64,000 bases of DNA from Futiania mangrovi (GTDB lineage: Bacteria; Pseudomonadota; Alphaproteobacteria; Futianiales; Futianiaceae). Made by a program: the position numbers and the translations under genes. The stretch lies in assembly GCF_024158125.1 (NCBI RefSeq), contig NZ_JAMZFT010000003.1, forward strand, positions 186,001-250,000. Reading direction: 5' to 3'. Below, piece after piece: positions 1-64,000 of the stretch. Below the pieces are notes generated by a model, which searched no databases, was not told where the DNA came from, and saw nothing but the letters and a program-made list of their open reading frames with translations. Within the stretch, counting starts at the first letter, position 1. Each line of letters opens with the position of its first letter.

Positions 1-1
1 T

Positions 2-1336
2 TTCACCAAGCTCTGGTCCGGCCAGACCTACCAGGGCTTCCGCGAGCAGATGAAGTCCATCACCCACCGCCTGCCCGGCGGGCTGGAGCGCGTGGCGCGC
101 CGGGTGGAGGAGTTCACAAAGGGCATGGCCTTCGGCGGCACCCTGTTCGAGGAGATGGGCTTCCAGTATTTCGGCCCGATCGACGGCCACGACCTCGACG
201 TGCTGCTGCCCGTGCTGCAGAACGTGCGGGAGCAGGAGAACGGCCCGATCCTCGTCCACGTGGTCACGCAGAAGGGCAAGGGCTATCCGCCGGCGGAAGC
301 CTCCGCCGACAAGTACCATGGCGTCTCCAAGTTCGATCCCGCGACCGGCGCGCAGAAAAAAAGCATCGCAAACGCGCCCAGTTACACGCGAGTCTTCGCA
401 GATTACCTCATCAAGGAAGCCGACCGCGACACCCGCATCGTCGCGGTCACGGCGGCGATGCCGGACGGCACGGGCCTCAATCTTTTCGCCAAGGCGCATC
501 CCGACCGCTGCTTCGACGTCGGCATCGCGGAGCAGCACGGCGTGACCTTCGCGGCGGGGCTGGCTGCAGAGGGGATGCGGCCCTTCGCGGCGATCTACTC
601 GACCTTCCTGCAGCGCGCCTACGACCAGGTGGTGCACGACGTCGCGATCCAGAACCTGCCGGTGCGCTTCGCCATCGACCGGGCGGGCCTCGTCGGCGCG
701 GACGGCGCGACGCACGCAGGGTCCTTCGACCTCGCCTATCTCTGCTGCCTGCCGAACTTCGTGGTGATGGCGGCCGCGGACGAGCGGGAACTCGCCCGGA
801 TGGTCGCGACCGCCGCCCGGCACGACAGCGGGCCCATCGCCTTCCGCTATCCGCGCGGCGAGGGGGTTGGCGTGGAACTCCCTGAAATTGCTGAGGTTTT
901 TGAGATCGGCAAGGGGCGCATCGTGCGCGAGGGGACGGACGTCGCCATCCTCTCCCTCGGCGCCCGCTTAGGCGAAGCGCAGAAGGCCGCCGAGACCCTT
1001 GCAGATCAAGGGGTTAGCGCCACCGTCGCAGACGCGCGCTTCGCCAAGCCGCTCGACCACGACCTCATACGCCGCCTTGCGTCGTCCCATGCGGCGCTCA
1101 TCACGATCGAGGAAGGCTCAACCGGCGGTTTCGGCGCACATGTGCTGCACTTTTTGAGCGAAGAGGGCCTGCTCGACGGCGCCCTGAAGGTGCGGACGAT
1201 GACACTTCCCGACCGGTTCATCGACCACGATACGCCGGAAAAACAATATGTTGAGGCGGGGCTTTCATGCGACGACATCGTCCGCCTCGCCCGCTCCCTC
1301 GTGGCTGCGCGGGGCGGCAAGCGCCTCTCGGCCTGA
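2..1336 (+). CDS. dxs: 1-deoxy-D-xylulose-5-phosphate synthase, 5'-truncated by the window edge
   Basis: Makes DXP from pyruvate and glyceraldehyde 3-phosphate, the first step of the MEP isoprenoid pathway, using thiamine diphosphate. The open frame runs in from the window edge, so the N-terminal ThDP-binding part is missing and about 444 residues of the usual 630-650 are visible. Visible family motifs include the linker KLWSG...YQGFR, the pyrimidine-binding segment with [18 protein letters not shown] (the E of AEQH is the catalytic glutamate), and [15 protein letters not shown]. The C-terminal transketolase domain ends normally at a TGA. tlyA follows 82 nt downstream, as is common in alphaproteobacteria. 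Identification is secure. Confidence 0.96.
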
Positions 1337-1341
1337 GGCAA

Positions 1342-1378
1342 TTCCCCATGCGCGCCCATGCACGAAACCCATGGGGAA
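1342..1378. repeat. Inverted repeat between dxs and tlyA
   Basis: A perfect 9-bp inverted repeat, TTCCCCATG at 1342-1350 and CATGGGGAA at 1370-1378, with a 19-nt loop, sits in the dxs-tlyA spacer. The spacer is unusually rich in CCCATG words, which recur up to the tlyA start. No T-run follows, so a simple rho-independent terminator is unlikely. It could be a protein-binding site or an mRNA hairpin near the tlyA ribosome entry. Confidence 0.5.
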
Positions 1379-1418
1379 AGTGCATGAGAATGCCCATGCA
1401 AGCGCCCATGTTGCGCGC

Positions 1419-2180
1419 ATGAGCGACCGGCTCCGCGCCGACCTCGCGCTCGTCCGGGCGGGTCTCTGCCCGACCCGCGCGCGCGCCCAGGCCGCCATCG
1501 CGGAGGGGCGCGTGAGCGTCTCCGGCGCCCCCGTCACCCGCCCCGGCCAGCAGGTCGACCCGGACGTCCTCGTCCTCGCGCCCGACCCCGCCGACCGGTG
1601 GGTGAGCCGGGGCGCGCGAAAGCTCGACGCCGCCCTCGACCGCTTCGGCATTTCGCCCGCGGGGCTTTCCTGCCTCGACCTCGGCGCGTCGACCGGCGGC
1701 TTCACGCAGGTGCTGCTGGAGCGCGGCGCGGCGTCCGTCCTCGCCCTCGACGTCGGCCACGGGCAGCTTGCGCCCGAGATCGCCGCCGACCCCCGCGTGA
1801 CTTCGCGCGAGGGGGTGAACGCCCGCGACCTGACCGCCGCCGACCTACCCCAACCGCCGGAGTTGATCGTCGCGGACCTCTCCTTCATCTCGCTGACGCT
1901 GGCGCTGCCGCCGGCGCTCGCGCTCAGCCTGCCCGGCGCCCGCCTCGTCGCGCTGGTGAAGCCGCAGTTCGAGGCCGGGCGCGACGCGCTGGCCAGGGGC
2001 GGCATCGTGCGCGATCCTGCTGCCCGCGCCGCGGCGCTGGCCCGCGTGCGGGAGATGCTGGCCGCCCACGGCTGGCGCGTTCTGGGCGAGATGGAGAGCC
2101 CGATCCCCGGCGGCGACGGCAATATCGAGTACCTGGTCGCCGCGGCGAAGGAGCCTCAGCCCGCCAGGCCCATCGCGTAG
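1419..2180 (+). CDS. tlyA: TlyA family rRNA (cytidine-2'-O)-methyltransferase / hemolysin-like
   Basis: Predicted SAM-dependent 2'-O-methyltransferase acting on rRNA cytidines. The 253-residue protein begins with an S4 RNA-binding domain (about residues 5-65, RADLALVRAGLCPTRARAQA), followed by an FtsJ-like methyltransferase fold with SAM motif I DLGASTGGFTQ and a later VKPQFE motif. Length is normal for the family (240-270). The frame stays open upstream to 1248, but the ATG at 1419 gives the usual MSDRLRADLALV start, so upstream ATGs inside the CCCATG-rich spacer were rejected. It follows dxs and may share its transcript. The 3' end overlaps the convergent MAPEG gene by 25 nt. Confidence 0.9.
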   Translation: MSDRLRADLALVRAGLCPTRARAQAAIAEGRVSVSGAPVTRPGQQVDPDVLVLAPDPADRWVSRGARKLDAALDRFGISPAGLSCLDLGASTGGFTQVLLERGAASVLALDVGHGQLAPEIAADPRVTSREGVNARDLTAADLPQPPELIVADLSFISLTLALPPALALSLPGARLVALVKPQFEAGRDALARGGIVRDPAARAAALARVREMLAAHGWRVLGEMESPIPGGDGNIEYLVAAAKEPQPARPIA

Positions 2181-2548
2181 AGCACCACGTTCGCCGCCGC
2201 CGCGAGCGCCAGGATCGTGATCGTCGTCGTCATGCCGACGAGGCGGAACCGCATCGGCTCCGGATCCTGGCTCATGCCCCAGGCGTGCGCGATGCGGCCG
2301 AGCAGCAGCGCCGCCCCCGCCGCATGGACCATCCACCACGGCGCGCCCTGCAATTCCGCCAGCCCGATCAGCAGCACGGCGAACGGCACGTGTTCGGCGA
2401 AGTTCTGCTGCACCCGGATCCGCCGGACGAGCGGACCCTGCCCCCCGTCGCCCAGTGCCACGCCGAACCGTTCCCGCGCGTTGATGACCCGAAACGTCAG
2501 CACGAGATGGAGGAGCGCGAGCGCGCCCGCATAAAGCCCGGTAATCAA
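2156..2548 (-). CDS. MAPEG family membrane protein
   Basis: A 130-residue integral membrane protein of the MAPEG superfamily (membrane-associated proteins in eicosanoid and glutathione metabolism). Hydrophobic segments lie near residues 3-20, 55-72, 75-90 and 105-127. The family signature region is visible as RVQQNFAEHVPFAVLLIGLA (an N, E and P pattern typical of MAPEG) with RIAHAWG further on. Some bacterial members have glutathione transferase or peroxidase activity, but the substrate cannot be told here. It is convergent with tlyA and overlaps its 3' end. Confidence 0.85.
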   Translation of the reverse strand: MITGLYAGALALLHLVLTFRVINARERFGVALGDGGQGPLVRRIRVQQNFAEHVPFAVLLIGLAELQGAPWWMVHAAGAALLLGRIAHAWGMSQDPEPMRFRLVGMTTTITILALAAAANVVLYAMGLAG

Positions 2549-2639
2549 GAAATATCCCCCCCTTGCTGGCGTCTGCTATACGGATGAGACGCGCCCCCGG
2601 ATGCGCACGGCGGCGAATCCCTGCCCGCGGCCTTGCGCC

Positions 2640-4199
2640 ATGAGCATGACCCCAACGCGAACCGCACGAAAGCCCCGCATGAGCCGTCCCCGCCGCCCCG
2701 CCCGCCCCCGCAAGCCCGCGGCCTCCGCGCCCGCGCCCTCGCGTGTCGAGACCTTGCGGATCGTGGGCCTCGGCCACCTCGGCGACGGCGTCGCGCATCT
2801 GGAGGGGGGCGCGGTCCACGTCCCCCTGACCGCGCCGGGCGATCTGGTGCGCGCGCGCGTCGCCGGCGCCCGTGCCGAGGTGCTGGAGGTGCTGGAGGAA
2901 GGCCCCGACCGCGTCCCCGCCCCCTGCCCCGCGTTCGGCACCTGCGGCGGGTGCAGCGTGCAGCATCTCTCCGCCCCCGCGCAGGCCGATTTCAAGCGGC
3001 AGGCGGTCCTCGGCGCGCTTGCCGCCCACGGGATCGAGGCCGTGGTGGACGCGACCGTCGCCACGCCCCCCGGCACCCGGCGGCGCGCGGCCTTGACGCT
3101 CAGGCCGCGGGAGAGGAACACCGCCGCCGTTGGCTTTCAGGCGCGCGGCACGAACGCGGTGGTCGATCTCGACGCCTGCCCCGTGCTGCACCCGGCGCTG
3201 TCGGCCCTGATCGCGCCGCTGAAGGCGCTCGCCCCGCGTCTCCTCAAGCCGAAGTCGGAGATGCGCGCCCATCTCCTCCTGACCGGGGCGGGCGTGGATC
3301 TGGAGCTTGCGGGCGGCCGCGCGCCCGACGCCGCCCTGCTGATGGACCTGGCGGAGTTCGCGGGCGCGCACGACCTCGCCCGTCTGACGCTGGACCGGGA
3401 GGTGGTGGCGCTGCGCCGTCCGCCCGTGTTGCGCGTGGGCGGTGCGCCCGTGCCCGTGCCGCCGCGCGTCTTCGCGCAGGCGAGTGCGGAGGGAGAGGCC
3501 GCCCTGATCGCCGCGGTTCTGGCGGGGTTGGAGGGGATGGACCCGCCGCCGGACCGCATCCTCGACCTGTTTTGCGGCGTCGGCACCTTCGCCTTTCCGC
3601 TGGCCGCGATTGCGCCTGTGCATGGGGTGGAGGGCGATGCGGATGCGCTGGCCGCGTTCGAAGGCGGCATCCGCGCGCTGGATCGGGAGCGTGGGGGCGC
3701 GAGTGCCGCCGCCAAGCGGTTGAGTTTCGCCCGCCGCGACCTGTTTCGCAGCCCCTTGCGGGTGGAGGAGTTGGCGGGCGCGACCCTCGGCAGGCCGCTA
3801 TCCGCTCAAGTGCCCAGGGGGGTGCCCAAAGGCGCGGGCCAGGATGCCTCCGGTGGCGTCTATGGGCCGGAATCCGGGAGCGTATCGGGGGGCGCCTCTG
3901 CCGCCACGGGCGCGGGCCTGCTGTCCGGCGGTCCGCACGCGGGCGCCTCGCATCTGGAGACGGCCGCCGTCGTCATCGACCCGCCGCGCGCGGGGGCCGA
4001 GGCGCAGTTTCGCGAGCTTGCCGCCGCCCGCGCGACCGGCCTGATCCCCCGGATCGTGTCGGTGTCCTGCAACCCCGCGACGTTCGCGCGCGACGCGCGC
4101 ATCCTGCTCGACGCCGGCTACACCCTCACCCGAGTCACACCCATCGACCAGTTCGTCTGGTCCGCCCATGTGGAGGTCGTCGGGGTGTTTGGGACTTGA
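2640..4199 (+). CDS. Class I SAM-dependent RNA methyltransferase (TrmA/RlmD/RlmC family)
   Basis: Predicted 5-methyluridine methyltransferase of rRNA or tRNA. A Cys cluster for a [4Fe-4S] centre is visible (CPAFGTCGGC, with a later CPVLHP supplying the fourth Cys). The SAM motif is DLFCGVGTFAFPLA, followed by the DPPRAG motif and SVSCNP, which holds the catalytic Cys. An N-terminal TRAM-like segment (VETLRIVGLGHLGDGVAHLEGG) precedes the cluster. Unusually, about 50 residues of Gly/Ser/Ala-rich sequence lie between DLFRSP and VVIDPPRAG. ATGs at 2601, 2640 and 2679 are possible and none has a good ribosome-binding site, so the start is uncertain. Family assignment is firm, but the exact target base is not. 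Confidence 0.85.
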   Translation: MSMTPTRTARKPRMSRPRRPARPRKPAASAPAPSRVETLRIVGLGHLGDGVAHLEGGAVHVPLTAPGDLVRARVAGARAEVLEVLEEGPDRVPAPCPAFGTCGGCSVQHLSAPAQADFKRQAVLGALAAHGIEAVVDATVATPPGTRRRAALTLRPRERNTAAVGFQARGTNAVVDLDACPVLHPALSALIAPLKALAPRLLKPKSEMRAHLLLTGAGVDLELAGGRAPDAALLMDLAEFAGAHDLARLTLDREVVALRRPPVLRVGGAPVPVPPRVFAQASAEGEAALIAAVLAGLEGMDPPPDRILDLFCGVGTFAFPLAAIAPVHGVEGDADALAAFEGGIRALDRERGGASAAAKRLSFARRDLFRSPLRVEELAGATLGRPLSAQVPRGVPKGAGQDASGGVYGPESGSVSGGASAATGAGLLSGGPHAGASHLETAAVVIDPPRAGAEAQFRELAAARATGLIPRIVSVSCNPATFARDARILLDAGYTLTRVTPIDQFVWSAHVEVVGVFGT

Positions 4200-4270
4200 A
4201 AGGCGAATATGTGGACGCAAGCACCACTAGACTAGTTGCAGCCACACTTGTCACAGTTTATCGTAGCTTC

Positions 4271-5059
4271 ATGCACAGTTTTATTGCCTTCATTGATGAG
4301 TCGGGGGACGATGGCCTGCGGAATTTTCGGAGGCCTGGTGTCGCAGGCGGCGCATCCACTTTCCTAACAATTTGCGCCTGCTTAATAAGGGCCACAAACG
4401 ATGTCGAAACCGTACAATGGCGTGACGAAATCAAAGAAGGCTCGGGCAAGCGCTCAAAAGGAAGAGACATTCACTTTGCAGACTTCAATCACGCGCAAAA
4501 GCGTTTTGCGTGCCAAAAAATACAAAGCCTACCTTTGAGATATATTGCAGCCATATCACACAAACCATCGATACCAGAAGGCACCTACAATACGAAGAAT
4601 GCTCTATATTTTTACATGACTCGTTATGTGATTGAGCGAATTTCTTGGTTTTGTAGAGACATGCGCCCTACAGTTCGCGAAGGAGATGGCCGTGTAAAAA
4701 TTGTTTTTTCCAGGCGGGGAGGAATGTCTTACGAAGATTTCAAAAAATACCTTGAAATACTTAAGCAAAGCCCTCAAAACTCGATACATTGGCCAGTTAT
4801 TGATATTGAATCGATAAAGGCTGAGGATCACTCGCGTGTCGCAGGCCTTCAGCTTGCAGATTGCGGCGCCAGTGCATTTTCATGCGCACTGGAGCCTGAT
4901 ACGTTCGGGAACGTGGAAAGCCAATACTTGGCGATCCTAAAGAGAAACATTTATAGCAAGAACGGAAATTTTTTGAGCTACGGATTTAAATTATTCCCCA
5001 ATTTTCAGGGAATTGACCTTAGTGAAGATCAAATTTGCAGCATAAATCTTTTGAGGTAA
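4271..5059 (+). CDS. DUF3800 domain-containing protein
   Basis: A 262-residue DUF3800 protein. The hallmark FIDESGDDG lies at residues 7-15, and the C-terminal SRVAGLQLADCGAS matches the conserved GLQLAD block. DUF3800 has been placed in the RNase H-like fold by its conserved acidic residues and is often found in accessory and defence-rich regions, but its biochemical role is unsettled. Base composition drops sharply (many AAA, ATA, TTT codons) relative to the flanking genes, which is good evidence of recent transfer. The ATG at 4271 was chosen because it places the DESGD motif at the very N-terminus. A GTG at 4211 is the alternative. An ACTAGACTAGT palindrome lies upstream at 4226-4236. Confidence 0.82.
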   Translation: MHSFIAFIDESGDDGLRNFRRPGVAGGASTFLTICACLIRATNDVETVQWRDEIKEGSGKRSKGRDIHFADFNHAQKRFACQKIQSLPLRYIAAISHKPSIPEGTYNTKNALYFYMTRYVIERISWFCRDMRPTVREGDGRVKIVFSRRGGMSYEDFKKYLEILKQSPQNSIHWPVIDIESIKAEDHSRVAGLQLADCGASAFSCALEPDTFGNVESQYLAILKRNIYSKNGNFLSYGFKLFPNFQGIDLSEDQICSINLLR

Positions 5060-5241
5060 GGCAGGTGGCCCCCCGGGCCATGATTGCACGAACGTGCCTG
5101 CGAACTTTCGAACGCTCTGGCTGATTCCGGCGCATGACCACCCAATACACAATGTAGCAGAATCCGCTATTCCGTCAAGACCATGGAGATAGATGGTCCA
5201 AACTTTATATAATTATCAATTAGTTAGTAGATGCCCCCCCC
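5060..5241. other. Spacer with hairpins downstream of the DUF3800 gene
   Basis: No gene seen. It contains a tight hairpin TGGCCC(CCC)GGGCCA at 5066-5080 just after the DUF3800 stop codon, a second GCACG/CGTGC inverted repeat at 5086-5097, and GACCAT/ATGGTC at 5179-5198 followed by an AT-rich run (about 5200-5230). The first hairpin may help end the DUF3800 transcript, but no T-run follows it. Confidence 0.4.
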
Positions 5242-5312
5242 CTAATCCCACCCTCGCCCGCCGTCGCCCTGCCCCAGGGCGCGGTGGCGGAGCAGATGGT
5301 CGGCGAGGGCCA
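5242..5312 (-). repeat. Displaced duplicate of the aroC 3' end (att-like copy A)
   Basis: 71 bp identical at 69 positions to 6390-6460, the end of aroC including its TAG stop codon. On the minus strand it still reads as the last 22 or so aroC residues ([20 protein letters not shown] then stop). The differences are 5256/6404 (CGA versus AGA, both Arg) and 5309/6457 (Ala versus Val). Such coding-conserved divergence suggests the two copies came from two related aroC genes rather than from a recent slip. It ends exactly at the stop codon, as att sites at gene 3' ends often do. Confidence 0.8.
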
Positions 5313-5320
5313 TCGCCCCA

Positions 5321-5839
5321 TCACCCCGCCGGGTCGGGTTGCCGCAGGCCCAGATTGATCAGCCGGTATTTCATCGCCTGCCTTGAGACGTCGAAGCGCT
5401 GGGCCAGTTCCGCGTAATTGCTGCCGTTTGGGGCAGCGTATTTTTCGATCACCTTGCGCGGCATCAGGACGTCGGCGGCGAAGCGGTTCGCCTGCACCTC
5501 GTCCTTGTAGTCGAGCGGGTTCGCCTCGTTCCTGTTGCGCGCCTCGTCGAACAGGCGGTCGAGGTGTTCCCCCACGCCCAGCTTGTGACGGTGCAGCAGA
5601 TAGTGGCCGAGTTCGTGCGCCGCCGTGAAGCGCTTGCGCTGCGGCCCCTCGTTCCGGTTCACGACGATGCGGTATTCGCCGGGCCCGCTGCGGATGATCT
5701 TGCCCGAATCCCCCGCGGGCATCGTCGCTTCCTCGTAGTCGATGCCGAGCGCCCGGATCAGCCCAACGACATCCCGCGCCTCCTCCGTGCTGAAGAAGGC
5801 GGCGAGCTTTCCCATTTCCCCTTTGAAATCAGCGGTCAT
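5321..5839 (-). CDS. ImmA/IrrE family metallo-endopeptidase
   Basis: A 172-residue protein with a zinc-protease HELGH at residues 75-79 (context FTAAHELGHYLLHR) and a downstream DEVQANRFAADVLMP block carrying the third ligand region, the standard ImmA/IrrE (COG2856) pattern. The last 35 residues (YAELAQRFDVSRQAMKYRL) look like a helix-turn-helix. Family members cleave repressors or antitoxins in phage, ICE and stress systems. The partner here is unknown. Its start overlaps the end of the upstream membrane-protein gene by 11 nt, which points to translational coupling. Its stop lies 8 nt from the displaced aroC 3' end, inside the repeat-bounded segment. Confidence 0.88.
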   Translation of the reverse strand: MTADFKGEMGKLAAFFSTEEARDVVGLIRALGIDYEEATMPAGDSGKIIRSGPGEYRIVVNRNEGPQRKRFTAAHELGHYLLHRHKLGVGEHLDRLFDEARNRNEANPLDYKDEVQANRFAADVLMPRKVIEKYAAPNGSNYAELAQRFDVSRQAMKYRLINLGLRQPDPAG

Positions 5840-6329
5840 CGTTCTTGTCCAGGGAATCGAGTTCTTGATTCTCGGCCTCTATGCCGATGGGACTTTCGGC
5901 CCCCTCCGACCGCACAGGCCGTCCGTTCTTCTCCAGCCACGCCTCTGCAGCCCCTCGCGCGGCGGGCGGAGCGACTTCTCTAGCTACCACATCTGCGCAT
6001 TCCTGCGCAGCTTCGCGCGCCGCCTCCAAGGCGTCACGCCGGACTGTGACGAATCCGATAAGCGCACCGACTGCCAATGTAACGCCAAGAATGGTAAGGC
6101 TTATGGAAACAAAATCAAGTCGTCCCAACTGCGACGCGACGGAGATCGCGTCTCCGCTAAGCTCGCAAAGCGCATCGACACCTTCGGCGTCGGCGCGGGC
6201 AGCCCTGTCGAAATAGCCGCCCTGCCACGCAATCCAATAAAGGTAGCCGAGCGCGGCGGCCCAAAAGCAATGGAAGAAAATGTTGGCTGCGCCTCCAATT
6301 CCGAAGGACGCGCGCTTTTTCCCGGACAT
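5829..6329 (-). CDS. Hypothetical two-helix membrane protein coupled to the ImmA-like protease
   Basis: 166 residues, not recognised. Two hydrophobic segments are visible, near residues 12-35 (ANIFFHCFWAAALGYLYWIA) and 70-95 (FVSISLTILGVTLAVGALIG), followed by an Ala/Glu-rich, probably helical, soluble tail. The ATG at 6329 has a GAGG five nucleotides upstream and is preferred over the GTG at 6335. It is the first gene of a two-gene unit with the ImmA/IrrE-like protease, so it could be the substrate, anchor or sensor for that protease. That is inference from the arrangement only. Confidence 0.6.
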   Translation of the reverse strand: MSGKKRASFGIGGAANIFFHCFWAAALGYLYWIAWQGGYFDRAARADAEGVDALCELSGDAISVASQLGRLDFVSISLTILGVTLAVGALIGFVTVRRDALEAAREAAQECADVVAREVAPPAARGAAEAWLEKNGRPVRSEGAESPIGIEAENQELDSLDKNDDR

Positions 6330-6389
6330 ATACACCTCGACACCACGAACGACGTCGAGTTTATCCGGAAATCTGCACTTCGCTAAACT

Positions 6390-6460
6390 CTAATCCCACC
6401 CTCTCCCGCCGTCGCCCTGCCCCAGGGCGCGGTGGCGGAGCAGATGGTCGGCGAGGACCA
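6390..6460 (-). repeat. aroC 3' end repeat (att-like copy B, within aroC)
   Basis: The in-gene partner of the 5242-5312 repeat, at an offset of 1,148 bp in the same orientation. It covers the final codons and stop of the intact aroC. The intervening 1.08 kb (5313-6389) carries the protease and membrane-protein genes. Confidence 0.8.
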
Positions 6461-7490
6461 GCGCGAGCATCGCCTCCCCTACCGGCACGGCGCGGATGCC
6501 GACGCACGGGTCGTGGCGGCCTTTCGTGACGATCTCCGTCTCCTGCCCGAAGCGGTCGAGCGTGCGGCGCGGCGTCAGGATGCTCGACGTCGGCTTCACC
6601 GCGAAGCGCGCCACCACCTCCTGCCCCGTCGAGATGCCGCCCAGGATGCCGCCCGCGTGGTTCGCCAGGAATTCGGGCGCGCCGTCCGCGCCCTTGCGCA
6701 TCTCGTCGGCGTTTTCCTCCCCCGTCAGCGCGGCGCTGGCGAAGCCCGCCCCGATCTCCACGCCCTTGACCGCGTTGATGGACATGAGGGCCGCGGCCAG
6801 GTCGCTGTCGAGCTTGCCGTAGACCGGCGCGCCCAGACCTGCCGGCACGCCCATCGCCCGCACCTCGATCACCGCGCCGACCGACGATCCGGCCTTGCGG
6901 ATGCGGTCGAGGTCGTGGGCCCACGCCTCCGCCGTTTCGCCGTCCGGGCAGAAGAACGGATTTTCCGCCACCTGCGCCCAGTCCCAGCGTTCGGGGTCGA
7001 TGCCGCGCGCGCCCATCTGGACCATCGCGCCGCGCACCTCCATCCCCGCCGCCGCGATCACCTTGCGCGCGACCGCCCCCGCCGCGACGCGGGCCGCGGT
7101 TTCCCGCGCGCTCGACCGTCCGCCGCCGCGCGGGTCGCGCAGGCCGTACTTCGCCCAATAGGTGTAGTCCGCGTGGCCCGGGCGGAACTTGTCGGCGATG
7201 TCGCCATAGTCCTTCGAGCGCTGGTCCGTGTTCTCGATCATCAGCGAGACCGGCGTGCCCGTCGTCACCCCCTCGTAGGTACCCGAGAGGATCCGCACCC
7301 GGTCCGGCTCCCGCCGCTGCGTGGTGTAGCGCGACTGGCCCGGCCTGCGCCGGTCGAGCCAGGGCTGGATGTCGTCTTCCGTCAGCGCGATGCCGGGCGG
7401 GCATCCGTCGACGACGCAGCCGAGCGCGGGCCCGTGGCTCTCGCCCCAGGTCGTCATGCGGAACAGATGGCCGAAGGTGTTGTGTGTCAT
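6390..7490 (-). CDS. aroC: Chorismate synthase
   Basis: Converts 5-enolpyruvylshikimate 3-phosphate to chorismate using reduced FMN, the last common step of aromatic amino acid synthesis. 366 residues, normal length. Motifs: N-terminal [18 protein letters not shown], then [18 protein letters not shown], and near the C-terminus the FMN-binding [11 protein letters not shown] and [15 protein letters not shown]. Its last codons are duplicated at 5242-5312, so the natural 3' end may have been supplied by an inserted element while the reading frame was kept intact. The start ATG follows an AAGG-like ribosome-binding site. Confidence 0.97.
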
Positions 7491-7534
7491 GACCTTGGGG
7501 TTTTAGGCCGCGGCCCGCCGCCCGTCAAAGCCTC

Positions 7535-8542
7535 TCAGAGTTTCAGCACCAGCTTGCCGAAGTTCTCGCCCGTGTAGAGCATGTTCAGCGCCTCGGGGAA
7601 GGCGTCCACGCCGCCCTCGCGCACGTCCTCGCGCATCTTCAGCTTGCCCTCGGCGTGCCACTTGCCGAGGTGGCCGATTGCCTCGCGCATCTGCTTGGCG
7701 AAGTCGAACACGATGAAGCCCTGGATCTTCAGCCGGTTGACGAGGATGGAGCGTTGCGCGCCCGCGTCGTAGCCGACCTTGGCCGGATCCGTCTCGTTGT
7801 AGGAGGAGATCAGCCCGCACACCGCGACCCGCCCGAACGTCGCCATCCGGTGCATGACCGCGTTGCCGATCTTGCCGCCGACGTTCTCGAAATACATGTG
7901 CACGCGATCGGGCGCCAGCTCGACGAGCCGTTTCTCCACGTCCTCCGCCTTGTAGTCGATGGCCGCGTCGAACCCCAGCTCCTCGGTGACGTAGCGGCAC
8001 TTCTCCGCGCCCCCCGCGATTCCGATGACGGTTGCGCCGCGCAGCTTGCCGATCTGCCCGACGAGGCTTCCGACCGCGCCCGACGCCGCCGAGACGACCA
8101 GCGTCTGCCCGGCCTCCGGATGCAGGATCTCCATCGTTCCGAAATAGGCGGTCCACCCCGGCATGCCGAGGCCGCCCACCCAGCGCTCCATCGGCGCCTG
8201 GGCGGGGTCGATCTTGTGGACGAAGGTGCCGTCGCTGACCGCGTGCTCCTGCACGCCGAACAGGCCCATGACCGCGTCGCCGGGCCGGAAGGCCTCGTGG
8301 TTGCTCTCCTCCACGATCCCGGCGGCATAGGCGCGCATGACGTCGCCCAGCGCGACCGGCTGCACGTAGGAGCGCCCCTCCGCCATCCAGCCGCGCATGG
8401 CGGGGTCGAGCGAGACCGCATGCACCTTCACCCGGAACTCGCCGGGGCCGGGCGTCGGCATGGGCTCGTCGGCGATCTCGAAATTTTCGCGCGTCGACAT
8501 TCCGAACGGACGGCTCTTCAGCCGGCAGACACGGTTGGTCAT
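7535..8542 (-). CDS. NADP-dependent oxidoreductase (zinc-free MDR family, CurA/PTGR-like)
   Basis: 335-residue medium-chain reductase of the leukotriene B4 dehydrogenase / CurA type, which reduces the C=C bond of alpha,beta-unsaturated carbonyls with NADPH. The N-terminal domain has SLDPAMRGWM and the nucleotide-binding motif AASGAVGSLVGQIGK is typical. The Cys/His zinc ligands of alcohol dehydrogenases are absent, as expected. The ATG has GGAG eight nucleotides upstream. It sits between aroC and fabI on the same strand but is probably its own unit. The substrate is unknown. Family assignment is secure. Confidence 0.88.
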   Translation of the reverse strand: MTNRVCRLKSRPFGMSTRENFEIADEPMPTPGPGEFRVKVHAVSLDPAMRGWMAEGRSYVQPVALGDVMRAYAAGIVEESNHEAFRPGDAVMGLFGVQEHAVSDGTFVHKIDPAQAPMERWVGGLGMPGWTAYFGTMEILHPEAGQTLVVSAASGAVGSLVGQIGKLRGATVIGIAGGAEKCRYVTEELGFDAAIDYKAEDVEKRLVELAPDRVHMYFENVGGKIGNAVMHRMATFGRVAVCGLISSYNETDPAKVGYDAGAQRSILVNRLKIQGFIVFDFAKQMREAIGHLGKWHAEGKLKMREDVREGGVDAFPEALNMLYTGENFGKLVLKL

Positions 8543-8683
8543 GCGGGTTCTCCTTCCTCGCCTCGTCTCGCCGCGCCGGTTTCCGGCGGCCGTTTCGCAA
8601 AAAAGCCTAGAGGCAGCGGCAGCCGCCGACCACCGTCATATCCGCATGGCTGAGTGTAGAATGGCCGCCGCGCCAGTGCCGCC

Positions 8684-9502
8684 TCAGGCGCCCGGCTTGA
8701 CGACGGAGATGTCGGGCGCGTCCTCGGCCTTCATGCCGACCACGTGATAGCCGCAGTCGACGTGCTGCACCTCGCCCGTCACGCCGGAGCCGAGGTCGGA
8801 CAGCAAATACATCCCCGTCTTGCCCACGTCCTCCAGCGTCACCGAGCGGCGCAGGGGGGAATTGTACTCGTTCCACTTCAGGATATAGCGGAAGTCCCCG
8901 ATGCCCGAGGCCGCGAGCGTCCGGATCGGCCCGGCCGAGATCGCGTTGACGCGGATGTTCTTGGGGCCGAGGTCCATGGCGAGGTAGCGCACGCTCGCCT
9001 CCAGCGCCGCCTTGGCGACGCCCATCACATTGTAGTGCGGCATGACCTTTTCGGCGCCGTAATAGGTCAGCGTGACCATCGAGCCGCCCTCGGTCATCAG
9101 CTTCTCGGCGCGCTGCGCCACCGCCGTGAACGAATAGCAGCTGACGTTCATCGTGATCGCGAAATTGTCGTAGGTCGTGTCGACGTAGCGGCCGCGCAGC
9201 TGATCCTTGTCGGAATAGGCGATCGCGTGGACGAGGAAGTCCAGACGCCCCCACGTCTTCTCGAGCTCGGCGAACACCGCGTCGACGGATGCCGCATCGG
9301 TCACGTCGCACGGCAGCACCAGCGTCGAGCCGAGCTGTTCGGCCAGCGGGATCACCCGTTTCTTCAGCGCGTCGCCCTGGTAGGTGAAGGCCATCTCCGC
9401 GCCTGCCGCCGCGCACGACTGCGCGATACCCCAAGCGATCGACTTGTCGTTGGCGACGCCCATGATCAGGCCGCGCTTGCCCTTCATCAGATCCCGGTTC
9501 AT
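8684..9502 (-). CDS. fabI: Enoyl-[acyl-carrier-protein] reductase (NADH), FabI
   Basis: Catalyses the last reduction of each fatty acid elongation cycle. 272 residues from the chosen ATG. The frame stays open to 9541, but MNRDLMKGKRGLIMGVANDKS is the family start. Tyr157 and Lys164 (numbered from this start, in YGAEKVMPHYNVMGVAK) form the FabI Tyr-x6-Lys catalytic pair, with Tyr147 at the second conserved tyrosine. The cofactor loop is GVANDKSIAWGIA. The enzyme class is the target of triclosan and isoniazid-type inhibitors. The gene stands alone on the minus strand upstream of the oxidoreductase. Confidence 0.95.
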   Translation of the reverse strand: MNRDLMKGKRGLIMGVANDKSIAWGIAQSCAAAGAEMAFTYQGDALKKRVIPLAEQLGSTLVLPCDVTDAASVDAVFAELEKTWGRLDFLVHAIAYSDKDQLRGRYVDTTYDNFAITMNVSCYSFTAVAQRAEKLMTEGGSMVTLTYYGAEKVMPHYNVMGVAKAALEASVRYLAMDLGPKNIRVNAISAGPIRTLAASGIGDFRYILKWNEYNSPLRRSVTLEDVGKTGMYLLSDLGSGVTGEVQHVDCGYHVVGMKAEDAPDISVVKPGA

Positions 9503-9640
9503 CCGCGTTCCCGTCCCCCAAGCTTTCCCGGCTTCCCGCATGGCGAATCAGGCCAGCCTTCAGGCGGCCATTGTGCCCGTTCCGCGGGTGGCGGGCATCC
9601 TACACAATGCCGGGGTGCGGTCAAACGCGCGCGGGCGGGC

Positions 9641-12019
9641 CTATTTCGGCATCCCGCGCTGTTCGGCGGCGCGGATCTCCGCGTCGGACATCAGCGCACG
9701 CAGGTTGGCGAGTGCGGTTACCGCGCGGGAATAGCCCTGTCCTGCGGCCTCCATCCACAGCGCATAGGCGAAGCCGCGGTCCTGCGGCACGCCCTCGCCG
9801 CGGTTGTAGAGGCGGCCGAGCCAGAACTGCGATTCCGCATCCCCGGCGCGTGCCATGCGCGCCCAAAGCTCCGCCGCCCGGCCGATGTCGCCGCCGCGAT
9901 AGGCCCGCAGCGCCGCCTCGCGGCCCAGCGCCAGGGCATCGCCCCGGTCGGGTTTCGGAACCACCGCCACCGCCGTGCCGGGGGCTTTCGGCGCCGGGCT
10001 CACGCGCGATTCCTGCTGCGGGGACAGCGGCAGCGGCGCACCGGCCGCGCTCACGCGCGTGCCATGCGGCTCCGCGCCGTTCGGCAGCGGGCCGGGATCG
10101 GGCTTTGCGCGCGGCAGGGCGAAGACCACGTTTCCGGACCGTGCCACGCCCATTATGGCATCGGCATCGTAGCGGGAGGTGAGAAAGCCCTCGTCCGTCT
10201 CGCCCGGCTGGATCGTATCGGGGATCGGCAGGCCGCGCTCCCCGGGGTCCTCGGCGCCCGGAAGCCGCAGGACGCGCATGCCGCCCGGGTCCTCTCCCAG
10301 CGGCAGGACGCGCGGCGCACCGCGCACGATCTCTGGCGGCTCCGGTCGCGCCTCGGCGGCGGGCGGAACCATGACCCGTGTGCGGTCTGCGGCGGGGCCT
10401 TCGGCGCGGGCCACCTCCTCGGCGCGGGTGGCGGGCGCGGCGCCGGTCGCGGCGGCCAGCGCACGGGCGATCTCGGTTGCAAGCGTCGGTGTCGGGCGGC
10501 CCGTTTCGGCTGCCTCCGCCGACGGGGCCGCGGGTCCGGCAAGCGCAGGCGTCCCGGCGCCGGGGGCGGCCACGGCTTCCCGCTCGCTGCCCGCTCCGCC
10601 TGCCGTGCGCGCGGCGACGGCGCGGCCTTCGGGCGGCACTTCGCGCATTTCGCGGGCCGCGAAGTCCGTCGCACGGACCAGCGCCCCGGCGGACGCGGGC
10701 TGCGCCGCGATGGCGGGCGGCGTCGTGTCGAGGGCTGCGGCAAGCGCCCGTTCACCCGGCACTGCCGCCGGTGAGGGGCCTCCGGACGAGGCTGTCCGCA
10801 CGCCGCCCGCGGGCACGCGCGCCTCGGGCGGGGTGATCGCGACCTGTGCGCTTGCGCTCGCGGGCGCGCCGTCGGCGGCCACCAGCGGGCCCGTTCCCGT
10901 GCGCGCGGTCAGTTCTACCGGCGCGCGCTCGCGGGTGTCGGGCTTGGGCTGCGGCAGAGGAACGGCCAGTTGGCGGGGCAGTTCCTCTGGCGGCTCCAGG
11001 CGGCCGATCACGGGCACGCTCTGCATGGTTTCGGCGGGACCGCGGGCGCTCTCGGCGATCCTCCCGGCCAGCGCCGCGATGCGCGGATCGCCCTTCGGGG
11101 CGCCCGTCTCGGGTGGGACCCTCTCCCGTGCCGCAGGGGACGGCGCGGTGGGGACGGGCGCTGCGGCCGGTGCGCCCGGCTGTCCGGTCGCGGGTGCGGC
11201 CTCCTCGCCCTGCAGGCGCGCCGCCAGCCGGGCGATCAGCGGATCGCCCTGGGGCGCCTCCTCGGTCCGGGTCGACGCACCGTCTGCCCGCGCCCGTTCC
11301 TCGAGCGCCTGCACGAGCGCGGCGATCTGCGGGTCGGGGGGCGGCAGGCGCCCGGCCTGCGTCCTGCCGTCGAGCGCCTCCGCCGCCGCGAGATAGGCAA
11401 GACGCGCGCGGGCCTGCGGATGTCCGTCGCGGGCCGCGAGCCGGTACCAGTCGAGCGCGCGGGCCATGTCCTGCTGCACGCCGAGCCCGTTCTCGTACAT
11501 CAGCGCGAGATTGTAGCGGCCGAGCGAATCTCCGCCCCGCGCACCCTGGTCGAGCAGGACCGCCGCGCGGTCGTAATCCTTGTCCACGCCGAGGCCGCGG
11601 ACATGCAGCAGGCCAAGCTGCGTCGCAGCCGACGCCGACCCGTTCTCCGCCCCTTGCGCGAACCAGAGCGCCGCCTGTTCGGGGTCCTGCGTCACGCCCT
11701 TGCCCAAGAGCCACATCAGCCCGAGATTGTGCTGCGCCGTCGGGTCGCCCGCCCGCGCGAAGGGCAGCCAGATGTCGTAGGCCTTGCGGTATTCGCCAAG
11801 CTCGTAGGCGTCGACGCCGCGGGCGAAGCGTTCCGCCCGCTCCGCCGGCGTCAGCAGTTCCAGCGGGCTTCCCTGCACCGCCTGCTCGCGGATGGAAGTG
11901 GCTTGCTGCGCATGCGCCGGGGCTTGCAGGGCGAGCACGAGCACGCCCAGCGCCGCGCCCGCCGCAAGGGCTGCACGCATCCGCGCCTGCGTCCGCAAAT
12001 TTGACCTCGACTGCACCAT
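9641..12019 (-). CDS. Exported Sel1/TPR-repeat protein with a long Ala/Pro-rich linker
   Basis: A 792-residue protein with a signal peptide (hydrophobic AALAAGAALGVLVLALQAPAHAQ) and a Sel1-like repeat array at about residues 60-190, with units such as AQHNLGLMWLLGKGVTQDPEQA and ARYNLALMYENGLGVQQD-like repeats. About 450 residues of low-complexity Ala/Pro/Arg sequence follow, then one more Sel1 block at the C-terminus (SQFWLGRLYNRGEGVPQDRG). Sel1 arrays are protein-interaction scaffolds, so a periplasmic scaffold role is inferred. The start could also be the ATG at 11980, which yields a shorter, classical signal peptide. The linker is compositionally biased, so it is little conserved. Function unknown. 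Confidence 0.75.
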   Translation of the reverse strand: MVQSRSNLRTQARMRAALAAGAALGVLVLALQAPAHAQQATSIREQAVQGSPLELLTPAERAERFARGVDAYELGEYRKAYDIWLPFARAGDPTAQHNLGLMWLLGKGVTQDPEQAALWFAQGAENGSASAATQLGLLHVRGLGVDKDYDRAAVLLDQGARGGDSLGRYNLALMYENGLGVQQDMARALDWYRLAARDGHPQARARLAYLAAAEALDGRTQAGRLPPPDPQIAALVQALEERARADGASTRTEEAPQGDPLIARLAARLQGEEAAPATGQPGAPAAAPVPTAPSPAARERVPPETGAPKGDPRIAALAGRIAESARGPAETMQSVPVIGRLEPPEELPRQLAVPLPQPKPDTRERAPVELTARTGTGPLVAADGAPASASAQVAITPPEARVPAGGVRTASSGGPSPAAVPGERALAAALDTTPPAIAAQPASAGALVRATDFAAREMREVPPEGRAVAARTAGGAGSEREAVAAPGAGTPALAGPAAPSAEAAETGRPTPTLATEIARALAAATGAAPATRAEEVARAEGPAADRTRVMVPPAAEARPEPPEIVRGAPRVLPLGEDPGGMRVLRLPGAEDPGERGLPIPDTIQPGETDEGFLTSRYDADAIMGVARSGNVVFALPRAKPDPGPLPNGAEPHGTRVSAAGAPLPLSPQQESRVSPAPKAPGTAVAVVPKPDRGDALALGREAALRAYRGGDIGRAAELWARMARAGDAESQFWLGRLYNRGEGVPQDRGFAYALWMEAAGQGYSRAVTALANLRALMSDAEIRAAEQRGMPK

Positions 12020-12171
12020 GCCTACCGTTCCGCACTGCGCGCGCGCACCGCCGCGCCGGTCGACTTTGCCAGAGGGCCGTAAAGATTGGCTTGCGCTCCA
12101 CATGGGTAAATTACCCGCAAGAAGCGTGCCACAGCCTCCAGAAAACAACCTCCGGGAGATTTGATGCGCAA

Positions 12172-12202
12172 GGGGCGGCCCCGCCTGCGCGGCAGCCGCC
12201 CC
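12172..12202. terminator. Possible hairpin between the lipoprotein and Sel1 genes
   Basis: GGGGCGGC at 12172-12179 pairs with GCCGCCCC at 12195-12202 across a 15-nt loop. It lies downstream of the minus-strand lipoprotein gene. No clear T-run follows on either strand, so the terminator call is weak. Confidence 0.3.
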
Positions 12203-12254
12203 CCTTGTTCTCCTGCCTGCGGCGGCCGGATCGTACTCCGGCTGCGCGCGGGCC

Positions 12255-12731
12255 TCAGTTGTTCACGACGCGCCAGGTGCCGTCCGGCTCGCGGCAGGCG
12301 GTGCCCTTCGCGGTTTCGCGCCGGCCATCGATATAGACCGTCTGCGTGTACTCGCGGCAGTCGTAGCCTTGCGCCGACTTGTAGGACGGTCCGGGCGTCA
12401 CCTCGCCGGAGTGGCCCGAGTCCGGGTTGCGCCAGCTTACCGGCTCGTAGGAGCGGCCGCTCTCCAGCGCGTCGTAGGTCGTGCGCCGCGCGAGCAGGCG
12501 GTCCTGCTCGTCGAGCGAGCGGCCGATCTGCTGGCCGAGATAGGCGCCCGCGATCGTGCCGACCGCGGTGGACACGATCCGGCCCGAGCCGCCGCCGATC
12601 GCCTGACCGGCCAGCGCACCGCCTGCGGCCCCCAGAAGCACGCCCGCGGTTTCCTTCGGCCCCGCGCCCGTTTCGCAGCCCGCGACCGCAAGGCCCAGCG
12701 CCGCGACGACAATCACCGGTTTCAGCATCAT
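12255..12731 (-). CDS. RT0821/Lpp0805-like glycine-zipper surface lipoprotein (17-kDa antigen family)
   Basis: 158 residues with a lipoprotein signal (lipobox AVAGC, Cys19), so it is probably lipidated and anchored in the outer membrane. A glycine-zipper region follows (GVLLGAAGGALAGQAIGGGSG, then GTIAGAYLGQQIG). The C-terminal domain DCREYTQTVYIDGRRETAKG and TACREPDGTW is the signature of the RT0821/Lpp0805 17-kDa surface antigen family. Members are thought to contribute to envelope integrity, but none is well defined. It lies upstream of the Sel1 gene on the same strand with a 235-nt gap. Confidence 0.88.
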   Translation of the reverse strand: MMLKPVIVVAALGLAVAGCETGAGPKETAGVLLGAAGGALAGQAIGGGSGRIVSTAVGTIAGAYLGQQIGRSLDEQDRLLARRTTYDALESGRSYEPVSWRNPDSGHSGEVTPGPSYKSAQGYDCREYTQTVYIDGRRETAKGTACREPDGTWRVVNN

Positions 12732-12980
12732 GGGTCTGTCATCCTTCCCTAAGCACGAGAGCCCGAAGGCCCGCCCCGTCCCGATCCGCGCGCGTCAAAC
12801 ACCTTCTTGCGCCGGCGCGAATCGGTCCTTCCGACTATAACAACGTTCCGGGGACCAGATTCCGTTCCTTGAGGGCGGAATTATGACGCGCGCTCTCTTG
12901 GCGGCCGCGCGCACTGGCATCGGACGCCTGCCCGGTATATCTCGGTCCCTGTGGCCGAACAGGTAAGGAGGGCCCGCGCC

Positions 12981-13628
12981 ATGAAGATCCCCAAGGCCGA
13001 CCCGCGCCAGCACGATCCCGCGCTGAACGAGGCGCCGCCGATCGAGGGCGACGACCCCTTCCGCCTGTTCGAGGAGTGGTTCGAGGAGGCGCGCTCCGCC
13101 GAACCTGCCGACCCCAACGCCATGTCGCTCGCGACCGTCGGGCCCGGCGGCATGCCGAACGTGCGCATGGTGCTGCTGAAGGAGGCGAGCCCGGCGGGCT
13201 TCGTCTTCTACACCAACCTCGACAGCGAGAAGGGAGAGGAACTGGCCGCCACGCCGAAGGCCGCGCTCTGCTTCCACTGGAAGAGCCTGCTGCGCCAGGT
13301 CCGCGTGCAGGGGCCCGTCGTGCCGGTGAGTGCGGAGGAAGCCGACGCCTACTACGCCAGCCGCGACCGCGGCAGCCGGATCGGGGCCTGGGCGTCGAAG
13401 CAGTCGCGCCCGCTCGAAAGCCGCTTTGCCCTGCAGGCGGAGGTGGCGAAGACCGCCGCGCGCTATGCCGTGGGCGAGATCCCGCGCCCGCCCTTCTGGT
13501 CCGGGTTCCGCGTGGTGCCGACCCGGATCGAGTTCTGGAAGAACGGCGCGTTCCGCCTGCACGACCGTCTCGTATTCCGCCGGCCGGACGCCGCGTCGCC
13601 CTGGACCGCCGTGCGCCTCTATCCGTGA
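12981..13628 (+). CDS. pdxH: Pyridoxamine 5'-phosphate oxidase
   Basis: Oxidises pyridoxine or pyridoxamine 5'-phosphate to pyridoxal 5'-phosphate with FMN and oxygen. 215 residues, normal length. The FMN-binding segment [10 protein letters not shown] and [15 protein letters not shown] are visible, and the C-terminal [13 protein letters not shown] and HDRLVFRR match the PNPOx dimerisation region. The ATG at 12981 is chosen because a strong AAGGAGGG (12965-12972) lies eight nucleotides upstream. An in-frame GTG at 12951 is further upstream. The gene is divergent from the lipoprotein gene. Confidence 0.96.
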
Positions 13629-13727
13629 GGCCCCGGGCCGGCCGGCTGGACGCAGCGCGATTGCGAAGCCTTTGCAAGTCTTGGATTTTCTTGCCTTTCC
13701 CGGCGACCGTGCCCAAATCAACGGACG

Positions 13728-14693
13728 ATGAGCAGCATGACGGAAATTGACGCGGCCGACGCCCGCACCGGCCCGGCCAACCGCAAGCGGCGGGAGCGGC
13801 TGATGCGGCTTGCCACCTATGCCTCGGTGGCGAGCGCGTGTTTCCTCATACTCATCAAGCTGGGGGCGTGGATCGCGACGGGCTCGCTCGCCATGCTGTC
13901 CTCGCTGATCGACAGCGTGCTCGACGCGGCGGCGTCGATCGTGAACCTCGTGGCGGTGCGCCACGCGCTGGAGCCCGCGGACCACGAACACCGGTTCGGC
14001 CATGGCAAGGCGGAGCCGCTGGCGGGCCTCGGCCAGGCGGCGCTGATCTTCGGCTCGGCCCTCTTTCTGGTGTTCGAGGCGGGCGGACGGCTCTTCGCGC
14101 CCGTGCCGGTGACGCAATCGACGCTCGGCATCGTGGTGATCGTCGTGTCGATTGCGGTGACGCTCGGCCTCGTCCTGTTCCAGCGCCACGTGGTCCGCGT
14201 GACGAAATCCGTGGCGATCGCGGCGGATTCGCTCCACTACAAGGGCGACCTGCTGATGAACGCGGGCGTGATCCTCGCGCTCGTGCTGGCAGGCGTCTTC
14301 GACATGCCCATCGCCGACCCGATCATCGCGCTGATGATCGCGGGCTACATCGCCAACAGCGCGTGGTCCATCGTGCGGCAATCCCTCGACCAGTTGATGG
14401 ACAAGGAGTTTCCGGAGGAAGACCGCGCCCGCATCCGCCAGATCGCGACCTCGCACCGGGAGGTGGAGGAGATCCACGACCTGCGCACCCGGTCGTCCGG
14501 CACCTACAGCTTCATCCAGTTCCACCTGGAACTCGATCCGCACATGACGCTGGCGCGCGCCCACCGGATCAGCGACGAGGTGGAGGAGATGCTGCAGGAG
14601 GCGTTCCCCGACGCCGACATCTTCATCCACCAGGACCCCGCGGGCTCCGAAAGCGCGCCCGACCCCGACGCCCCGCCCCGCCTGCCGGTTTGA
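13728..14693 (+). CDS. Cation diffusion facilitator family transporter (FieF-like)
   Basis: Inner-membrane proton-coupled exporter of divalent metals such as Zn or Fe. 321 residues with about six helices in the first 230 and a cytosolic ferredoxin-like C-terminal domain. The metal site is visible as Asp62 and Asp66 in LIDSVLD and His170 and Asp174 in HYKGD, the DD-HD pattern of FieF/YiiP. The first TM (about 28-50) follows a basic N-terminus. A short extra C-terminal tail is rich in Asp and Pro. The stop codon is part of the first copy of a 13-bp tandem repeat (14691-14729). Confidence 0.9.
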   Translation: MSSMTEIDAADARTGPANRKRRERLMRLATYASVASACFLILIKLGAWIATGSLAMLSSLIDSVLDAAASIVNLVAVRHALEPADHEHRFGHGKAEPLAGLGQAALIFGSALFLVFEAGGRLFAPVPVTQSTLGIVVIVVSIAVTLGLVLFQRHVVRVTKSVAIAADSLHYKGDLLMNAGVILALVLAGVFDMPIADPIIALMIAGYIANSAWSIVRQSLDQLMDKEFPEEDRARIRQIATSHREVEEIHDLRTRSSGTYSFIQFHLELDPHMTLARAHRISDEVEEMLQEAFPDADIFIHQDPAGSESAPDPDAPPRLPV

Positions 14694-14729
14694 CTTGCCT
14701 GTCTGACTTGCCTGTCTGACTTGCCTGTC
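14691..14729. repeat. Three perfect 13-bp tandem repeats at the end of the cation transporter gene
   Basis: Three perfect copies of TGACTTGCCTGTC at 14691-14703, 14704-14716 and 14717-14729. The first copy includes the transporter TGA stop codon. Each unit begins with TGA. No secondary structure is obvious, so it is probably a slippage-prone minisatellite. Confidence 0.85.
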
Positions 14730-14833
14730 TGGGGGCTTGCGCGCACCTCGCTGCGGACGCGCCCGTCAGTTGTCCGCGACGGGGCCCCACCTCCGGCCGG
14801 TCCGCGCACCCTCGCCCTCGCCACGCCCCCCGG

Positions 14834-14862
14834 AAAAGGAAAAGGCCCGGCAGTGCCGGGCC
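14834..14862 (-). terminator. Rho-independent terminator of the Gly/His-rich gene
   Basis: A perfect 9-bp stem, GGCCCGGCA at 14844-14852 and TGCCGGGCC at 14854-14862, followed on the minus strand by the T-rich tract TTTTCCTTTT (complement of 14834-14843). It lies 35 nt after the minus-strand stop codon at 14897. Confidence 0.85.
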
Positions 14863-14896
14863 TCCCCCATCTCGAGTGCGAAACGCAAGACCTGTA

Positions 14897-16036
14897 TCAG
14901 GCGGCGATGCCCAGGTAGCCGGCCAGTGCGGCCAGACCGTTGTGCACACCGTTCTGATCCTGCCGGTTGTCCTGACCGGCGTGGAAGGCGTTGACGCCAT
15001 CCAGACGCATGTTGCCGAAGTGACGCCAGGTGAAGGGATTGTTGCCCTCGCCCTGATCGTCCAGATTGTGCGCGGCGGAGTGGTTGTTGCCCAGCGACCC
15101 CATGATGGCCGCGAGGTCGTCCTGGTCCACGCCCAGCTTGGCCGCCAGCTGCGCACGGGCCGCCGGGTCGTTGGCGGCGGCGTACCACTCGGCGCTCGCC
15201 TCGTCGACGAGTGCCTCGTCGCCGCTCGCAAGCCGCGGGTCCATCGCCATGGCGATCCCGGCTTCGAGGCCGGTGATCTGCCCTTGCAGACCCACTTCCT
15301 CGGCGCCTTCGCCCGAACCCAGGGCACCGCTTTGGATCAGGCCCATCGCCTCCTGCCCGGACATGCCGAGGTACTTCTGCGCCAGGAAGTCGAGCCCGCC
15401 CATGGAGAGCTGGTAGCCGTTGTCCATCGCGGCGGCCGCGTCGAACGCCTGGTTGGCACCCAGCGGCATGCCCATCGCGCCGAACTCGTTCTCGCCGACG
15501 TGGGTGCCGTGGTTGGCGCCGCCATGCCCGCCGCCGCCGTGGCCACCCGCACCATGCGCGCCGCCGCCGTGGCCGCCCGCACCGTGGCTGTGGCCGCCGC
15601 CGCCATGCCCGCCGGCACCGTGCGCGCCGCCGCCCGCACCGCTGCCGCCCAGCATGTGGGCGCCGCCGCCGTGGCCGCCCGCACCGTGGCTGTGGCCGCC
15701 GGCGCCGCTCGACGGACCGCAGCATTCGGACGTCGCCGCCGCCGTCGCGGGGGCAGGCCCGCAACATTCCGAGGTGGCGCCCGCCGCCCCGAACCCGCCC
15801 TGCATGCCCAGCATGTGGGCCTGGCCGACCGTCGCCGGTCCGCCAATCCCGGCAGCCCCGAAGCCGCCCGCACCGCCGAGGCCATTGCCCGGCGTCATGA
15901 TGACGACGGTGGACCCGTTCGCTGCGGCATTCTGGGCCAGGGCGTATGCATTGTTGAAATCGTTGCCGCCGACGCCAGGCTGGAAACCCGTTCCCACACC
16001 TGACCCACCGGCATAGTGACCGTTCACGTGAGCCAT
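14897..16036 (-). CDS. Gly/His-rich low-complexity protein of unknown function
   Basis: 379 residues, not recognised. Residues about 1-85 are Gly/Asn-rich (N-terminus MAHVNGHYAGGSGVGTG). Two ATSECCGP motifs follow at about 88-115. A block near residues 115-185 is built from AGGHGGG, HSHG and GGHGGGAH units with well over a dozen histidines. The rest (about 190-379) is a more complex, Ala/Gly-rich, probably helical region with no stretch of clear membrane character. No signal peptide is seen. The paired Cys and clustered His could bind metals, which is inference. The start is the ATG preceded by GAGGAG, and a strong terminator follows, so this is a well-expressed single gene. A TTGACA -35-like box is at 16122-16127 on the minus strand. 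Confidence 0.7.
   Translation of the reverse strand: MAHVNGHYAGGSGVGTGFQPGVGGNDFNNAYALAQNAAANGSTVVIMTPGNGLGGAGGFGAAGIGGPATVGQAHMLGMQGGFGAAGATSECCGPAPATAAATSECCGPSSGAGGHSHGAGGHGGGAHMLGGSGAGGGAHGAGGHGGGGHSHGAGGHGGGAHGAGGHGGGGHGGANHGTHVGENEFGAMGMPLGANQAFDAAAAMDNGYQLSMGGLDFLAQKYLGMSGQEAMGLIQSGALGSGEGAEEVGLQGQITGLEAGIAMAMDPRLASGDEALVDEASAEWYAAANDPAARAQLAAKLGVDQDDLAAIMGSLGNNHSAAHNLDDQGEGNNPFTWRHFGNMRLDGVNAFHAGQDNRQDQNGVHNGLAALAGYLGIAA
15558..15599. repeat. 42-bp exact direct repeat inside the Gly/His-rich gene, copy 1
   Basis: Identical to 15660-15701 at an offset of 102 bp (34 codons). It encodes HSHGAGGHGGGAH-type sequence, showing that the His-rich block grew by in-frame duplication. Confidence 0.8.
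15660..15701. repeat. 42-bp exact direct repeat inside the Gly/His-rich gene, copy 2
   Basis: Second copy of the 15558-15599 repeat, in frame with the first. Confidence 0.8.
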
Positions 16037-16188
16037 TGTCTGTCTCCTCAAGCAACGCAAGACTGCGTACGATCAGATTAACCCAGTTCGTGCCGTTGTG
16101 AAACAGTTTTGTGCGCATCGGTGTCAAAAGCAGAGAATCCGCCGGATTTCGGCCCCCAACAATCCCAAACAGGCACAGGTGAGCCCCG

Positions 16189-16932
16189 ATGAGCAGCAAC
16201 CAACCCCAGCGGACGATGATTCTGACCGGTGCCTCGCGCGGCATCGGCCACGCAACCGTCAAGCGCTTCTCCTCGGCTGGCTGGCGGGTCATCACCTGTT
16301 CGCGCCATGCCTTTCCCGAGGATTGCCCGTGGGAGGCGGGGCCGGAGGATCACATCCAGGTCGACCTCTCCGATCCGCGCAACCTTGCCGACGCCGTGGG
16401 CGAGATGCGCTCGCGGCTGAAGGGCGGGCGGCTCGACGCGCTCGTCAACAATGCCGCGATCAGCCCCAAGGGCGACGGCGGCGCGCGTCTCAACACGATC
16501 ACCACGCCGATGGAGACGTGGGCTGCCGTCTTCCAGGTCAATTTCTTCGCGCCCGTGACGCTCGCCCGCGGCCTGCTGGCGGAGCTTGAGGCCGCGAAGG
16601 GCTCCATCGTCAACGTGACGTCCATCGCGGGCGTGCGCGTCCATCCCTTCGCGGGCACGGCCTATGCGACGTCGAAGGCCGCGCTGGCGGCGCTCACGCG
16701 CGAGATGGCGCACGATTTCGGGCCGCACGGCGTGCGCGTCAACGCCATCGCGCCGGGCGAAATCGAGACGGCGATTCTCTCCCCCGGCACCGAGAAGCTG
16801 GTGGACGAGATCCCCTTGCGCCGCCTCGGCAAGCCGGAGGAGGTGGCGCGCGCCATCTACTATCTCTGCACCGCCGAAAGCTCCTATGTGAACGGGGCGG
16901 AGCTGCACATCAACGGCGGCCAGCACGTCTGA
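16189..16932 (+). CDS. SDR family oxidoreductase
   Basis: 247-residue short-chain dehydrogenase/reductase. TGASRGIG at residues 13-20 is the NAD(P)-binding turn and NNAA lies near 87-90. The catalytic set is Ser145, Tyr159 and Lys163 (AYATSKAAL). The C-terminal YVNGAELHINGGQHV is typical of the classical family. The cofactor and substrate cannot be told. The gene is divergent from the Gly/His-rich gene and convergent with the aminotransferase. A GC-rich hairpin lies between the two convergent ends. Confidence 0.9.
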   Translation: MSSNQPQRTMILTGASRGIGHATVKRFSSAGWRVITCSRHAFPEDCPWEAGPEDHIQVDLSDPRNLADAVGEMRSRLKGGRLDALVNNAAISPKGDGGARLNTITTPMETWAAVFQVNFFAPVTLARGLLAELEAAKGSIVNVTSIAGVRVHPFAGTAYATSKAALAALTREMAHDFGPHGVRVNAIAPGEIETAILSPGTEKLVDEIPLRRLGKPEEVARAIYYLCTAESSYVNGAELHINGGQHV

Positions 16933-16959
16933 CGCTGCCCGCCTCTCCTCCATGCGAAA

Positions 16960-16989
16960 CGGGCGGGTGGCCTGCCAAGCCCCCGCCCG
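16960..16989. terminator. Bidirectional hairpin between convergent SDR and aminotransferase genes
   Basis: CGGGCGGG at 16960-16967 pairs with CCCGCCCG at 16982-16989 across a 14-nt loop. It lies midway between the two convergent stop codons. T-runs are poor, so the call is moderate. Confidence 0.45.
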
Positions 16990-17017
16990 CTCCCGATGCG
17001 TCCGTTTTGCCTGCGGG

Positions 17018-18406
17018 TTACGCCGCCGCCGCGCGCAGGCCTTCCTTGTTCACCCACGCCTCGGTCTCGTCGAGCGCGCGCTCATAGCGGTCGAACAGCT
17101 CGCCGACCTCGTCCTCGGTGATGATCATCGGCGGGCAGAGCGCGATGGACTCCCCGATCGCGCGCACGATCAGGCCGTGCTTCTCCATGAACTTCGCGCA
17201 CTGCGCGCCGACGCCCGCCTTCGGGTCGAACGGCCGCCGCGTCGTCTTGTCGGCGACCAGTTCCGCCGCGCCGAGCAGTCCGCGCCCGCGCGCCTCGCCC
17301 ACCAGCGGATGGTCGGCGAGCGCGTGGAGCCGCTTCAGGAAGGTGGGCGTCACGCCGCGCACATGATCCAGGATGTTGCGCTTCTGGTAGATCTCCAGCG
17401 TCTTCGCCCCGATGGCCGCGCCCAGCGGGTGCCCGCCATAGGTGAAGCCGTGGCCGAACAGGCCGATCTTCGCCGACGCCTGCTCCATCGCCTCGTACAT
17501 GAAGTCGGGAATCATCACAGCGCCCAGCGGCGCATAGGCCGAGGTCAGCTGCTTGGCCGACGAGATCGTGTGCGGCTTCATGTTCATGGTCTGCGCGCCC
17601 CACCAGTTGCCGGTGCGGCAGAAGCCGTTGATGACCTCGTCGTCGATCAGCAGGATGTCGTGGCGGTCGAGCACCTGCTGGATTGCCGGGAAATATGTCT
17701 CCGGCGGCACCAGCACACCCCCTGCGCCCATGATCGGCTCGGCGATGAAGGCCGCGACCGTGTCCGGGCCTTCGCGCGCGATCAGTTCTTCGAGATCGCG
17801 GACCAGGCGGGCGACGAAGTCCTCCTCCGTCTCGCCCGGCTCCCCGAAGCGGTAGAAGTGCGGGCACGTCGTGTGCTTCACGAAGTCGAGCGGCAGATCC
17901 CAGTCGATGTGGTTGTAGGGCAGCCCGGTCAGCGAGGCCGACGCGATCGTGACCCCGTGATAGGCCTTCATGCGGCTGATGATCTTCTTCTTCTTCGGCC
18001 GCCCGATGGCGTTGTTGTAGTACCAGACGAGCTTGATCTGCGTGTCGTTCGCCTCCGACCCGGACGAGGTGAAGAAGACCTTGGAGATCGGCACCGGCGC
18101 GACCTCCTTCAGCTTCTCGGCGAGCGCGACCTGCGGCTCCGTCCCCTTGCCCGCGAAATTGTGGTAGTAGGCGAGCTTCCTCAGCTGCTCGATGCCCGCC
18201 TCGATCAGTTCCTCGTCGCCCCAGCCGAGGCCGGTGCACCACAGGCCCGACATGGCCTCGATATATTCCTTGCCCTGGTCGTCGCGCACGAAGATGCCCT
18301 TGCCGCTGTCCAGCATCATCGGGCCGGTCTGGCGGATCTTGTGCAGCGGCGTATAGGGGTGGACCACGTTTTCCAGGTCGCGGACCTGCATGTTGGTGAG
18401 CGGCAT
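17018..18406 (-). CDS. Class III PLP-dependent aminotransferase (putrescine/omega-amino acid type)
   Basis: 462 residues. Class III aminotransferases move an amino group from omega-amino acids, polyamines or related amines to a keto acid such as pyruvate. The SSAKQLTSAYAPLG segment carries the PLP Lys (about 285), the LIDDEVINGFCRTG motif binds the pyridine N, and TSSGSEANDTQIKL is the phosphate-binding region. The closest group by eye is the SpuC-like putrescine:pyruvate type. The ATG at 18406 is preferred to the GTG at 18415 because GGAG sits at 18415-18418, eight nucleotides upstream. Exact substrate unknown. Confidence 0.88.
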   Translation of the reverse strand: MPLTNMQVRDLENVVHPYTPLHKIRQTGPMMLDSGKGIFVRDDQGKEYIEAMSGLWCTGLGWGDEELIEAGIEQLRKLAYYHNFAGKGTEPQVALAEKLKEVAPVPISKVFFTSSGSEANDTQIKLVWYYNNAIGRPKKKKIISRMKAYHGVTIASASLTGLPYNHIDWDLPLDFVKHTTCPHFYRFGEPGETEEDFVARLVRDLEELIAREGPDTVAAFIAEPIMGAGGVLVPPETYFPAIQQVLDRHDILLIDDEVINGFCRTGNWWGAQTMNMKPHTISSAKQLTSAYAPLGAVMIPDFMYEAMEQASAKIGLFGHGFTYGGHPLGAAIGAKTLEIYQKRNILDHVRGVTPTFLKRLHALADHPLVGEARGRGLLGAAELVADKTTRRPFDPKAGVGAQCAKFMEKHGLIVRAIGESIALCPPMIITEDEVGELFDRYERALDETEAWVNKEGLRAAAA

Positions 18407-18785
18407 CGCACGCACTCCGGTCTTTTTTGTGAAATTGACGCGGGCGACATCCTACTCCGCTGGCCCCGTCCCCTGTAAAGCCGCTTGGGGCGCGCCATCA
18501 GCCCTGCGCGGGGCGCTTGGGGCCGCCCCTCCCGCCACGGCCTCCGCACATCGGGATGCGGCCCGCCAGACTGTAAATAATCCCTTGCACATGGTTAATT
18601 TGATTGTTACAAAAAGGGACACTCGTGCGAAACGGATGTCTGACCGGCGCGGGGCTTATGCGATCCGGTCAGCGTCCAGCCACGTCTCCTCAAAGACATC
18701 GCTGCCCGGATCCCATGCCCCCGCCGCAAGGCTCCCTCTGGCGGGTTGCGTTACACAGGGTTGCCTTGACACGGAGGAAGGGAAC
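18407..18785. other. 379-bp intergenic region upstream of the Gly/Asp-rich gene
   Basis: No gene is seen in the long spacer between the divergent aminotransferase and the Gly/Asp-rich gene. It holds the minus-strand start region near 18407-18425 and an AT-rich patch at about 18570-18625 containing the predicted promoter. The last 100 bp are GC-rich. Confidence 0.5.
18585..18613 (+). promoter_or_regulatory. Predicted sigma-70-type promoter for the Gly/Asp-rich gene
   Basis: TTGCAC (18585-18590), a 17-bp AT-rich spacer, then TACAAA (18608-18613). It is the only AT-rich stretch in the 379-bp spacer upstream of the orphan gene at 18786. The resulting 5' leader would be about 165 nt. Confidence 0.4.
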
Positions 18786-19445
18786 ATGGCTTTCGCCGAC
18801 TTCAATACGGGCGGGATCGATGACTTCAGTTCGGGCGCGGACATCGCCCCGGTCGGCGGCGCCGACTTCCAGGTCGCGCTCGGAAACACTGCGGGCGGCA
18901 GCGACGGTATCGGCCTTACCACGCGGACAGGCGTGCCGAGTAACAATCAGTTCACCTTCACCGGCGACAACGCGGACGACCTGCGATCGGCGGCCGGAAA
19001 CGTGGTGCTCACCCTGTCTCCGGCACAGGTGGTCGACGTCGTGAGCATGGCTGAAGGCCAGGCTCCGGGCACGGACCTGACCCTGAACTCCGTCGTGTCG
19101 CTCGGCGGCGACAACGGCCACATCGCGATCTTCGACAGCCAGCAGAGGCCCGACGGCATCGGCCGGTACGACCCGCAGACCATCGGCGCCGCGGTGCATA
19201 TCGCCGAGGACGGCACCCTGTCCCCCGTCGACGCATCGTTCTACGGCGGCTCGCGGGACGGTGGCATGACCATGCGCTTCAACGATGCGGTTTCTGTCAA
19301 TGGCACGTCCCAGACGGGCGTGCAGATCGACATCGCGCGCACGTCGGCCGACAGCTTCGGCGGCAACAGCGTCATGGAAGCCCAGGTCTATGCGGGCGGG
19401 ACCTACTACCCGCTCGACGCCTCCACGGTCAGCTACCAGCACTGA
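18786..19445 (+). CDS. Orphan Gly/Asp/Ser-rich protein of unknown function
   Basis: 219 residues, not recognised. It has no signal peptide or membrane segment. Composition is high in Gly, Asp, Ala, Ser, Thr and Asn, with few Lys and Cys, and it alternates polar and hydrophobic residues like a beta-rich exported or surface protein (for example VSLGGDNGHIAIFDS and MTMRFNDAVSVNG). No RTX nonapeptides were found. The ATG at 18786 is selected by a strong GGAGGAAGG at 18774-18782, and a strong terminator follows. Like the Gly/His-rich gene it is a single-gene unit with a strong ribosome-binding site. Confidence 0.7.
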   Translation: MAFADFNTGGIDDFSSGADIAPVGGADFQVALGNTAGGSDGIGLTTRTGVPSNNQFTFTGDNADDLRSAAGNVVLTLSPAQVVDVVSMAEGQAPGTDLTLNSVVSLGGDNGHIAIFDSQQRPDGIGRYDPQTIGAAVHIAEDGTLSPVDASFYGGSRDGGMTMRFNDAVSVNGTSQTGVQIDIARTSADSFGGNSVMEAQVYAGGTYYPLDASTVSYQH

Positions 19446-19496
19446 CGGCCGGTGGGGTCCGCCCCGCCGCCGCCCTGCATTCCCGAGAACCACCGA

Positions 19497-19533
19497 CCGG
19501 CCCGGCGCCTTCCGCCCGGGCCGGTTTGCTTTT
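19497..19533 (+). terminator. Rho-independent terminator of the Gly/Asp-rich gene
   Basis: A perfect 9-bp stem CCGGCCCGG (19497-19505) and CCGGGCCGG (19516-19524) with a 10-nt loop, followed by TTTGCTTTT (19525-19533). It ends the plus-strand orphan gene 52 nt after its stop codon. Confidence 0.9.
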
Positions 19534-19745
19534 GCTGCGAGTTGAACGCGATCGCACCGCACCCCATGGCTTCAGTACCGGAGACCTGCAAGCGCATGGC
19601 GCGCAGACAAAAACCCTCATTCATGCAATAAATGATTTCTTCAATTTGCCTGGATAGCCTCCGCCTGCACGTACTGTGAGATTCCGCCGCCCGCAGGCGA
19701 CCGAATTAACGCAGATCGCACTCAGCACGGGGTTCCATTTGCGCC

Positions 19746-20693
19746 ATGATTTTCGTTCTCGGTAGCGGCCGCTCCGGCACCACATGGCTGGCGAAGATTT
19801 TCGACAGCCACCCCGATACGCTTTACAGGCACGAACCGGACGCAAGTTTTCTCGACCCTCTCCTGCCATTTCTTCCTGCACGGGAAGAATTTGACACCCA
19901 CGCCGCACGCGCCGCGGCCTATCTGCACGCGCTGCCGCACCAACGCGATCTGAAGTCGGCGGGCAGCCTGCCCGTTTTTCCCAAATCCTACCGGCCCGGG
20001 CTCCTTCAGGTGCCGCACCGCTGGGCCGTCATGGCCTGCAAGGCGGCTGGCCGTCTGCCGGGCCTCGGAGGCCTGCGCATCCCCGACCTCGCCCGCACGG
20101 CCCAGGCCGTCCCGGTGGTCAAGTCCGTCAACTCGATGGGCCGTGCCGGTCTCTTCCTCCATGCCATGCCGGAGATGCGCCTCATTCACATCGTTCGGCA
20201 CCCGTGCGGGCACATCGGCTCTCGTATTCGCGGCGCGAAGCTCGGGTTGATGTCGGACCGGAACTATCTCGATGCCCTGTGCGGCCTTGCCGAGGCGCGC
20301 GCGCTCGGCTTCACGAGCGAACGGGTCTCTCAAATGAGCCAGCCCCAGAGGATGGCTGTCGCCTGGGCCATCAAGAACGAAAAGGCGATGGCCGAGATCG
20401 AGGGCAATCCAAACGCCCGCACCGTCGTTTACGAGGATCTGTGCGCCGATCCCGTGAGCGTGGCGAAAGACCTCTTCGCCTTTGCAGGCCTCCCGTGGTC
20501 CGAGCAGACTGCCGCCTTCCTGGGCGAGAGCACGACGAGCAGCGATTCCCGCTATTTCGGCGTGAACCGGGTCTCGCGCGACGAAGCGCTGAAATGGCGC
20601 AAGGAATTCTCCGAGGCGGACGTCGCCGGCATCCGGGAGATCGTCGCGGGCTCCAGGGCCGCCGCGCTCTATGAGGACCGCCAGCTACTCTGA
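19746..20693 (+). CDS. PAPS-dependent sulfotransferase family protein
   Basis: 315 residues of the P-loop sulfotransferase fold. GSGRSGTTWL at residues 6-15 is the 5'-phosphosulfate-binding loop and RHPCGHIGSRI at about 151-161 is the 3'-phosphate-binding motif. The VYEDLCADP block and the C-terminal region fit. Members transfer sulfate from PAPS to carbohydrate, lipid or protein acceptors, and the acceptor is unknown. The ATG was chosen because the first residues run straight into the P-loop. The preceding 300-bp spacer (19446-19745) holds the terminator and an AT-rich stretch at 19600-19680. Confidence 0.85.
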   Translation: MIFVLGSGRSGTTWLAKIFDSHPDTLYRHEPDASFLDPLLPFLPAREEFDTHAARAAAYLHALPHQRDLKSAGSLPVFPKSYRPGLLQVPHRWAVMACKAAGRLPGLGGLRIPDLARTAQAVPVVKSVNSMGRAGLFLHAMPEMRLIHIVRHPCGHIGSRIRGAKLGLMSDRNYLDALCGLAEARALGFTSERVSQMSQPQRMAVAWAIKNEKAMAEIEGNPNARTVVYEDLCADPVSVAKDLFAFAGLPWSEQTAAFLGESTTSSDSRYFGVNRVSRDEALKWRKEFSEADVAGIREIVAGSRAAALYEDRQLL

Positions 20694-20777
20694 TCCCCTT
20701 CCCCCTTGGACATCGGCGCGTTCCGGGCCTAAATCAGGCCCAAGAGGACAAGAACACGCTTTCAGGGAGGGATGCCC

Positions 20778-22415
20778 ATGCTCGGGCTGATGCAGGACTG
20801 GCCGCTTCTGTGCACGAAGATCCTCGACCACGCCGCCACCTACCACGGCGGTCGTCCGGTCGTGACCCGTACGGTCGAGGGGCCGATCCACCGCACCACC
20901 TATGCCGACATCCATCTGCGCGCGCGCAAGGTCGCCCAGGCGCTCGTCCGCGACGGCATCGGCTTCGGCGACCGGGTGGCGACCATGGCGACCAACACCT
21001 ACCGCCATCTCGAGGCGTGGTACGGCATCCTCGGCATCGGCGCGGTCTACCACACCGTCAACCCGCGTCTCTTCCACGACCAGATCGTCTACATCATGAA
21101 CCATGCGGAGGACCGCATCCTTCTCGTCGACGCGCCCTTCGTGCCGATCATCGAGGCGAACAGGGACCAGCTTCCCAAACTCGAGAAGGTCGTCGTGCTG
21201 TGCGGGCCGGAGGACCTGCCGGCCTCCGGCCTCGACCTCGTCTCCTTCGAGGACTGGATCGCGCCCGGCGACGGCGATTTCGCCTGGGCGGCCTTCGACG
21301 AGAACACGGCCGCCGGCATGTGCTACACCTCCGGCACGACGGGCAATCCGAAGGGCGTGGTCTACTCCCATCGCTCCAACGTGCTGCACGCGCTGGCGGT
21401 CAGCGTGCCGGACATGCTGAACCTCTCGATGAACGACGTCGTGATGCCCGTGGTGCCGCTGTTCCACGCGAACGGCTGGTCGCTCGCCTTCTCCGCGCCG
21501 CTTAACGGCTCCGCCCTCGTCATGCCCGGCGCGCGCATGGACGGCGAGGCGATCTACGAGCTTCTGGAGACCGAGAAGGTTAGCTTCACCGCCGCCGTCC
21601 CGACCGTGTGGCTGATGCTGCTGCAGCACATGGAGAAGCACGATCTGCGCCTCACGCATCTGAAGCGGGTCGCGATCGGCGGTTCTGCAGTGCCGCGCGC
21701 CATGATCGAGAAGTTCCAGGACAATTACGGGGTCGAGGTCATCCACGCCTGGGGCATGACGGAGATGAGCCCCATCGGTTCCGGCGGCACCATCAAGCCG
21801 GAGTACCGGCACCTCACCGGCGCGGCGAAGGTCGACCTGCAACTGAAGCAGGGCCACCCGCCCTTCACGGTCGAGATGAAGATCACCGACGACGCGGGCA
21901 AGCCGCTGCCATGGGACGGCAAGACCTTCGGCCGGCTCAAGGTTCGGGGCCCGTGCGTCGCGCGCTCCTATTTCCGCGGCGAGGGGGGCGAGATCCTCGA
22001 CGAGCAGGGTTTCTTCGACACCGGCGACGTTTCCACCATGGACCCGCACGGCTACATGCACATCACCGACCGGGCCAAGGACGTGATCAAGTCGGGCGGC
22101 GAGTGGATTTCCTCCATCGACCTTGAGAACGAGGCCGTGGGCTGCCCCGGCGTCGCCGAAGCCGCGGTGATCGGCGTCGCGCATCCGAAGTGGGACGAGC
22201 GGCCGCTCCTCGTCATCGTGCGCAAGGAGGGGGCCGACGTGACCAAGGAGCAGGTGCTGGATCACCTCGCAAGCCGCGTGGCGAAGCTCTGGATGCCGGA
22301 CGACGTCGTATTCGTGGACGAGATCCCGCACACCGCCACCGGCAAGATCCAGAAGATGACGCTCAGGGAGCAGTTCTCGGACTACAAGCTGCCGACCGTC
22401 GACGCCGCCGAATGA
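20778..22415 (+). CDS. Fatty-acid--CoA ligase (AMP-binding; AlkK-like)
   Basis: Activates medium- or long-chain fatty acids to acyl-CoA through an acyl-adenylate. 545 residues. AMP-binding P-loop [16 protein letters not shown], the WGMTEMSP motif, the [19 protein letters not shown] hinge and the catalytic Lys in [10 protein letters not shown] are all present. A GGGAGGG at 20765-20771 lies directly before the ATG at 20772, which would leave no spacing. The ATG at 20778 (six-nt spacing) is therefore chosen. The protein resembles AlkK. Its neighbours do not reveal a pathway. Confidence 0.88.
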
Positions 22416-22515
22416 CGGCGCGCCGGGGGTGGGTGCCCCAAGGCCGTTAATGCGTTCTTCGTGCCGATGGCCTATAGACGGGGCCATCCCCCGTACGGTT
22501 CACCTGTAGACGGCC

Positions 22516-24057
22516 ATGACCGACACCCCTCCGCCCGCTCCCCCGGCGCCCGATCCTTTCAAGGGAAAGTCCACGCGCCATCACATGGTGGTGGGCACGG
22601 CATGGATGACCGCGCTGCGCTGGGGCATCCGGGGCATCGGCCTCATCTCCACGATCATCCTCGCGCGGCTTCTGGCGCCGGAGGATTTCGGCCTCGTCGC
22701 CATCGCCATGCTGTCGGTCGCCTTCCTGGAGGTGATGACCGACACCGGCCTGCGCTCGGCGCTGATCCGGCACGAGGCGCCGGAGCGTGCGCACTACGAT
22801 ACGGCCTTCACGCTCAATTTCCTCGTCGCGCTCGTGCTCTTCACCGCACAGGTCTCGCTCGCGGCCCCGCTCGCCCGTTTCTTCGACGCGCCCGCGGCGG
22901 AGCTTCTGATCAAGCTGCTTGCCTTCCGCACGCTGCTGCTGGGCCTGGAGAACATCGCGACCGTGAACTTCATGCGCGATCTCGCCTACGCGCGCGATTT
23001 CCGCTTCAACGTGGCGACCAAGCTGATCTCGGCGGTCCTGACGGTCACGGTGGCCGTGATCCTGAGGAACTACTGGGCGCTGGTCATCGGCCTGATCGGC
23101 GCCTCGGCGATCCGCACGGTCCTGTCCTACTGGCTGGTGCCCTACCTGCCGCGGCCGAACCTCTCGAAGACGCGGGAGCTTCTGGGCTTCTCCACCCTGA
23201 TGATCCTCCAGAACTATGCGCTCTGGTTCAACGCGAAGGTCGACCAGATCGTTGTGGGCCGGATGTTCTCGACCGAAGCCATGGGCATCTACGCGGTCGG
23301 CAGCGACGTAGGCCAGTTCGCCACGGCCGAGCTTGTGGCCCCCTTGCGCCGCGCGCTCTTCCCGATCTTCGCCAAGCTGTCCGTCACCCCGCGCGAGCTT
23401 GTCGTCCACTACCGGCAGAGCTTCGCGGTAATCGCGCTGATCTGCACCTCCGTCGGCACCGGCATCGCGCTGGTGTCGCGCGACCTCGTCCTCGTCGCCT
23501 TCGGGGAGAAATGGATCGAACTCGCGACCGTCATCCCCTGGATTGCCCTCGCCGGCGGCCTGCAGGTCCTGGGCAACATGACGGCGACCCTGATGCAGGC
23601 AGTGGGCCGGCCCGCCTACACGACGATCCTGCAATACGTCACGCTCGCCATGATGGCGGTTGCCCTGCCGCTCGGCGGCATGATGGGCGGGATCGAGGGG
23701 GTGGCGCTCGGCCGCATGGCGGTCATGGTGCTGTTCGTACCGATGAGCTTCCTCGCGATCACGCGCGCCCTGCCGCTCACCTGGGGCCACATGGTCATGG
23801 AGCTGTGGCGCCCCGTCGTCGCCTCGGCGGTGATGGCGGGCGTGCTCGTCTTCCTCGTGCCGCCGGACTGGTCGGCCTCGCCGCTCGTGCGGCTGATAGG
23901 CGACTCCCTGCTCGGCGCTGTGGTCTTCGCCGTCGTGCTGCTGGGCTTGTGGACCGCCGCCGGCCGCCCGCCGGGGGTCGAGGCTTTCACCCTGCGCGCG
24001 CTCCGCACCCGCAGCTTCACAGCGACCGGCCCGGGCGCAAGCGGCCCGGCCAGCTAG
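22516..24057 (+). CDS. Polysaccharide/lipopolysaccharide flippase (Wzx-type, MOP superfamily)
   Basis: 513 residues with about 12 predicted helices, starting after a Pro-rich N-terminal tail. The LLAPEDFGLVAIAMLSV segment, a TDTGLRSALI motif and the mid-protein FSTEAMGIYAVGSDV are typical of the O-antigen/exopolysaccharide translocase family. It probably moves a lipid-linked sugar across the inner membrane. No glycosyltransferase genes are adjacent, but the sulfotransferase 2 kb upstream could act on the same glycan; this is inference. Its end overlaps the convergent MBL gene by 4 nt. Confidence 0.82.
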   Translation: MTDTPPPAPPAPDPFKGKSTRHHMVVGTAWMTALRWGIRGIGLISTIILARLLAPEDFGLVAIAMLSVAFLEVMTDTGLRSALIRHEAPERAHYDTAFTLNFLVALVLFTAQVSLAAPLARFFDAPAAELLIKLLAFRTLLLGLENIATVNFMRDLAYARDFRFNVATKLISAVLTVTVAVILRNYWALVIGLIGASAIRTVLSYWLVPYLPRPNLSKTRELLGFSTLMILQNYALWFNAKVDQIVVGRMFSTEAMGIYAVGSDVGQFATAELVAPLRRALFPIFAKLSVTPRELVVHYRQSFAVIALICTSVGTGIALVSRDLVLVAFGEKWIELATVIPWIALAGGLQVLGNMTATLMQAVGRPAYTTILQYVTLAMMAVALPLGGMMGGIEGVALGRMAVMVLFVPMSFLAITRALPLTWGHMVMELWRPVVASAVMAGVLVFLVPPDWSASPLVRLIGDSLLGAVVFAVVLLGLWTAAGRPPGVEAFTLRALRTRSFTATGPGASGPAS

Positions 24058-24965
24058 CCGATCGACCCGCCCGGCGGGGCATAGCGCGCGCGCAAGGTCG
24101 CGGGCCCGTCGGCGCTGGCGCGGCCTTCGTCCACCATCTCCGCGAGATGCGCGAGGACGGAGCGCGCGGCCGCCGCGTGAAGCCGCGGGTCGAGGCCGAC
24201 ATAGATCCGCCGCACCATCTCCGGGATCGTCTCCACGCCGTCCGCCAGCACCTTTGCAATGGCCTGCTCACGCGCCTCCCTGTGGTCGAGGAAGGCCTGC
24301 ACGAAGCCGTGCGGGTCCGTGACGGGCGCGCCGTGCGCGGGGTAGTAGACGCGGTCCTCGCGCTCCAGCAGCAGCCGCAGCGAGCGCTTGTAGGCCGCCA
24401 TGTCCCCGTCCGGCGGCGAGATCACACTGGTCGACCACGCCATGACGTGATCGCCGGACAGCAGCGCGCCCTCCCGGTCCAGCGCGAAGCAGATGTGGTT
24501 CGAGGTGTGTCCCGGCGTGTGCACCGCGCTCACCCGCACGCCGCCCACGTCGACCGTGTCGCCGTGCCGGACCTCGACGTCGGGGCGGAAGTCCATGTCG
24601 CCGCCCTCCTCGACCGGCGTGTCCGGCCCCGCGCCCGACCCGTGCGGCCCGAAGCCATAGGTCGCAACCCCCGTCGCCTCCTTCAGCAGGGCGGCCGCCG
24701 GCGAATGGTCGAGGTGCGTGTGCGTCACCAGGATATGCGTGATCCGTTCGCCCTTCAGCGCCTTCAGGATCGCGGCCACGTGCGCCTCGTCGCGCGGGCC
24801 GGGATCGACGACCGCGACTTCCCCCTCGCCGATCACATAGGTGCCGGTCCCGGTGAAGGTGAACGGGCCCGGATTGTGCGCCTGGATGCGGCGCAGCTTC
24901 GGCCCCACGGGTTTCAGCACCTCATAGTCGCGGTCTGCCGTCTGGTCGAAGGGAATGCCGCTCAA
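24054..24965 (-). CDS. MBL-fold metallo-hydrolase (LACTB2-like)
   Basis: 303 residues. The metallo-beta-lactamase signature THTHLDHSP, the downstream HTPGHTSNHICF and LLSGDHVM ligands, and a C-terminal helical (winged) tail fit the LACTB2 / beta-lactamase-like class. The N-terminal NPGPFTFTGTGTYVIG is a family mark. A TTG at 24965 with GGGAG seven nucleotides upstream is chosen because homologs begin near SGIPFDQT; an in-frame ATG lies at 24992. The substrate (RNA or thioester) is unknown. Confidence 0.82.
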   Translation of the reverse strand: MSGIPFDQTADRDYEVLKPVGPKLRRIQAHNPGPFTFTGTGTYVIGEGEVAVVDPGPRDEAHVAAILKALKGERITHILVTHTHLDHSPAAALLKEATGVATYGFGPHGSGAGPDTPVEEGGDMDFRPDVEVRHGDTVDVGGVRVSAVHTPGHTSNHICFALDREGALLSGDHVMAWSTSVISPPDGDMAAYKRSLRLLLEREDRVYYPAHGAPVTDPHGFVQAFLDHREAREQAIAKVLADGVETIPEMVRRIYVGLDPRLHAAAARSVLAHLAEMVDEGRASADGPATLRARYAPPGGSIG

Positions 24966-25128
24966 GATCGTTCTCCCGCACCCTGCCCGCATTGTCCGCC
25001 GCGACTTCCGGCGCCGCCGGGCATGGCGCGCCGCGCGCGGATCGCGTATTCAAGGCTAGAGACGGGCGCGCGGCCCCGCAAGGCCGTGCGCACGCAACCG
25101 TCCGATGCTGTCGGGGGAGAGGCCCGCC

Positions 25129-26472
<1,344 letters not shown>

Positions 26473-26478
26473 GAGGGG

Positions 26479-26844
26479 TCAATAGAGCCTTCCGCCGTCC
26501 GGAACCCCTTGCTGCGGCTGGATCAGCACCACCTCGCCATCAGCGTCGGGCACGCCGAGCGTCAGCACCTCCGACATGAACTTGCCGATCTGGCGCGGCG
26601 GGAAATTGACGACCGCCAGCACCTGCCGCCCCGGCAACTCGTCCAGCGCGTAGTGCTTCGTGATCTGCGCGCTCGACTTGCGCACGCCGATCTCCGGCCC
26701 GAAATCGATCTTCAGCTTGAAGGCGGGCTTGCGCGCCTCCGGAAAGGCCTCGGCCTCCAGGATCGTTCCGACACGCACGTCAACCTTCAGGAAATCCCCG
26801 AACCCGATCTGCGGCGCGGGACCGCCCTCGCCGTCGGCGCTCAC
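26479..26844 (-). CDS. csaA: tRNA-binding domain protein (CsaA-like)
   Basis: 121 residues of the single tRNA-binding (EMAP/Myf) domain found in CsaA, a dimeric protein with reported chaperone activity. [25 protein letters not shown]-type sequence and the end [10 protein letters not shown] are standard. It starts at a GTG whose first bases overlap the TGA stop of the upstream TetR gene, with GGAGG upstream, so it is translationally coupled to that gene. It is convergent with the histidine kinase with only six bases between the stop codons. Confidence 0.85.
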
Positions 26845-27548
26845 GCACCGGCCTCCTGCATCTCCGGCGCGGCGTCCTCGCGTCCCCGCCTCGCTCCGCC
26901 GCAGCACGCCCGCTCCAGCCCGCGCATGATGCGGTCCGCGCGCGCAAGCTCCGCATCGAGCGCGGAGAGCGTGCGCGGCATCCCCTCCTCCGTTTCCGAG
27001 AGCCAGACCGGCAGGACGCGCGCCTGGATCAGCAGCAGCCCGCGGGCAAGTGCCGCCCCCTTCAGGCCGCCCGCCTCGATCCCCGCCGCCGCCAGCATCC
27101 AGCGCATGGAGGTGACCGCACCGCGCGCCGCGCACAGGGCCGCCAGCGGATCGCGCCCCCACTCCTCGCGCAGCCGGGCGATGGCGGGGCGATAGGGCTC
27201 CAGCGCCTCGAACCGGCTCATCGTCACGTCGAACAGGCGGTTGCGCGCGGTTTCGCCCGCGAGGTCGGCATCCTCCGCCGCCTCCAGCACCTGCGCATCG
27301 ATCCGCGCGCGGAAATGATCGAGGATCGCGTCCTTGCCCGCGACCGCACGGCGCATGTCGGCGAGCGTGACGCCCGCCTCCTCCGCGATCTCGGGCAGCG
27401 TGAGGGCACGCCAGCCACGTTCGGGGATCAGGCGCATCGCCGCGTCCACCACCCGGTCCGCGACGCGCGGCGCGGCCTTCGCACGCGCGCCCGATTTCGC
27501 CCGCGTGCCCGTCCCCGCCGCCTTCGTTCCGCTGTCCTTGCTGGCCAT
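26841..27548 (-). CDS. TetR/AcrR family (COQ9-like) transcriptional regulator
   Basis: 235 residues. An Ala/Lys-rich tail is followed by a TetR-type HTH (about 30-78: [20 protein letters not shown], then [18 protein letters not shown]). The C-terminal half ([20 protein letters not shown]) resembles the COQ9/TetR group common in alphaproteobacteria. The ATG at 27548 has GGGAG eight nucleotides upstream. Its end overlaps the start of the tRNA-binding protein gene by 4 nt. The regulated genes are unknown. Confidence 0.78.
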
Positions 27549-27613
27549 GGCCGGTCTCCCGTTCCGTATCTGCCGTTCTTGAGGAGATAGGCGCGCGGCA
27601 GGCCCCTGTCGAC

Positions 27614-28483
27614 CTATCCCGCCAGCTCGCGGGAGCGGCGCGTCGCCGCGGCGATCGCCTCGCTCAGCAGCTTCGCCATCGGCCCGGCGTCCGGATCGCC
27701 CTGGTGGTCGCCCATCAGCACGTCGAGCGCTGCGGCCGTCGTGCCATTGGGGCTCGTCACGTTGCGGCGCAGCTCTCCCGCGTCTTCGCCCGACCGGCGC
27801 ATCAGCTCGCCCGCGCCCGCGACGGTCGCGCGCGCCAGCTTCACCGCAAGCTCCTCCGGCAGCCCGGCGTCGATCCCGCCGCGGGTCATCGCCTCGACCA
27901 GGTGGAAGACATAGGCCGGGCCGGAGCCGGAGACCGCGGTGACCGCATCCATCAGCCCCTCGTCCTCGACCCACGCGACCTCGCCCACCGCGCGAAGCAG
28001 CATCGTGGCGAGCGCGCGGTCGTCGCCGCTCACAGCCGCGTTGGGATAGCAGACGGTCATGCCGCGCCCGATGGCGGCGGGCGTGTTCGGCATCGCCCGG
28101 ATGATCGGCTGGGACGCCCCGAACGCCGCCTCGAAGCCCGCGACCGTCTTGCCCGCCGCGACCGAGAGGATCAGCGTGCCCGGCCCCGCCATCCGCACGG
28201 CGTCCGCCAGCACCTTGTCCATCATCTGCGGCTTGACGGCGAGCACGATCACCCGCGGCGCGGGCACCTTGCCCACCTCCGGGTTGAGCAGCAGCCCGGC
28301 CTCGCGCACCAGCCCCGCCATGCGGTCGCCCACCCCGGGGTCGATCACCACGCCCGCGGGGCCTGCCACGCCGTTCTGGATCCAGCCTTCGAGCATCGCG
28401 CCGCCCATGCGGCCCGCGCCGACGAGCACGAGGGGGGCGTCCGGACCGACGCCGCCCTGCCTGTCTGAGCCCTGTTCCTGCAA
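27614..28483 (-). CDS. proC: Pyrroline-5-carboxylate reductase
   Basis: Final step of proline synthesis, reducing pyrroline-5-carboxylate with NAD(P)H. About 289 residues, slightly longer than usual because of an N-terminal extension. Motifs: [17 protein letters not shown], then [14 protein letters not shown], and [11 protein letters not shown] and [10 protein letters not shown] near the C-terminus. No ATG fits; the TTG at 28483 is chosen, with AAGGA just upstream. It follows the YbjN gene by seven nucleotides, so the two are probably cotranscribed. Confidence 0.9.
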
Positions 28484-28490
28484 GTCTTCC

Positions 28491-29006
28491 TTACGCCTCC
28501 CCGACGGTCTCCACCATGGCGGCGTCCAGCGCGTTCTTCGCGCTCTTCCCGCCCCACAGCACGAACTGAAACGCCGGATAGTACCGCTCGCACGTCTCGA
28601 CCGCGATGTGCAACAGGCACTCCCACTGTTCCGGCCCCGTCGCGCCCCCGTGCACCAGCACGCCCTGCCGGTAGACGATGGAGCTTTCCTCCTGCCACAT
28701 GTCGAAGTGGCCGAGCAGCAGTTGCTCGTTGATCTTGCCCGCAAGCACGTAAAGCTCCGCCGTCCGCTCCGGCCCCAGCCCGTTCTTCGGCAGGCCTGCG
28801 TCGAACGCGCAGGCGAGGTGCAGCGTGCCCATGTCGTCGCGCCAGGTGATCGCGATCTGATAGTCGCACCAGTTCCCCTTGACCGTCACGAGCAGTTCGT
28901 CGTCGGCGGTGCGTTCGCACGGCCAATCCTCCCCGAACACCGTCTCCTCGATCATGTCGAGCGGATTGGTGCGCTCAGGCGTACTGTCGAACGTGACGAC
29001 CGTCAT
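28491..29006 (-). CDS. YbjN domain-containing protein
   Basis: 171 residues of the YbjN family, predicted type III secretion chaperone-like fold, of unknown function. PLDMIEETVFGEDWPCERTA, ITWRDDMGTLHLACAF and INEQLLLGHFDMW are conserved in alphaproteobacteria, where ybjN often precedes proC. The ATG at 29006 has GGAGGG upstream and is preferred to the 29081 start, which would lie upstream of a terminator-like hairpin. That hairpin lies in its 5' leader (29022-29065). Confidence 0.86.
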   Translation of the reverse strand: MTVVTFDSTPERTNPLDMIEETVFGEDWPCERTADDELLVTVKGNWCDYQIAITWRDDMGTLHLACAFDAGLPKNGLGPERTAELYVLAGKINEQLLLGHFDMWQEESSIVYRQGVLVHGGATGPEQWECLLHIAVETCERYYPAFQFVLWGGKSAKNALDAAMVETVGEA

Positions 29007-29021
29007 GGACCTGCCCTCCGG

Positions 29022-29065
29022 AAAGAAAAAAGCCCGGTGTCGGCCAAAGAGGCCGCCCGGACACC
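29022..29065 (-). terminator. Terminator-like hairpin upstream of ybjN
   Basis: On the minus strand GGTGTC pairs with GACACC (29060-29065 and 29036-29041) with an inner GGCC/GGCC pair (29051-29054 and 29042-29045) around a small loop, followed by a run of six Ts (complement of 29026-29031). It lies 16 nt upstream of the ybjN ATG, so it may end ubiK transcription or act as an attenuator in the ybjN leader. Confidence 0.55.
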
Positions 29066-29221
29066 AGATCTTGCGTGCCATGGCACATGTTGGGGAAACC
29101 CCTTTAGAGGCACACGAGCCCTAGCAGGGTGACGCAAGAATCGGGGCGCTGCAAGCGGGGCTCCGGACGCACGCTTCAGGCATCTGTGGAGGAATTGGCG
29201 AAAGCCAATGTGCGCGCGGGC

Positions 29222-29530
29222 TTACGGCCCGCCGGGGTCGCCGTCGGTGCCGCTCTGCGCGGGATGGCGCAGGTGATGGGGCAGTTTTGCGAAGGCGTCC
29301 TCGAGCCGGGCGAGCCGTGCCTCGAGCTCCGCGTTGCGCTCCGCCGTCTTGCGGGCCAGTTCGGCCATGGCGTCGAAATCCTCGCGGTTCACCACGTCCA
29401 TCTCGCCCATCAGGCTCTCCAGTTGCGCCTTGATGGCGGTTTCCGCCTCGTCGCGTACGCCCTGCGCCAGGCCCGCCGCATTGGTGGCGAGTTTCGCCAG
29501 ATCGTCGAGCAGGCGGTTTCTCGTTTGCAT
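29222..29530 (-). CDS. ubiK: Ubiquinone biosynthesis accessory factor UbiK
   Basis: 102-residue BMFP-domain protein (formerly YqiC), with a coiled-coil-like C-terminal half (AELARKTAERNAELEARLAR) and an N-terminal helix LDDLAKLATNAAGLAQGVRDEA. UbiK assists the ubiquinone hydroxylation complex under aerobic conditions. The ATG at 29530 with GGAGG upstream is used. The gene is divergent from lgt. Confidence 0.85.
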   Translation of the reverse strand: MQTRNRLLDDLAKLATNAAGLAQGVRDEAETAIKAQLESLMGEMDVVNREDFDAMAELARKTAERNAELEARLARLEDAFAKLPHHLRHPAQSGTDGDPGGP

Positions 29531-29707
29531 GGGCGACGCCTCCGCGACAGGGGAACAAGGGCCAGGTGACAGGACATGACACCCCTTCGCCCGCCTTTCA
29601 AGTGTCCGTGCCCGTCGCGCCCGCCTCCCTTCCGTCCGCTTGACGCCGCCGCGCGCCCCGCCCACTCTCCGGCCCGGACATTCTCCTCGAAGCAGGCAGG
29701 GCCGCCC

Positions 29708-30544
29708 ATGTACGCCGCCGCGATCCCCTTCCCCGCGATCGATCCTGTGCTGATCGAGATCGGGCCGCTCGCGATTCGCTGGTACGCGCTCGCCTATATC
29801 GCCGGGCTGGTGCTCGGGTGGCGGTATGTCGTGCGGCTGATGCGGCGCGAGGATCTGTGGGGCCGCCGGGGCGCGCCCGCGACCGCCGACGACATCGACG
29901 ACCTGCTCACCTGGGTAGCGCTGGGTGTGATCCTCGGCGGGCGGCTCGGCTATGTGCTCTTCTACAACCCCGGCTACTATCTCGCGAACCCGTTGCAGAT
30001 CCCCGTGTTGTGGGAGGGGGGCATGTCCTTCCACGGCGGGTTCCTGGGCGTGATCCTCGCCATTTTCGGCTTTGCAAGAAAACGCGGCATCCCGCTGTTT
30101 CCGCTGGGCGATTCCATCGCCGCCGCCGCCCCCATCGGCCTCTTCTTCGGGCGCATCGCGAACTTCATCAATGCCGAGCTTTACGGCCGCGCGACCGACG
30201 TGCCGTGGGCGGTGCTGTTTCCGGTTGCGCCCGACGGGCGTCTGGAGGCGCGCCATCCGAGCCAGCTTTACGAGGCGGCACTCGAAGGTCTCCTGCTCTT
30301 CCTCGTCCTGCGCTTTCTCACCCACCGGCGCGAGGCGCTGGAGCGGCCGGGCCTCGTCACCGGCGTCTTTCTCATCGGCTACGGGCTCTCCCGGATCGTC
30401 GTCGAGACGGTGCGGGAGCCGGATGCCCACATCGGCTATCTGGTACCGCTCGGCTGGACCGGCGTGACCATGGGCATGGTGTTGTCGCTGCCGATGGTGC
30501 TGATCGGCCTGTGGTTCGCGCTGCGGGCGCCGCGGCAGGCATGA
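29708..30544 (+). CDS. lgt: Prolipoprotein diacylglyceryl transferase
   Basis: First enzyme of lipoprotein maturation; transfers diacylglycerol from phosphatidylglycerol to the lipobox Cys. 278 residues with about seven TM helices. The Lgt signature GRLGYVLFYN and FHGGFLGVILA, and the downstream GRIANFINAELYGRATD (the conserved catalytic region), are present. The ATG at 29708 begins just before the first conserved TM (the frame runs open to 29576). It is the first gene of an overlapping operon with midA. Confidence 0.95.
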   Translation: MYAAAIPFPAIDPVLIEIGPLAIRWYALAYIAGLVLGWRYVVRLMRREDLWGRRGAPATADDIDDLLTWVALGVILGGRLGYVLFYNPGYYLANPLQIPVLWEGGMSFHGGFLGVILAIFGFARKRGIPLFPLGDSIAAAAPIGLFFGRIANFINAELYGRATDVPWAVLFPVAPDGRLEARHPSQLYEAALEGLLLFLVLRFLTHRREALERPGLVTGVFLIGYGLSRIVVETVREPDAHIGYLVPLGWTGVTMGMVLSLPMVLIGLWFALRAPRQA

Positions 30545-31677
30545 CGCGGGCGGCGACCGCGGTGCCCGCCCTGCACGACCGTATCGCGGCGGAGATCGCG
30601 GCCGACGGGCCGATGCCGCTCGCCCGCTACATGGCGCGCGCGCTGCTCGACCCGCGTGGCGGCTATTACACGACGGCCGAACCCTTCGGCGCGCGCGGCG
30701 ACTTCATCACCGCGCCGGAGATTTCCCAGGTGTTCGGGGAGGTTATGGCCCTCTGGCTCGCGCAATGCTGGCTCGACCAGGGCGCGCCTGCCGCGCCTTT
30801 GCTGGTGGAGCCCGGCCCCGGGCGCGGCACGCTGATGGCGGATGCCTTGCGCGCTCTGAAGGCCGTGCCCCCCTTGCGCGAGGGGCTGCGCGTCCGTCTC
30901 GTCGAGGCGAGCCCGCGCCTGTGTACAGTTCAGGAGGCGACGCTCGCCCCCCTTGCCGCCGGCATCGACCTCGGCTGGGCAGAAACGCTCGACGCCGCGC
31001 TCGACGCGGGCGGCGGCCCGCTCCTCCTGCTCGCCAACGAGTTCCTGGACGCCCTGCCCATCCGCCAGTTCCGCCGCGAGGGGGACCGCTGGCACGAGGT
31101 TCTGGTGGGACTGGCCCCTAACGGCGCACTCGCGCCCGTCCTCGCCCCCGACCCTGTGCCCGAAAGCGCCGTCCGCGCGCCCGGCACCGCCCCCCTTCCC
31201 GCGGCCGGCGGCGCGGTGGTCGAGCGGTGCCCCGCGGCCGAGGCCGCCGTCGCCGCCATCGCCGCCCGCATCGCCGCAGGCGGAGGGGCCGCCCTTCTCG
31301 TCGACTATGGCTATGGGGAGAGGCCGGGCCGCGCGACGTTCCGCGCCTATCGCGGCCACGACCACGCCGACCCCTTTGCCGCGCCCGGCACGGCGGACCT
31401 TACCGCCTCGGTCGATTTCGCCGCGCTCGCGGAGACGGCCCGCGCCGCCGGGGCCGCCGCCTTCGGCCCGGTGACGCAGCGCGACCTGCTGCTGGCGTTG
31501 GGGGCGGAGGCACGCACCGCTGCGCTCTGCGCCCGCGCCACGCCCGCGCAAGCCGGGAAGCTGCGCAGCGGACTTGCCCGCCTGACCGATGCCGCGGACA
31601 TGGGCGAGGCCTTCAAGGCCCTCGCCATCCTGCCGCCAGGTTCCCCCCCGCCTCCCGGTTTCGGAGACCCCGCATGA
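30541..31677 (+). CDS. SAM-dependent methyltransferase, MidA/NDUFAF7 family
   Basis: 378 residues. NDUFAF7/MidA proteins are needed for respiratory complex I assembly (NDUFAF7 dimethylates an Arg on a complex I subunit). PRGGYYTTAEPFGARGDFITAPEISQVFGE is the conserved N-terminal block, PGPGRGTLMADALR is the SAM motif, and ANEFLDALPIRQF is also conserved. The start ATG overlaps the lgt stop (ATGA) and the end overlaps the pgeF start in the same way, so the three genes are translationally coupled. Confidence 0.88.
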   Translation: MTRAATAVPALHDRIAAEIAADGPMPLARYMARALLDPRGGYYTTAEPFGARGDFITAPEISQVFGEVMALWLAQCWLDQGAPAAPLLVEPGPGRGTLMADALRALKAVPPLREGLRVRLVEASPRLCTVQEATLAPLAAGIDLGWAETLDAALDAGGGPLLLLANEFLDALPIRQFRREGDRWHEVLVGLAPNGALAPVLAPDPVPESAVRAPGTAPLPAAGGAVVERCPAAEAAVAAIAARIAAGGGAALLVDYGYGERPGRATFRAYRGHDHADPFAAPGTADLTASVDFAALAETARAAGAAAFGPVTQRDLLLALGAEARTAALCARATPAQAGKLRSGLARLTDAADMGEAFKALAILPPGSPPPPGFGDPA

Positions 31678-32468
31678 CAGCCCCCGCCCCCCCGCGCCCC
31701 TCGCCCCGCACCGCCAGCGCGCTGTCGGGCCTTGCCGGCATCCGCCACGGCTTCTTCACCCGCGCAGGCGGCGTGTCGCAGGGCCTCTACGCGGGCCTCA
31801 ACTGCGGCTTCGGCTCGAACGACGACAAGATCCACGTGGCGGAGAATCGTGCCCGCGTCGCCGCCGCGATGGGTGTTGCGCCCGCCAACCTGCTGACCGT
31901 CTACCAGGTGCACGGCGCCGACGTCGCGACCGTCACCGCCCCCTGGGCGCGCGAGGACGCACCCCGCGCCGACGCCGCCGTCACCGCGACGCCCGGGATC
32001 GCGCTCGGCATCCTCACCGCCGACTGCGTGCCCGTGCTGTTCGCCGACGCGGAGGCCCGCGTGATCGGCGCGGCGCACGCGGGCTGGCGCGGCGCGAAGG
32101 CCGGCGTGCTCAAGGCGACGGTGGAGGCCATGTCCGCGCTCGGCGCCGACCCTGCCCGCATCCACGCCGCGGTCGGCCCCGCGATCTCCGGCCCGGCCTA
32201 CGAGGTGGGCGCAGAGGTGCGCGACGCCTTCACCGGCGACGCGGCGGGCGCGGCCCGCTTCTTCCGCCCGTCCGCGCGCGAGGGACATTTCCTCTTCGAC
32301 CTGCCGGAGCTTGTCCTCTGGCAGCTCGAGGCGCTGGGCCTTCCCCGCGTCGACCGCCTGACCGATTGCACCTATGGCGAGGACGCGCTCTTCTACAGCT
32401 ACCGCCGCGCGACGCACCGGGGAGAGCCCGATTACGGCCGCCAGGTTTCCGCCATCGCGCTCGCCTGA
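31674..32468 (+). CDS. pgeF: Purine nucleoside phosphorylase LACC1/PgeF family (multicopper oxidoreductase-fold, YfiH-like)
   Basis: 264 residues of the COG1496 family, long annotated polyphenol oxidase/laccase-like, now tied to peptidoglycan editing and purine nucleoside metabolism. The metal/active-site signatures VYQVHGADV, LTADCVPVLFAD and AAHAGWRG (His/Cys triad) are present. The ATG overlaps the midA stop by 4 nt. The exact substrate is debated. Confidence 0.88.
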   Translation: MTAPAPPRPSPRTASALSGLAGIRHGFFTRAGGVSQGLYAGLNCGFGSNDDKIHVAENRARVAAAMGVAPANLLTVYQVHGADVATVTAPWAREDAPRADAAVTATPGIALGILTADCVPVLFADAEARVIGAAHAGWRGAKAGVLKATVEAMSALGADPARIHAAVGPAISGPAYEVGAEVRDAFTGDAAGAARFFRPSAREGHFLFDLPELVLWQLEALGLPRVDRLTDCTYGEDALFYSYRRATHRGEPDYGRQVSAIALA

Positions 32469-32520
32469 GCGGCCATCAACGGGCCCCCGCCAAGGGTGCC
32501 AACAGGGAGAGAGACGCGCC

Positions 32521-33672
32521 ATGGCACTGCACTTCAGCCGGGAGGAGTTCGCCACCCGCCTCGACCGCACGCTCGCGGTCATGGAGGACAAGGGTCTCGA
32601 CGCCCTGCTCGCCTTCGCGCCGGAGACGCATTATTGGCTCACCGGCTTCGACACCTTCGGCTATTGCTTTTTCCAGTGCCTCGTGGTGCGCGCGGACGGG
32701 CAGATGACGCTGCTGACCCGCTCAGCCGATTTGCGGCAGGCGCAGCAGACCTCGCTCATCTCCGACATCCGGATCTGGGAGGACCGCGACGGCGCCAACC
32801 CGGCGGAGGATCTGGCCGACCTTCTGGTCTCCCTCGGCCTTCTCGGCAAGCGCGTGGGCGTGGAGATCGACACCCACGGCCTCACCCACCGCAACGGCAA
32901 GCGGCTGGAGGCCGCCCTCGAGGGCCGCTTCGACATGCTCGACGCCTCGCTCCTCGTCCCGCCCCTGCGCCTCGTCAAGAGCGCGGCGGAGATCGCCTGC
33001 GTGACCCGCGCCGCAGAACTCGCCGACGACGCCTTCGACGCCGCGCTCGACGTGATCGCTCCCGGCGCGGACGAGGGCCATGTGCTCGCCGCCATGCAGG
33101 GCGCGGTGTTCGCGGGCGGCGGCGACTATCCCGGCAACCCGTTCATCATCGGCTCGGGCCGCGACGCGCTCCTGTGCCGCTACAAGTCCGGCCGGCGCGT
33201 GCTGGCGCCGCAAGACCAGATCACGCTCGAATGGGCGGGCGTGCATCGCCAGTATCACGCCGCCATGATGTGGACTGTGCCCGTGGGCCAGGCGAGCGAC
33301 CGCCACAAGCGCCTGTTCGAGGTCTCGCGCGACGCGCTCATGGCGTGCGAGAGCGCGCTCGCGCCCGGCAACACCATGGGCGACGTGTTCGCAGCGCACG
33401 CGGAAACCTTCGACCGCGCCGGCCTGTCGCAGCACCGGCTCAACGCCTGCGGCTATGCGATGGGCGCGCGCTATGCGCCCTCGTGGATGGATTATCCCAT
33501 GTTCTACAGGGACAACCCGGTGATCCTCGCGCCCGACATGACCTTCTTCCTGCACATGATCTGCATGGACAGCGAGACAGGCACCGCCATGACGCTCGGC
33601 CGCTCCTACCGGGTGACGCAAGCGGGCAACACCTGCCTCAGCCGGCGTCCGCTGGACCTGGTGGTGCGGTGA
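32521..33672 (+). CDS. M24 family peptidase-like protein (creatinase/ectoine hydrolase type)
   Basis: 383 residues: an N-terminal creatinase-like domain and a C-terminal pita-bread M24 fold (LEWAGVHRQYHAAMMWTVPVG, then LNACGYAMG and a C-terminal FFLHMICMDS). The DxG and DiTR positions that hold metal ligands in true aminopeptidases are replaced by E and H-AA-MM here, a pattern shared with creatinase and DoeA-type ectoine hydrolase. It is therefore probably a C-N hydrolase rather than a proline peptidase. The ATG at 32521 has GGGAGAGAG upstream. Substrate unknown. Confidence 0.82.
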   Translation: MALHFSREEFATRLDRTLAVMEDKGLDALLAFAPETHYWLTGFDTFGYCFFQCLVVRADGQMTLLTRSADLRQAQQTSLISDIRIWEDRDGANPAEDLADLLVSLGLLGKRVGVEIDTHGLTHRNGKRLEAALEGRFDMLDASLLVPPLRLVKSAAEIACVTRAAELADDAFDAALDVIAPGADEGHVLAAMQGAVFAGGGDYPGNPFIIGSGRDALLCRYKSGRRVLAPQDQITLEWAGVHRQYHAAMMWTVPVGQASDRHKRLFEVSRDALMACESALAPGNTMGDVFAAHAETFDRAGLSQHRLNACGYAMGARYAPSWMDYPMFYRDNPVILAPDMTFFLHMICMDSETGTAMTLGRSYRVTQAGNTCLSRRPLDLVVR

Positions 33673-33752
33673 GAAAACGCTTTCCCGACAGGACGATGCA
33701 AGGCAGACTTCGCGCGGGAGACAAGCGTCCGGTTGCGGAGGGGCGACGCAAT

Positions 33753-34751
33753 ATGTGGGGGAAATGCCACCGCGCCGCGGCGCGCCTGGTGTGCGTGGCG
33801 GGATTGCTTCTCGCCGCGCCCGCGCTCCCTGCGCTTGCCCAGCAGGCGGCGGACGCACCCGTGTCCGCAGCTGAGCGGACACCGGTCGCGCCGGTACCGT
33901 TCGTCGCATCCGCCCCGCTCTCCGTCCCCCCGATTTCCGGCATGCCGGCTGAGCAGGGGGAGGCGCTGGCCGCCCGCCTGCGGGCCGAGGTTGCGCGCAT
34001 CGGGCTGCGGGTGGCTGACGGTCCTCCCGCATCCGGCGCCGACGGCTTCACGCTCGAAGGCACGGCCGCCGCCGCCCGCGGGACGGAGGAGGCGACGGTC
34101 CTCGTGCTCTGGGGGCTCTTCCGCAACGACGGCGCGCCGGTCGACAGCTTCACGACCGAGCTTTCCCTGCCCGACGCGCACGGCGCCGATGCCGAGGGCG
34201 GGGCCAATGTCGCGTGGGACGGCGTGACCGGCCGCGTGCTCGACGTGATCGCCCAGAACGTCGCGGAGGTGCTGGACGGCCTCGCCGTCGGTACGCGCCT
34301 TGCCGCGAACGCGCCCGTGCCCCGCCCCAATCCCGTGCGCGGCCAGGGCCCGGCTGTGGAGCTTTCCGCGCTCAAGGAACAGACGGGTCCCGCCCCCATC
34401 CTGCTCGGCCCGGTGACGGGCGCGCCGGGCGACGGCAACATCAGCCTGCGCGAGGCGATGCAGGACACGCTGAAGAAGCGCGGCATCCCCCTCGTCAGCG
34501 GCGAGGTGAAGCGCTGGTACGCCGTCTCCGCGCGCGTCGCCGCCCGCGACGCCGGCGGCGGTTCCCAGGCCATCGAGATCGTCTGGAAGGTCGAGGACCC
34601 GCTGGGGCTCGAGGTCGGCGTCGTGCGGCAGGAGAATACGCTCCCCCGCTCCTCCATCGTGCCCGCGTGGGGCGACGTGGCAGGCTTCGCGGCCGATGCC
34701 GCCGCCGACGGCATCGTCTCGCTGCTGGAGCAGGTGGGCGAGACGTACTAG
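33753..34751 (+). CDS. Exported protein of unknown function
   Basis: 332 residues with a signal peptide ([20 protein letters not shown], cleavage likely near ALAQ). The mature part is Ala/Pro-rich at first and then carries a mixed alpha/beta domain with [54 protein letters not shown] and [20 protein letters not shown]. The last strings resemble proteins described as hypothetical in alphaproteobacteria. The ATG at 33753 has GGAGGGG upstream. It precedes prs by about 120 nt. Function not recognised. Confidence 0.7.
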
Positions 34752-34873
34752 CCTCGCCCGCGCCGCACGCGAGGGTGCCCCCCGGCGCTGTCGCTTTACA
34801 GTGCCGGGGCGGATTGCTAAACCGCCCCCGTCGCCGCCGGGCGGCAGGCTGCAACAGACGAAGGGTCGCGCGG

Positions 34874-35806
34874 ATGAAGCTTCTCGCAGGGAACAGCAAC
34901 CGTCCGCTGGCGGAGGCGATCGCCGCCTACCTCAACATTCCGATGACCAGGGCCATCGTCCGGCGCTTTGCCGACATGGAGGTCTTCGTCGAGATCCAGG
35001 AGAACGTGCGCGGCGAGGACGTGTTCGTCGTGCAGTCGACCTCCTACCCTGCCAACGACCATTTGATGGAGTTGCTGATCTGCATTGACGCGCTCAAGCG
35101 CGCCTCGGCCAAGCGGATCACCGCCGTCATCCCCTATTTCGGCTATGCCCGCCAGGACCGGAAGCCCGGACCGCGCACGCCGATCTCGGCCAAGCTGGTG
35201 GCCGACCTCATCACCCGGGCCGGGGCCACGCGGGTCCTGACGATGGACCTGCACGCGGGCCAGATCCAGGGCTTCTTCGACATTCCGACCGACAACCTGT
35301 TCGCCCAGCCGGTGATGGTCAACGACATCAAGGAGCGGATGTCGGGCGACGATCTCATGGTCGTCTCGCCGGACGTGGGCGGCGTGGTGCGCGCCCGCGC
35401 CATCGCAAAGCGTCTCGGCTGCCCGCTCGCCATCGTCGACAAGCGCCGCGACCGTCCGGGCGAGTCGGAGGTGATGAACATCATCGGCGAGGTGGCGGGC
35501 CGGCGCTGCATCCTCGTCGACGACATCGTCGATTCGGGCGGCACGCTCTGCAACGCGGCGCAGGCGCTGATCGACCAGGGCGCGACGGAGGTGTCGGCCT
35601 ACATCACGCACGGCGTCCTCTCGGGCGGCGCGGTCGCGCGCATCACGGCGTCCGCACTGAAGGAGCTGGTGATCACCGACTCCATCCAGCCGACGGAGGC
35701 CGTGCGCGTGGCGCACAACATCCGCACCATCACCGTCGCCCCGCTGATCGGGGAGGCCGTGCGCCGCATATCCGGCGACGAGTCGGTGTCGGTCCTCTTC
35801 GACTGA
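34874..35806 (+). CDS. prs: Ribose-phosphate pyrophosphokinase
   Basis: Makes PRPP from ribose 5-phosphate and ATP for nucleotide, His and Trp synthesis. 310 residues, normal length. [33 protein letters not shown] and the PRPP-binding [15 protein letters not shown] are standard. The ATG at 34874 begins [13 protein letters not shown] (upstream ORF extension is from another frame). The product also serves the apt-dependent adenine salvage further along. Confidence 0.96.
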
Positions 35807-35821
35807 CCCTTCCGCCTTGGC

Positions 35822-35842
35822 GCGGCCTCAGCTGTAGGCCGC
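35822..35842. terminator. Possible hairpin at the prs/tenA convergent junction
   Basis: GCGGCCT (35822-35828) pairs with AGGCCGC (35836-35842) around CAGCTGT. It is in the tenA C-terminal end and just after the prs stop codon. No clear T-run. Confidence 0.3.
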
Positions 35843-36520
35843 GTCGAAGAACTCCACTTCCAGTTCCGTCATGCGGCGGAAGGCGCGGGCGGCCGCCTCC
35901 TGTTCCTCGGGCGTTGCGGCGTCGAGCGTGCGGTCCATTTCCTCGCGCAAGCCTTCGACGAAGCTCCGGAACGCCGGGACCGCGTGCAGGTCGATCCATT
36001 CCTGCGCCCAGGCCCGGCGCGGACGCACCTCCGCCGCCTCCCGCACCCCCCAGGTCAGGTAGCACCATTCCGCGCACAGAAGACAGGCGAGCCCCTGCGC
36101 ATAGGACCGTTCCGCTGCCGACAGCATCAGCCCGGCAAAGGCGCGCGTGACCTCGTGCACCGGCATGCGCGCCGCCTCCTGCGGCTCGATGCCCAGCTGG
36201 TCGAAGGTGCGCAGGAAGAAGTCGTTTTCCTCCGAGGTCAGCATGGCCGCAAAGGCTGCAAACCGGTGCTTGGCCGTCATGCCGGGCGCGCGCGCGATCA
36301 AATGACCCAGCACGCTCGCAAGATCCGTCACGAACAGGTGGTCCTGCACGGCATAGCGGCCGAACACCTCCGCGCTCAGCGTGTCGGCCCCCAGTTCCCG
36401 CGTGAAGCGGTGGCCGCAGGCGGCATCCCAGTGCGGCTGGGAGAGCCGAACCAGGATGTCCGTGGGCCGCGCGCCCGGCTCTGCGGCCCGCGCCTCAGCG
36501 TAGCTCGATGGCATACTCAT
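35828..36520 (-). CDS. tenA: TenA family protein (thiaminase II / aminopyrimidine aminohydrolase)
   Basis: 230 residues of the TenA/THI-4 fold. TenA salvages thiamine degradation products such as aminopyrimidines. The four-helix pattern includes FGRYAVQDHLFVTDLASVLG, FLRTFDQLGIEP and AEWCYLTWG. The usual catalytic Cys position is not clearly conserved, so it may be the TenA_E type. It overlaps the end of the upstream thiY-like gene by 26 nt, and its transcript probably starts at the TPP riboswitch. Confidence 0.84.
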   Translation of the reverse strand: MSMPSSYAEARAAEPGARPTDILVRLSQPHWDAACGHRFTRELGADTLSAEVFGRYAVQDHLFVTDLASVLGHLIARAPGMTAKHRFAAFAAMLTSEENDFFLRTFDQLGIEPQEAARMPVHEVTRAFAGLMLSAAERSYAQGLACLLCAEWCYLTWGVREAAEVRPRRAWAQEWIDLHAVPAFRSFVEGLREEMDRTLDAATPEEQEAAARAFRRMTELEVEFFDAAYS

Positions 36521-37442
36521 CGACCGGCACCTCCTTCGTTACGATTCCGCGCGCCTTCAGGAACGCATGAAAGGCGTCGTAGCGCCCCCGGTCCAGCGCG
36601 GCGGGCCTGAGCGCGAAGCGCGGCAGCGTGTCCACCCACGCCCTCCGGTTCAGTTCGTCGTTCAGGTCCGCGCGCCAGGCCACGAAATCCGCGAACGCCG
36701 CGTCCGGGTGGTTGATCGTGTAGATCACGCCCTTCTGCACCGCGCGCAGGAAGGCCTTCAGCCGCGGATCGTCCTCGCCTCCCTTCCGGGCCAGATAGAT
36801 CAGCTCGTCGTAAGGGGGAACCCCGTGCTCCTCCGGGAAGAAGGCGATCCCCTCCGCCCCCTCGATCTCAAGCTGATTCAGCTCGAAGTTCCGGTAGGCG
36901 CCGATCACCGCGTCCACCTGCCGGGCGAGCAGCGCGGGCGACAGCGAGAAATTGACGTTCACAAGCTCCACGTCGCCGAGCGTCAGCCCATGCGTCTCCA
37001 GCATCGCGCCCAGCACCGCGTCCTCGAACCCGCCGACGGAGAAGCCGACCTTCTTGCCCTTCAGATCCGCGACCGCCTGCACCGGCCCGTCCTTCAGCGC
37101 GACGAGCGAGGTCAGCGGCGTCGCCACCAGCGTGCCGATGCGCACCACCGGCAGGCCGCGGTCGGCGAAGATATGAAGCTGCGGCTGGTAGGAGACCGCG
37201 ACGTCCCCCTGCCCCGCGGCCAGCAGCTTCGGCGGGTCGTTCGGGTCCGCGGGCTCGATCAGCGTCACGTCGAGGCCTTCTTCCGCGAAATAGCCGCGCT
37301 GCTCGGCCACGATCAGCGGCGCATGGTCGGGGTTCACGAACCAGTCGAGCAGCACGGTCATCGGCTCGGCGGCGCGGGCGCCCTGCGCGGCTCCCAGCGC
37401 GAGGATGGCGGCGACGGCGGCGGTCAGGACACGTCTCGGCAT
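36495..37442 (-). CDS. thiY: ABC transporter substrate-binding protein, thiamine-precursor type (ThiY/NMT1-like)
   Basis: 315 residues with a signal peptide (LTAAVAAILALGAAQGARA). The mature protein matches the NMT1/THI5-like domain family: LLDWFVNPDHAPLIVAEQ, GYFAEEGLDV and LKGKKVGFSVGGFEDAVL. It should bind a hydroxymethylpyrimidine or similar thiamine precursor in the periplasm. The usual permease and ATPase genes (thiX, thiZ) are not in this window. The gene lies downstream of a TPP riboswitch and overlaps tenA. Confidence 0.86.
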   Translation of the reverse strand: MPRRVLTAAVAAILALGAAQGARAAEPMTVLLDWFVNPDHAPLIVAEQRGYFAEEGLDVTLIEPADPNDPPKLLAAGQGDVAVSYQPQLHIFADRGLPVVRIGTLVATPLTSLVALKDGPVQAVADLKGKKVGFSVGGFEDAVLGAMLETHGLTLGDVELVNVNFSLSPALLARQVDAVIGAYRNFELNQLEIEGAEGIAFFPEEHGVPPYDELIYLARKGGEDDPRLKAFLRAVQKGVIYTINHPDAAFADFVAWRADLNDELNRRAWVDTLPRFALRPAALDRGRYDAFHAFLKARGIVTKEVPVDEYAIELR

Positions 37443-37548
37443 CGGGCGTCTCTCCTTTTCCCCCCTCGGGCGGGGCGGTTTGGCCGGGATGGGGAGAGAG
37501 GTCGGAGGCGTCCGGAAAATGCCTGTCGCGGCGGCTCCGGTGGCGTCC

Positions 37549-37640
37549 TGTCCCTCCCTGCGCCGGCATGATCCGGATCAGGTTCGAAGGGTCGGGGCGC
37601 CGTCGCCGCCCACTCTCAGCCCCGCGGTCGGGACTCCCCT
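37549..37640 (-). ncRNA. TPP riboswitch (THI element)
   Basis: On the minus strand the conserved THI-box pieces GGGGCTGAGAGT and the GAACCTGATC block, with a following CCGG-GCAGGGA closing stem, are easily seen. They lie about 105 nt upstream of the thiY-like ATG. The riboswitch should lower thiY-tenA expression when thiamine pyrophosphate is high. An expression platform between aptamer and start was not resolved. Confidence 0.92.
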
Positions 37641-37803
37641 GGGAACTCGCGTGCCCGCACACTGCGGCACCCGCGCCCGCCCCGTCAAGGCATGGGCCGC
37701 GCCGCGCAGGCTTGCGCCCGCGTGCGTCCTGGGCTAAACGCACGCACCATTGCAACAGCGCCGCACCCCTGGAGGCGGCGCCCGTACCTTATGGAGAAAC
37801 GAG

Positions 37804-38421
37804 ATGAGCAACGCACCGATCATCGTTGCGGAGCCGCGCGAACGGGTTGGCAAGGGGGCTGCCCGGGCCACGCGGCGCGAAGGCAAGGTTCCCGCGGTCA
37901 TCTACGGCGACAAGAAGCCCCCCGTCGCCATCAAGGTGAACTACAACGAGCTTCTGAAGACGATCCACCGCGGCGGCTTCATGAAAACGATCTTCGAGAT
38001 CGACGTGAACGGCGAGAAGACGCAGGCGATCGCCCGCGACCTTCAGCTCGACCCGGTGAAGGACCTGCCTCTCCACGTCGACTTCCTGCGCGTGGGCAAG
38101 GGCTCCAAGCTGACCGTCATGGTGCCGGTGGAATTCACCGACGAGGACGAGTGCCCCGGCCTGCGCCGCGGCGGCGCGCTCAACATCGTGCGCCACGAGG
38201 TCGAGATGGAAGTGCCGTCGAGCGCCATTCCGGAGAAGCTGACCGTCAGCCTGAAGGGCCTCGACATCGGCGACTCGCTGCACATCTCGGCCTTCACGCT
38301 GCCGAAGGACTGCACGCCCACGATCCGCGACCGCGACTTCACGGTCGCGACCATTGCGGGCGCCGGCGGGTCCGAGGCGGCCCAGGAAGAGGCCGCTGAG
38401 GCGGAAGGCGAAGAGGAGTGA
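37804..38421 (+). CDS. rplY: 50S ribosomal protein L25/general stress protein Ctc
   Basis: 205 residues: the L25 5S-rRNA-binding domain and a C-terminal Ctc (TL5-like) beta domain, ending in an acidic AAEAEGEEE tail. N-terminal REGKVPAVIYGDKKPP and VDFLRVGKGSKLTVMVPVEF support this. Mostly with pth and ychF this forms the common alphaproteobacterial rplY-pth-ychF operon. The ATG at 37804 is chosen; the frame stays open to 37750. Confidence 0.95.
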   Translation: MSNAPIIVAEPRERVGKGAARATRREGKVPAVIYGDKKPPVAIKVNYNELLKTIHRGGFMKTIFEIDVNGEKTQAIARDLQLDPVKDLPLHVDFLRVGKGSKLTVMVPVEFTDEDECPGLRRGGALNIVRHEVEMEVPSSAIPEKLTVSLKGLDIGDSLHISAFTLPKDCTPTIRDRDFTVATIAGAGGSEAAQEEAAEAEGEEE

Positions 38422-38507
38422 TCCTCCCGGCCTGCGCCTGCCGCTCCTCCGGGACCGGTGCGCGGGCCTGACGCCCCCTCTTGCGCCAGACACGGGCGGG
38501 AGACGCC

Positions 38508-39206
38508 ATGCTGCTCCTCGTGGGCCTCGGCAATCCGGGCGCGAAATACGCGCACAACCGGCACAACATCGGGTTCATGGCGGTGGACGAGATCGTCCGC
38601 CGCCATGAATTCGGCCCGTGGCGGTCGAAGTTCGACGCCGAGATCGCGGAGGGCCGGATGGGCGGCGAGAAGGTTCTCGCCATGAAGCCGCAGACCTACA
38701 TGAACGAGAGCGGGCGCGCCGTCGGCAAGGCGGTGCAGTTCTTCAAGATCCCGATCCACAAGATCGTCGTGATCCATGACGAGCTCGACCTCGCGCCGGG
38801 CAAGGTCCGCATGAAGACGGGCGGCGGGCATGCGGGCCACAACGGCCTGCGCTCCATCGACGCCCACGCCGGCAACGCCTACCGCCGCGTGCGCATGGGC
38901 ATCGGCCACCCCGGCCGGAAGGAGCTTGTGACCCACTGGGTCCTCGGCGACTTCGCCAGGGCCGACGCAGATTGGCTCAACCCCCTGCTCGACGCGGTGG
39001 CCGGTGCGGCGCCCTATCTCGCACAGGGCGAGGACAGCCGCTTCCAGTCGGAGGTGGCGCGCAACGCCGCCCCGCCCCCACAGGAAAAGCCCGCTTCGGG
39101 CAAGACCGACGCGAAACCTGCCGCCTCCGCCCCAGAGGCTGCGAAAACCGACACGCCGGGCGGCCCCTTCGCCGCCCTCACCCGCCTGATCCGTCGCGAG
39201 GACTGA
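38508..39206 (+). CDS. pth: Peptidyl-tRNA hydrolase
   Basis: 232 residues with a C-terminal Ala/Pro/Lys-rich extension of about 45 residues beyond the usual 185-190. Releases tRNA from peptidyl-tRNA that drops off ribosomes. [16 protein letters not shown] (catalytic His) and [12 protein letters not shown] (Asp) are clear. The ATG at 38508 with GGGAG upstream is used rather than 38481. It is in the rplY-pth-ychF operon. Confidence 0.95.
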
Positions 39207-39212
39207 GAGCCC

Positions 39213-40310
39213 ATGGGTTTCGAATGCGGCATCGTCGGCCTGCCCAACGTCGGCAAGTCGACCCTGTTCAATGCGCTGACGCGCACCGCCGCGGCGCACG
39301 CCGCCAACTACCCCTTCGCCACGATCGAGCCGAACACGGGCGAGGTCGCGGTCCCCGATCCGCGCCTCTTCACGCTGGCGAAGATCGGCGGTTCGCGCCA
39401 GGTGATCCCGACGCGGCTCAGCTTCGTCGATATCGCCGGCCTCGTGCGCGGCGCGTCGAAGGGCGAGGGCCTCGGCAACCAGTTCCTCGCCAACATCCGC
39501 GAGGTGGACGCCATCGTCCACGTCCTGCGCTGTTTCGAGGACGGCGACATCACCCATGTCGAGGGGCGTGTCGACCCGCTCGCCGACGCCGAGACGGTCG
39601 AGACCGAGCTGATGCTCGCAGACATGGACAGTCTCGAACGCCGCATTGCGCCCTTGCAGAAGAAGGCGAACTCCGGCGACAAGGAGGCGAAGGCCGAGGT
39701 TTCGCTAATGCAGGGGGCGCTCGACCTCTTGCGCGACGGCAAGCCCGCCCGTCTGCTCGAGATCACGCCCGAACAGGACAAGGCCTTCCGCGGCCTCCAG
39801 CTTCTGACCGCCAAGCCCGTGCTCTACGTCTGCAACGTGGACGAGGCGTCGGCCGCCACTGGCAATGCGCTGTCGGAGAAGGTGGCGGAGAAGGCCGCCG
39901 CCGAGGGCGCGGCCTGCGTCGTCATTTCCGCGGCCATCGAGGCGGAGATCGCCCAGCTTGCCGACGAGGAGCGCGACGAGTTCCTCGAAAGCCTCGGCCT
40001 CGCGGAGCCCGGCCTCGACCGGCTGATCCGTGCGGGTTACGAGCTTCTGGGCCTCGTCACCTATTTCACCGTCGGGCCGAAGGAGGCACGCGCCTGGACC
40101 ATCACGCGCGGCACCAAGGCCCCGCAGGCCGCCGGCGTCATCCACACGGATTTCGAGCGCGGCTTCATCCGCGCCCAGACCATCGCCTATGACGACTATG
40201 TCAAATACAACGGCGAGGTCGGCGCGAAGGACGCCGGCAAGGCCCGCGACGAGGGCAAGGAATACGTCGTGCAGGACGGCGACGTCCTGCTCTTCAAGTT
40301 CAACGTCTGA
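39213..40310 (+). CDS. ychF: Redox-regulated ATPase YchF
   Basis: 365 residues. The OBG/YchF P-loop [14 protein letters not shown] is at residues 8-21, switch region [12 protein letters not shown] follows, and the G4 position is NVDE (as in YchF, which hydrolyses ATP rather than GTP). A coiled-coil insert and TGS-like C-terminal domain are present. YchF binds the ribosome and is involved in stress and translation control. A terminator follows at 40328-40352. Confidence 0.96.
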
Positions 40311-40327
40311 GCTGCCGGGCCGCCCGG

Positions 40328-40352
40328 GCCGCGCGGTTCACGCGCGGCTTTT
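40328..40352 (+). terminator. Rho-independent terminator of the rplY-pth-ychF operon
   Basis: GCCGCGCG (40328-40335) pairs with CGCGCGGC (40341-40348) around GTTCA, followed by TTTT (40349-40352). It overlaps the last codons and stop of the convergent DUF2892 gene. Confidence 0.75.
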
Positions 40353-40538
40353 CGCCGGACACGTGCTCAGGCCCAGGATCGTGTAGGCCGGGCACGTGCC
40401 CGCCAGCGCCGTGACGATGGGCACGAGGCCGATCAGCCCCCACAACGTCTGCGGCCCCCAGAACACGAGCGAGACGAGGAACAGGCCCACGACGATCCGC
40501 AACACGCGGTCGATCGAGCCGACATTCTGCTTGAACAT
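40338..40538 (-). CDS. DUF2892 (YgaP-type) small membrane protein
   Basis: 66 residues. N-terminal basic NVGSIDRVLRIVVGL, then two hydrophobic segments (FLVSLVFWG and LWGLIGLVPIVTALAG), and the CPAYTILGLSTC end that is typical of YgaP membrane domains. The ATG has GGAGG upstream. It is related to the membrane tail of rhodanese YgaP; the function is unknown. Its stop lies in the ychF terminator. Confidence 0.8.
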   Translation of the reverse strand: MFKQNVGSIDRVLRIVVGLFLVSLVFWGPQTLWGLIGLVPIVTALAGTCPAYTILGLSTCPAKSRA

Positions 40539-40722
40539 GGCCGAAGCCTCCCTGGCTAACGGGTACGCAAAGTACCCTCGCGTCGGGCGGGAGGATGCCG
40601 TCCTGCCGCTCGTGCGTCCTTGATCCGGATCATGTGCGCATCTCAGCCTTGCACACGCGCGGGGCTTGGCCTTCCCCGTCCCCCGCCGGTACAGTCGCTT
40701 CCGGATTTCCAACGACAACGGG

Positions 40723-41205
40723 ATGCGCATGGCCGACTTGCTGCATTGGGAGGATTTCGAGGTCGGGCAGGTGTTCGACTACGGCTCCTACACGGTCACG
40801 GAAGAGGAAATCGTCGCCTTCGCGGAGGAGTACGATCCCCAGCGCTTCCATCTCGACGACGCCTATGCCCGCACGACCATCCTGGGCGGCATCTGCGCCA
40901 GCGGCTGGCACAGCGCGGGCATCTGGATGCGGCTGTTCAGCGACGGCTATGCGAACCGTGCCGCCAGCCTCGGCTCCCCCGGCGTGGACGATATCCGCTG
41001 GTTCAAGCCCGTGCGCCCCGGCGACGTGCTCACGGGCCGCAGCGAGATCCTCGCGCGCCGGGCCTCCAACTCCCGCCCCGACCTCGGCCTCAACACCATG
41101 AAGCACCAGCTTCTGAACGCCGCGGGCGAGGTGGTGATGGAGATGCACTCGACCCAGATGCTGCGCCGGCGCACCGCGCTCGCCACGGGAGGGGAGCGCG
41201 CATGA
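40723..41205 (+). CDS. MaoC family dehydratase
   Basis: 160 residues of the hotdog-fold MaoC/(R)-hydratase family. WEDFEVGQVFDYGSYTVTEEEIVAFA and FDPQRFHLDDAYA-like sequences with GGICASGWHSAGIWMRL fit acyl-CoA hydratase-like members. The ATG at 40723 is used; the ATG at 40729 is an alternative. It ends in an ATGA overlap with the next MaoC gene, forming an operon. Confidence 0.84.
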   Translation: MRMADLLHWEDFEVGQVFDYGSYTVTEEEIVAFAEEYDPQRFHLDDAYARTTILGGICASGWHSAGIWMRLFSDGYANRAASLGSPGVDDIRWFKPVRPGDVLTGRSEILARRASNSRPDLGLNTMKHQLLNAAGEVVMEMHSTQMLRRRTALATGGERA

Positions 41206-41684
41206 CCGGCCTGCTGCCTGAGGACATCGAGACGGGCGTGCGCATCCGCCTCGGCGAGACGCACCTCACCCGCGACCTGATCGTGGGCTTTGCCGCGAAG
41301 TTCGACCCGCAGCCCTTCCACCTCGACGAGGAGGCGGGCCGGCAGAGCCTCTTCAAGGGCCTCGCCGCGTCCGGCTGGCAGCTTTGCGCGCTCTGGATGG
41401 GCCATTACGTCCGCTGGCGGGAGGGGATCATCCAGTCCTACCCGGACCCGGAGGGGGTGCGCGCCCGCCTCGGCCCCTCCCCCGGCCAGCGCAACATCCG
41501 CTGGATGAAGCCCGCGCTCATGGGCGACACGCTCACCTTCTACGCGACCCGCACCGCGGTCGAGGACTGGAAGAAGCCCGGCTGGGCGCTCACCACCGTG
41601 CTGTCCGAGATCGTCAACCAGCGCGGCGAGACGGCCTGCAGCTTCGAGGGCCTCGGCCTCGTCCGCAAGAGGCAGGACCCATGA
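41202..41684 (+). CDS. MaoC family dehydratase (second)
   Basis: 160 residues, a paralog of the preceding gene. FAAKFDPQPFHLDEEAGRQS and GLAASGWQLCALWMGHYV mirror it. Two adjacent MaoC genes often make a hetero-oligomer or act on related enoyl-CoAs. It begins with an ATGA overlap and ends with a similar overlap to the thioesterase. Confidence 0.85.
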   Translation: MTGLLPEDIETGVRIRLGETHLTRDLIVGFAAKFDPQPFHLDEEAGRQSLFKGLAASGWQLCALWMGHYVRWREGIIQSYPDPEGVRARLGPSPGQRNIRWMKPALMGDTLTFYATRTAVEDWKKPGWALTTVLSEIVNQRGETACSFEGLGLVRKRQDP

Positions 41685-42184
41685 CGCTGCCGCCGCTGAA
41701 GACCCGCACCTACACCTACCGCGAGAACCGCTTCGATCCGGCCGAGCTTGCCGACATCACCGGCCTCGAGATGCTCCAGCAAATCCTCGCGGGCGAGCGC
41801 GCGCCGCCGTCGATCGCCGCCACCCTCAATTTCGCCTTTCACGAGGTGGGCCCGGGCCGCGTCGTCTTCCGGGGGGAACCTGCCGACTTCGCCATGAACC
41901 CGATCGGCGTGATGCACGGCGGCTGGGCGGCGACGCTGCTCGATTCCTGCATGGCCTGCGCGGTGCAGACGACCTTGCCGCGCGGCACCGCCTACACCAC
42001 GGCGGAGCTTTCGGTGAACCTGACCCGCGCGATCCTGCCCTCGACCGGCCCGCTGCTCGCCATCGGCACCGTGATCCACGGCGGCCGCCGCGTCGGCACG
42101 GCGGAGGGACGCCTGGTCGGCGAGAAGGACGGAAAGCTCTACGCCCACGGCACCACGACCTGCGTCATCTTCCCCGTGGAGTGA
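41681..42184 (+). CDS. PaaI family thioesterase
   Basis: 167 residues with the hotdog fold: GVMHGGWAATLLDSCMACAV carries the catalytic Asn/Asp-like region of the PaaI class. It hydrolyses acyl- or aryl-CoA. It is in the same transcript as the two MaoC genes and the acyl-CoA synthetase, so the unit probably handles a particular acyl-CoA or aromatic acid; the substrate is unknown. Confidence 0.82.
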   Translation: MTLPPLKTRTYTYRENRFDPAELADITGLEMLQQILAGERAPPSIAATLNFAFHEVGPGRVVFRGEPADFAMNPIGVMHGGWAATLLDSCMACAVQTTLPRGTAYTTAELSVNLTRAILPSTGPLLAIGTVIHGGRRVGTAEGRLVGEKDGKLYAHGTTTCVIFPVE

Positions 42185-42238
42185 CCCGCCCAAACCGCCG
42201 CACACAAGACGGCAGCATCAGACGAGGACCGCCGCCCG

Positions 42239-43798
42239 ATGAACATCTATCACCTGCTCGCCCGCGCCAGCACCGTGCACCGCGACCGCCCCGCCGTGGC
42301 GCTGGGCAAGACCGTGCTGCACGATTTCGCCGCGCTCGACGCGCGCGCCCGCGCAATCGCGGCGGGCCTTCTCTCTTCTCACGGCCTTGCGCGCGGCGAC
42401 CGCGTCGCCATCGTCGCGGCCAACACGCCGGCCTATGTGGAGACCGTCTGGGGCATCTGGGCCGCGGGCCTCGCCGCCGTCCCGGTGAACGCCAAGCTGC
42501 ACCCCAAGGAGATCGCCTACATCCTCGACCATTCGGGCGCGCGCGTCGTCTTCGCCTCGCCCGACAAGGCCGACGCCGTGGCCGAGGCGCGCACCCATGC
42601 GCCGGGCGTGGAGACCGCGATAACGCTCGACGGCCCCGATCACGACGCGCTGCTGGCCGGGACCCCGCTCGCCAGCCACGCGGAGATGGCGCGCGACGAT
42701 CTCGCCTGGCTCTTCTACACCTCCGGCACGACGGGCCGGCCGAAGGGCGCGATGATCACGCACGACAATCTGCTGGCGACGACCACCAGCTATTTCCTCG
42801 ACATCGACCAGGTGCCGCCCGGCGGCGCGATCGTCCACGCGGCGCCGATGTCGCACGGCTCCGGCCTCTACATGTTCCCGAACGTCGCCATGGGCGCGGC
42901 GCAGGTGATCCCGGAGTCGGGCGGCTTCGACGCCCTGGAGATCATGGACCTCATCGCCCACTGGCCCGAGGTCTCGATGTTCGCCGCCCCCACCATGATC
43001 AACCGGCTGGTGGCCAAGGCGCGCGAGGCGGCCGCCCCCGACTTCTCCAACCTGCGCGTCATCGTCTATGGCGGCGCGCCGATGCACGTCGCGGACGTGG
43101 AGCGCGCGCTGGACGTCCTCGGCCCCCGCCTCGCACAGCTTTACGGCCAGGGCGAGAGCCCGATGTGCATCACCGGCCTGTCGCGCGCCTATTACGTCGA
43201 CCGCACCCATCCCCGCTTCCGCGACCGGATCGCCTCGGCGGGTTTCCCGCAGTCGGTGGTCGAGGTGCGCGTGGTGGACGAGAACGATACCCCCCTGCCC
43301 CCAGGCCAGGAGGGGGAGATCGTCGCCCGCGGCAATCCCGTGATGAAGGGCTATTGGAAGAACCCGGAGGCGACGGCGGAAACCCTGCGCGGCGGCTGGC
43401 TGCACACGGGCGACGTGGGCGTGTTCGACGAGGACGGGTTCCTCACCCTCAAGGACCGCTCCAAGGACGTCATCATCTCCGGCGGCACCAACATCTACCC
43501 GCGCGAGGTGGAGGAGGTGCTGCTGCGCCATCCGGGCGTGCTGGAATGTTCCGTCGTGGGCGCGCCGCACGCCGACTGGGGCGAGGAAGTGGTGGCCTTC
43601 GTCGTCGCCCAGCCGGGTGTGACGCTGGACGAGGCCGACCTCGACGCCTTCGTCACCGCCGAGATCGCGCGCTTCAAGCGCCCGAAGCGTTACCGCTTCA
43701 TCGCGGACCTGCCCAAGTCGAACTACGGCAAGATCCTCAAGCGCGAACTCCGCGACCTGCTCGCGGCGGAGGCGAAGGATGCGGCGAACGCGGGCTAG
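42239..43798 (+). CDS. Class I adenylate-forming acyl-CoA synthetase
   Basis: 519 residues of the AMP-binding acyl/aryl-CoA ligase family. P-loop YTSGTTGRPKGAMITH, then YGQGESPMCITGL-like adenylation motif, the hinge TGDVGVFDEDGFLTLKDRSKD and catalytic Lys in SNYGKILKREL. It is the last gene of the MaoC-MaoC-thioesterase run (54-nt gap). The set suggests activation, hydration or dehydration and release of a short- or medium-chain acyl group, by inference. Confidence 0.88.
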   Translation: MNIYHLLARASTVHRDRPAVALGKTVLHDFAALDARARAIAAGLLSSHGLARGDRVAIVAANTPAYVETVWGIWAAGLAAVPVNAKLHPKEIAYILDHSGARVVFASPDKADAVAEARTHAPGVETAITLDGPDHDALLAGTPLASHAEMARDDLAWLFYTSGTTGRPKGAMITHDNLLATTTSYFLDIDQVPPGGAIVHAAPMSHGSGLYMFPNVAMGAAQVIPESGGFDALEIMDLIAHWPEVSMFAAPTMINRLVAKAREAAAPDFSNLRVIVYGGAPMHVADVERALDVLGPRLAQLYGQGESPMCITGLSRAYYVDRTHPRFRDRIASAGFPQSVVEVRVVDENDTPLPPGQEGEIVARGNPVMKGYWKNPEATAETLRGGWLHTGDVGVFDEDGFLTLKDRSKDVIISGGTNIYPREVEEVLLRHPGVLECSVVGAPHADWGEEVVAFVVAQPGVTLDEADLDAFVTAEIARFKRPKRYRFIADLPKSNYGKILKRELRDLLAAEAKDAANAG

Positions 43799-43813
43799 CG
43801 TACCGGGGGCCGC

Positions 43814-44461
43814 CTAGACCCCCTTCACCGCCGCCTCTTCCCAAGTCCGGTAGAGGATCCAGTCGCTGACCGCCGCGACATAGTCGAGGCTCGTCTCCGA
43901 AAGCTCCGGCTGGTAGGTGCGGAAGCGGCTGACGACCGGCGCATACATGCAGTCCGCAATGGTCGGGCGGCCGTAGAGGAAGCGCCCGCCCGCACCGTAT
44001 GCCGACCGCGCCTCCGCCCACAGGGCCTCGATCCGCGCAATGTCGGCGGCCACGCCCTCGGCGTCGAGGCCGCGCCCCGGATGCTCGCGTGCCATGTCCA
44101 TCGGGCAGTTCTTGCGCAGGGGCGCGAAGCCCGAATGCATCTCCGCGGCGGCGGCGCGCGCGTGCGCCCGCGCCTCCCGGTCCTCGGGCCACAGGCCTGC
44201 GTCGGGGAAAAGCTCGTTGGCGTATTCGCAGATCGCCAGCGAATCCCAGACCGTGAGGTTCTGCCCGTTCACCTCGTGATGCAGCACCGGCACCTTCGCC
44301 GCGCCGTGCAGCTTTTTCAGCGCCGGGGTCGTGCCGTGCTCGCGCAGCGGGATCAGCACCTCCTCGAACTCCGCGTTCGCGAGTTTCAGCGCCAGCCACG
44401 GCCGCATCGACCAGGACGACCACGCCTTCGTGCCGATGTAGAGCGTCAGCCGTCCCGTCAT
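43814..44461 (-). CDS. Glutathione S-transferase family protein
   Basis: 215 residues, N-terminal thioredoxin-fold (TLYIGTKAWSSWSMRPWLAL, with a Ser/Tyr catalytic position) and an all-helical C-terminal domain. VLHHEVNGQNLTVWDSLAICEY is the glutathione-binding DS motif region. The substrate is unknown. The ATG at 44461 is used. It follows the 43-aa microprotein gene on the same strand. Confidence 0.85.
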   Translation of the reverse strand: MTGRLTLYIGTKAWSSWSMRPWLALKLANAEFEEVLIPLREHGTTPALKKLHGAAKVPVLHHEVNGQNLTVWDSLAICEYANELFPDAGLWPEDREARAHARAAAAEMHSGFAPLRKNCPMDMAREHPGRGLDAEGVAADIARIEALWAEARSAYGAGGRFLYGRPTIADCMYAPVVSRFRTYQPELSETSLDYVAAVSDWILYRTWEEAAVKGV

Positions 44462-44483
44462 GCGTCCCCCTTTTGCCCCTTCG

Positions 44484-44615
44484 TCAGACCACGAACCCAT
44501 AGGCCAGGATCATGACGATAGCAGCCCCCAGCATGGAGAAAACAAGGATCTTGCGGACGTTGGCGTTTCGCGAGGTTTCGCCCTGCCGGGCGCGTTCGCC
44601 GTTCTCGGTGACCAT
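44484..44615 (-). CDS. 43-residue membrane microprotein
   Basis: Unrecognised small protein. It begins MVTENGERARQGETSRNANV and ends in one hydrophobic helix (VFSMLGAAIVMILAYGFVV). A strong GGAGG ribosome-binding site lies five nucleotides before the ATG, which supports real translation. The gene is 22 nt upstream of the GST gene and may be cotranscribed. It is too small for routine gene finding. Confidence 0.65.
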   Translation of the reverse strand: MVTENGERARQGETSRNANVRKILVFSMLGAAIVMILAYGFVV

Positions 44616-44693
44616 GACGGCCTCCTTTCTGCCCATGGGGCAGCGCGCGGGCACATCCCCGCGCCACCCTGTCTCACCTCGTCAACGCGGGAG

Positions 44694-45352
44694 TCAGGCC
44701 TTGGGTTGCTGGCCGTAGGTGCGGAATTTCCCGATCACGCGCGCCATCTCGTCCCGGTCGAGCAGGCGCACGCCCCCGACCCCCAGCGCCGTCACATATT
44801 GCGCCGCGAGCGTTTCGACCTCGTGCGCCAGCGCCAGCGCCTTCTCCGGCGTCGCCCCGCACGCGATCACCCCGTGATGGGCGAGGAGGCAGGCATTGCG
44901 CCCCTTCAGCGCCGCGACGACGTGTCCCGCCAGTTCCTCCGTCCCGAAGGTTGCATAGGGCGCGCACGCGATGTCAGTCCCGCCCGCGACCGCCACCATG
45001 TAGTGGAAGGGCGGGATACCGTCCCGCTGCCCCGTCTCGGTGCAGGCGAGCGCGGTGGCAAAGCGCGAATGGGTGTGCACGACCGCGCCCACGTCCGGCT
45101 TCGCGGCATAGACCGCCATGTGGAAGTGCCATTCCGAGGAGGGCAGCGGCTCGCCCTCCCGCGTCGCCCCGTCCTCGCCCACGAAGCTCAGTTGCGCTTC
45201 CGTCAGGCCCTCGTAGGGCACGCCCGTCGGCGTGATGACCATGCCGCCCGGCACGCGCGCCGACACATTTCCCGATTTCCCGGGCGTCAGGCCCGACCGG
45301 CTCATGGCCAGCGTCGCGGCCAGGACACTGGCGCGCGCCGCGCCCTCCGCGC

Positions 45353-45356
<4 letters not shown>
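44694..45356 (-). CDS. Class II aldolase (L-fuculose-phosphate aldolase-like; 5-methylthioribulose-1-phosphate aldolase candidate)
   Basis: 220 residues, very like FucA: SGNVSARV, ITPTGVPYEGLT, SSEWHFHM (catalytic Glu75), HTHSR (Zn ligands His94, His96) and LLAHHGVIAC (His160/161). It overlaps mtnA (4 nt), follows apt and mtnP, and no mtnB, mtnC, mtnD or mtnE-type gene is nearby. In the methylthioadenosine-DHAP shunt of bacteria such as Rhodospirillum, an Ald2 aldolase cleaves 5-methylthioribulose 1-phosphate into DHAP and 2-methylthioacetaldehyde; that is the best guess here. Fuculose metabolism is the alternative. Confidence 0.72.
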
Positions 45357-46450
<1,094 letters not shown>

Positions 46451-46551
46451 GGGCGCCTCACCTGCTCGGGGTCTGCCGCGTGCATCTCTCGCGTGCCGTC
46501 CCTCTTAGGGCCTTCCATGTCGCGATGCGGGCCCGCCCCGTCAATGCCCTC

Positions 46552-47079
46552 TCAATGCCCCTCATAGCTCGCGAGCGCGAACACCGGCACGTCCAGCGCC
46601 TCGATCCGCTTGCGCCCGCCGAGGTCCGGCAGGTCCACGATGAAGGCGCAGCCGACCACCACGCCCTCCATCCGGCGCACGAGCTTGATCGCCGCCTCGA
46701 CCGTTCCGCCCGTGGCGATCAGGTCGTCGACGATCAGCACCTGCTCGCCGGGCTTCACGCTGTCGACGTGCATCTCCAGCGTGTCGTGGCCGTATTCCAG
46801 CGCATAGTCCTCGGCCAGCGTCTTCCAGGGCAGCTTGCCCTTCTTGCGTACCGGCACGAAGCCGATGGACAGCTGGTGCGCGACCGCGCCGCCGATCACG
46901 AAGCCGCGGCTCTCGATGCCTGCGACCTTGTCGATGCGCGTCCCGGCATAGGGCTGGACCAACTCGTCCACCACGCGCCGGAACCCGCGCGCGTCGCCCC
47001 ACAGGCTGGTCACGTCGCGGAACATGATGCCGGGCTTGGGATAGTCCGGGATGGTGCGGATCAGGCCCTTGATGTCCAT
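46552..47079 (-). CDS. apt: Adenine phosphoribosyltransferase
   Basis: 175 residues. Converts adenine and PRPP to AMP, reusing the adenine released by MtnP. PRPP-binding [17 protein letters not shown] is present and [17 protein letters not shown] is the family start. Located five bases after the mtnP stop codon, supporting cotranscription. Confidence 0.94.
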
Positions 47080-47084
47080 CGCGT

Positions 47085-47957
47085 TCAGCCTCCCAGTACG
47101 CGGCCCGCGACCGCGTCGAGTTTCTTCAGCATCTCCGGGTCGCGCGCGTCGGGCGCGGTGATCAGCGCGGTGTCGAGCACGTGGTTGCAGCCGCGCGGGC
47201 AGGCGCCGTCGTGCCGCGCAAGCTCCGGCGCGGCGCGCGCGACGAGGCCGCGGGCCTTCACCGCGTTGCCGACCAGAACGCGGATCACGCTTTCGACCTC
47301 CACGTGCTCATGGTCCGGGTGCCAGCAGTCGTAATCCGTGACCATGGCGACGGTCGCGTAGCAGATCTCCGCCTCGCGGGCGAGCTTGGCCTCCGGCATG
47401 TTCGTCATGCCGATCACGTCGCAGCCCCACTGCCGGTAGAGGTTTGACTCCGCGAGGCTGGAGAACTGCGGCCCCTCCATCACCAGGTAGGTGCCGCCGC
47501 GGTGGACGGTGATGCCCTCGGCCCGCGCCGCCGTCTCCAGCATGTCGCCAAGCCGCCCGCACACCGGGTGCGCCATGGAGACGTGCGCCACCATGCCGTT
47601 GCCGAAGAAGCTCTTCTCGCGCGCGAACGTGCGGTCGATGAATTGGTCGACGACCACGAAGTCGCCCGGCGCCAGCTCCTCCCGGAACGAGCCGCACGCC
47701 GAGACCGAGATGATGTCCGTAACGCCCGACCGCTTCAGCGCGTCGATGTTGGCGCGGTAGTTGATGCCGCTCGGGCTCAGCCTGTGCCCGCGGCCGTGGC
47801 GGGGAAGGAACACGAGCTCGGCCTCGCCCAGCCGTCCGAACAGCAGCGCGTCCGACGGCGCGCCCCAGGGCGTCCCCACCTGCCGCCATTCCTTGTCCTC
47901 GAGCCCGTCGATCTCGTAGAGGCCCGAACCGCCGATGATTCCGATGCGCCGCGTCAT
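47085..47957 (-). CDS. mtnP: S-methyl-5'-thioadenosine phosphorylase
   Basis: 290 residues. Cleaves methylthioadenosine with phosphate to adenine and methylthioribose 1-phosphate. [27 protein letters not shown] and [13 protein letters not shown] are all standard. The ATG at 47957 is used because [12 protein letters not shown] is the normal start (frame open to 48011). First gene of the salvage operon. Confidence 0.93.
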
Positions 47958-48023
47958 GTCGTGAGACACCCCTCTCTGCCCTTGTCTGCCTGTTTCCGGG
48001 CGTTCTGGCACGCCGCCCGACAG

Positions 48024-48058
48024 ATGAAAGGCCGCGCGAGGGGTGCTCGCGCGGCCTT
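48024..48058 (-). terminator. Rho-independent terminator of the petABC operon
   Basis: A perfect 13-bp stem, AAGGCCGCGCGAG (48028-48040) and CTCGCGCGGCCTT (48046-48058), with GGGTG loop. On the minus strand it is followed by TTTC. It lies about 50 nt after the petC stop codon. Confidence 0.8.
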
Positions 48059-48104
48059 GCCGTCTCTCACCCCTCCGCGAGGAAGGGGGCAGGGATCCCG
48101 CCGC

Positions 48105-48926
48105 TCAGTGCGCGATCCCCTTCCACATCTTCTTGTAGCTCGCGTAGAGCAGGCCCGCGAGGATGAACAGGAACAGCATGACGCGCAGGCCGGTCTCCTT
48201 GCGCTCGACCATGGTCGGCTCGGCCGCCCAGGCAAGGAAGGCCGCCACGTCGCGCGCCATCTGGTCCTCGGTCGCGGGCGTGCCGTCGGCATACTCCACC
48301 AGCCCCTCCATCAGCGGCGGCGCCATGGCGATCCACGGGCCGTTCGCAAAATAGGGGTTGTAGTTGCTTCCCGCCGGCCCCTCGCCCGCGTCCGCCGGCG
48401 GCTCCTGGTAGCCGGTCAGCACGGAGTAGACGTACTCCGGCCCGCCGATGCCCTCGAAGAACTGCTTGATGGTGCCGTGGAAGCCCGCCCGCGCCTTGGT
48501 GATCAGCGACAGGTCAACCGGATAGGCGCCGTTCGCCGCGGTCGCCGCTTCCTTGTTCGGGAAGGGAGCCACGAACCTGTCGGAGGGCAGCGCCGGACGC
48601 ATGAACATCTCGCCCGAGCTGTCGGGACCGTCCTGCACCTCGTACTGGGCCGCGATGGCGCGGACCTCTTCCTCGGTGAAGCCCGGCCCGTTCTCCTCCC
48701 CCAGCGCCCGGTAGTGCACATAGTTCATGGAGTGGCAGGCCGCGCAGACCTCCTTGTACACCTGGAAGCCGCGCTGCAGCTGGGCCCGGTCGAACTTGCC
48801 GAACGGCCCCTCGAAGCTGAAGTCGATGTTGATCGCGGGCTCGACCTTGCCGGCGGCGAGGGCGGCCGGACCGCCCATGACCGCCATGCCGAGGGCGAGG
48901 CCAAGGATGACTGTCGTTTTCTTCAT
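48105..48926 (-). CDS. petC: Cytochrome c1 of the bc1 complex
   Basis: 273 residues with signal peptide (LGLALGMAVMGGPAALA), heme-attachment site CAACHSMNY (first Cys-x2-Cys-His), the Met ligand region MAPPLMEG, and a C-terminal membrane anchor (MLFLFILAGLLYASYKKM). Transfers electrons from the Rieske protein to soluble or membrane cytochrome c. The ATG at 48926 (MKKTTVILGL) is used. It follows petB by 25 nt. Confidence 0.94.
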   Translation of the reverse strand: MKKTTVILGLALGMAVMGGPAALAAGKVEPAINIDFSFEGPFGKFDRAQLQRGFQVYKEVCAACHSMNYVHYRALGEENGPGFTEEEVRAIAAQYEVQDGPDSSGEMFMRPALPSDRFVAPFPNKEAATAANGAYPVDLSLITKARAGFHGTIKQFFEGIGGPEYVYSVLTGYQEPPADAGEGPAGSNYNPYFANGPWIAMAPPLMEGLVEYADGTPATEDQMARDVAAFLAWAAEPTMVERKETGLRVMLFLFILAGLLYASYKKMWKGIAH

Positions 48927-48951
48927 TGCTCTCGATCCCATCATCCAGGCG

Positions 48952-50223
48952 TCACTCGGCGGGCTGGGCAGCCGCGCCGCCCTCGCCCTTGGACTTCGCT
49001 TTCGCCAGCACGGCCTCGGCGATCGACTTCGGCCGCGGCCGCGGGGTCTCCATGAGCCCCACGAGCGGCATGATCACCAGGAAGTGCAGGAAGTAATAGG
49101 CGGTCGCGATACGGCCGATGATGATCCACACGCCTTCCGCCGGGCGGGAGCCGACATAGCCCAGCACGATGCAGTCGATCACCAGCAGCCAGAAGAACTG
49201 CTTGTAGATCGGCCGGAAGGTCGCCGAGCGCACCTTCGACGTGTCGAGCCACGGCACGATGAACAGCACCGCGATGGCGCCGAACATCAGCAGCACGCCG
49301 CCCAGCTTGTCCGGCACCGCGCGCAGGATCGCGTAGAACGGCAGGAAATACCATTCGGGCACGATGTGCGCCGGCGTGACCAGCGGGTTCGCCTCGACGT
49401 AGTTGTCGGGGTGGCCCATGTAGTTCGGCATGTAGAACACGAAGAAGGCGAACACGATCACGAAGACCACGAGCGCGAAGGCATCCTTCACCGTGTAGTA
49501 CGGATGGAACGGCACCGCGTCCTGCTTGGGATCCTTCACGTCGATGCCGAGCGGGTTGTTGTTGCCCGGCACGTGCAGCGCCCAGATGTGCAGGACCACC
49601 ACGCCCGCGATCGCGAACGGCAGCAGATAGTGCAGCGAGAAGAAGCGGTTGAGCGTCGGGTTGTCGACGTTGAAGCCGCCCCACAGCCACGTCACCACCG
49701 ACTCGCCCACCAGCGGGATCGCCGAGAACAGGTTGGTGATCACGGTCGCGCCCCAGAAGCTCATCTGCCCCCAGGGAAGCACGTAGCCCATGAACGCGGT
49801 GGCCATCATCAGCAGCAGGATGACGACGCCCAGGATCCACAGCACCTCGCGCGGTTCCTTGTAGGAGCCGTAGTAGAGGCCGCGGAAGATATGGATGTAG
49901 ACGGCGATGAAGAACATCGACGCGCCGTTCATGTGGATGTAGCGCAGCAGCCAGCCGCTGTTCACGTCGCGCATGATGTGCTCGATCGACGCGAAGGCGT
50001 AATCGGTGTGCGGCGTGTAATGCATCACCAGCACGACGCCCGTGATGATCTGTACCACCAGCATGAACGTCAGGATGCCGCCGAAGGTGTACCAGTAGTT
50101 CAGGTTCTTCGGGGTCGGGAATGCGTTCAGCTGATCGTTCATCAGGCTGAAGATCGGCAACCTGCTGTCGACCCAGGCGGCAACCTTGTTCTTGGGAACG
50201 TAGTTCGAGCCGTGTCCGCTCAT
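48952..50223 (-). CDS. petB: Cytochrome b of the bc1 complex
   Basis: 423 residues, eight TM helices. Quinol-oxidising site [16 protein letters not shown] and the two bis-His heme pairs in the second and fourth helices (for example [17 protein letters not shown]) are clear. It is the fused-type cytochrome b of alphaproteobacteria. The ATG lies 11 nt downstream of petA. Confidence 0.97.
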
Positions 50224-50234
50224 GGTTTCAGACC

Positions 50235-50804
50235 TCACCCGATTCGGATCGTCGTGTCGTCGAGGAATTCGTAGGGCGGCACGTCGAGGTTCCGAGGCGC
50301 CGGCCCGCGGCGAATCCGCCCGGACGTGTCGTAGTGCGAACCGTGGCACGGGCAGAACCAGCCGCCGTACTCGCCCTTTGCTTCGCCGCTGCCCTGCCCG
50401 TTCGGCACGCAGCCGAGGTGGGTGCAGATGCCGATCATCACGAGCCACGCCTCGTGGCCTTCCTTCACCCGCTCCGCATCGGTCTGCGGATCGGGCAGGT
50501 CGGCGACGGCCACCGAGCGCGCCTGCTCGATCCGCTCCGGCGTGCGGTGGTCGATGAACACCGGCTTGCCCCGCCAGGTCACGGTGACCCGCTGGCCTTC
50601 CTCGATCGGCGACAGGTCCACGTCCGTGGACGCCAGCGCCAGGACCGACTTGTCCGGGTTCATCTGGTTGATGAGCGGCCACACGGCCCCGGCCGCGCCG
50701 ACCGCGCCGAAGGCGGCGGTCGCGACATAGATGAAATCACGACGCGTTCCGCCGTCCCCTTCGGACGACGGGTCATGCGTTTGGTGAGCTGTGGTGTCCG
50801 TCAC
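50235..50804 (-). CDS. petA: Ubiquinol-cytochrome c reductase iron-sulfur (Rieske) subunit
   Basis: 189 residues. Twin-arginine signal-like N-terminus ([14 protein letters not shown]), one membrane helix and the [2Fe-2S] ligands CTHLGC and CPCHGSHYD. It starts at a GTG at 50804, since no ATG fits in frame. First gene of petABC. The region upstream to hemF (50805-51061) holds no gene and is rich in CTGTCTTGCC-like words. Confidence 0.92.
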
Positions 50805-51061
50805 TGGTCCCAACCCTTGTCTTGCCAAGCCCTGTCTGGCGTACCTGTCTTGCCCGCCTCGTGCAAAATGGCACGCCCCGGCGGTCGCGTATTACACCAT
50901 GACCACATATTGTCCAATCCCCCCGACGCGGCGATGTGACGTAATGCGGCATGCCTGCCCCGCAGGACCGCCTGCCGCCGCGCGCGGCGGAGTATGGCAT
51001 GGACGCGCGCGCTGTGCGACATGAACGGCACCCGGATGCCGTCTGAAGGAGCCGTCTTGCG

Positions 51062-51964
51062 ATGACCGACCAGCCCCCCGCCCCCGCCTGGATTCCCGGC
51101 GAGACAGAGAAGGATGCCGCGGCCGCATGGTTCCGCACCCTGCGCGACCGGATCTGCTCGGCGTTCGAGGGGATAGAGGACGCGCTCGAAGGCACGCGCC
51201 ATGGCGGCCTCGCGCCCGGCCGCTTCGCGCGGCGGCGCTGGCAGCGCCCCTCCGACGACGGGTCGGACGCGGGCGGCGGCGAGATGTCGCTCATGCACGG
51301 GCGGGTGTTCGAGAAGGTGGGGGTCAACATCTCCACCGTGCACGGGCACTTCTCGCCCGATTTCGCAAGGCAGATCCCCGGCGCGAGCGCGGAGACCCCG
51401 TTCTGGGCGTCGGGCATCAGCCTCGTTGCGCACATGCGCTCGCCAAAGGTGCCGGCGGTGCACATGAACACGCGCATGATCGTGACCTCGAAGGGCTGGT
51501 TCGGCGGCGGCGCGGATCTCACGCCCATGGTGCCGGACGAGGACGACACCGCCCGCTTCCACACGGCGCTCAAGGCCGCGTGCGATGCGCACGATCCCGA
51601 TTATTATGCCCGCTTTTCAAAGTGGTGTGACGAATACTTCTTCCTGAAACACAGGAACGAGCCGCGCGGCGTCGGCGGCATCTTCTACGATTATCTGGAC
51701 ACGCCCGACCGGCAGGCCTGGGACCGCAATTTCGCCTTTACCCGCGAGGTGGGCAATGCTTTCGCCGAGGTCTACCCGGAGATCGTGCGCCGCCACATGG
51801 AGCGCGACTGGACCGAGGAGGAGCGCGCCCACCAACTCGTCCGGCGCGGCCGCTATGTCGAGTTCAACCTGCTCTACGACCGCGGCACGCTGTTCGGGCT
51901 CAAGACCGGCGGCAACATCGAGGCGATTCTCATGAGCCTGCCGCCCGAGGTCCGCTGGCCCTGA
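51062..51964 (+). CDS. hemF: Oxygen-dependent coproporphyrinogen III oxidase
   Basis: 300 residues, standard length. [10 protein letters not shown], then [24 protein letters not shown] and [19 protein letters not shown] are hallmark blocks. Makes protoporphyrinogen IX for heme with oxygen. The gene is divergent from petA, coupling heme synthesis next to the bc1 operon. The last 35 nt overlap the convergent cca gene. Confidence 0.96.
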
Positions 51965-53183
51965 GGCCGCCCTCCGCCTCGATCAGGCGGCGGGCGTGTG
52001 CCAGGAGCCCTGCGCGGTCCTCCGCGAAGCCGCCCGCGATCCAGTCGGCCTCCAGCCGCTTCAGCAATTTCCCCAGCGCTGGCCCCTGCGCCGCGCCGAG
52101 GTCGGCCAGGTCGCGGCCGTTGAGCGGGAAGGCCGGCGGCTCCCAGGCCGTCAGCCCCGCCAGCGCCTGCCAGCGTCCATCGCCCGCGTCCGCGCCGGAA
52201 AGCGCCCAGCCCGCCACCACAGCGTCGCGCCAGACCACGCGGCCGGCACGGTAGATCTCTGCCCGCGCCTCCGCCTCGCCCATGTGCGGGTCGATCCGCG
52301 GCACCAGCGTGCGAATGTCGTCCAGGTGCCCTGCCTGCCGGTTGGAGAGCCGCAAGCTGTCCTTCAGCCTGCCCGTCCGTCCTGCCGTCAGCGCGACGAG
52401 GCGGCGCATGGGGCCGGGGTTGTAGTCCAGCGCGATCTCGACCGTGACGACGCGCGCCATCGCCTCCACCTCCCGCGCGTCGGGCAGGATCTGCGCCAGC
52501 ACGCCTGTCTCCGCCATGCCTTCGACCGCGGTGCGCGGGTCGCGCGCGGCCATCAGCTTCATCGTTTCCTTGCCGATCCGTTCCGCCGAGATGCGGCCAA
52601 GCCCCTCGACATGCGCCGCGCAGGCGCCGAGCCCTTCCGCGTCGAGCGCGCCCTTCCCGTACCAGGCATGGAACCGGAAGAACCGCAGGATGCGCAGGAA
52701 GTCCTCCCCGATGCGGGCGTGCGGGTCGCCGACGAAGCGCACGCGCCCCGCCAGCGCGTCCTCCAGCCCCCCCAGCGGATCGACGAGCGTGCCGTCGGCC
52801 TCTGCATAGAGCGCGTTCATCGTGAAGTCGCGCCGGGCCGCGTCCTCCGCCCAGTCGTCGGTATAGGCGACCGTGGCGTGGCGGCCGTGCGTCTCCACGT
52901 CGCGGCGCAGCGTCGTGACCTCGAACGGCCGGCCGTGGCTCACCAGCGTCACCGTGCCATGGTCGATGCCGGTCGGAACGGACTTGATGCCCGCGGCTTC
53001 CGCCCGGGCCATCACCGCGTCCGGGGTCAGCGGCGTGGCGATGTCGATGTCGTCCACCTCCGCGCCCAGCAGCGCGTTGCGCACGCATCCGCCGACAAAG
53101 CGCGCCTTGCCGCCGTCCGCCGCCAGTGCCGCCATCACCTCGCGCGTCGCGGTCGCCTCCAGCCAGTCGCCGGCAATCCTCAT
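51930..53183 (-). CDS. cca: CCA tRNA nucleotidyltransferase / poly(A) polymerase family
   Basis: 417 residues. The nucleotidyltransferase motif [32 protein letters not shown] and [10 protein letters not shown]-type helix are present. It adds or repairs the CCA end of tRNAs. The ATG at 53183 overlaps the DUF6111 stop by 3 nt (ATGA). The C-terminal 35 bp overlap hemF. Whether it is a CCA-adding or poly(A) enzyme cannot be told from sequence alone. Confidence 0.88.
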
Positions 53184-53458
53184 TGCCTCTCCTGAACCGG
53201 TTCGAAGCGTCCGGGGACGAGCTTTCCGTCCTCGATCCGCGCCGGGACGTAGACGCTCTTGGGCGCCGAGGAATCCCCGTGCCCGATCAGCCAGAACCCC
53301 AGCCCGCCCAGCACCAGCCCCGCTGCCGCCAGCGCCGCAATGTGCCGGTTCGTCACCTCGTCGGGGCCCTTCCCGCGGGCGCGCGCGTACTTCAGCCAAA
53401 GCCAGTAGACCACGAACGGCAGGAGGAAGAGGACGATGTTGAACGCAACCCGAATCAT
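53180..53458 (-). CDS. DUF6111 family membrane protein
   Basis: 92 residues with two hydrophobic segments (about 5-22 and 40-60: AALAAAGLVLGGLGFWLIG), followed by a soluble tail GDSSAPKSVYVPARIEDGKLVPGRF. Function unknown, conserved in alphaproteobacteria next to cca and NUDIX genes. Both ends overlap by ATGA. Confidence 0.8.
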   Translation of the reverse strand: MIRVAFNIVLFLLPFVVYWLWLKYARARGKGPDEVTNRHIAALAAAGLVLGGLGFWLIGHGDSSAPKSVYVPARIEDGKLVPGRFEPVQERQ

Positions 53459-54105
53459 GTCCCTTGCGCCTCCCCCGCGCCCGCCGGCTCCGTTTCCGCC
53501 ATTCGCAGCGCCAGACCCCGCAGCATGCCCGCGGTCGCGCCCCAGATATAATAGCCCTGCCAGGGCATCGCGTAATATTCCCGCCGCTCGCCCTGCCAGT
53601 CGCGGGCGTGGCGTTCGTGATTGGCCGGGTTCATCAGGAAGTCGAGCGGCGCCTCGAACACCTCCGCCACCTCGTGCGGATTGGGAACCAGCCGCACGCC
53701 CGGGTCGACGAAGCCCAGCACCGGCGTCACGCGGAAGCCGGTACCCGTCACGTAGAAGTCGAGCAGCCCCGCCACCTCGACATGGGCGCGGGAAAGACCC
53801 ACCTCCTCCTCCGCCTCGCGCAGGGCCGCGGCTACCGCGTCGGTGTCCTCCGGGTCGACCTTGCCGCCGGGGAACGCGATCTGGCCTGCATGCGAGGGCA
53901 GATGGTCCGTCCGCCGCGTCAGGATCACGGTCGCCCCGTGCGCCCGCTCCACGACGGGCACCAGCACCGCTGCGTCGCGCAGGCTGTCGGGCGCGAAGCG
54001 CGCAGCCGACGGATTGAGGTCGTAATCGCTCGTCGCAGCCGGCGGCCGCGCCTTGAGCGCACGCTCGATCCGCCCCCGCCACGCGCCCGCGCGCGCGCCC
54101 CTCAA
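53455..54105 (-). CDS. NUDIX hydrolase (CoA pyrophosphatase-like)
   Basis: 216 residues. Nudix box GGKVDPEDTDAVAAALREAE followed by EEVGL, and the NudL-like UPF0035 segment GQIAFPGGK. Cleaves CoA or related diphosphates, probably. A TTG start at 54105 is chosen because it overlaps the DUF1285 stop (TTGA) and has GGAG eight nucleotides upstream. No ATG fits. It is in a run of four overlapping genes ending at cca. Confidence 0.86.
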   Translation of the reverse strand: MRGARAGAWRGRIERALKARPPAATSDYDLNPSAARFAPDSLRDAAVLVPVVERAHGATVILTRRTDHLPSHAGQIAFPGGKVDPEDTDAVAAALREAEEEVGLSRAHVEVAGLLDFYVTGTGFRVTPVLGFVDPGVRLVPNPHEVAEVFEAPLDFLMNPANHERHARDWQGERREYYAMPWQGYYIWGATAGMLRGLALRMAETEPAGAGEAQGT

Positions 54106-54704
54106 AGGCCGAGCTCCCGGGCCGGCGCGAAGGGGAAGAACACGCCCCCGCTCCACACGCCGAAGAGGCGCGCACCGTCCTTCTCCTCCACCGTGCCGTA
54201 GTCGACGAGGTAGTAGAACATCGCCCGGTTCACCCGCGCCTCCAGCCGCGCCCGCACCAGCACGTAAGGTGTGGGCTCACCCGTCTCCGGGTCCTTCTCG
54301 ATGCGAATCGGGTGGTCCGCGTCCGCCGTGACGAAATCGCCGACATTGGTGCGGAAGGTCAGCGTCTGCGCGCGCCCCTCGCCCTTCGCCTCCACATCGA
54401 CCGCGACGAAGGGCACGTCCTCCACCTCGATGCCGACGCGCTCCACCGGCGTCACCAGCACATAGGAGCCGTCGTCCTCCTTGCGCAGGATGGTCGAGAA
54501 CAGGCGCACCAGCCGCTCCCGCCCGATCGGCGTGCCCTGGTAGAACCAGAGGCCGTCGCGCGCGATGCGCATGTCGATTTCGCCGCAATACTCCGGGTTC
54601 CACAGGTGCACCGGCGGCAGGCCCTTTTCCGCATTGGCGCTTGCCGCCCGCGCCAGCCCGTCGAGCCCTGCGGGTGCGTCCGTCTTTTGGTCAGTTCCAG
54701 ACAC
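54102..54704 (-). CDS. DUF1285 domain-containing protein
   Basis: 200 residues. PPVHLWNPEYCGEIDMRIARDG and VDVEAKGEGRAQTLTFRTNVGD fit the DUF1285 family; the function is unknown. First gene of the DUF1285-NUDIX-DUF6111-cca run and divergent from the moxR cluster. Confidence 0.85.
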   Translation of the reverse strand: MSGTDQKTDAPAGLDGLARAASANAEKGLPPVHLWNPEYCGEIDMRIARDGLWFYQGTPIGRERLVRLFSTILRKEDDGSYVLVTPVERVGIEVEDVPFVAVDVEAKGEGRAQTLTFRTNVGDFVTADADHPIRIEKDPETGEPTPYVLVRARLEARVNRAMFYYLVDYGTVEEKDGARLFGVWSGGVFFPFAPARELGL

Positions 54705-54849
54705 GCTGTCGCCTTAATCCCCTTGCCTGATGAGGTCCGCTTCGCCCCCGCGCCGGCGGTCCCTCGCCGCTTCGGTTGCGGCTTCGCCTTTCCGGCGCTT
54801 CATGGGGCAATATATGGTGTTCGGTGACCGGTTTACAGGGAAGCCCAGC

Positions 54850-55860
54850 ATGTCCGACCACGCAAGCCAGGATGCCCGCGCCGCCGCAGAGGTTGCCGAG
54901 GTCGATGCCATCGCCGCGCGGCTCGCCCGTGCCCGCGATGCGGTCGACCGCGTCATCGTCGGCCAGCGCGACGTCATCGAGCAGACGTTCATCACCCTTC
55001 TCGCGGGCGGCCACGCTTTGCTCGTCGGCGTTCCGGGGCTTGCCAAGACCAAGCTCGTGACCACGCTCGGCACGGTGCTCGGTCTCGACGCGGGCCGCAT
55101 CCAGTTCACGCCCGACCTCATGCCCGCCGACATCACGGGCGCGGAGGTGCTGGAGGAAACCCAGACCGGCGAGCGGGTGTTCCGCTTCATCAAGGGTCCC
55201 GTTTTCTGCCAGTTGCTGATGGCGGACGAGATCAACCGGGCGAGCCCGCGCACCCAGTCCGCGCTCCTCCAGGCGATGCAGGAAGCGCACGTGACCGTCG
55301 CCGGCCAGCGCTACGACCTGCCGCGCCCGTTCCACGTGCTCGCGACCCAGAATCCGCTGGAGCAGGAGGGCACCTACCCCCTGCCCGAGGCGCAGTTGGA
55401 CCGCTTCCTGCTGCAGATCGACGTGACCTACCCCAGCCTCGCGGCGGAGCGGGCGATGCTGCTCCAGACCACCGGCGACCACGAGCCCGTGGCCGAGGCC
55501 GCGCTCGATCCGGAAACACTGATGGCTGCGCAGCGCCTCGTACGCCGCCTGCCGATCGGCGAGAGCGTGGTGGACGCCATCGTCTCCCTCGTCCGCTCCG
55601 CCCGGCCGGAGGACGAGACCGCGGCCGAGCCCGTGCGCGCCCACCTCGCCTGGGGTCCGGGGCCGCGCGCCGGACAGGCGCTGATGCTCGCGGTGCGCGC
55701 GCGTGCGCTGCTCGACGGGCGGCTTGCGCCCTCCATCGACGACGTGATCGCGCTTGCCCCGCCGATCCTGCGCCACCGCATGGCGCTGAACTACGCCGCC
55801 CGCGCCGAGGGGGAGACGCTCGACGCCCTGATCGGCCGTCTTCTCGCGCCCTTGCGCTGA
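54850..55860 (+). CDS. MoxR family AAA+ ATPase
   Basis: 336 residues. Walker A GVPGLAKTKLVTTLG, Walker B LMADEINRASPRTQSALLQAM and the later RF segment LPEAQLDRFLLQI are typical of MoxR ATPases, which act as chaperones for VWA-type partners. The ATG at 54850 (MSDHASQDA) is used, preceded by AGGGAAG. It is the first gene of a four-gene cluster with DUF58, DUF4159 and a membrane protein. Confidence 0.9.
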   Translation: MSDHASQDARAAAEVAEVDAIAARLARARDAVDRVIVGQRDVIEQTFITLLAGGHALLVGVPGLAKTKLVTTLGTVLGLDAGRIQFTPDLMPADITGAEVLEETQTGERVFRFIKGPVFCQLLMADEINRASPRTQSALLQAMQEAHVTVAGQRYDLPRPFHVLATQNPLEQEGTYPLPEAQLDRFLLQIDVTYPSLAAERAMLLQTTGDHEPVAEAALDPETLMAAQRLVRRLPIGESVVDAIVSLVRSARPEDETAAEPVRAHLAWGPGPRAGQALMLAVRARALLDGRLAPSIDDVIALAPPILRHRMALNYAARAEGETLDALIGRLLAPLR

Positions 55861-55882
55861 CGCCTGGGCGGACGAAGGCGCG

Positions 55883-56821
55883 ATGGCACTCCCCTCTCCC
55901 GACGCACCCGCCGGACGCCCCCTCGGGCCGGAGGACGCGCGCCCCCTGCGCGCCGAGGCCGAGGCGCTGGGCGCCCGCCTGCCGCCCCTGCTGGTGGAGG
56001 CCGAGCGCGTGGCCGCAACCGTCGCGCAAGGCGTGCACGGGCGGCGCCGCGTCGGCATGGGGGAGACGTTCTGGCAGTACCGCCACGCCCGCGCGGGCGA
56101 TCCCGCGACCGCCATCGACTGGCGCCAGTCCGCCAAGTCCGATCGCCTCTATGTCCGCGAGAACGAGTGGGAGGCGGCGGAAACCGTCTGGCTCTGGTGC
56201 GACCGGTCTGCCTCCATGGCCTGGCGCTCCTCGGAGAAGCTGCCGGAGAAGGGCCACCGCGCCGGGCTCCTCACGCTTGCGTTGACCTCGCTGCTCCTGC
56301 GCGGGGGGGAGCGCGTGGGCCTCATCAGCCATGCCGGGGGCGAGGCGCGCCCGCTCACCGGCCGTGCCGCCCTCGACCGCGTGCTGGAGACGCTGATGGG
56401 GCCGAGCCGGGGGCAGAGCGTGCCGCCCGCCCTTCCGCTCCCCCGGTTCAGCCGCGCGGTCTTCACCGGCGACTTCCTGACCGATCCCGACGCCGTCGCC
56501 GGCGTGGTCCGCGCCCATGCCGCGCGCGGCGTCGCGGGCCACCTGCTGATGATCGCCGATCCGGTGGAGGAAGCGCCCGACTTCCGCGGCCGCACCCGCT
56601 TCCGCGACGTGGAGGGCGCACTCGACCTCATTCTCGAACGCCCCGAAAGCCTAGCGGAGAAGTACGAGGCCCGCCGCGCCGCGCACCGCGATGCACTCGC
56701 CACGCTCGCCCGCAACGCAGGCTGGACCTTCGCCGTGCATCGCACCGACACCGCGCCGGAGGTCCCGCTGCTCTCGCTCTATGCCGCGCTGTCGGGCGCG
56801 CGGCTCTCGGCCCGGGCGTGA
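55883..56821 (+). CDS. DUF58 domain-containing protein (VWA-like)
   Basis: 312 residues. The DUF58 core GMGETFWQYRHARAGDPATA, IDWRQSAKSDRLYVRE and the downstream WCDRSASM (MIDAS-like DxSxS) are present. Such proteins are usual partners of MoxR ATPases. The gene starts 23 nt after the MoxR stop. Confidence 0.85.
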   Translation: MALPSPDAPAGRPLGPEDARPLRAEAEALGARLPPLLVEAERVAATVAQGVHGRRRVGMGETFWQYRHARAGDPATAIDWRQSAKSDRLYVRENEWEAAETVWLWCDRSASMAWRSSEKLPEKGHRAGLLTLALTSLLLRGGERVGLISHAGGEARPLTGRAALDRVLETLMGPSRGQSVPPALPLPRFSRAVFTGDFLTDPDAVAGVVRAHAARGVAGHLLMIADPVEEAPDFRGRTRFRDVEGALDLILERPESLAEKYEARRAAHRDALATLARNAGWTFAVHRTDTAPEVPLLSLYAALSGARLSARA

Positions 56822-56828
56822 GGGCGCG

Positions 56829-59723
56829 ATGCTGAGCCTCGGCCCCCTCGCCTTCCTCTCGCCCTGGGTGCTGCTGGGCCTTGCCGCCCTGCCGGTGATC
56901 TGGTGGCTCGTGCGCATCACGCCGCCCGCCCCGCGCGAGGCGTGGTTCCCGGCCCTGCGTCTCTACCTCGGGCTTAAGGAGGAGGAGCGGTCGAGCGCGC
57001 GCACCCCCTGGTGGCTGCTGCTCCTGCGCCTCGTCATCGCCGCGCTGGTCATCCTGGGGCTCGCCGCGCCGGTCCTGAACCCCGTCGCCCGGCTGGGCGG
57101 CGAGGGGCCGCTCGTGGTGCTGATCGACGACGGCTGGACCGCCGCGCAGGATTGGGAAGCCCGCCGCGCCATGGCAGAGGCCCGCATCGCCGAGGCCGCG
57201 GAAACGGGCCGCACCGTCCACCTCCTCGGCACCGCCCCGCGCGAGACGCCGCTGCCCGCCGGTCCGCAAACCGTGGCGGAAGCGCGCGCCCGTCTCGCCG
57301 CGCTGGAGCCGCAACCGCTCCTGCCCGACCGTGCCGCCGCTGCCGCCCGCCTCACGGAGGTTCTGGAGGGCGGACCGCGCGCCGACATCGTCTGGCTCTC
57401 CGACGGCCTCGACCACGGCCAGGCCCGCGCGGCGGCAAGCGCGCTGTCGCAACTGGGCCGGGTGACACTGGTCGCGCCCGAACCGGGCGAGACCCCCCGC
57501 GCCCTCGCCCCCGGCGCGCCCGAGGAGGCGAGCGCGGCGGCGACACAGGTCCGCGCGGTGCGCGCGGGCGGCGGGGCGGAGACGCTGACCGTCCATGCCG
57601 TCGCCCAGTCCGGCCCCGACGCCACCCCCCGCATCGCGGCGAGCGCGCCTGCCGCCTTCGCCGACGGCGAGAGCGAGGCCGTGGCCGCCTTCGACCTGCC
57701 GCTGGCCTTGCGCAACGAGATCGTGCGGTTCGAGATCGCGGGCCTTGCCACCACGGGCGCGCGGCTTCTGATCGACGACCGCTGGCAGCGCCGCACCGTC
57801 GGCATCGTGTCGGGCCGGGCGATCGAGGCGGCCCAGCCGCTCCTCTCCGACCTCTATTATCTCGAAAAGGCGCTGGAGCCCGTCGCCCGGGTGATGCGCG
57901 GCGACCTCGACGCCCTGCTGGCCGCGACGTCCGCCCCCGACATGATCGTGCTCGCCGACGTGGGCCGCCTCGTGCCGTCGGAGGTCGAGGCGCTGGAAGA
58001 CTGGATCGCCCGAGGCGGCGTGCTGGTGCGTTTCGCCGGTCCCCGCCTCGCTGCGGCGGAAGCCGGCCAGATCGCCGCCGGCAACGACGCGCTGCTGCCC
58101 GTGCGCCTGCGCGGCGGCGGCCGCGCGCTGGGCGGCGCGCTGACGTGGGAGCGCGCGCAGGAGCTTCAGCCCTTCGACGACACTTCCCCCTTCACCGGGC
58201 TCGAGGTTCCGGGCGACGTCAGCGTCTCCCGCCAGGTGCTGGCCGAGCCCGCGCCCGACCTGCCGCAGAAGACGTGGGCACGGCTCGCCGACGGAACGCC
58301 GCTGGTGACGGGAGAGGCGCGCGGCCAGGGCCATCTCGTCCTCGTCCATGTCACCGCCAACACGCAATGGTCGGCGCTGCCGCTTTCGGGCCTTTATCCC
58401 GCCATGCTCAAGCGCCTCGTCGACATCGCGCCCGGCGTGACCGCCGCGGCGTCAGGCCCCGCCACCTCCCCCGCCGCGTCGGGAACCGCCACGCCCGCGG
58501 CGGCGGAGGCGCGCCGCTTCCGCCTTGCCACCGCGCTCGACGAGCGCGGCGGGCTCTCGCCCGTGGATGGCGCGCCCGCCTCGGTCCCCGTCACCGCGTT
58601 CGCAGAGCCGCCGAGCCTCGCCGCACCGCCCGGCCTCTACGCGGCGGAAGGCGGCGGCGCCACCCGCGCCATGAACGCGCTCGCGCCCGGTGCGGCCCTC
58701 ACGCCCCTGCCCTCCGTCATCGAGATCTACCAGCGCATACCCTATGCCACGGGCGCCGAGCGTGCGCTGGGGCCGTGGCTGCTGGCCGCCGCGCTCGCGC
58801 TCGCGCTCGTCGACACGCTCCTCGGCATGATCCTGCGCGGCCTGCACCCCGGCGCGCGCCGCCCCGTGCCGCGTGGCGCGGCGGTCCTCGCGCTCGCGGC
58901 GGCGCTTGGCGCGGGCGTGACATTCGCGCCCGTACCCCCCGCATCGGCACAGCAGGCGGACGACGCCACGGCGCTCGCCGCCGCCCTCGACGTGCGCCTC
59001 GCCTATGTCCGCACCGGCGATCCTGAGGTCGACGAACTGACCGAGGCCGGCCTCGCCGCGCTCACCCGCGTGCTGGCGGCCCGCACCTCGGTCGAGGGCG
59101 AAGACCCCGTCGCCGTCGACCCGGAAAGCGACCCCCTCGTCTTCTATCCGCTCATCTACTGGCCCGTGCTGCCGACCCAGGGCCCCTTGAGCGACGCGGC
59201 GCTGAAGCGCCTCGACGACTACATGCGCACGGGCGGCATGGTTCTGTTCGACACGCGCGACGCGCAGATCGCACCGATCTACAGCCTCGGGCAGGGCGCG
59301 ACCCCGGCGACGCAGGCGCTGCGCCAGCTTCTGGGCGGGCTCGACCTGCCGCCGCTGGAGCCGGTACCCGACGACCACGTGCTGACCAAGGCCTTCTACC
59401 TGCTGCAGGAGTTTCCGGGACGCTACACCGGCAGCCAGGTCTGGGTCGCCGCGCAGGAGAACCGAACGGAACTTGAGGACGCGGGAAGCACCGGCGCCAC
59501 CAACGACGGCGTCTCGCCCATCGTGATCGGCAGCCACGACTGGGCGGCGGCCTGGGCGACCGACCGCAGCGGGCGGCCGCTCGCGGGCGTCGTGCCGGGC
59601 GGCGAGCGCCAGCGGGAGCTTGCCTACCGCTTCGGCGTCAACCTCGTGATGTACGCGCTCACCGGCAACTACAAGGCCGACCAGGTCCATGTACCGGCGC
59701 TTCTGGAACGGCTGGGGCAATAG
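56829..59723 (+). CDS. DUF4159 and BatA-like domain membrane protein
   Basis: 964 residues. The N-terminus is BatA-like with TM helices (FLSPWVLLGLAALPVIWWLV, and a second near residues 60-85), a large extracytoplasmic middle part, and a C-terminal DUF4159 domain (about 730-960, VFYPLIYWPVLPTQGPLS). The DUF4159 domain has a glutamine-amidotransferase-like fold. It is the third gene of the MoxR cluster. Confidence 0.8.
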   Translation: MLSLGPLAFLSPWVLLGLAALPVIWWLVRITPPAPREAWFPALRLYLGLKEEERSSARTPWWLLLLRLVIAALVILGLAAPVLNPVARLGGEGPLVVLIDDGWTAAQDWEARRAMAEARIAEAAETGRTVHLLGTAPRETPLPAGPQTVAEARARLAALEPQPLLPDRAAAAARLTEVLEGGPRADIVWLSDGLDHGQARAAASALSQLGRVTLVAPEPGETPRALAPGAPEEASAAATQVRAVRAGGGAETLTVHAVAQSGPDATPRIAASAPAAFADGESEAVAAFDLPLALRNEIVRFEIAGLATTGARLLIDDRWQRRTVGIVSGRAIEAAQPLLSDLYYLEKALEPVARVMRGDLDALLAATSAPDMIVLADVGRLVPSEVEALEDWIARGGVLVRFAGPRLAAAEAGQIAAGNDALLPVRLRGGGRALGGALTWERAQELQPFDDTSPFTGLEVPGDVSVSRQVLAEPAPDLPQKTWARLADGTPLVTGEARGQGHLVLVHVTANTQWSALPLSGLYPAMLKRLVDIAPGVTAAASGPATSPAASGTATPAAAEARRFRLATALDERGGLSPVDGAPASVPVTAFAEPPSLAAPPGLYAAEGGGATRAMNALAPGAALTPLPSVIEIYQRIPYATGAERALGPWLLAAALALALVDTLLGMILRGLHPGARRPVPRGAAVLALAAALGAGVTFAPVPPASAQQADDATALAAALDVRLAYVRTGDPEVDELTEAGLAALTRVLAARTSVEGEDPVAVDPESDPLVFYPLIYWPVLPTQGPLSDAALKRLDDYMRTGGMVLFDTRDAQIAPIYSLGQGATPATQALRQLLGGLDLPPLEPVPDDHVLTKAFYLLQEFPGRYTGSQVWVAAQENRTELEDAGSTGATNDGVSPIVIGSHDWAAAWATDRSGRPLAGVVPGGERQRELAYRFGVNLVMYALTGNYKADQVHVPALLERLGQ

Positions 59724-61799
59724 ATGACGACGGGCCTTGCCTTCGATCCCCTCCTGCCGTGGCCCGTGCTGTGGGCCGCGTGCGCCGCGGCGCTGCTGCT
59801 GGCGGGCTGGCTGATCGCGCGGCGCGCGCGCGGCGGATGGGCGCGGGCGGGCCTGCTCGCGGTGCTGATCGCGCTTCTGTCCGGGCCGCTGCTGGTGCGC
59901 GAAACGCGCGAGAGCCTCGACGACATCGCGGTCCTTCTCGTCGACCGCACGGCGAGCCAGGGGCTGGGCGACCGCACGGCCCAGACCGATGCCGCCGCGG
60001 CGGGCCTTGCCGACCGTCTCTCCGCGCTGGGCGCGCTGGAGGTGCGCACGGTCGAGGTGACGGGCGCGCGCGAGGACGGCACGCACCTCTTCTCCGCGCT
60101 CGATACCGCCCTTGCCGACACCGACCGCGCGCGCGTCGCGGGCGCGATCCTCGTGACCGACGGCGCGGTCCACGACGTGCCGGACGTACCCGGCGCTCTC
60201 GGCTTCCCCGTGCACGCCCTCGTCACCGGCGAGGAGGGGGAGCGCGACCGCGCCCTCACCCTCGTCACCGCGCCCGGCTTCGGCATCGTGGGGGAGCCGC
60301 TCGCCCTCACCGTCCGCGTGGAGGACCACGGAACCGCCTCGCGCGGGATCACGCGCGTGACGATCCGCGTCGACGGCGAGATCCGCGCCGAGCAGCCGGT
60401 CCGCATCGGCACCGAGACGACCGTCTTCGCCCCCATCGACCACGCGGGGCCGACCGCGGTCGAGCTTTCGGTGCCGGAGATCGAGGGCGAGATCACCGCC
60501 GTCAACAACCGCGCCGCCCTCGTCGTGAACGGCGTGCGCGACCGGCTGCGGGTCCTGCTGGTGTCGGGTGAGCCCTATCTGGGCGAGCGCGTGTGGCGCA
60601 ACCTCCTGAAGGCCGACCCCTCGGTCGACCTCGTGCATTTCACCATTCTCCGCCCGCCGGAGAAGCAGGACGGCACGCCGATCCGGGAGCTGTCGCTGAT
60701 CGCCTTCCCGACGCGCGAGCTGTTCTCGACCAAGCTGCACGAGTTCGACCTGATCATCTTCGACCGCTACCGGCGGCGCGGCGTGCTGCCCATGCTCTAC
60801 CTCGACAACATTGCCGGGTACGTCGAGCGCGGCGGGGCGCTGCTGATCGCCACGGGGCCCGCCTATGCGGGGCCGAGCAGCCTGCACCGCACGCCGGTGG
60901 CCGCGATCCTGCCCAGCGCGCCGACTGGGCGCGAGATGCAGGGCGGCTTCCGCCCGCAGGTGACGGAGACCGGCCGCCGCCATCCCGTGACCCAGCCGCT
61001 GAGCCCGCCCGTGGGGGCCGAGCCTGCATGGGGCCGCTGGTTCCGCCTGATCGAGGCCGACGCGCTCGCGGGCGAGGTGCTCATGTCGGCCGCGCCCGAG
61101 GGTGCGGGCGAACGGCCGCTCCTCATCCTCGACCGCGTGGGCGAGGGGCGCGTCGCGCAGCTTCTCTCCGACCAGGCGTGGCTCTGGGCGCGCGGCTACG
61201 AGGGCGGCGGCCCGCAGGCCGAGCTTCTGCGCCGTCTCTCGCACTGGCTGATGCAGGAGCCTGACCTCGAGGAGGAGCGTATCTCCGCCGCCCGCGCGGG
61301 CGACACCATCGCCATCGAGCGGCACACCATGGCCGACACCGCGCCGCCCGCCGAGGTCACGCTGCCCTCGGGCGAGGTCGCGGAGGTTCCGCTGACGCAG
61401 GACCCGACCGCCCCCGGCACCTGGCGCGGCAGCCTTCCCATCGAGGCGTTCGGCCTCTACCGCTTCGCCAGCGGCGAGGCGCGCACCGTGCTCGCCGTGG
61501 CCACGCTCAACCCGAAGGAGTTCGCCTCCCCCATCTCCACGCTGGAAACGCTCGCCCCCGTCGCGCAGGCGACCGGCGGCGGGCTGCAACGCGCGAACGA
61601 AGGCGTGCCCGCGCTGCGCCGCGTGGCCGAGGGACGCGCGCCGTCCGGCTCGGCCGGTCCGGCGGGCTGGTTCGGCCTCGTGGAGCGCGGCCGCTACCGC
61701 GTCACCGACGTGCGCGAGACGCCGCTTCTGCCGCCGTCGCTCGCCATGGCGCTGGCCATCGCGCTCGCCATGGTCTGCTGGCGGGTCGAAGGGCGTTAG
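59724..61799 (+). CDS. Large membrane protein of the MoxR-DUF58-DUF4159 cluster
   Basis: 691 residues with N-terminal TM helices (about residues 8-26 and 34-52), an N-terminal VWA-like soluble part (DDIAVLLVDRTASQGLGD, like a degenerate MIDAS), a region similar to glutamine amidotransferase-like proteins (LLIATGPAYAGPSSLH) and a C-terminal TM (LAMALAIALAMVCW). Members occur with MoxR clusters, but the exact role is unknown. It begins immediately after the DUF4159 stop codon. Confidence 0.75.
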   Translation: MTTGLAFDPLLPWPVLWAACAAALLLAGWLIARRARGGWARAGLLAVLIALLSGPLLVRETRESLDDIAVLLVDRTASQGLGDRTAQTDAAAAGLADRLSALGALEVRTVEVTGAREDGTHLFSALDTALADTDRARVAGAILVTDGAVHDVPDVPGALGFPVHALVTGEEGERDRALTLVTAPGFGIVGEPLALTVRVEDHGTASRGITRVTIRVDGEIRAEQPVRIGTETTVFAPIDHAGPTAVELSVPEIEGEITAVNNRAALVVNGVRDRLRVLLVSGEPYLGERVWRNLLKADPSVDLVHFTILRPPEKQDGTPIRELSLIAFPTRELFSTKLHEFDLIIFDRYRRRGVLPMLYLDNIAGYVERGGALLIATGPAYAGPSSLHRTPVAAILPSAPTGREMQGGFRPQVTETGRRHPVTQPLSPPVGAEPAWGRWFRLIEADALAGEVLMSAAPEGAGERPLLILDRVGEGRVAQLLSDQAWLWARGYEGGGPQAELLRRLSHWLMQEPDLEEERISAARAGDTIAIERHTMADTAPPAEVTLPSGEVAEVPLTQDPTAPGTWRGSLPIEAFGLYRFASGEARTVLAVATLNPKEFASPISTLETLAPVAQATGGGLQRANEGVPALRRVAEGRAPSGSAGPAGWFGLVERGRYRVTDVRETPLLPPSLAMALAIALAMVCWRVEGR

Positions 61800-62458
61800 T
61801 CGGCCGCCTCTTCCAAACGGACAGGCGCGGTTTCGGCCCGTGCCGCACCGTTTTCGAGGTGGCGGACCTGCTCGACCAGCCGCTGCGTCACCAGTCGGAT
61901 CAGGTAATAGGCGAACTTCGGATTCTGGTAATAGAGCGCTTGCACCTGCGCCTCGGTGACATAAGCGAGGCGCACGTTCGTCCGGCACCGGATCGTCGCC
62001 GTGCGGCGCCTGTCCTGCGCGAACAGGCTGACCTCGCCGATCAGCGTGCCCGGCCCCACGGTCTGGCCGACCTCCACGACCTCCGCCTCGCCGTCCAGGA
62101 TGAAGTACATCCGGTCGGCGATCTCGCCCTTGCGCATCAGCACCTCGCCCGCCGCGCGCCGTTCCTCCTTGGCGAAGGGCAGCAGCCACTCGAAGGAAAT
62201 CTCCTCCGTCGCCGCCCGCTTCACCGCGCGCGTCATGCGGTAGATCTGCGCCAGCCGCATCGCGTTGAGCGGCAGCAGCACACCATGCAGCACCAGGATC
62301 GGCATGAGACCGGCTGCGAAGCCATAGACGATGAACGCCACATTGCTCCCGATGGCGATCAGGCGCAGCGGGATCATGGTCTTCATGCAGAAGGTCAGAA
62401 ACACCAGACCGGACGCAACATAGCCCACGAACTCGGGCCAGGGCATCTGCTCCGTCAT
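61796..62458 (-). CDS. Popeye-like membrane protein with cyclic-nucleotide-binding fold
   Basis: 220 residues. An N-terminal half with about three TM helices (GYVASGLVFLTFCMK, PLRLIAIGSNVAFIVYGF, MPILVLHGVLLPLN) is followed by a cyclic-nucleotide-binding domain (GEIADRMYFILDGEAEVVE, and a phosphate-binding cassette with IGEVSLFAQDRRRTATIRC). This layout is that of Popeye proteins. The PBC Glu and Arg are conserved, so it may bind cAMP or cGMP. ATG at 62458. It overlaps the previous convergent gene by 4 nt. Confidence 0.78.
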   Translation of the reverse strand: MTEQMPWPEFVGYVASGLVFLTFCMKTMIPLRLIAIGSNVAFIVYGFAAGLMPILVLHGVLLPLNAMRLAQIYRMTRAVKRAATEEISFEWLLPFAKEERRAAGEVLMRKGEIADRMYFILDGEAEVVEVGQTVGPGTLIGEVSLFAQDRRRTATIRCRTNVRLAYVTEAQVQALYYQNPKFAYYLIRLVTQRLVEQVRHLENGAARAETAPVRLEEAAD

Positions 62459-62561
62459 GCCGCGCGCCTCGTCCCGTTCACGCACCCGGGCGGGCACGTT
62501 CGACTGTATGCTATCCGCTCCGCCGCCAGCGGCCAACCGCGGCGCGCACCCCATGCCTGTC

Positions 62562-62584
62562 ATCCCCGGGCTTGTCCCGGGGAT
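62562..62584. repeat. Perfect 9-bp palindrome in the intergenic region
   Basis: ATCCCCGGG (62562-62570) and CCCGGGGAT (62576-62584) around CTTGT. It is a common type of short intergenic palindrome in alphaproteobacteria and lies in the 394-bp spacer 62459-62852. Confidence 0.6.
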
Positions 62585-62639
62585 CCATGAGCATCGACGA
62601 TTTCGAGACATCTCGAACCTCGCCACCGCCTCGCCACCT

Positions 62640-62735
62640 CCCCCTCACCCGGTCCGGGCTCGCGCCCTTGCCATCCTCTCCCCCTCGCGGAGGGGGAGAG
62701 GGAAGAGCGAACGTCAGTGAGCGAGGGTGAGGGGG
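62640..62735. repeat. Nested palindromic intergenic repeat (MITE-like)
   Basis: An outer arm CCCCCTCACCC (62640-62650) pairs with GGGTGAGGGGG (62725-62735), and inside a 12-bp inner arm CCTCTCCCCCTC (62675-62686) pairs with GAGGGGGAGAGG (62690-62701) around GCG. The pattern matches intergenic repeats of high-GC alphaproteobacteria, probably old MITE-like elements. No open frame is seen. Confidence 0.65.
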
Positions 62736-62778
62736 TGTTGCACGGCCTTTCATCTGCTCATCGCCGCCCCGGGCATGG

Positions 62779-62802
62779 GTCCCCGGCACGGAGGCCGGGG
62801 AC
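62779..62802. repeat. 9-bp intergenic palindrome
   Basis: GTCCCCGGC (62779-62787) and GCCGGGGAC (62794-62802) around a 6-nt loop. It is one of several palindromes in the same intergenic region. Confidence 0.6.
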
Positions 62803-62852
62803 AGCACAATTGCAAGACCGTCATCCCCGGAGCCCGTTTCTCAAGCCCGGTC

Positions 62853-63395
62853 TCACGCCGCGTCGGACACACCCTTCGCGGACGCACCGGCGGGCTTCGA
62901 GGTGGAAAGCGGCTTGCCGATCATGCCGGCGACGCCGTCCATCGCGCCCTCGGCCAGTGCCAGCGCAAGCAGCCGCGAATGATCCACGGGCCCCGGCATG
63001 TCGAGCCCCTTTCCCGCCGCCCGGCTGAAGCCGACGCGCGCATAATAGGGCTCGTCGCCGACCAGCATGACCCGCTCATGCCCCATCTCGCGCGCGAGGT
63101 CGAGCGTGTGACGCATCAGCGCCCGCCCGATGCCCGTGCCCTGAAGCCGCGGCAGCACGGCGAGCGGGCCGAGCATCAGCGCCGGCCATTTGCCACCGAT
63201 CAGCACCGGCCAGTAGCGAATCGTGCCCTGCACCTCGCCATTGTCGATCCATAGCCAGGACAGCCCCTCGACCGGCTCCACCCCCTCGCGCAGGCGGTAG
63301 GCGGTCTTGGCATAGCGGCCCGGCCCGAAGCACAGGTCGAGCAGATCTTCGACAGCGCCGGCGTGTTCCGGCAGTTCGGGACTCATGTGAGACAT
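62853..63395 (-). CDS. GNAT family N-acetyltransferase
   Basis: 180 residues. The acetyl-CoA binding motif VLPRLQGTGIGRALM and the YYARVGFSRA end are typical of GNAT enzymes. The acyl acceptor is unknown. ATG at 63395 or 63386 (both in frame); neither has a good ribosome-binding site. The 299-bp spacer to the next gene (63396-63694) shows no gene or repeat. Confidence 0.82.
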   Translation of the reverse strand: MSHMSPELPEHAGAVEDLLDLCFGPGRYAKTAYRLREGVEPVEGLSWLWIDNGEVQGTIRYWPVLIGGKWPALMLGPLAVLPRLQGTGIGRALMRHTLDLAREMGHERVMLVGDEPYYARVGFSRAAGKGLDMPGPVDHSRLLALALAEGAMDGVAGMIGKPLSTSKPAGASAKGVSDAA

Positions 63396-63694
63396 GGGGT
63401 TCGTGTCCGTGTCGGCATCGGCGGTCACACTGCCGCAACAGGCGGCCGCATCAGGGGATCGTCGCGAAGGACCGGCACGGGCGCGGACGCGCGCAGGTGA
63501 CGGCGTCAGGCGGCGGAGCGTGCGCTCCGGCCTGTGGGTCGTCGTCGCGATGTCACCGGGCACACGGACATGACACTTCCTCGACAGGGCAACCCTGCCC
63601 CTTGGACTTTGCTGCATATCACGCTCTTGCCAGCGCGTCCATTCGCGCCATGGTACTCGTCGGACAAAAACCAACACCGGGGGAAGCAAGCTCC

Positions 63695-64000
63695 ATGTTC
63701 TACGAGACGTCTCAACCGCACGGCCTGGCGCGCAATCCGTTCAAGGCGTGCGTCGTGCCGCGCCCGATCGGCTGGATTTCGACGGTCGACGGCGCCGGCC
63801 GCGTCAACCTCGCGCCCTACAGCTTCTTCAACGCGGTCGCCGACCAGCCGCCGATGGTGATGTTCACCTCCAACAGCAAGAAGGAGGTCCACGGCCCGTC
63901 CAAGGACACCGCGCGCAACGCGGTCGAGACGGGAGAGTTCGTCTTCAACATCGCCACCTGGGATCTGCGGATGGAGATGAACCAGTCCTCCGCCCCCTAC
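63695..64000 (+). CDS. Flavin reductase family protein, 3'-truncated by the window edge
   Basis: The first 102 residues of an FMN-binding protein of the DIM6/NTAB (flavin reductase-like) family: NPFKACVVPRPIGWISTVD, NLAPYSFFNAVADQPPMVMF and ETGEFVFNIATWDLR are the standard N-terminal blocks. It may supply reduced flavin or act as an oxidoreductase. The start ATG has GGGGGAAG upstream. The reading frame is open at the window end. Confidence 0.85.
   Translation, partial: MFYETSQPHGLARNPFKACVVPRPIGWISTVDGAGRVNLAPYSFFNAVADQPPMVMFTSNSKKEVHGPSKDTARNAVETGEFVFNIATWDLRMEMNQSSAPY

Follow-up and report, generated by a model that had tools for sequence, protein, structure and literature searches.

Two described sequence designs come close to the protein discussed here. 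In Hpn of gastric Helicobacter, Cys-Cys pairs accompany a His-rich stretch as proposed metal sites (PMC4671568), and in a His-Gly-Gly repeat known from elsewhere the His and the amides of the next two Gly residues bind Cu(II) (PMC6721516). A further point of comparison is the RTX proteins, whose C-terminus ends in [FLI][VAI], is depleted in Arg and Lys, and forms strand rather than helix (PMC8861453). Here we describe a 379-aa orphan protein of Futiania mangrovii FT118T, a bacterium from mangrove sediment (PMC9927469); its gene lies within the stretch of 64,000 nucleotides that we analysed (the window). Among several unproven readings of this protein, the best is that it is a lineage-restricted, soluble cytosolic protein which sequesters nickel, zinc, or copper—a reading drawn by analogy, to which we assign a probability of roughly 45%.

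The gene occupies positions 14897..16036 on the minus strand, with its ATG at 16036 and its stop codon at 14897-14899, exactly as delimited in the first-pass annotation of this DNA. Codon-usage scoring, trained on confident genes neighbouring the target, gives +0.24 per codon in this frame and negative values in the other five (best rival -0.07); the frame is top-scoring in every 60-codon window, with the clearest margin in the C-terminal half, and codon usage is genome-typical throughout the C-terminal 200 residues. Two long spurious reading frames overlap the gene: a plus-strand frame of 375 aa and a minus-strand frame of 509 aa. A strong ribosome-binding site and a terminator had been noted previously, and both are present: GAGGAG lies at 16044..16049 (minus strand), 7 nt 5' of the ATG, and an intrinsic terminator with a 19-nt G+C hairpin and a U-rich tail lies at 14832..14862 (minus strand), 34 bp after the stop codon. 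This terminator, which reads GGCCCGGCACUGCCGGGCC then UUUUCCUUUUCC from 14862 to 14832 and has a fold z of -2.97, is absent from the output of a simple scanner. A strict scan for a promoter upstream of the gene returned none; an exact TTGACA at 16122..16127 (minus strand) is a weak candidate for a -35 element, unaccompanied by a convincing -10. On the strength of its codon usage, ribosome-binding site, and terminator, the target is a real, intact coding gene, and it is probably functional.

The composition of the protein changes in an ordered fashion along the chain. Residues 1-85 (15782..16036, minus strand) form a Gly/Ala-rich N-terminal region with no Lys or Arg and one acidic residue. Residues 86-112 (15701..15781, minus strand) contain two ATSECCGP motifs, at residues 87-94 and 101-108, which hold all four Cys of the protein as CC pairs at 91-92 and 105-106 and adjoin a Gly/His block (residues 113-180; 15497..15700, minus strand). 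The block is 54% Gly and contains 14 of the 22 His of the protein (5.8% overall), with no Lys, Arg, Asp, or Glu; HSHG occurs at residues 115 and 149, and HGGG at residues 122, 144, 156, and 166. The paired Cys motifs and the HGGG/HSHG block are therefore as first described, and a further repeated motif, AHMLG at residues 73 and 126, can be added to them. These patterns exceed what composition alone provides: HGGG is observed four times against 0.36 expected, and the highest His count in one 70-residue span is 14 against a shuffle mean of 7.7, with 14 also the largest count that any of 20,000 composition shuffles reached. The remainder of the chain, residues 181-379 plus the stop codon (14897..15496, minus strand), is an acidic, Ala/Gly/Met-rich C-terminal domain with a low-confidence helical prediction. 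This domain had been singled out for structure prediction and homolog searches, and yielded a low-confidence helical model with neither a homolog nor a PDB fold: two AlphaFold runs without an alignment gave mean pLDDT values of 39 and 46, with the C-terminus helical and the Gly/His block unstructured, and a Foldseek comparison of the C-terminal model with PDB folds found nothing below E = 2.4.

The history of the block is recorded in its DNA. A repeat search and shuffle test located two exact copies of a 42-bp repeat, at 15660..15701 and 15558..15599 (both minus strand), which outrun the longest repeat produced by 300 synonymous-codon shuffles (maximum 35) as well as by 300 codon-order shuffles of the block (maximum 27). 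Since 42 bp lies beyond both maxima, the copies reflect duplication at the DNA level, not repetitive coding alone; the Gly/His block grew via in-frame DNA duplication, as the first-pass annotation had proposed.

If the protein does sequester metal, the uncharged Gly/His block would act as a flexible arm that binds ions through its His side chains and adjacent Gly backbone amides, with the two ECCGP pairs as putative thiol anchoring sites next to it; the acidic helical C-terminal domain (~200 aa) may fold, oligomerise, or dock to a partner. We infer a cytosolic location because no signal peptide is apparent, the lack of one having been noted in the original claim—on inspection, the first 40 residues contain no positive n-region or hydrophobic core, and the N-terminus has neither Lys/Arg nor a hydrophobic run. 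Potential ligand residues recur as sets of His, Cys, and Met (AHMLG twice, ECCGP twice, HGGG four times), a pattern that would suit metal binding more than a plain linker. Metal storage, as proposed earlier, is chemically plausible by analogy: Cu(II) sites of the His-Gly-Gly type and, within His-rich proteins, Cys-Cys pairs are documented elsewhere.

Genomic context bears on this reading in both directions. Urease alpha is encoded in the genome (968 bits), so the organism has a nickel demand, and ureABC has been reported for it (PMC9927469). The urease operon also encodes a UreE-like protein (L066 9404-9919) that contains 17 His and has a C-terminal tail rich in this residue, and a search of this genome for NiFe hydrogenase found none; an extra nickel store is therefore not required, which lowers our confidence in the metal reading. 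A FieF-type CDF cation-efflux gene adjoins the target in convergent orientation; it belongs to a different operon and so lends weak support to a metal role. A 13-bp tandem repeat, TGCCTGTCTGACT, runs for 3.8 copies across the end of this CDF gene (14683-14731). Upstream of the target no palindromic metal-regulator site is evident, the longest dyad being 5 bp. Also counting against metal sequestration are the want of a homolog or a recognised fold, the overall His content of 5.8%, and the fact that other K/R-poor proteins encoded in this genome contain Gly-rich blocks devoid of His; the Gly block of the target may reflect a habit of linker building in this organism and not a metal device. A fuller proposal—Futianiales-restricted sequestration through an internal His-Gly-Gly-Gly arm, ECCGP thiols, and a previously unseen helical domain, with a capacity that evolves by in-frame repeat duplication—is one we regard as doubtful.

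Foremost among the rival explanations, though unlikely, is that the target is a signal-less surface or matrix protein exported by a type I or unconventional route, in which the Gly/His block would be a pH- or metal-responsive linker. Lys and Arg are absent from residues 1-220, and the total K+R is 1.9%, the lowest value in a sample of 332 genes from ~400 kb of the genome, where the median is 10.2% and the first percentile 3.3%; it is this scarcity, together with the missing signal peptide, that brings type I secretion into consideration. The genome does contain a PrtD-type type I ABC transporter (C1:1212350-1213966, 719.7 bits), and the signal-less RTX protein beside it is likewise K/R-poor (4.7%), but the transporter gene is unlinked to the target and lies on a different contig. 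At that locus (L035 9108-16656), the RTX-type protein has 1486 aa and is encoded upstream of the transporter, which also has a partner gene next to it. Nearer the target, 2.75 kb away at 18786-19445 (plus strand) in the window, is a second K/R-poor, signal-less orphan of 219 aa, with no Lys and a K+R of 3.2%; it has no relative in 385 Alphaproteobacteria genomes and is unmatched in Pfam and PADLOC. Against export, the target translation contains no RTX nonapeptides (GGxGxDxUx) and its C-terminus departs from the RTX form: it ends in GIAA, has three Arg in the last 60 residues, all of them within the last 43, and is helical in the low-confidence model. Because this C-terminal signature is missing, we retain export among the rivals without giving it first place; the secreted matrix protein that had been suggested, having neither a Sec-type signal nor a type I C-terminal signature, is disfavoured.

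Next in probability, and again improbable, is that the target is a young orphan with little or no function, in which slippage on GC-rich repeats gave rise to the low-complexity block as a by-product. The exact 42-bp duplication and the 69.7% GC of the window speak for this explanation, as does the failure to find a relative in any collection searched, which upholds the orphan status first assigned to the gene. No relative was found in 96 related genomes, among plasmids, or in the PHROGs, PADLOC, and PDB sequence sets, and Pfam and NCBIfam gave no match of any kind. The C-terminal domain used as a query found no relative in 385 Alphaproteobacteria genomes, 398 Pseudomonadota genomes, or phages (searched with this query only); weak matches to it in Alphaproteobacteria were chance alignments inside unrelated frames. 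The His block likewise found no relative in the 385 Alphaproteobacteria genomes, where two marginal matches (E = 7.3e-4) were to Gly/His-rich sequence, and an N-terminal match (E = 2e-4) was rejected as aligning only Gly/Ala-rich sequence, in a gene whose product, read by eye, we take to be an SppA-like peptidase. Distant blastn matches in Sinorhizobium and Leisingera plasmids were to Pro-, Gly-, or Ala-rich low-complexity sequence. A scan of GTDB contigs seeded with peptide patterns gave 11 pattern matches, none of them confirmed. A DNA pattern of two spaced ECCGP motifs had no match in viral contigs and elsewhere matched solely the end of a Pirellula MAG contig, which is unrelated to the target; there (L037 1-130), about nine tandem ECCGP units are preceded by stop codons in that frame.

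How much this absence says depends on what was searched. Genes restricted to one lineage are common, and the genome of F. mangrovii FT118T is the sole representative of Futianiales in the collections that we used, so that missing relatives say little on the age of the gene beyond its order, and its orphan status carries limited weight as evidence. From the same order, nine MAGs and SAGs have been named (PMC9927469); they may lie outside these collections. The first-pass annotation had held that a lack of homologs, together with a failure to detect the protein, would point to a spurious or decaying gene; no homologs were found in the collections searched, but the consensus ribosome-binding site, the strong terminator, the genome-typical codon usage across the C-terminal 200 residues, and the ordered change in composition along the chain all argue against a spurious or decaying frame and against a by-product of slippage.

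Least likely of all is that the target is a cytosolic scaffold or disordered linker, with a helical domain, a Gly-rich assembly arm, and His and Cys of little importance—the unstructured prediction for the Gly/His block and a K/R-poor, signal-less EF-hand-like cluster with long Gly-rich repeat blocks devoid of His (C3:311051-315543) speak for it, but it leaves the paired ECCGP motifs and the His periodicity unexplained, and the target shares no homology with that cluster beyond low-complexity sequence. The cluster (L057 11051-15543) encodes four EF-hand-like signal-less proteins, three of them K/R-poor; two are nearly identical over their N-terminal 146 residues and also carry Gly-rich GATGGGTSANGS repeats, and the one used as a query had no relatives in 95 other genomes. 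Elsewhere in the genome (C2; L050 12776-16366), a 1196-aa signal-less, K/R-poor protein carries a GSGTGGGTGGG linker and has no Pfam match.

Only one member of the order Futianiales has been cultured. Should the target prove to hold metal, bacteria would have evolved one more metal sponge independently, here with a binding arm that is modular and can be expanded; otherwise the target clearly exemplifies the well-formed orphan genes of lineages that have been sampled poorly.

Set beside known systems, the target resembles Helicobacter Hpn, Hpn-2, and the HspA tail, which serve in nickel sequestration, are lineage-restricted, and likewise have Cys-Cys pairs along with a His-rich stretch that is cytosolic and lacks a signal; the Hpn-type feature found in the target is a Cys-Cys motif near its His-rich part. 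Nickel-responsive expression under NikR and nickel binding in vitro and in vivo further characterise the Hpn and Hpn-2 storage proteins. In contrast to the target, with its 379 aa, 5.8% His, Gly-spaced ligands, and large extra domain, these are short and very His-dense—Helicobacter Hpn proteins are much shorter and His-denser than a chain of 379 aa with 22 His—and no sequence relation between them was detected. The tail of UreE, a flexible His-rich segment used in nickel handling, resembles the Gly/His block; however, UreE is a urease accessory protein encoded in the operon, whereas the target has no UreE domain or operon link and carries its block internally. The mammalian His-Gly-Gly-Gly Cu(II) octarepeat (PMC6721516) also places Gly after His, repeatedly, in a flexible Gly-rich segment, but the target has no Trp after the Gly run, a different spacing, and no homology to it, so that the analogy is chemical only. 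Type I secreted RTX proteins share with the target the missing N-terminal signal, the Gly-rich composition, and the very low Lys/Arg content; unlike them, the target is devoid of RTX nonapeptides, an RTX-type C-terminal signature, and a nearby transporter. Because defining features of Hpn and of RTX proteins were looked for in the target and not found, it is a member of neither group; by analogy, it would work like the Hpn and HspA tails without belonging to their family.
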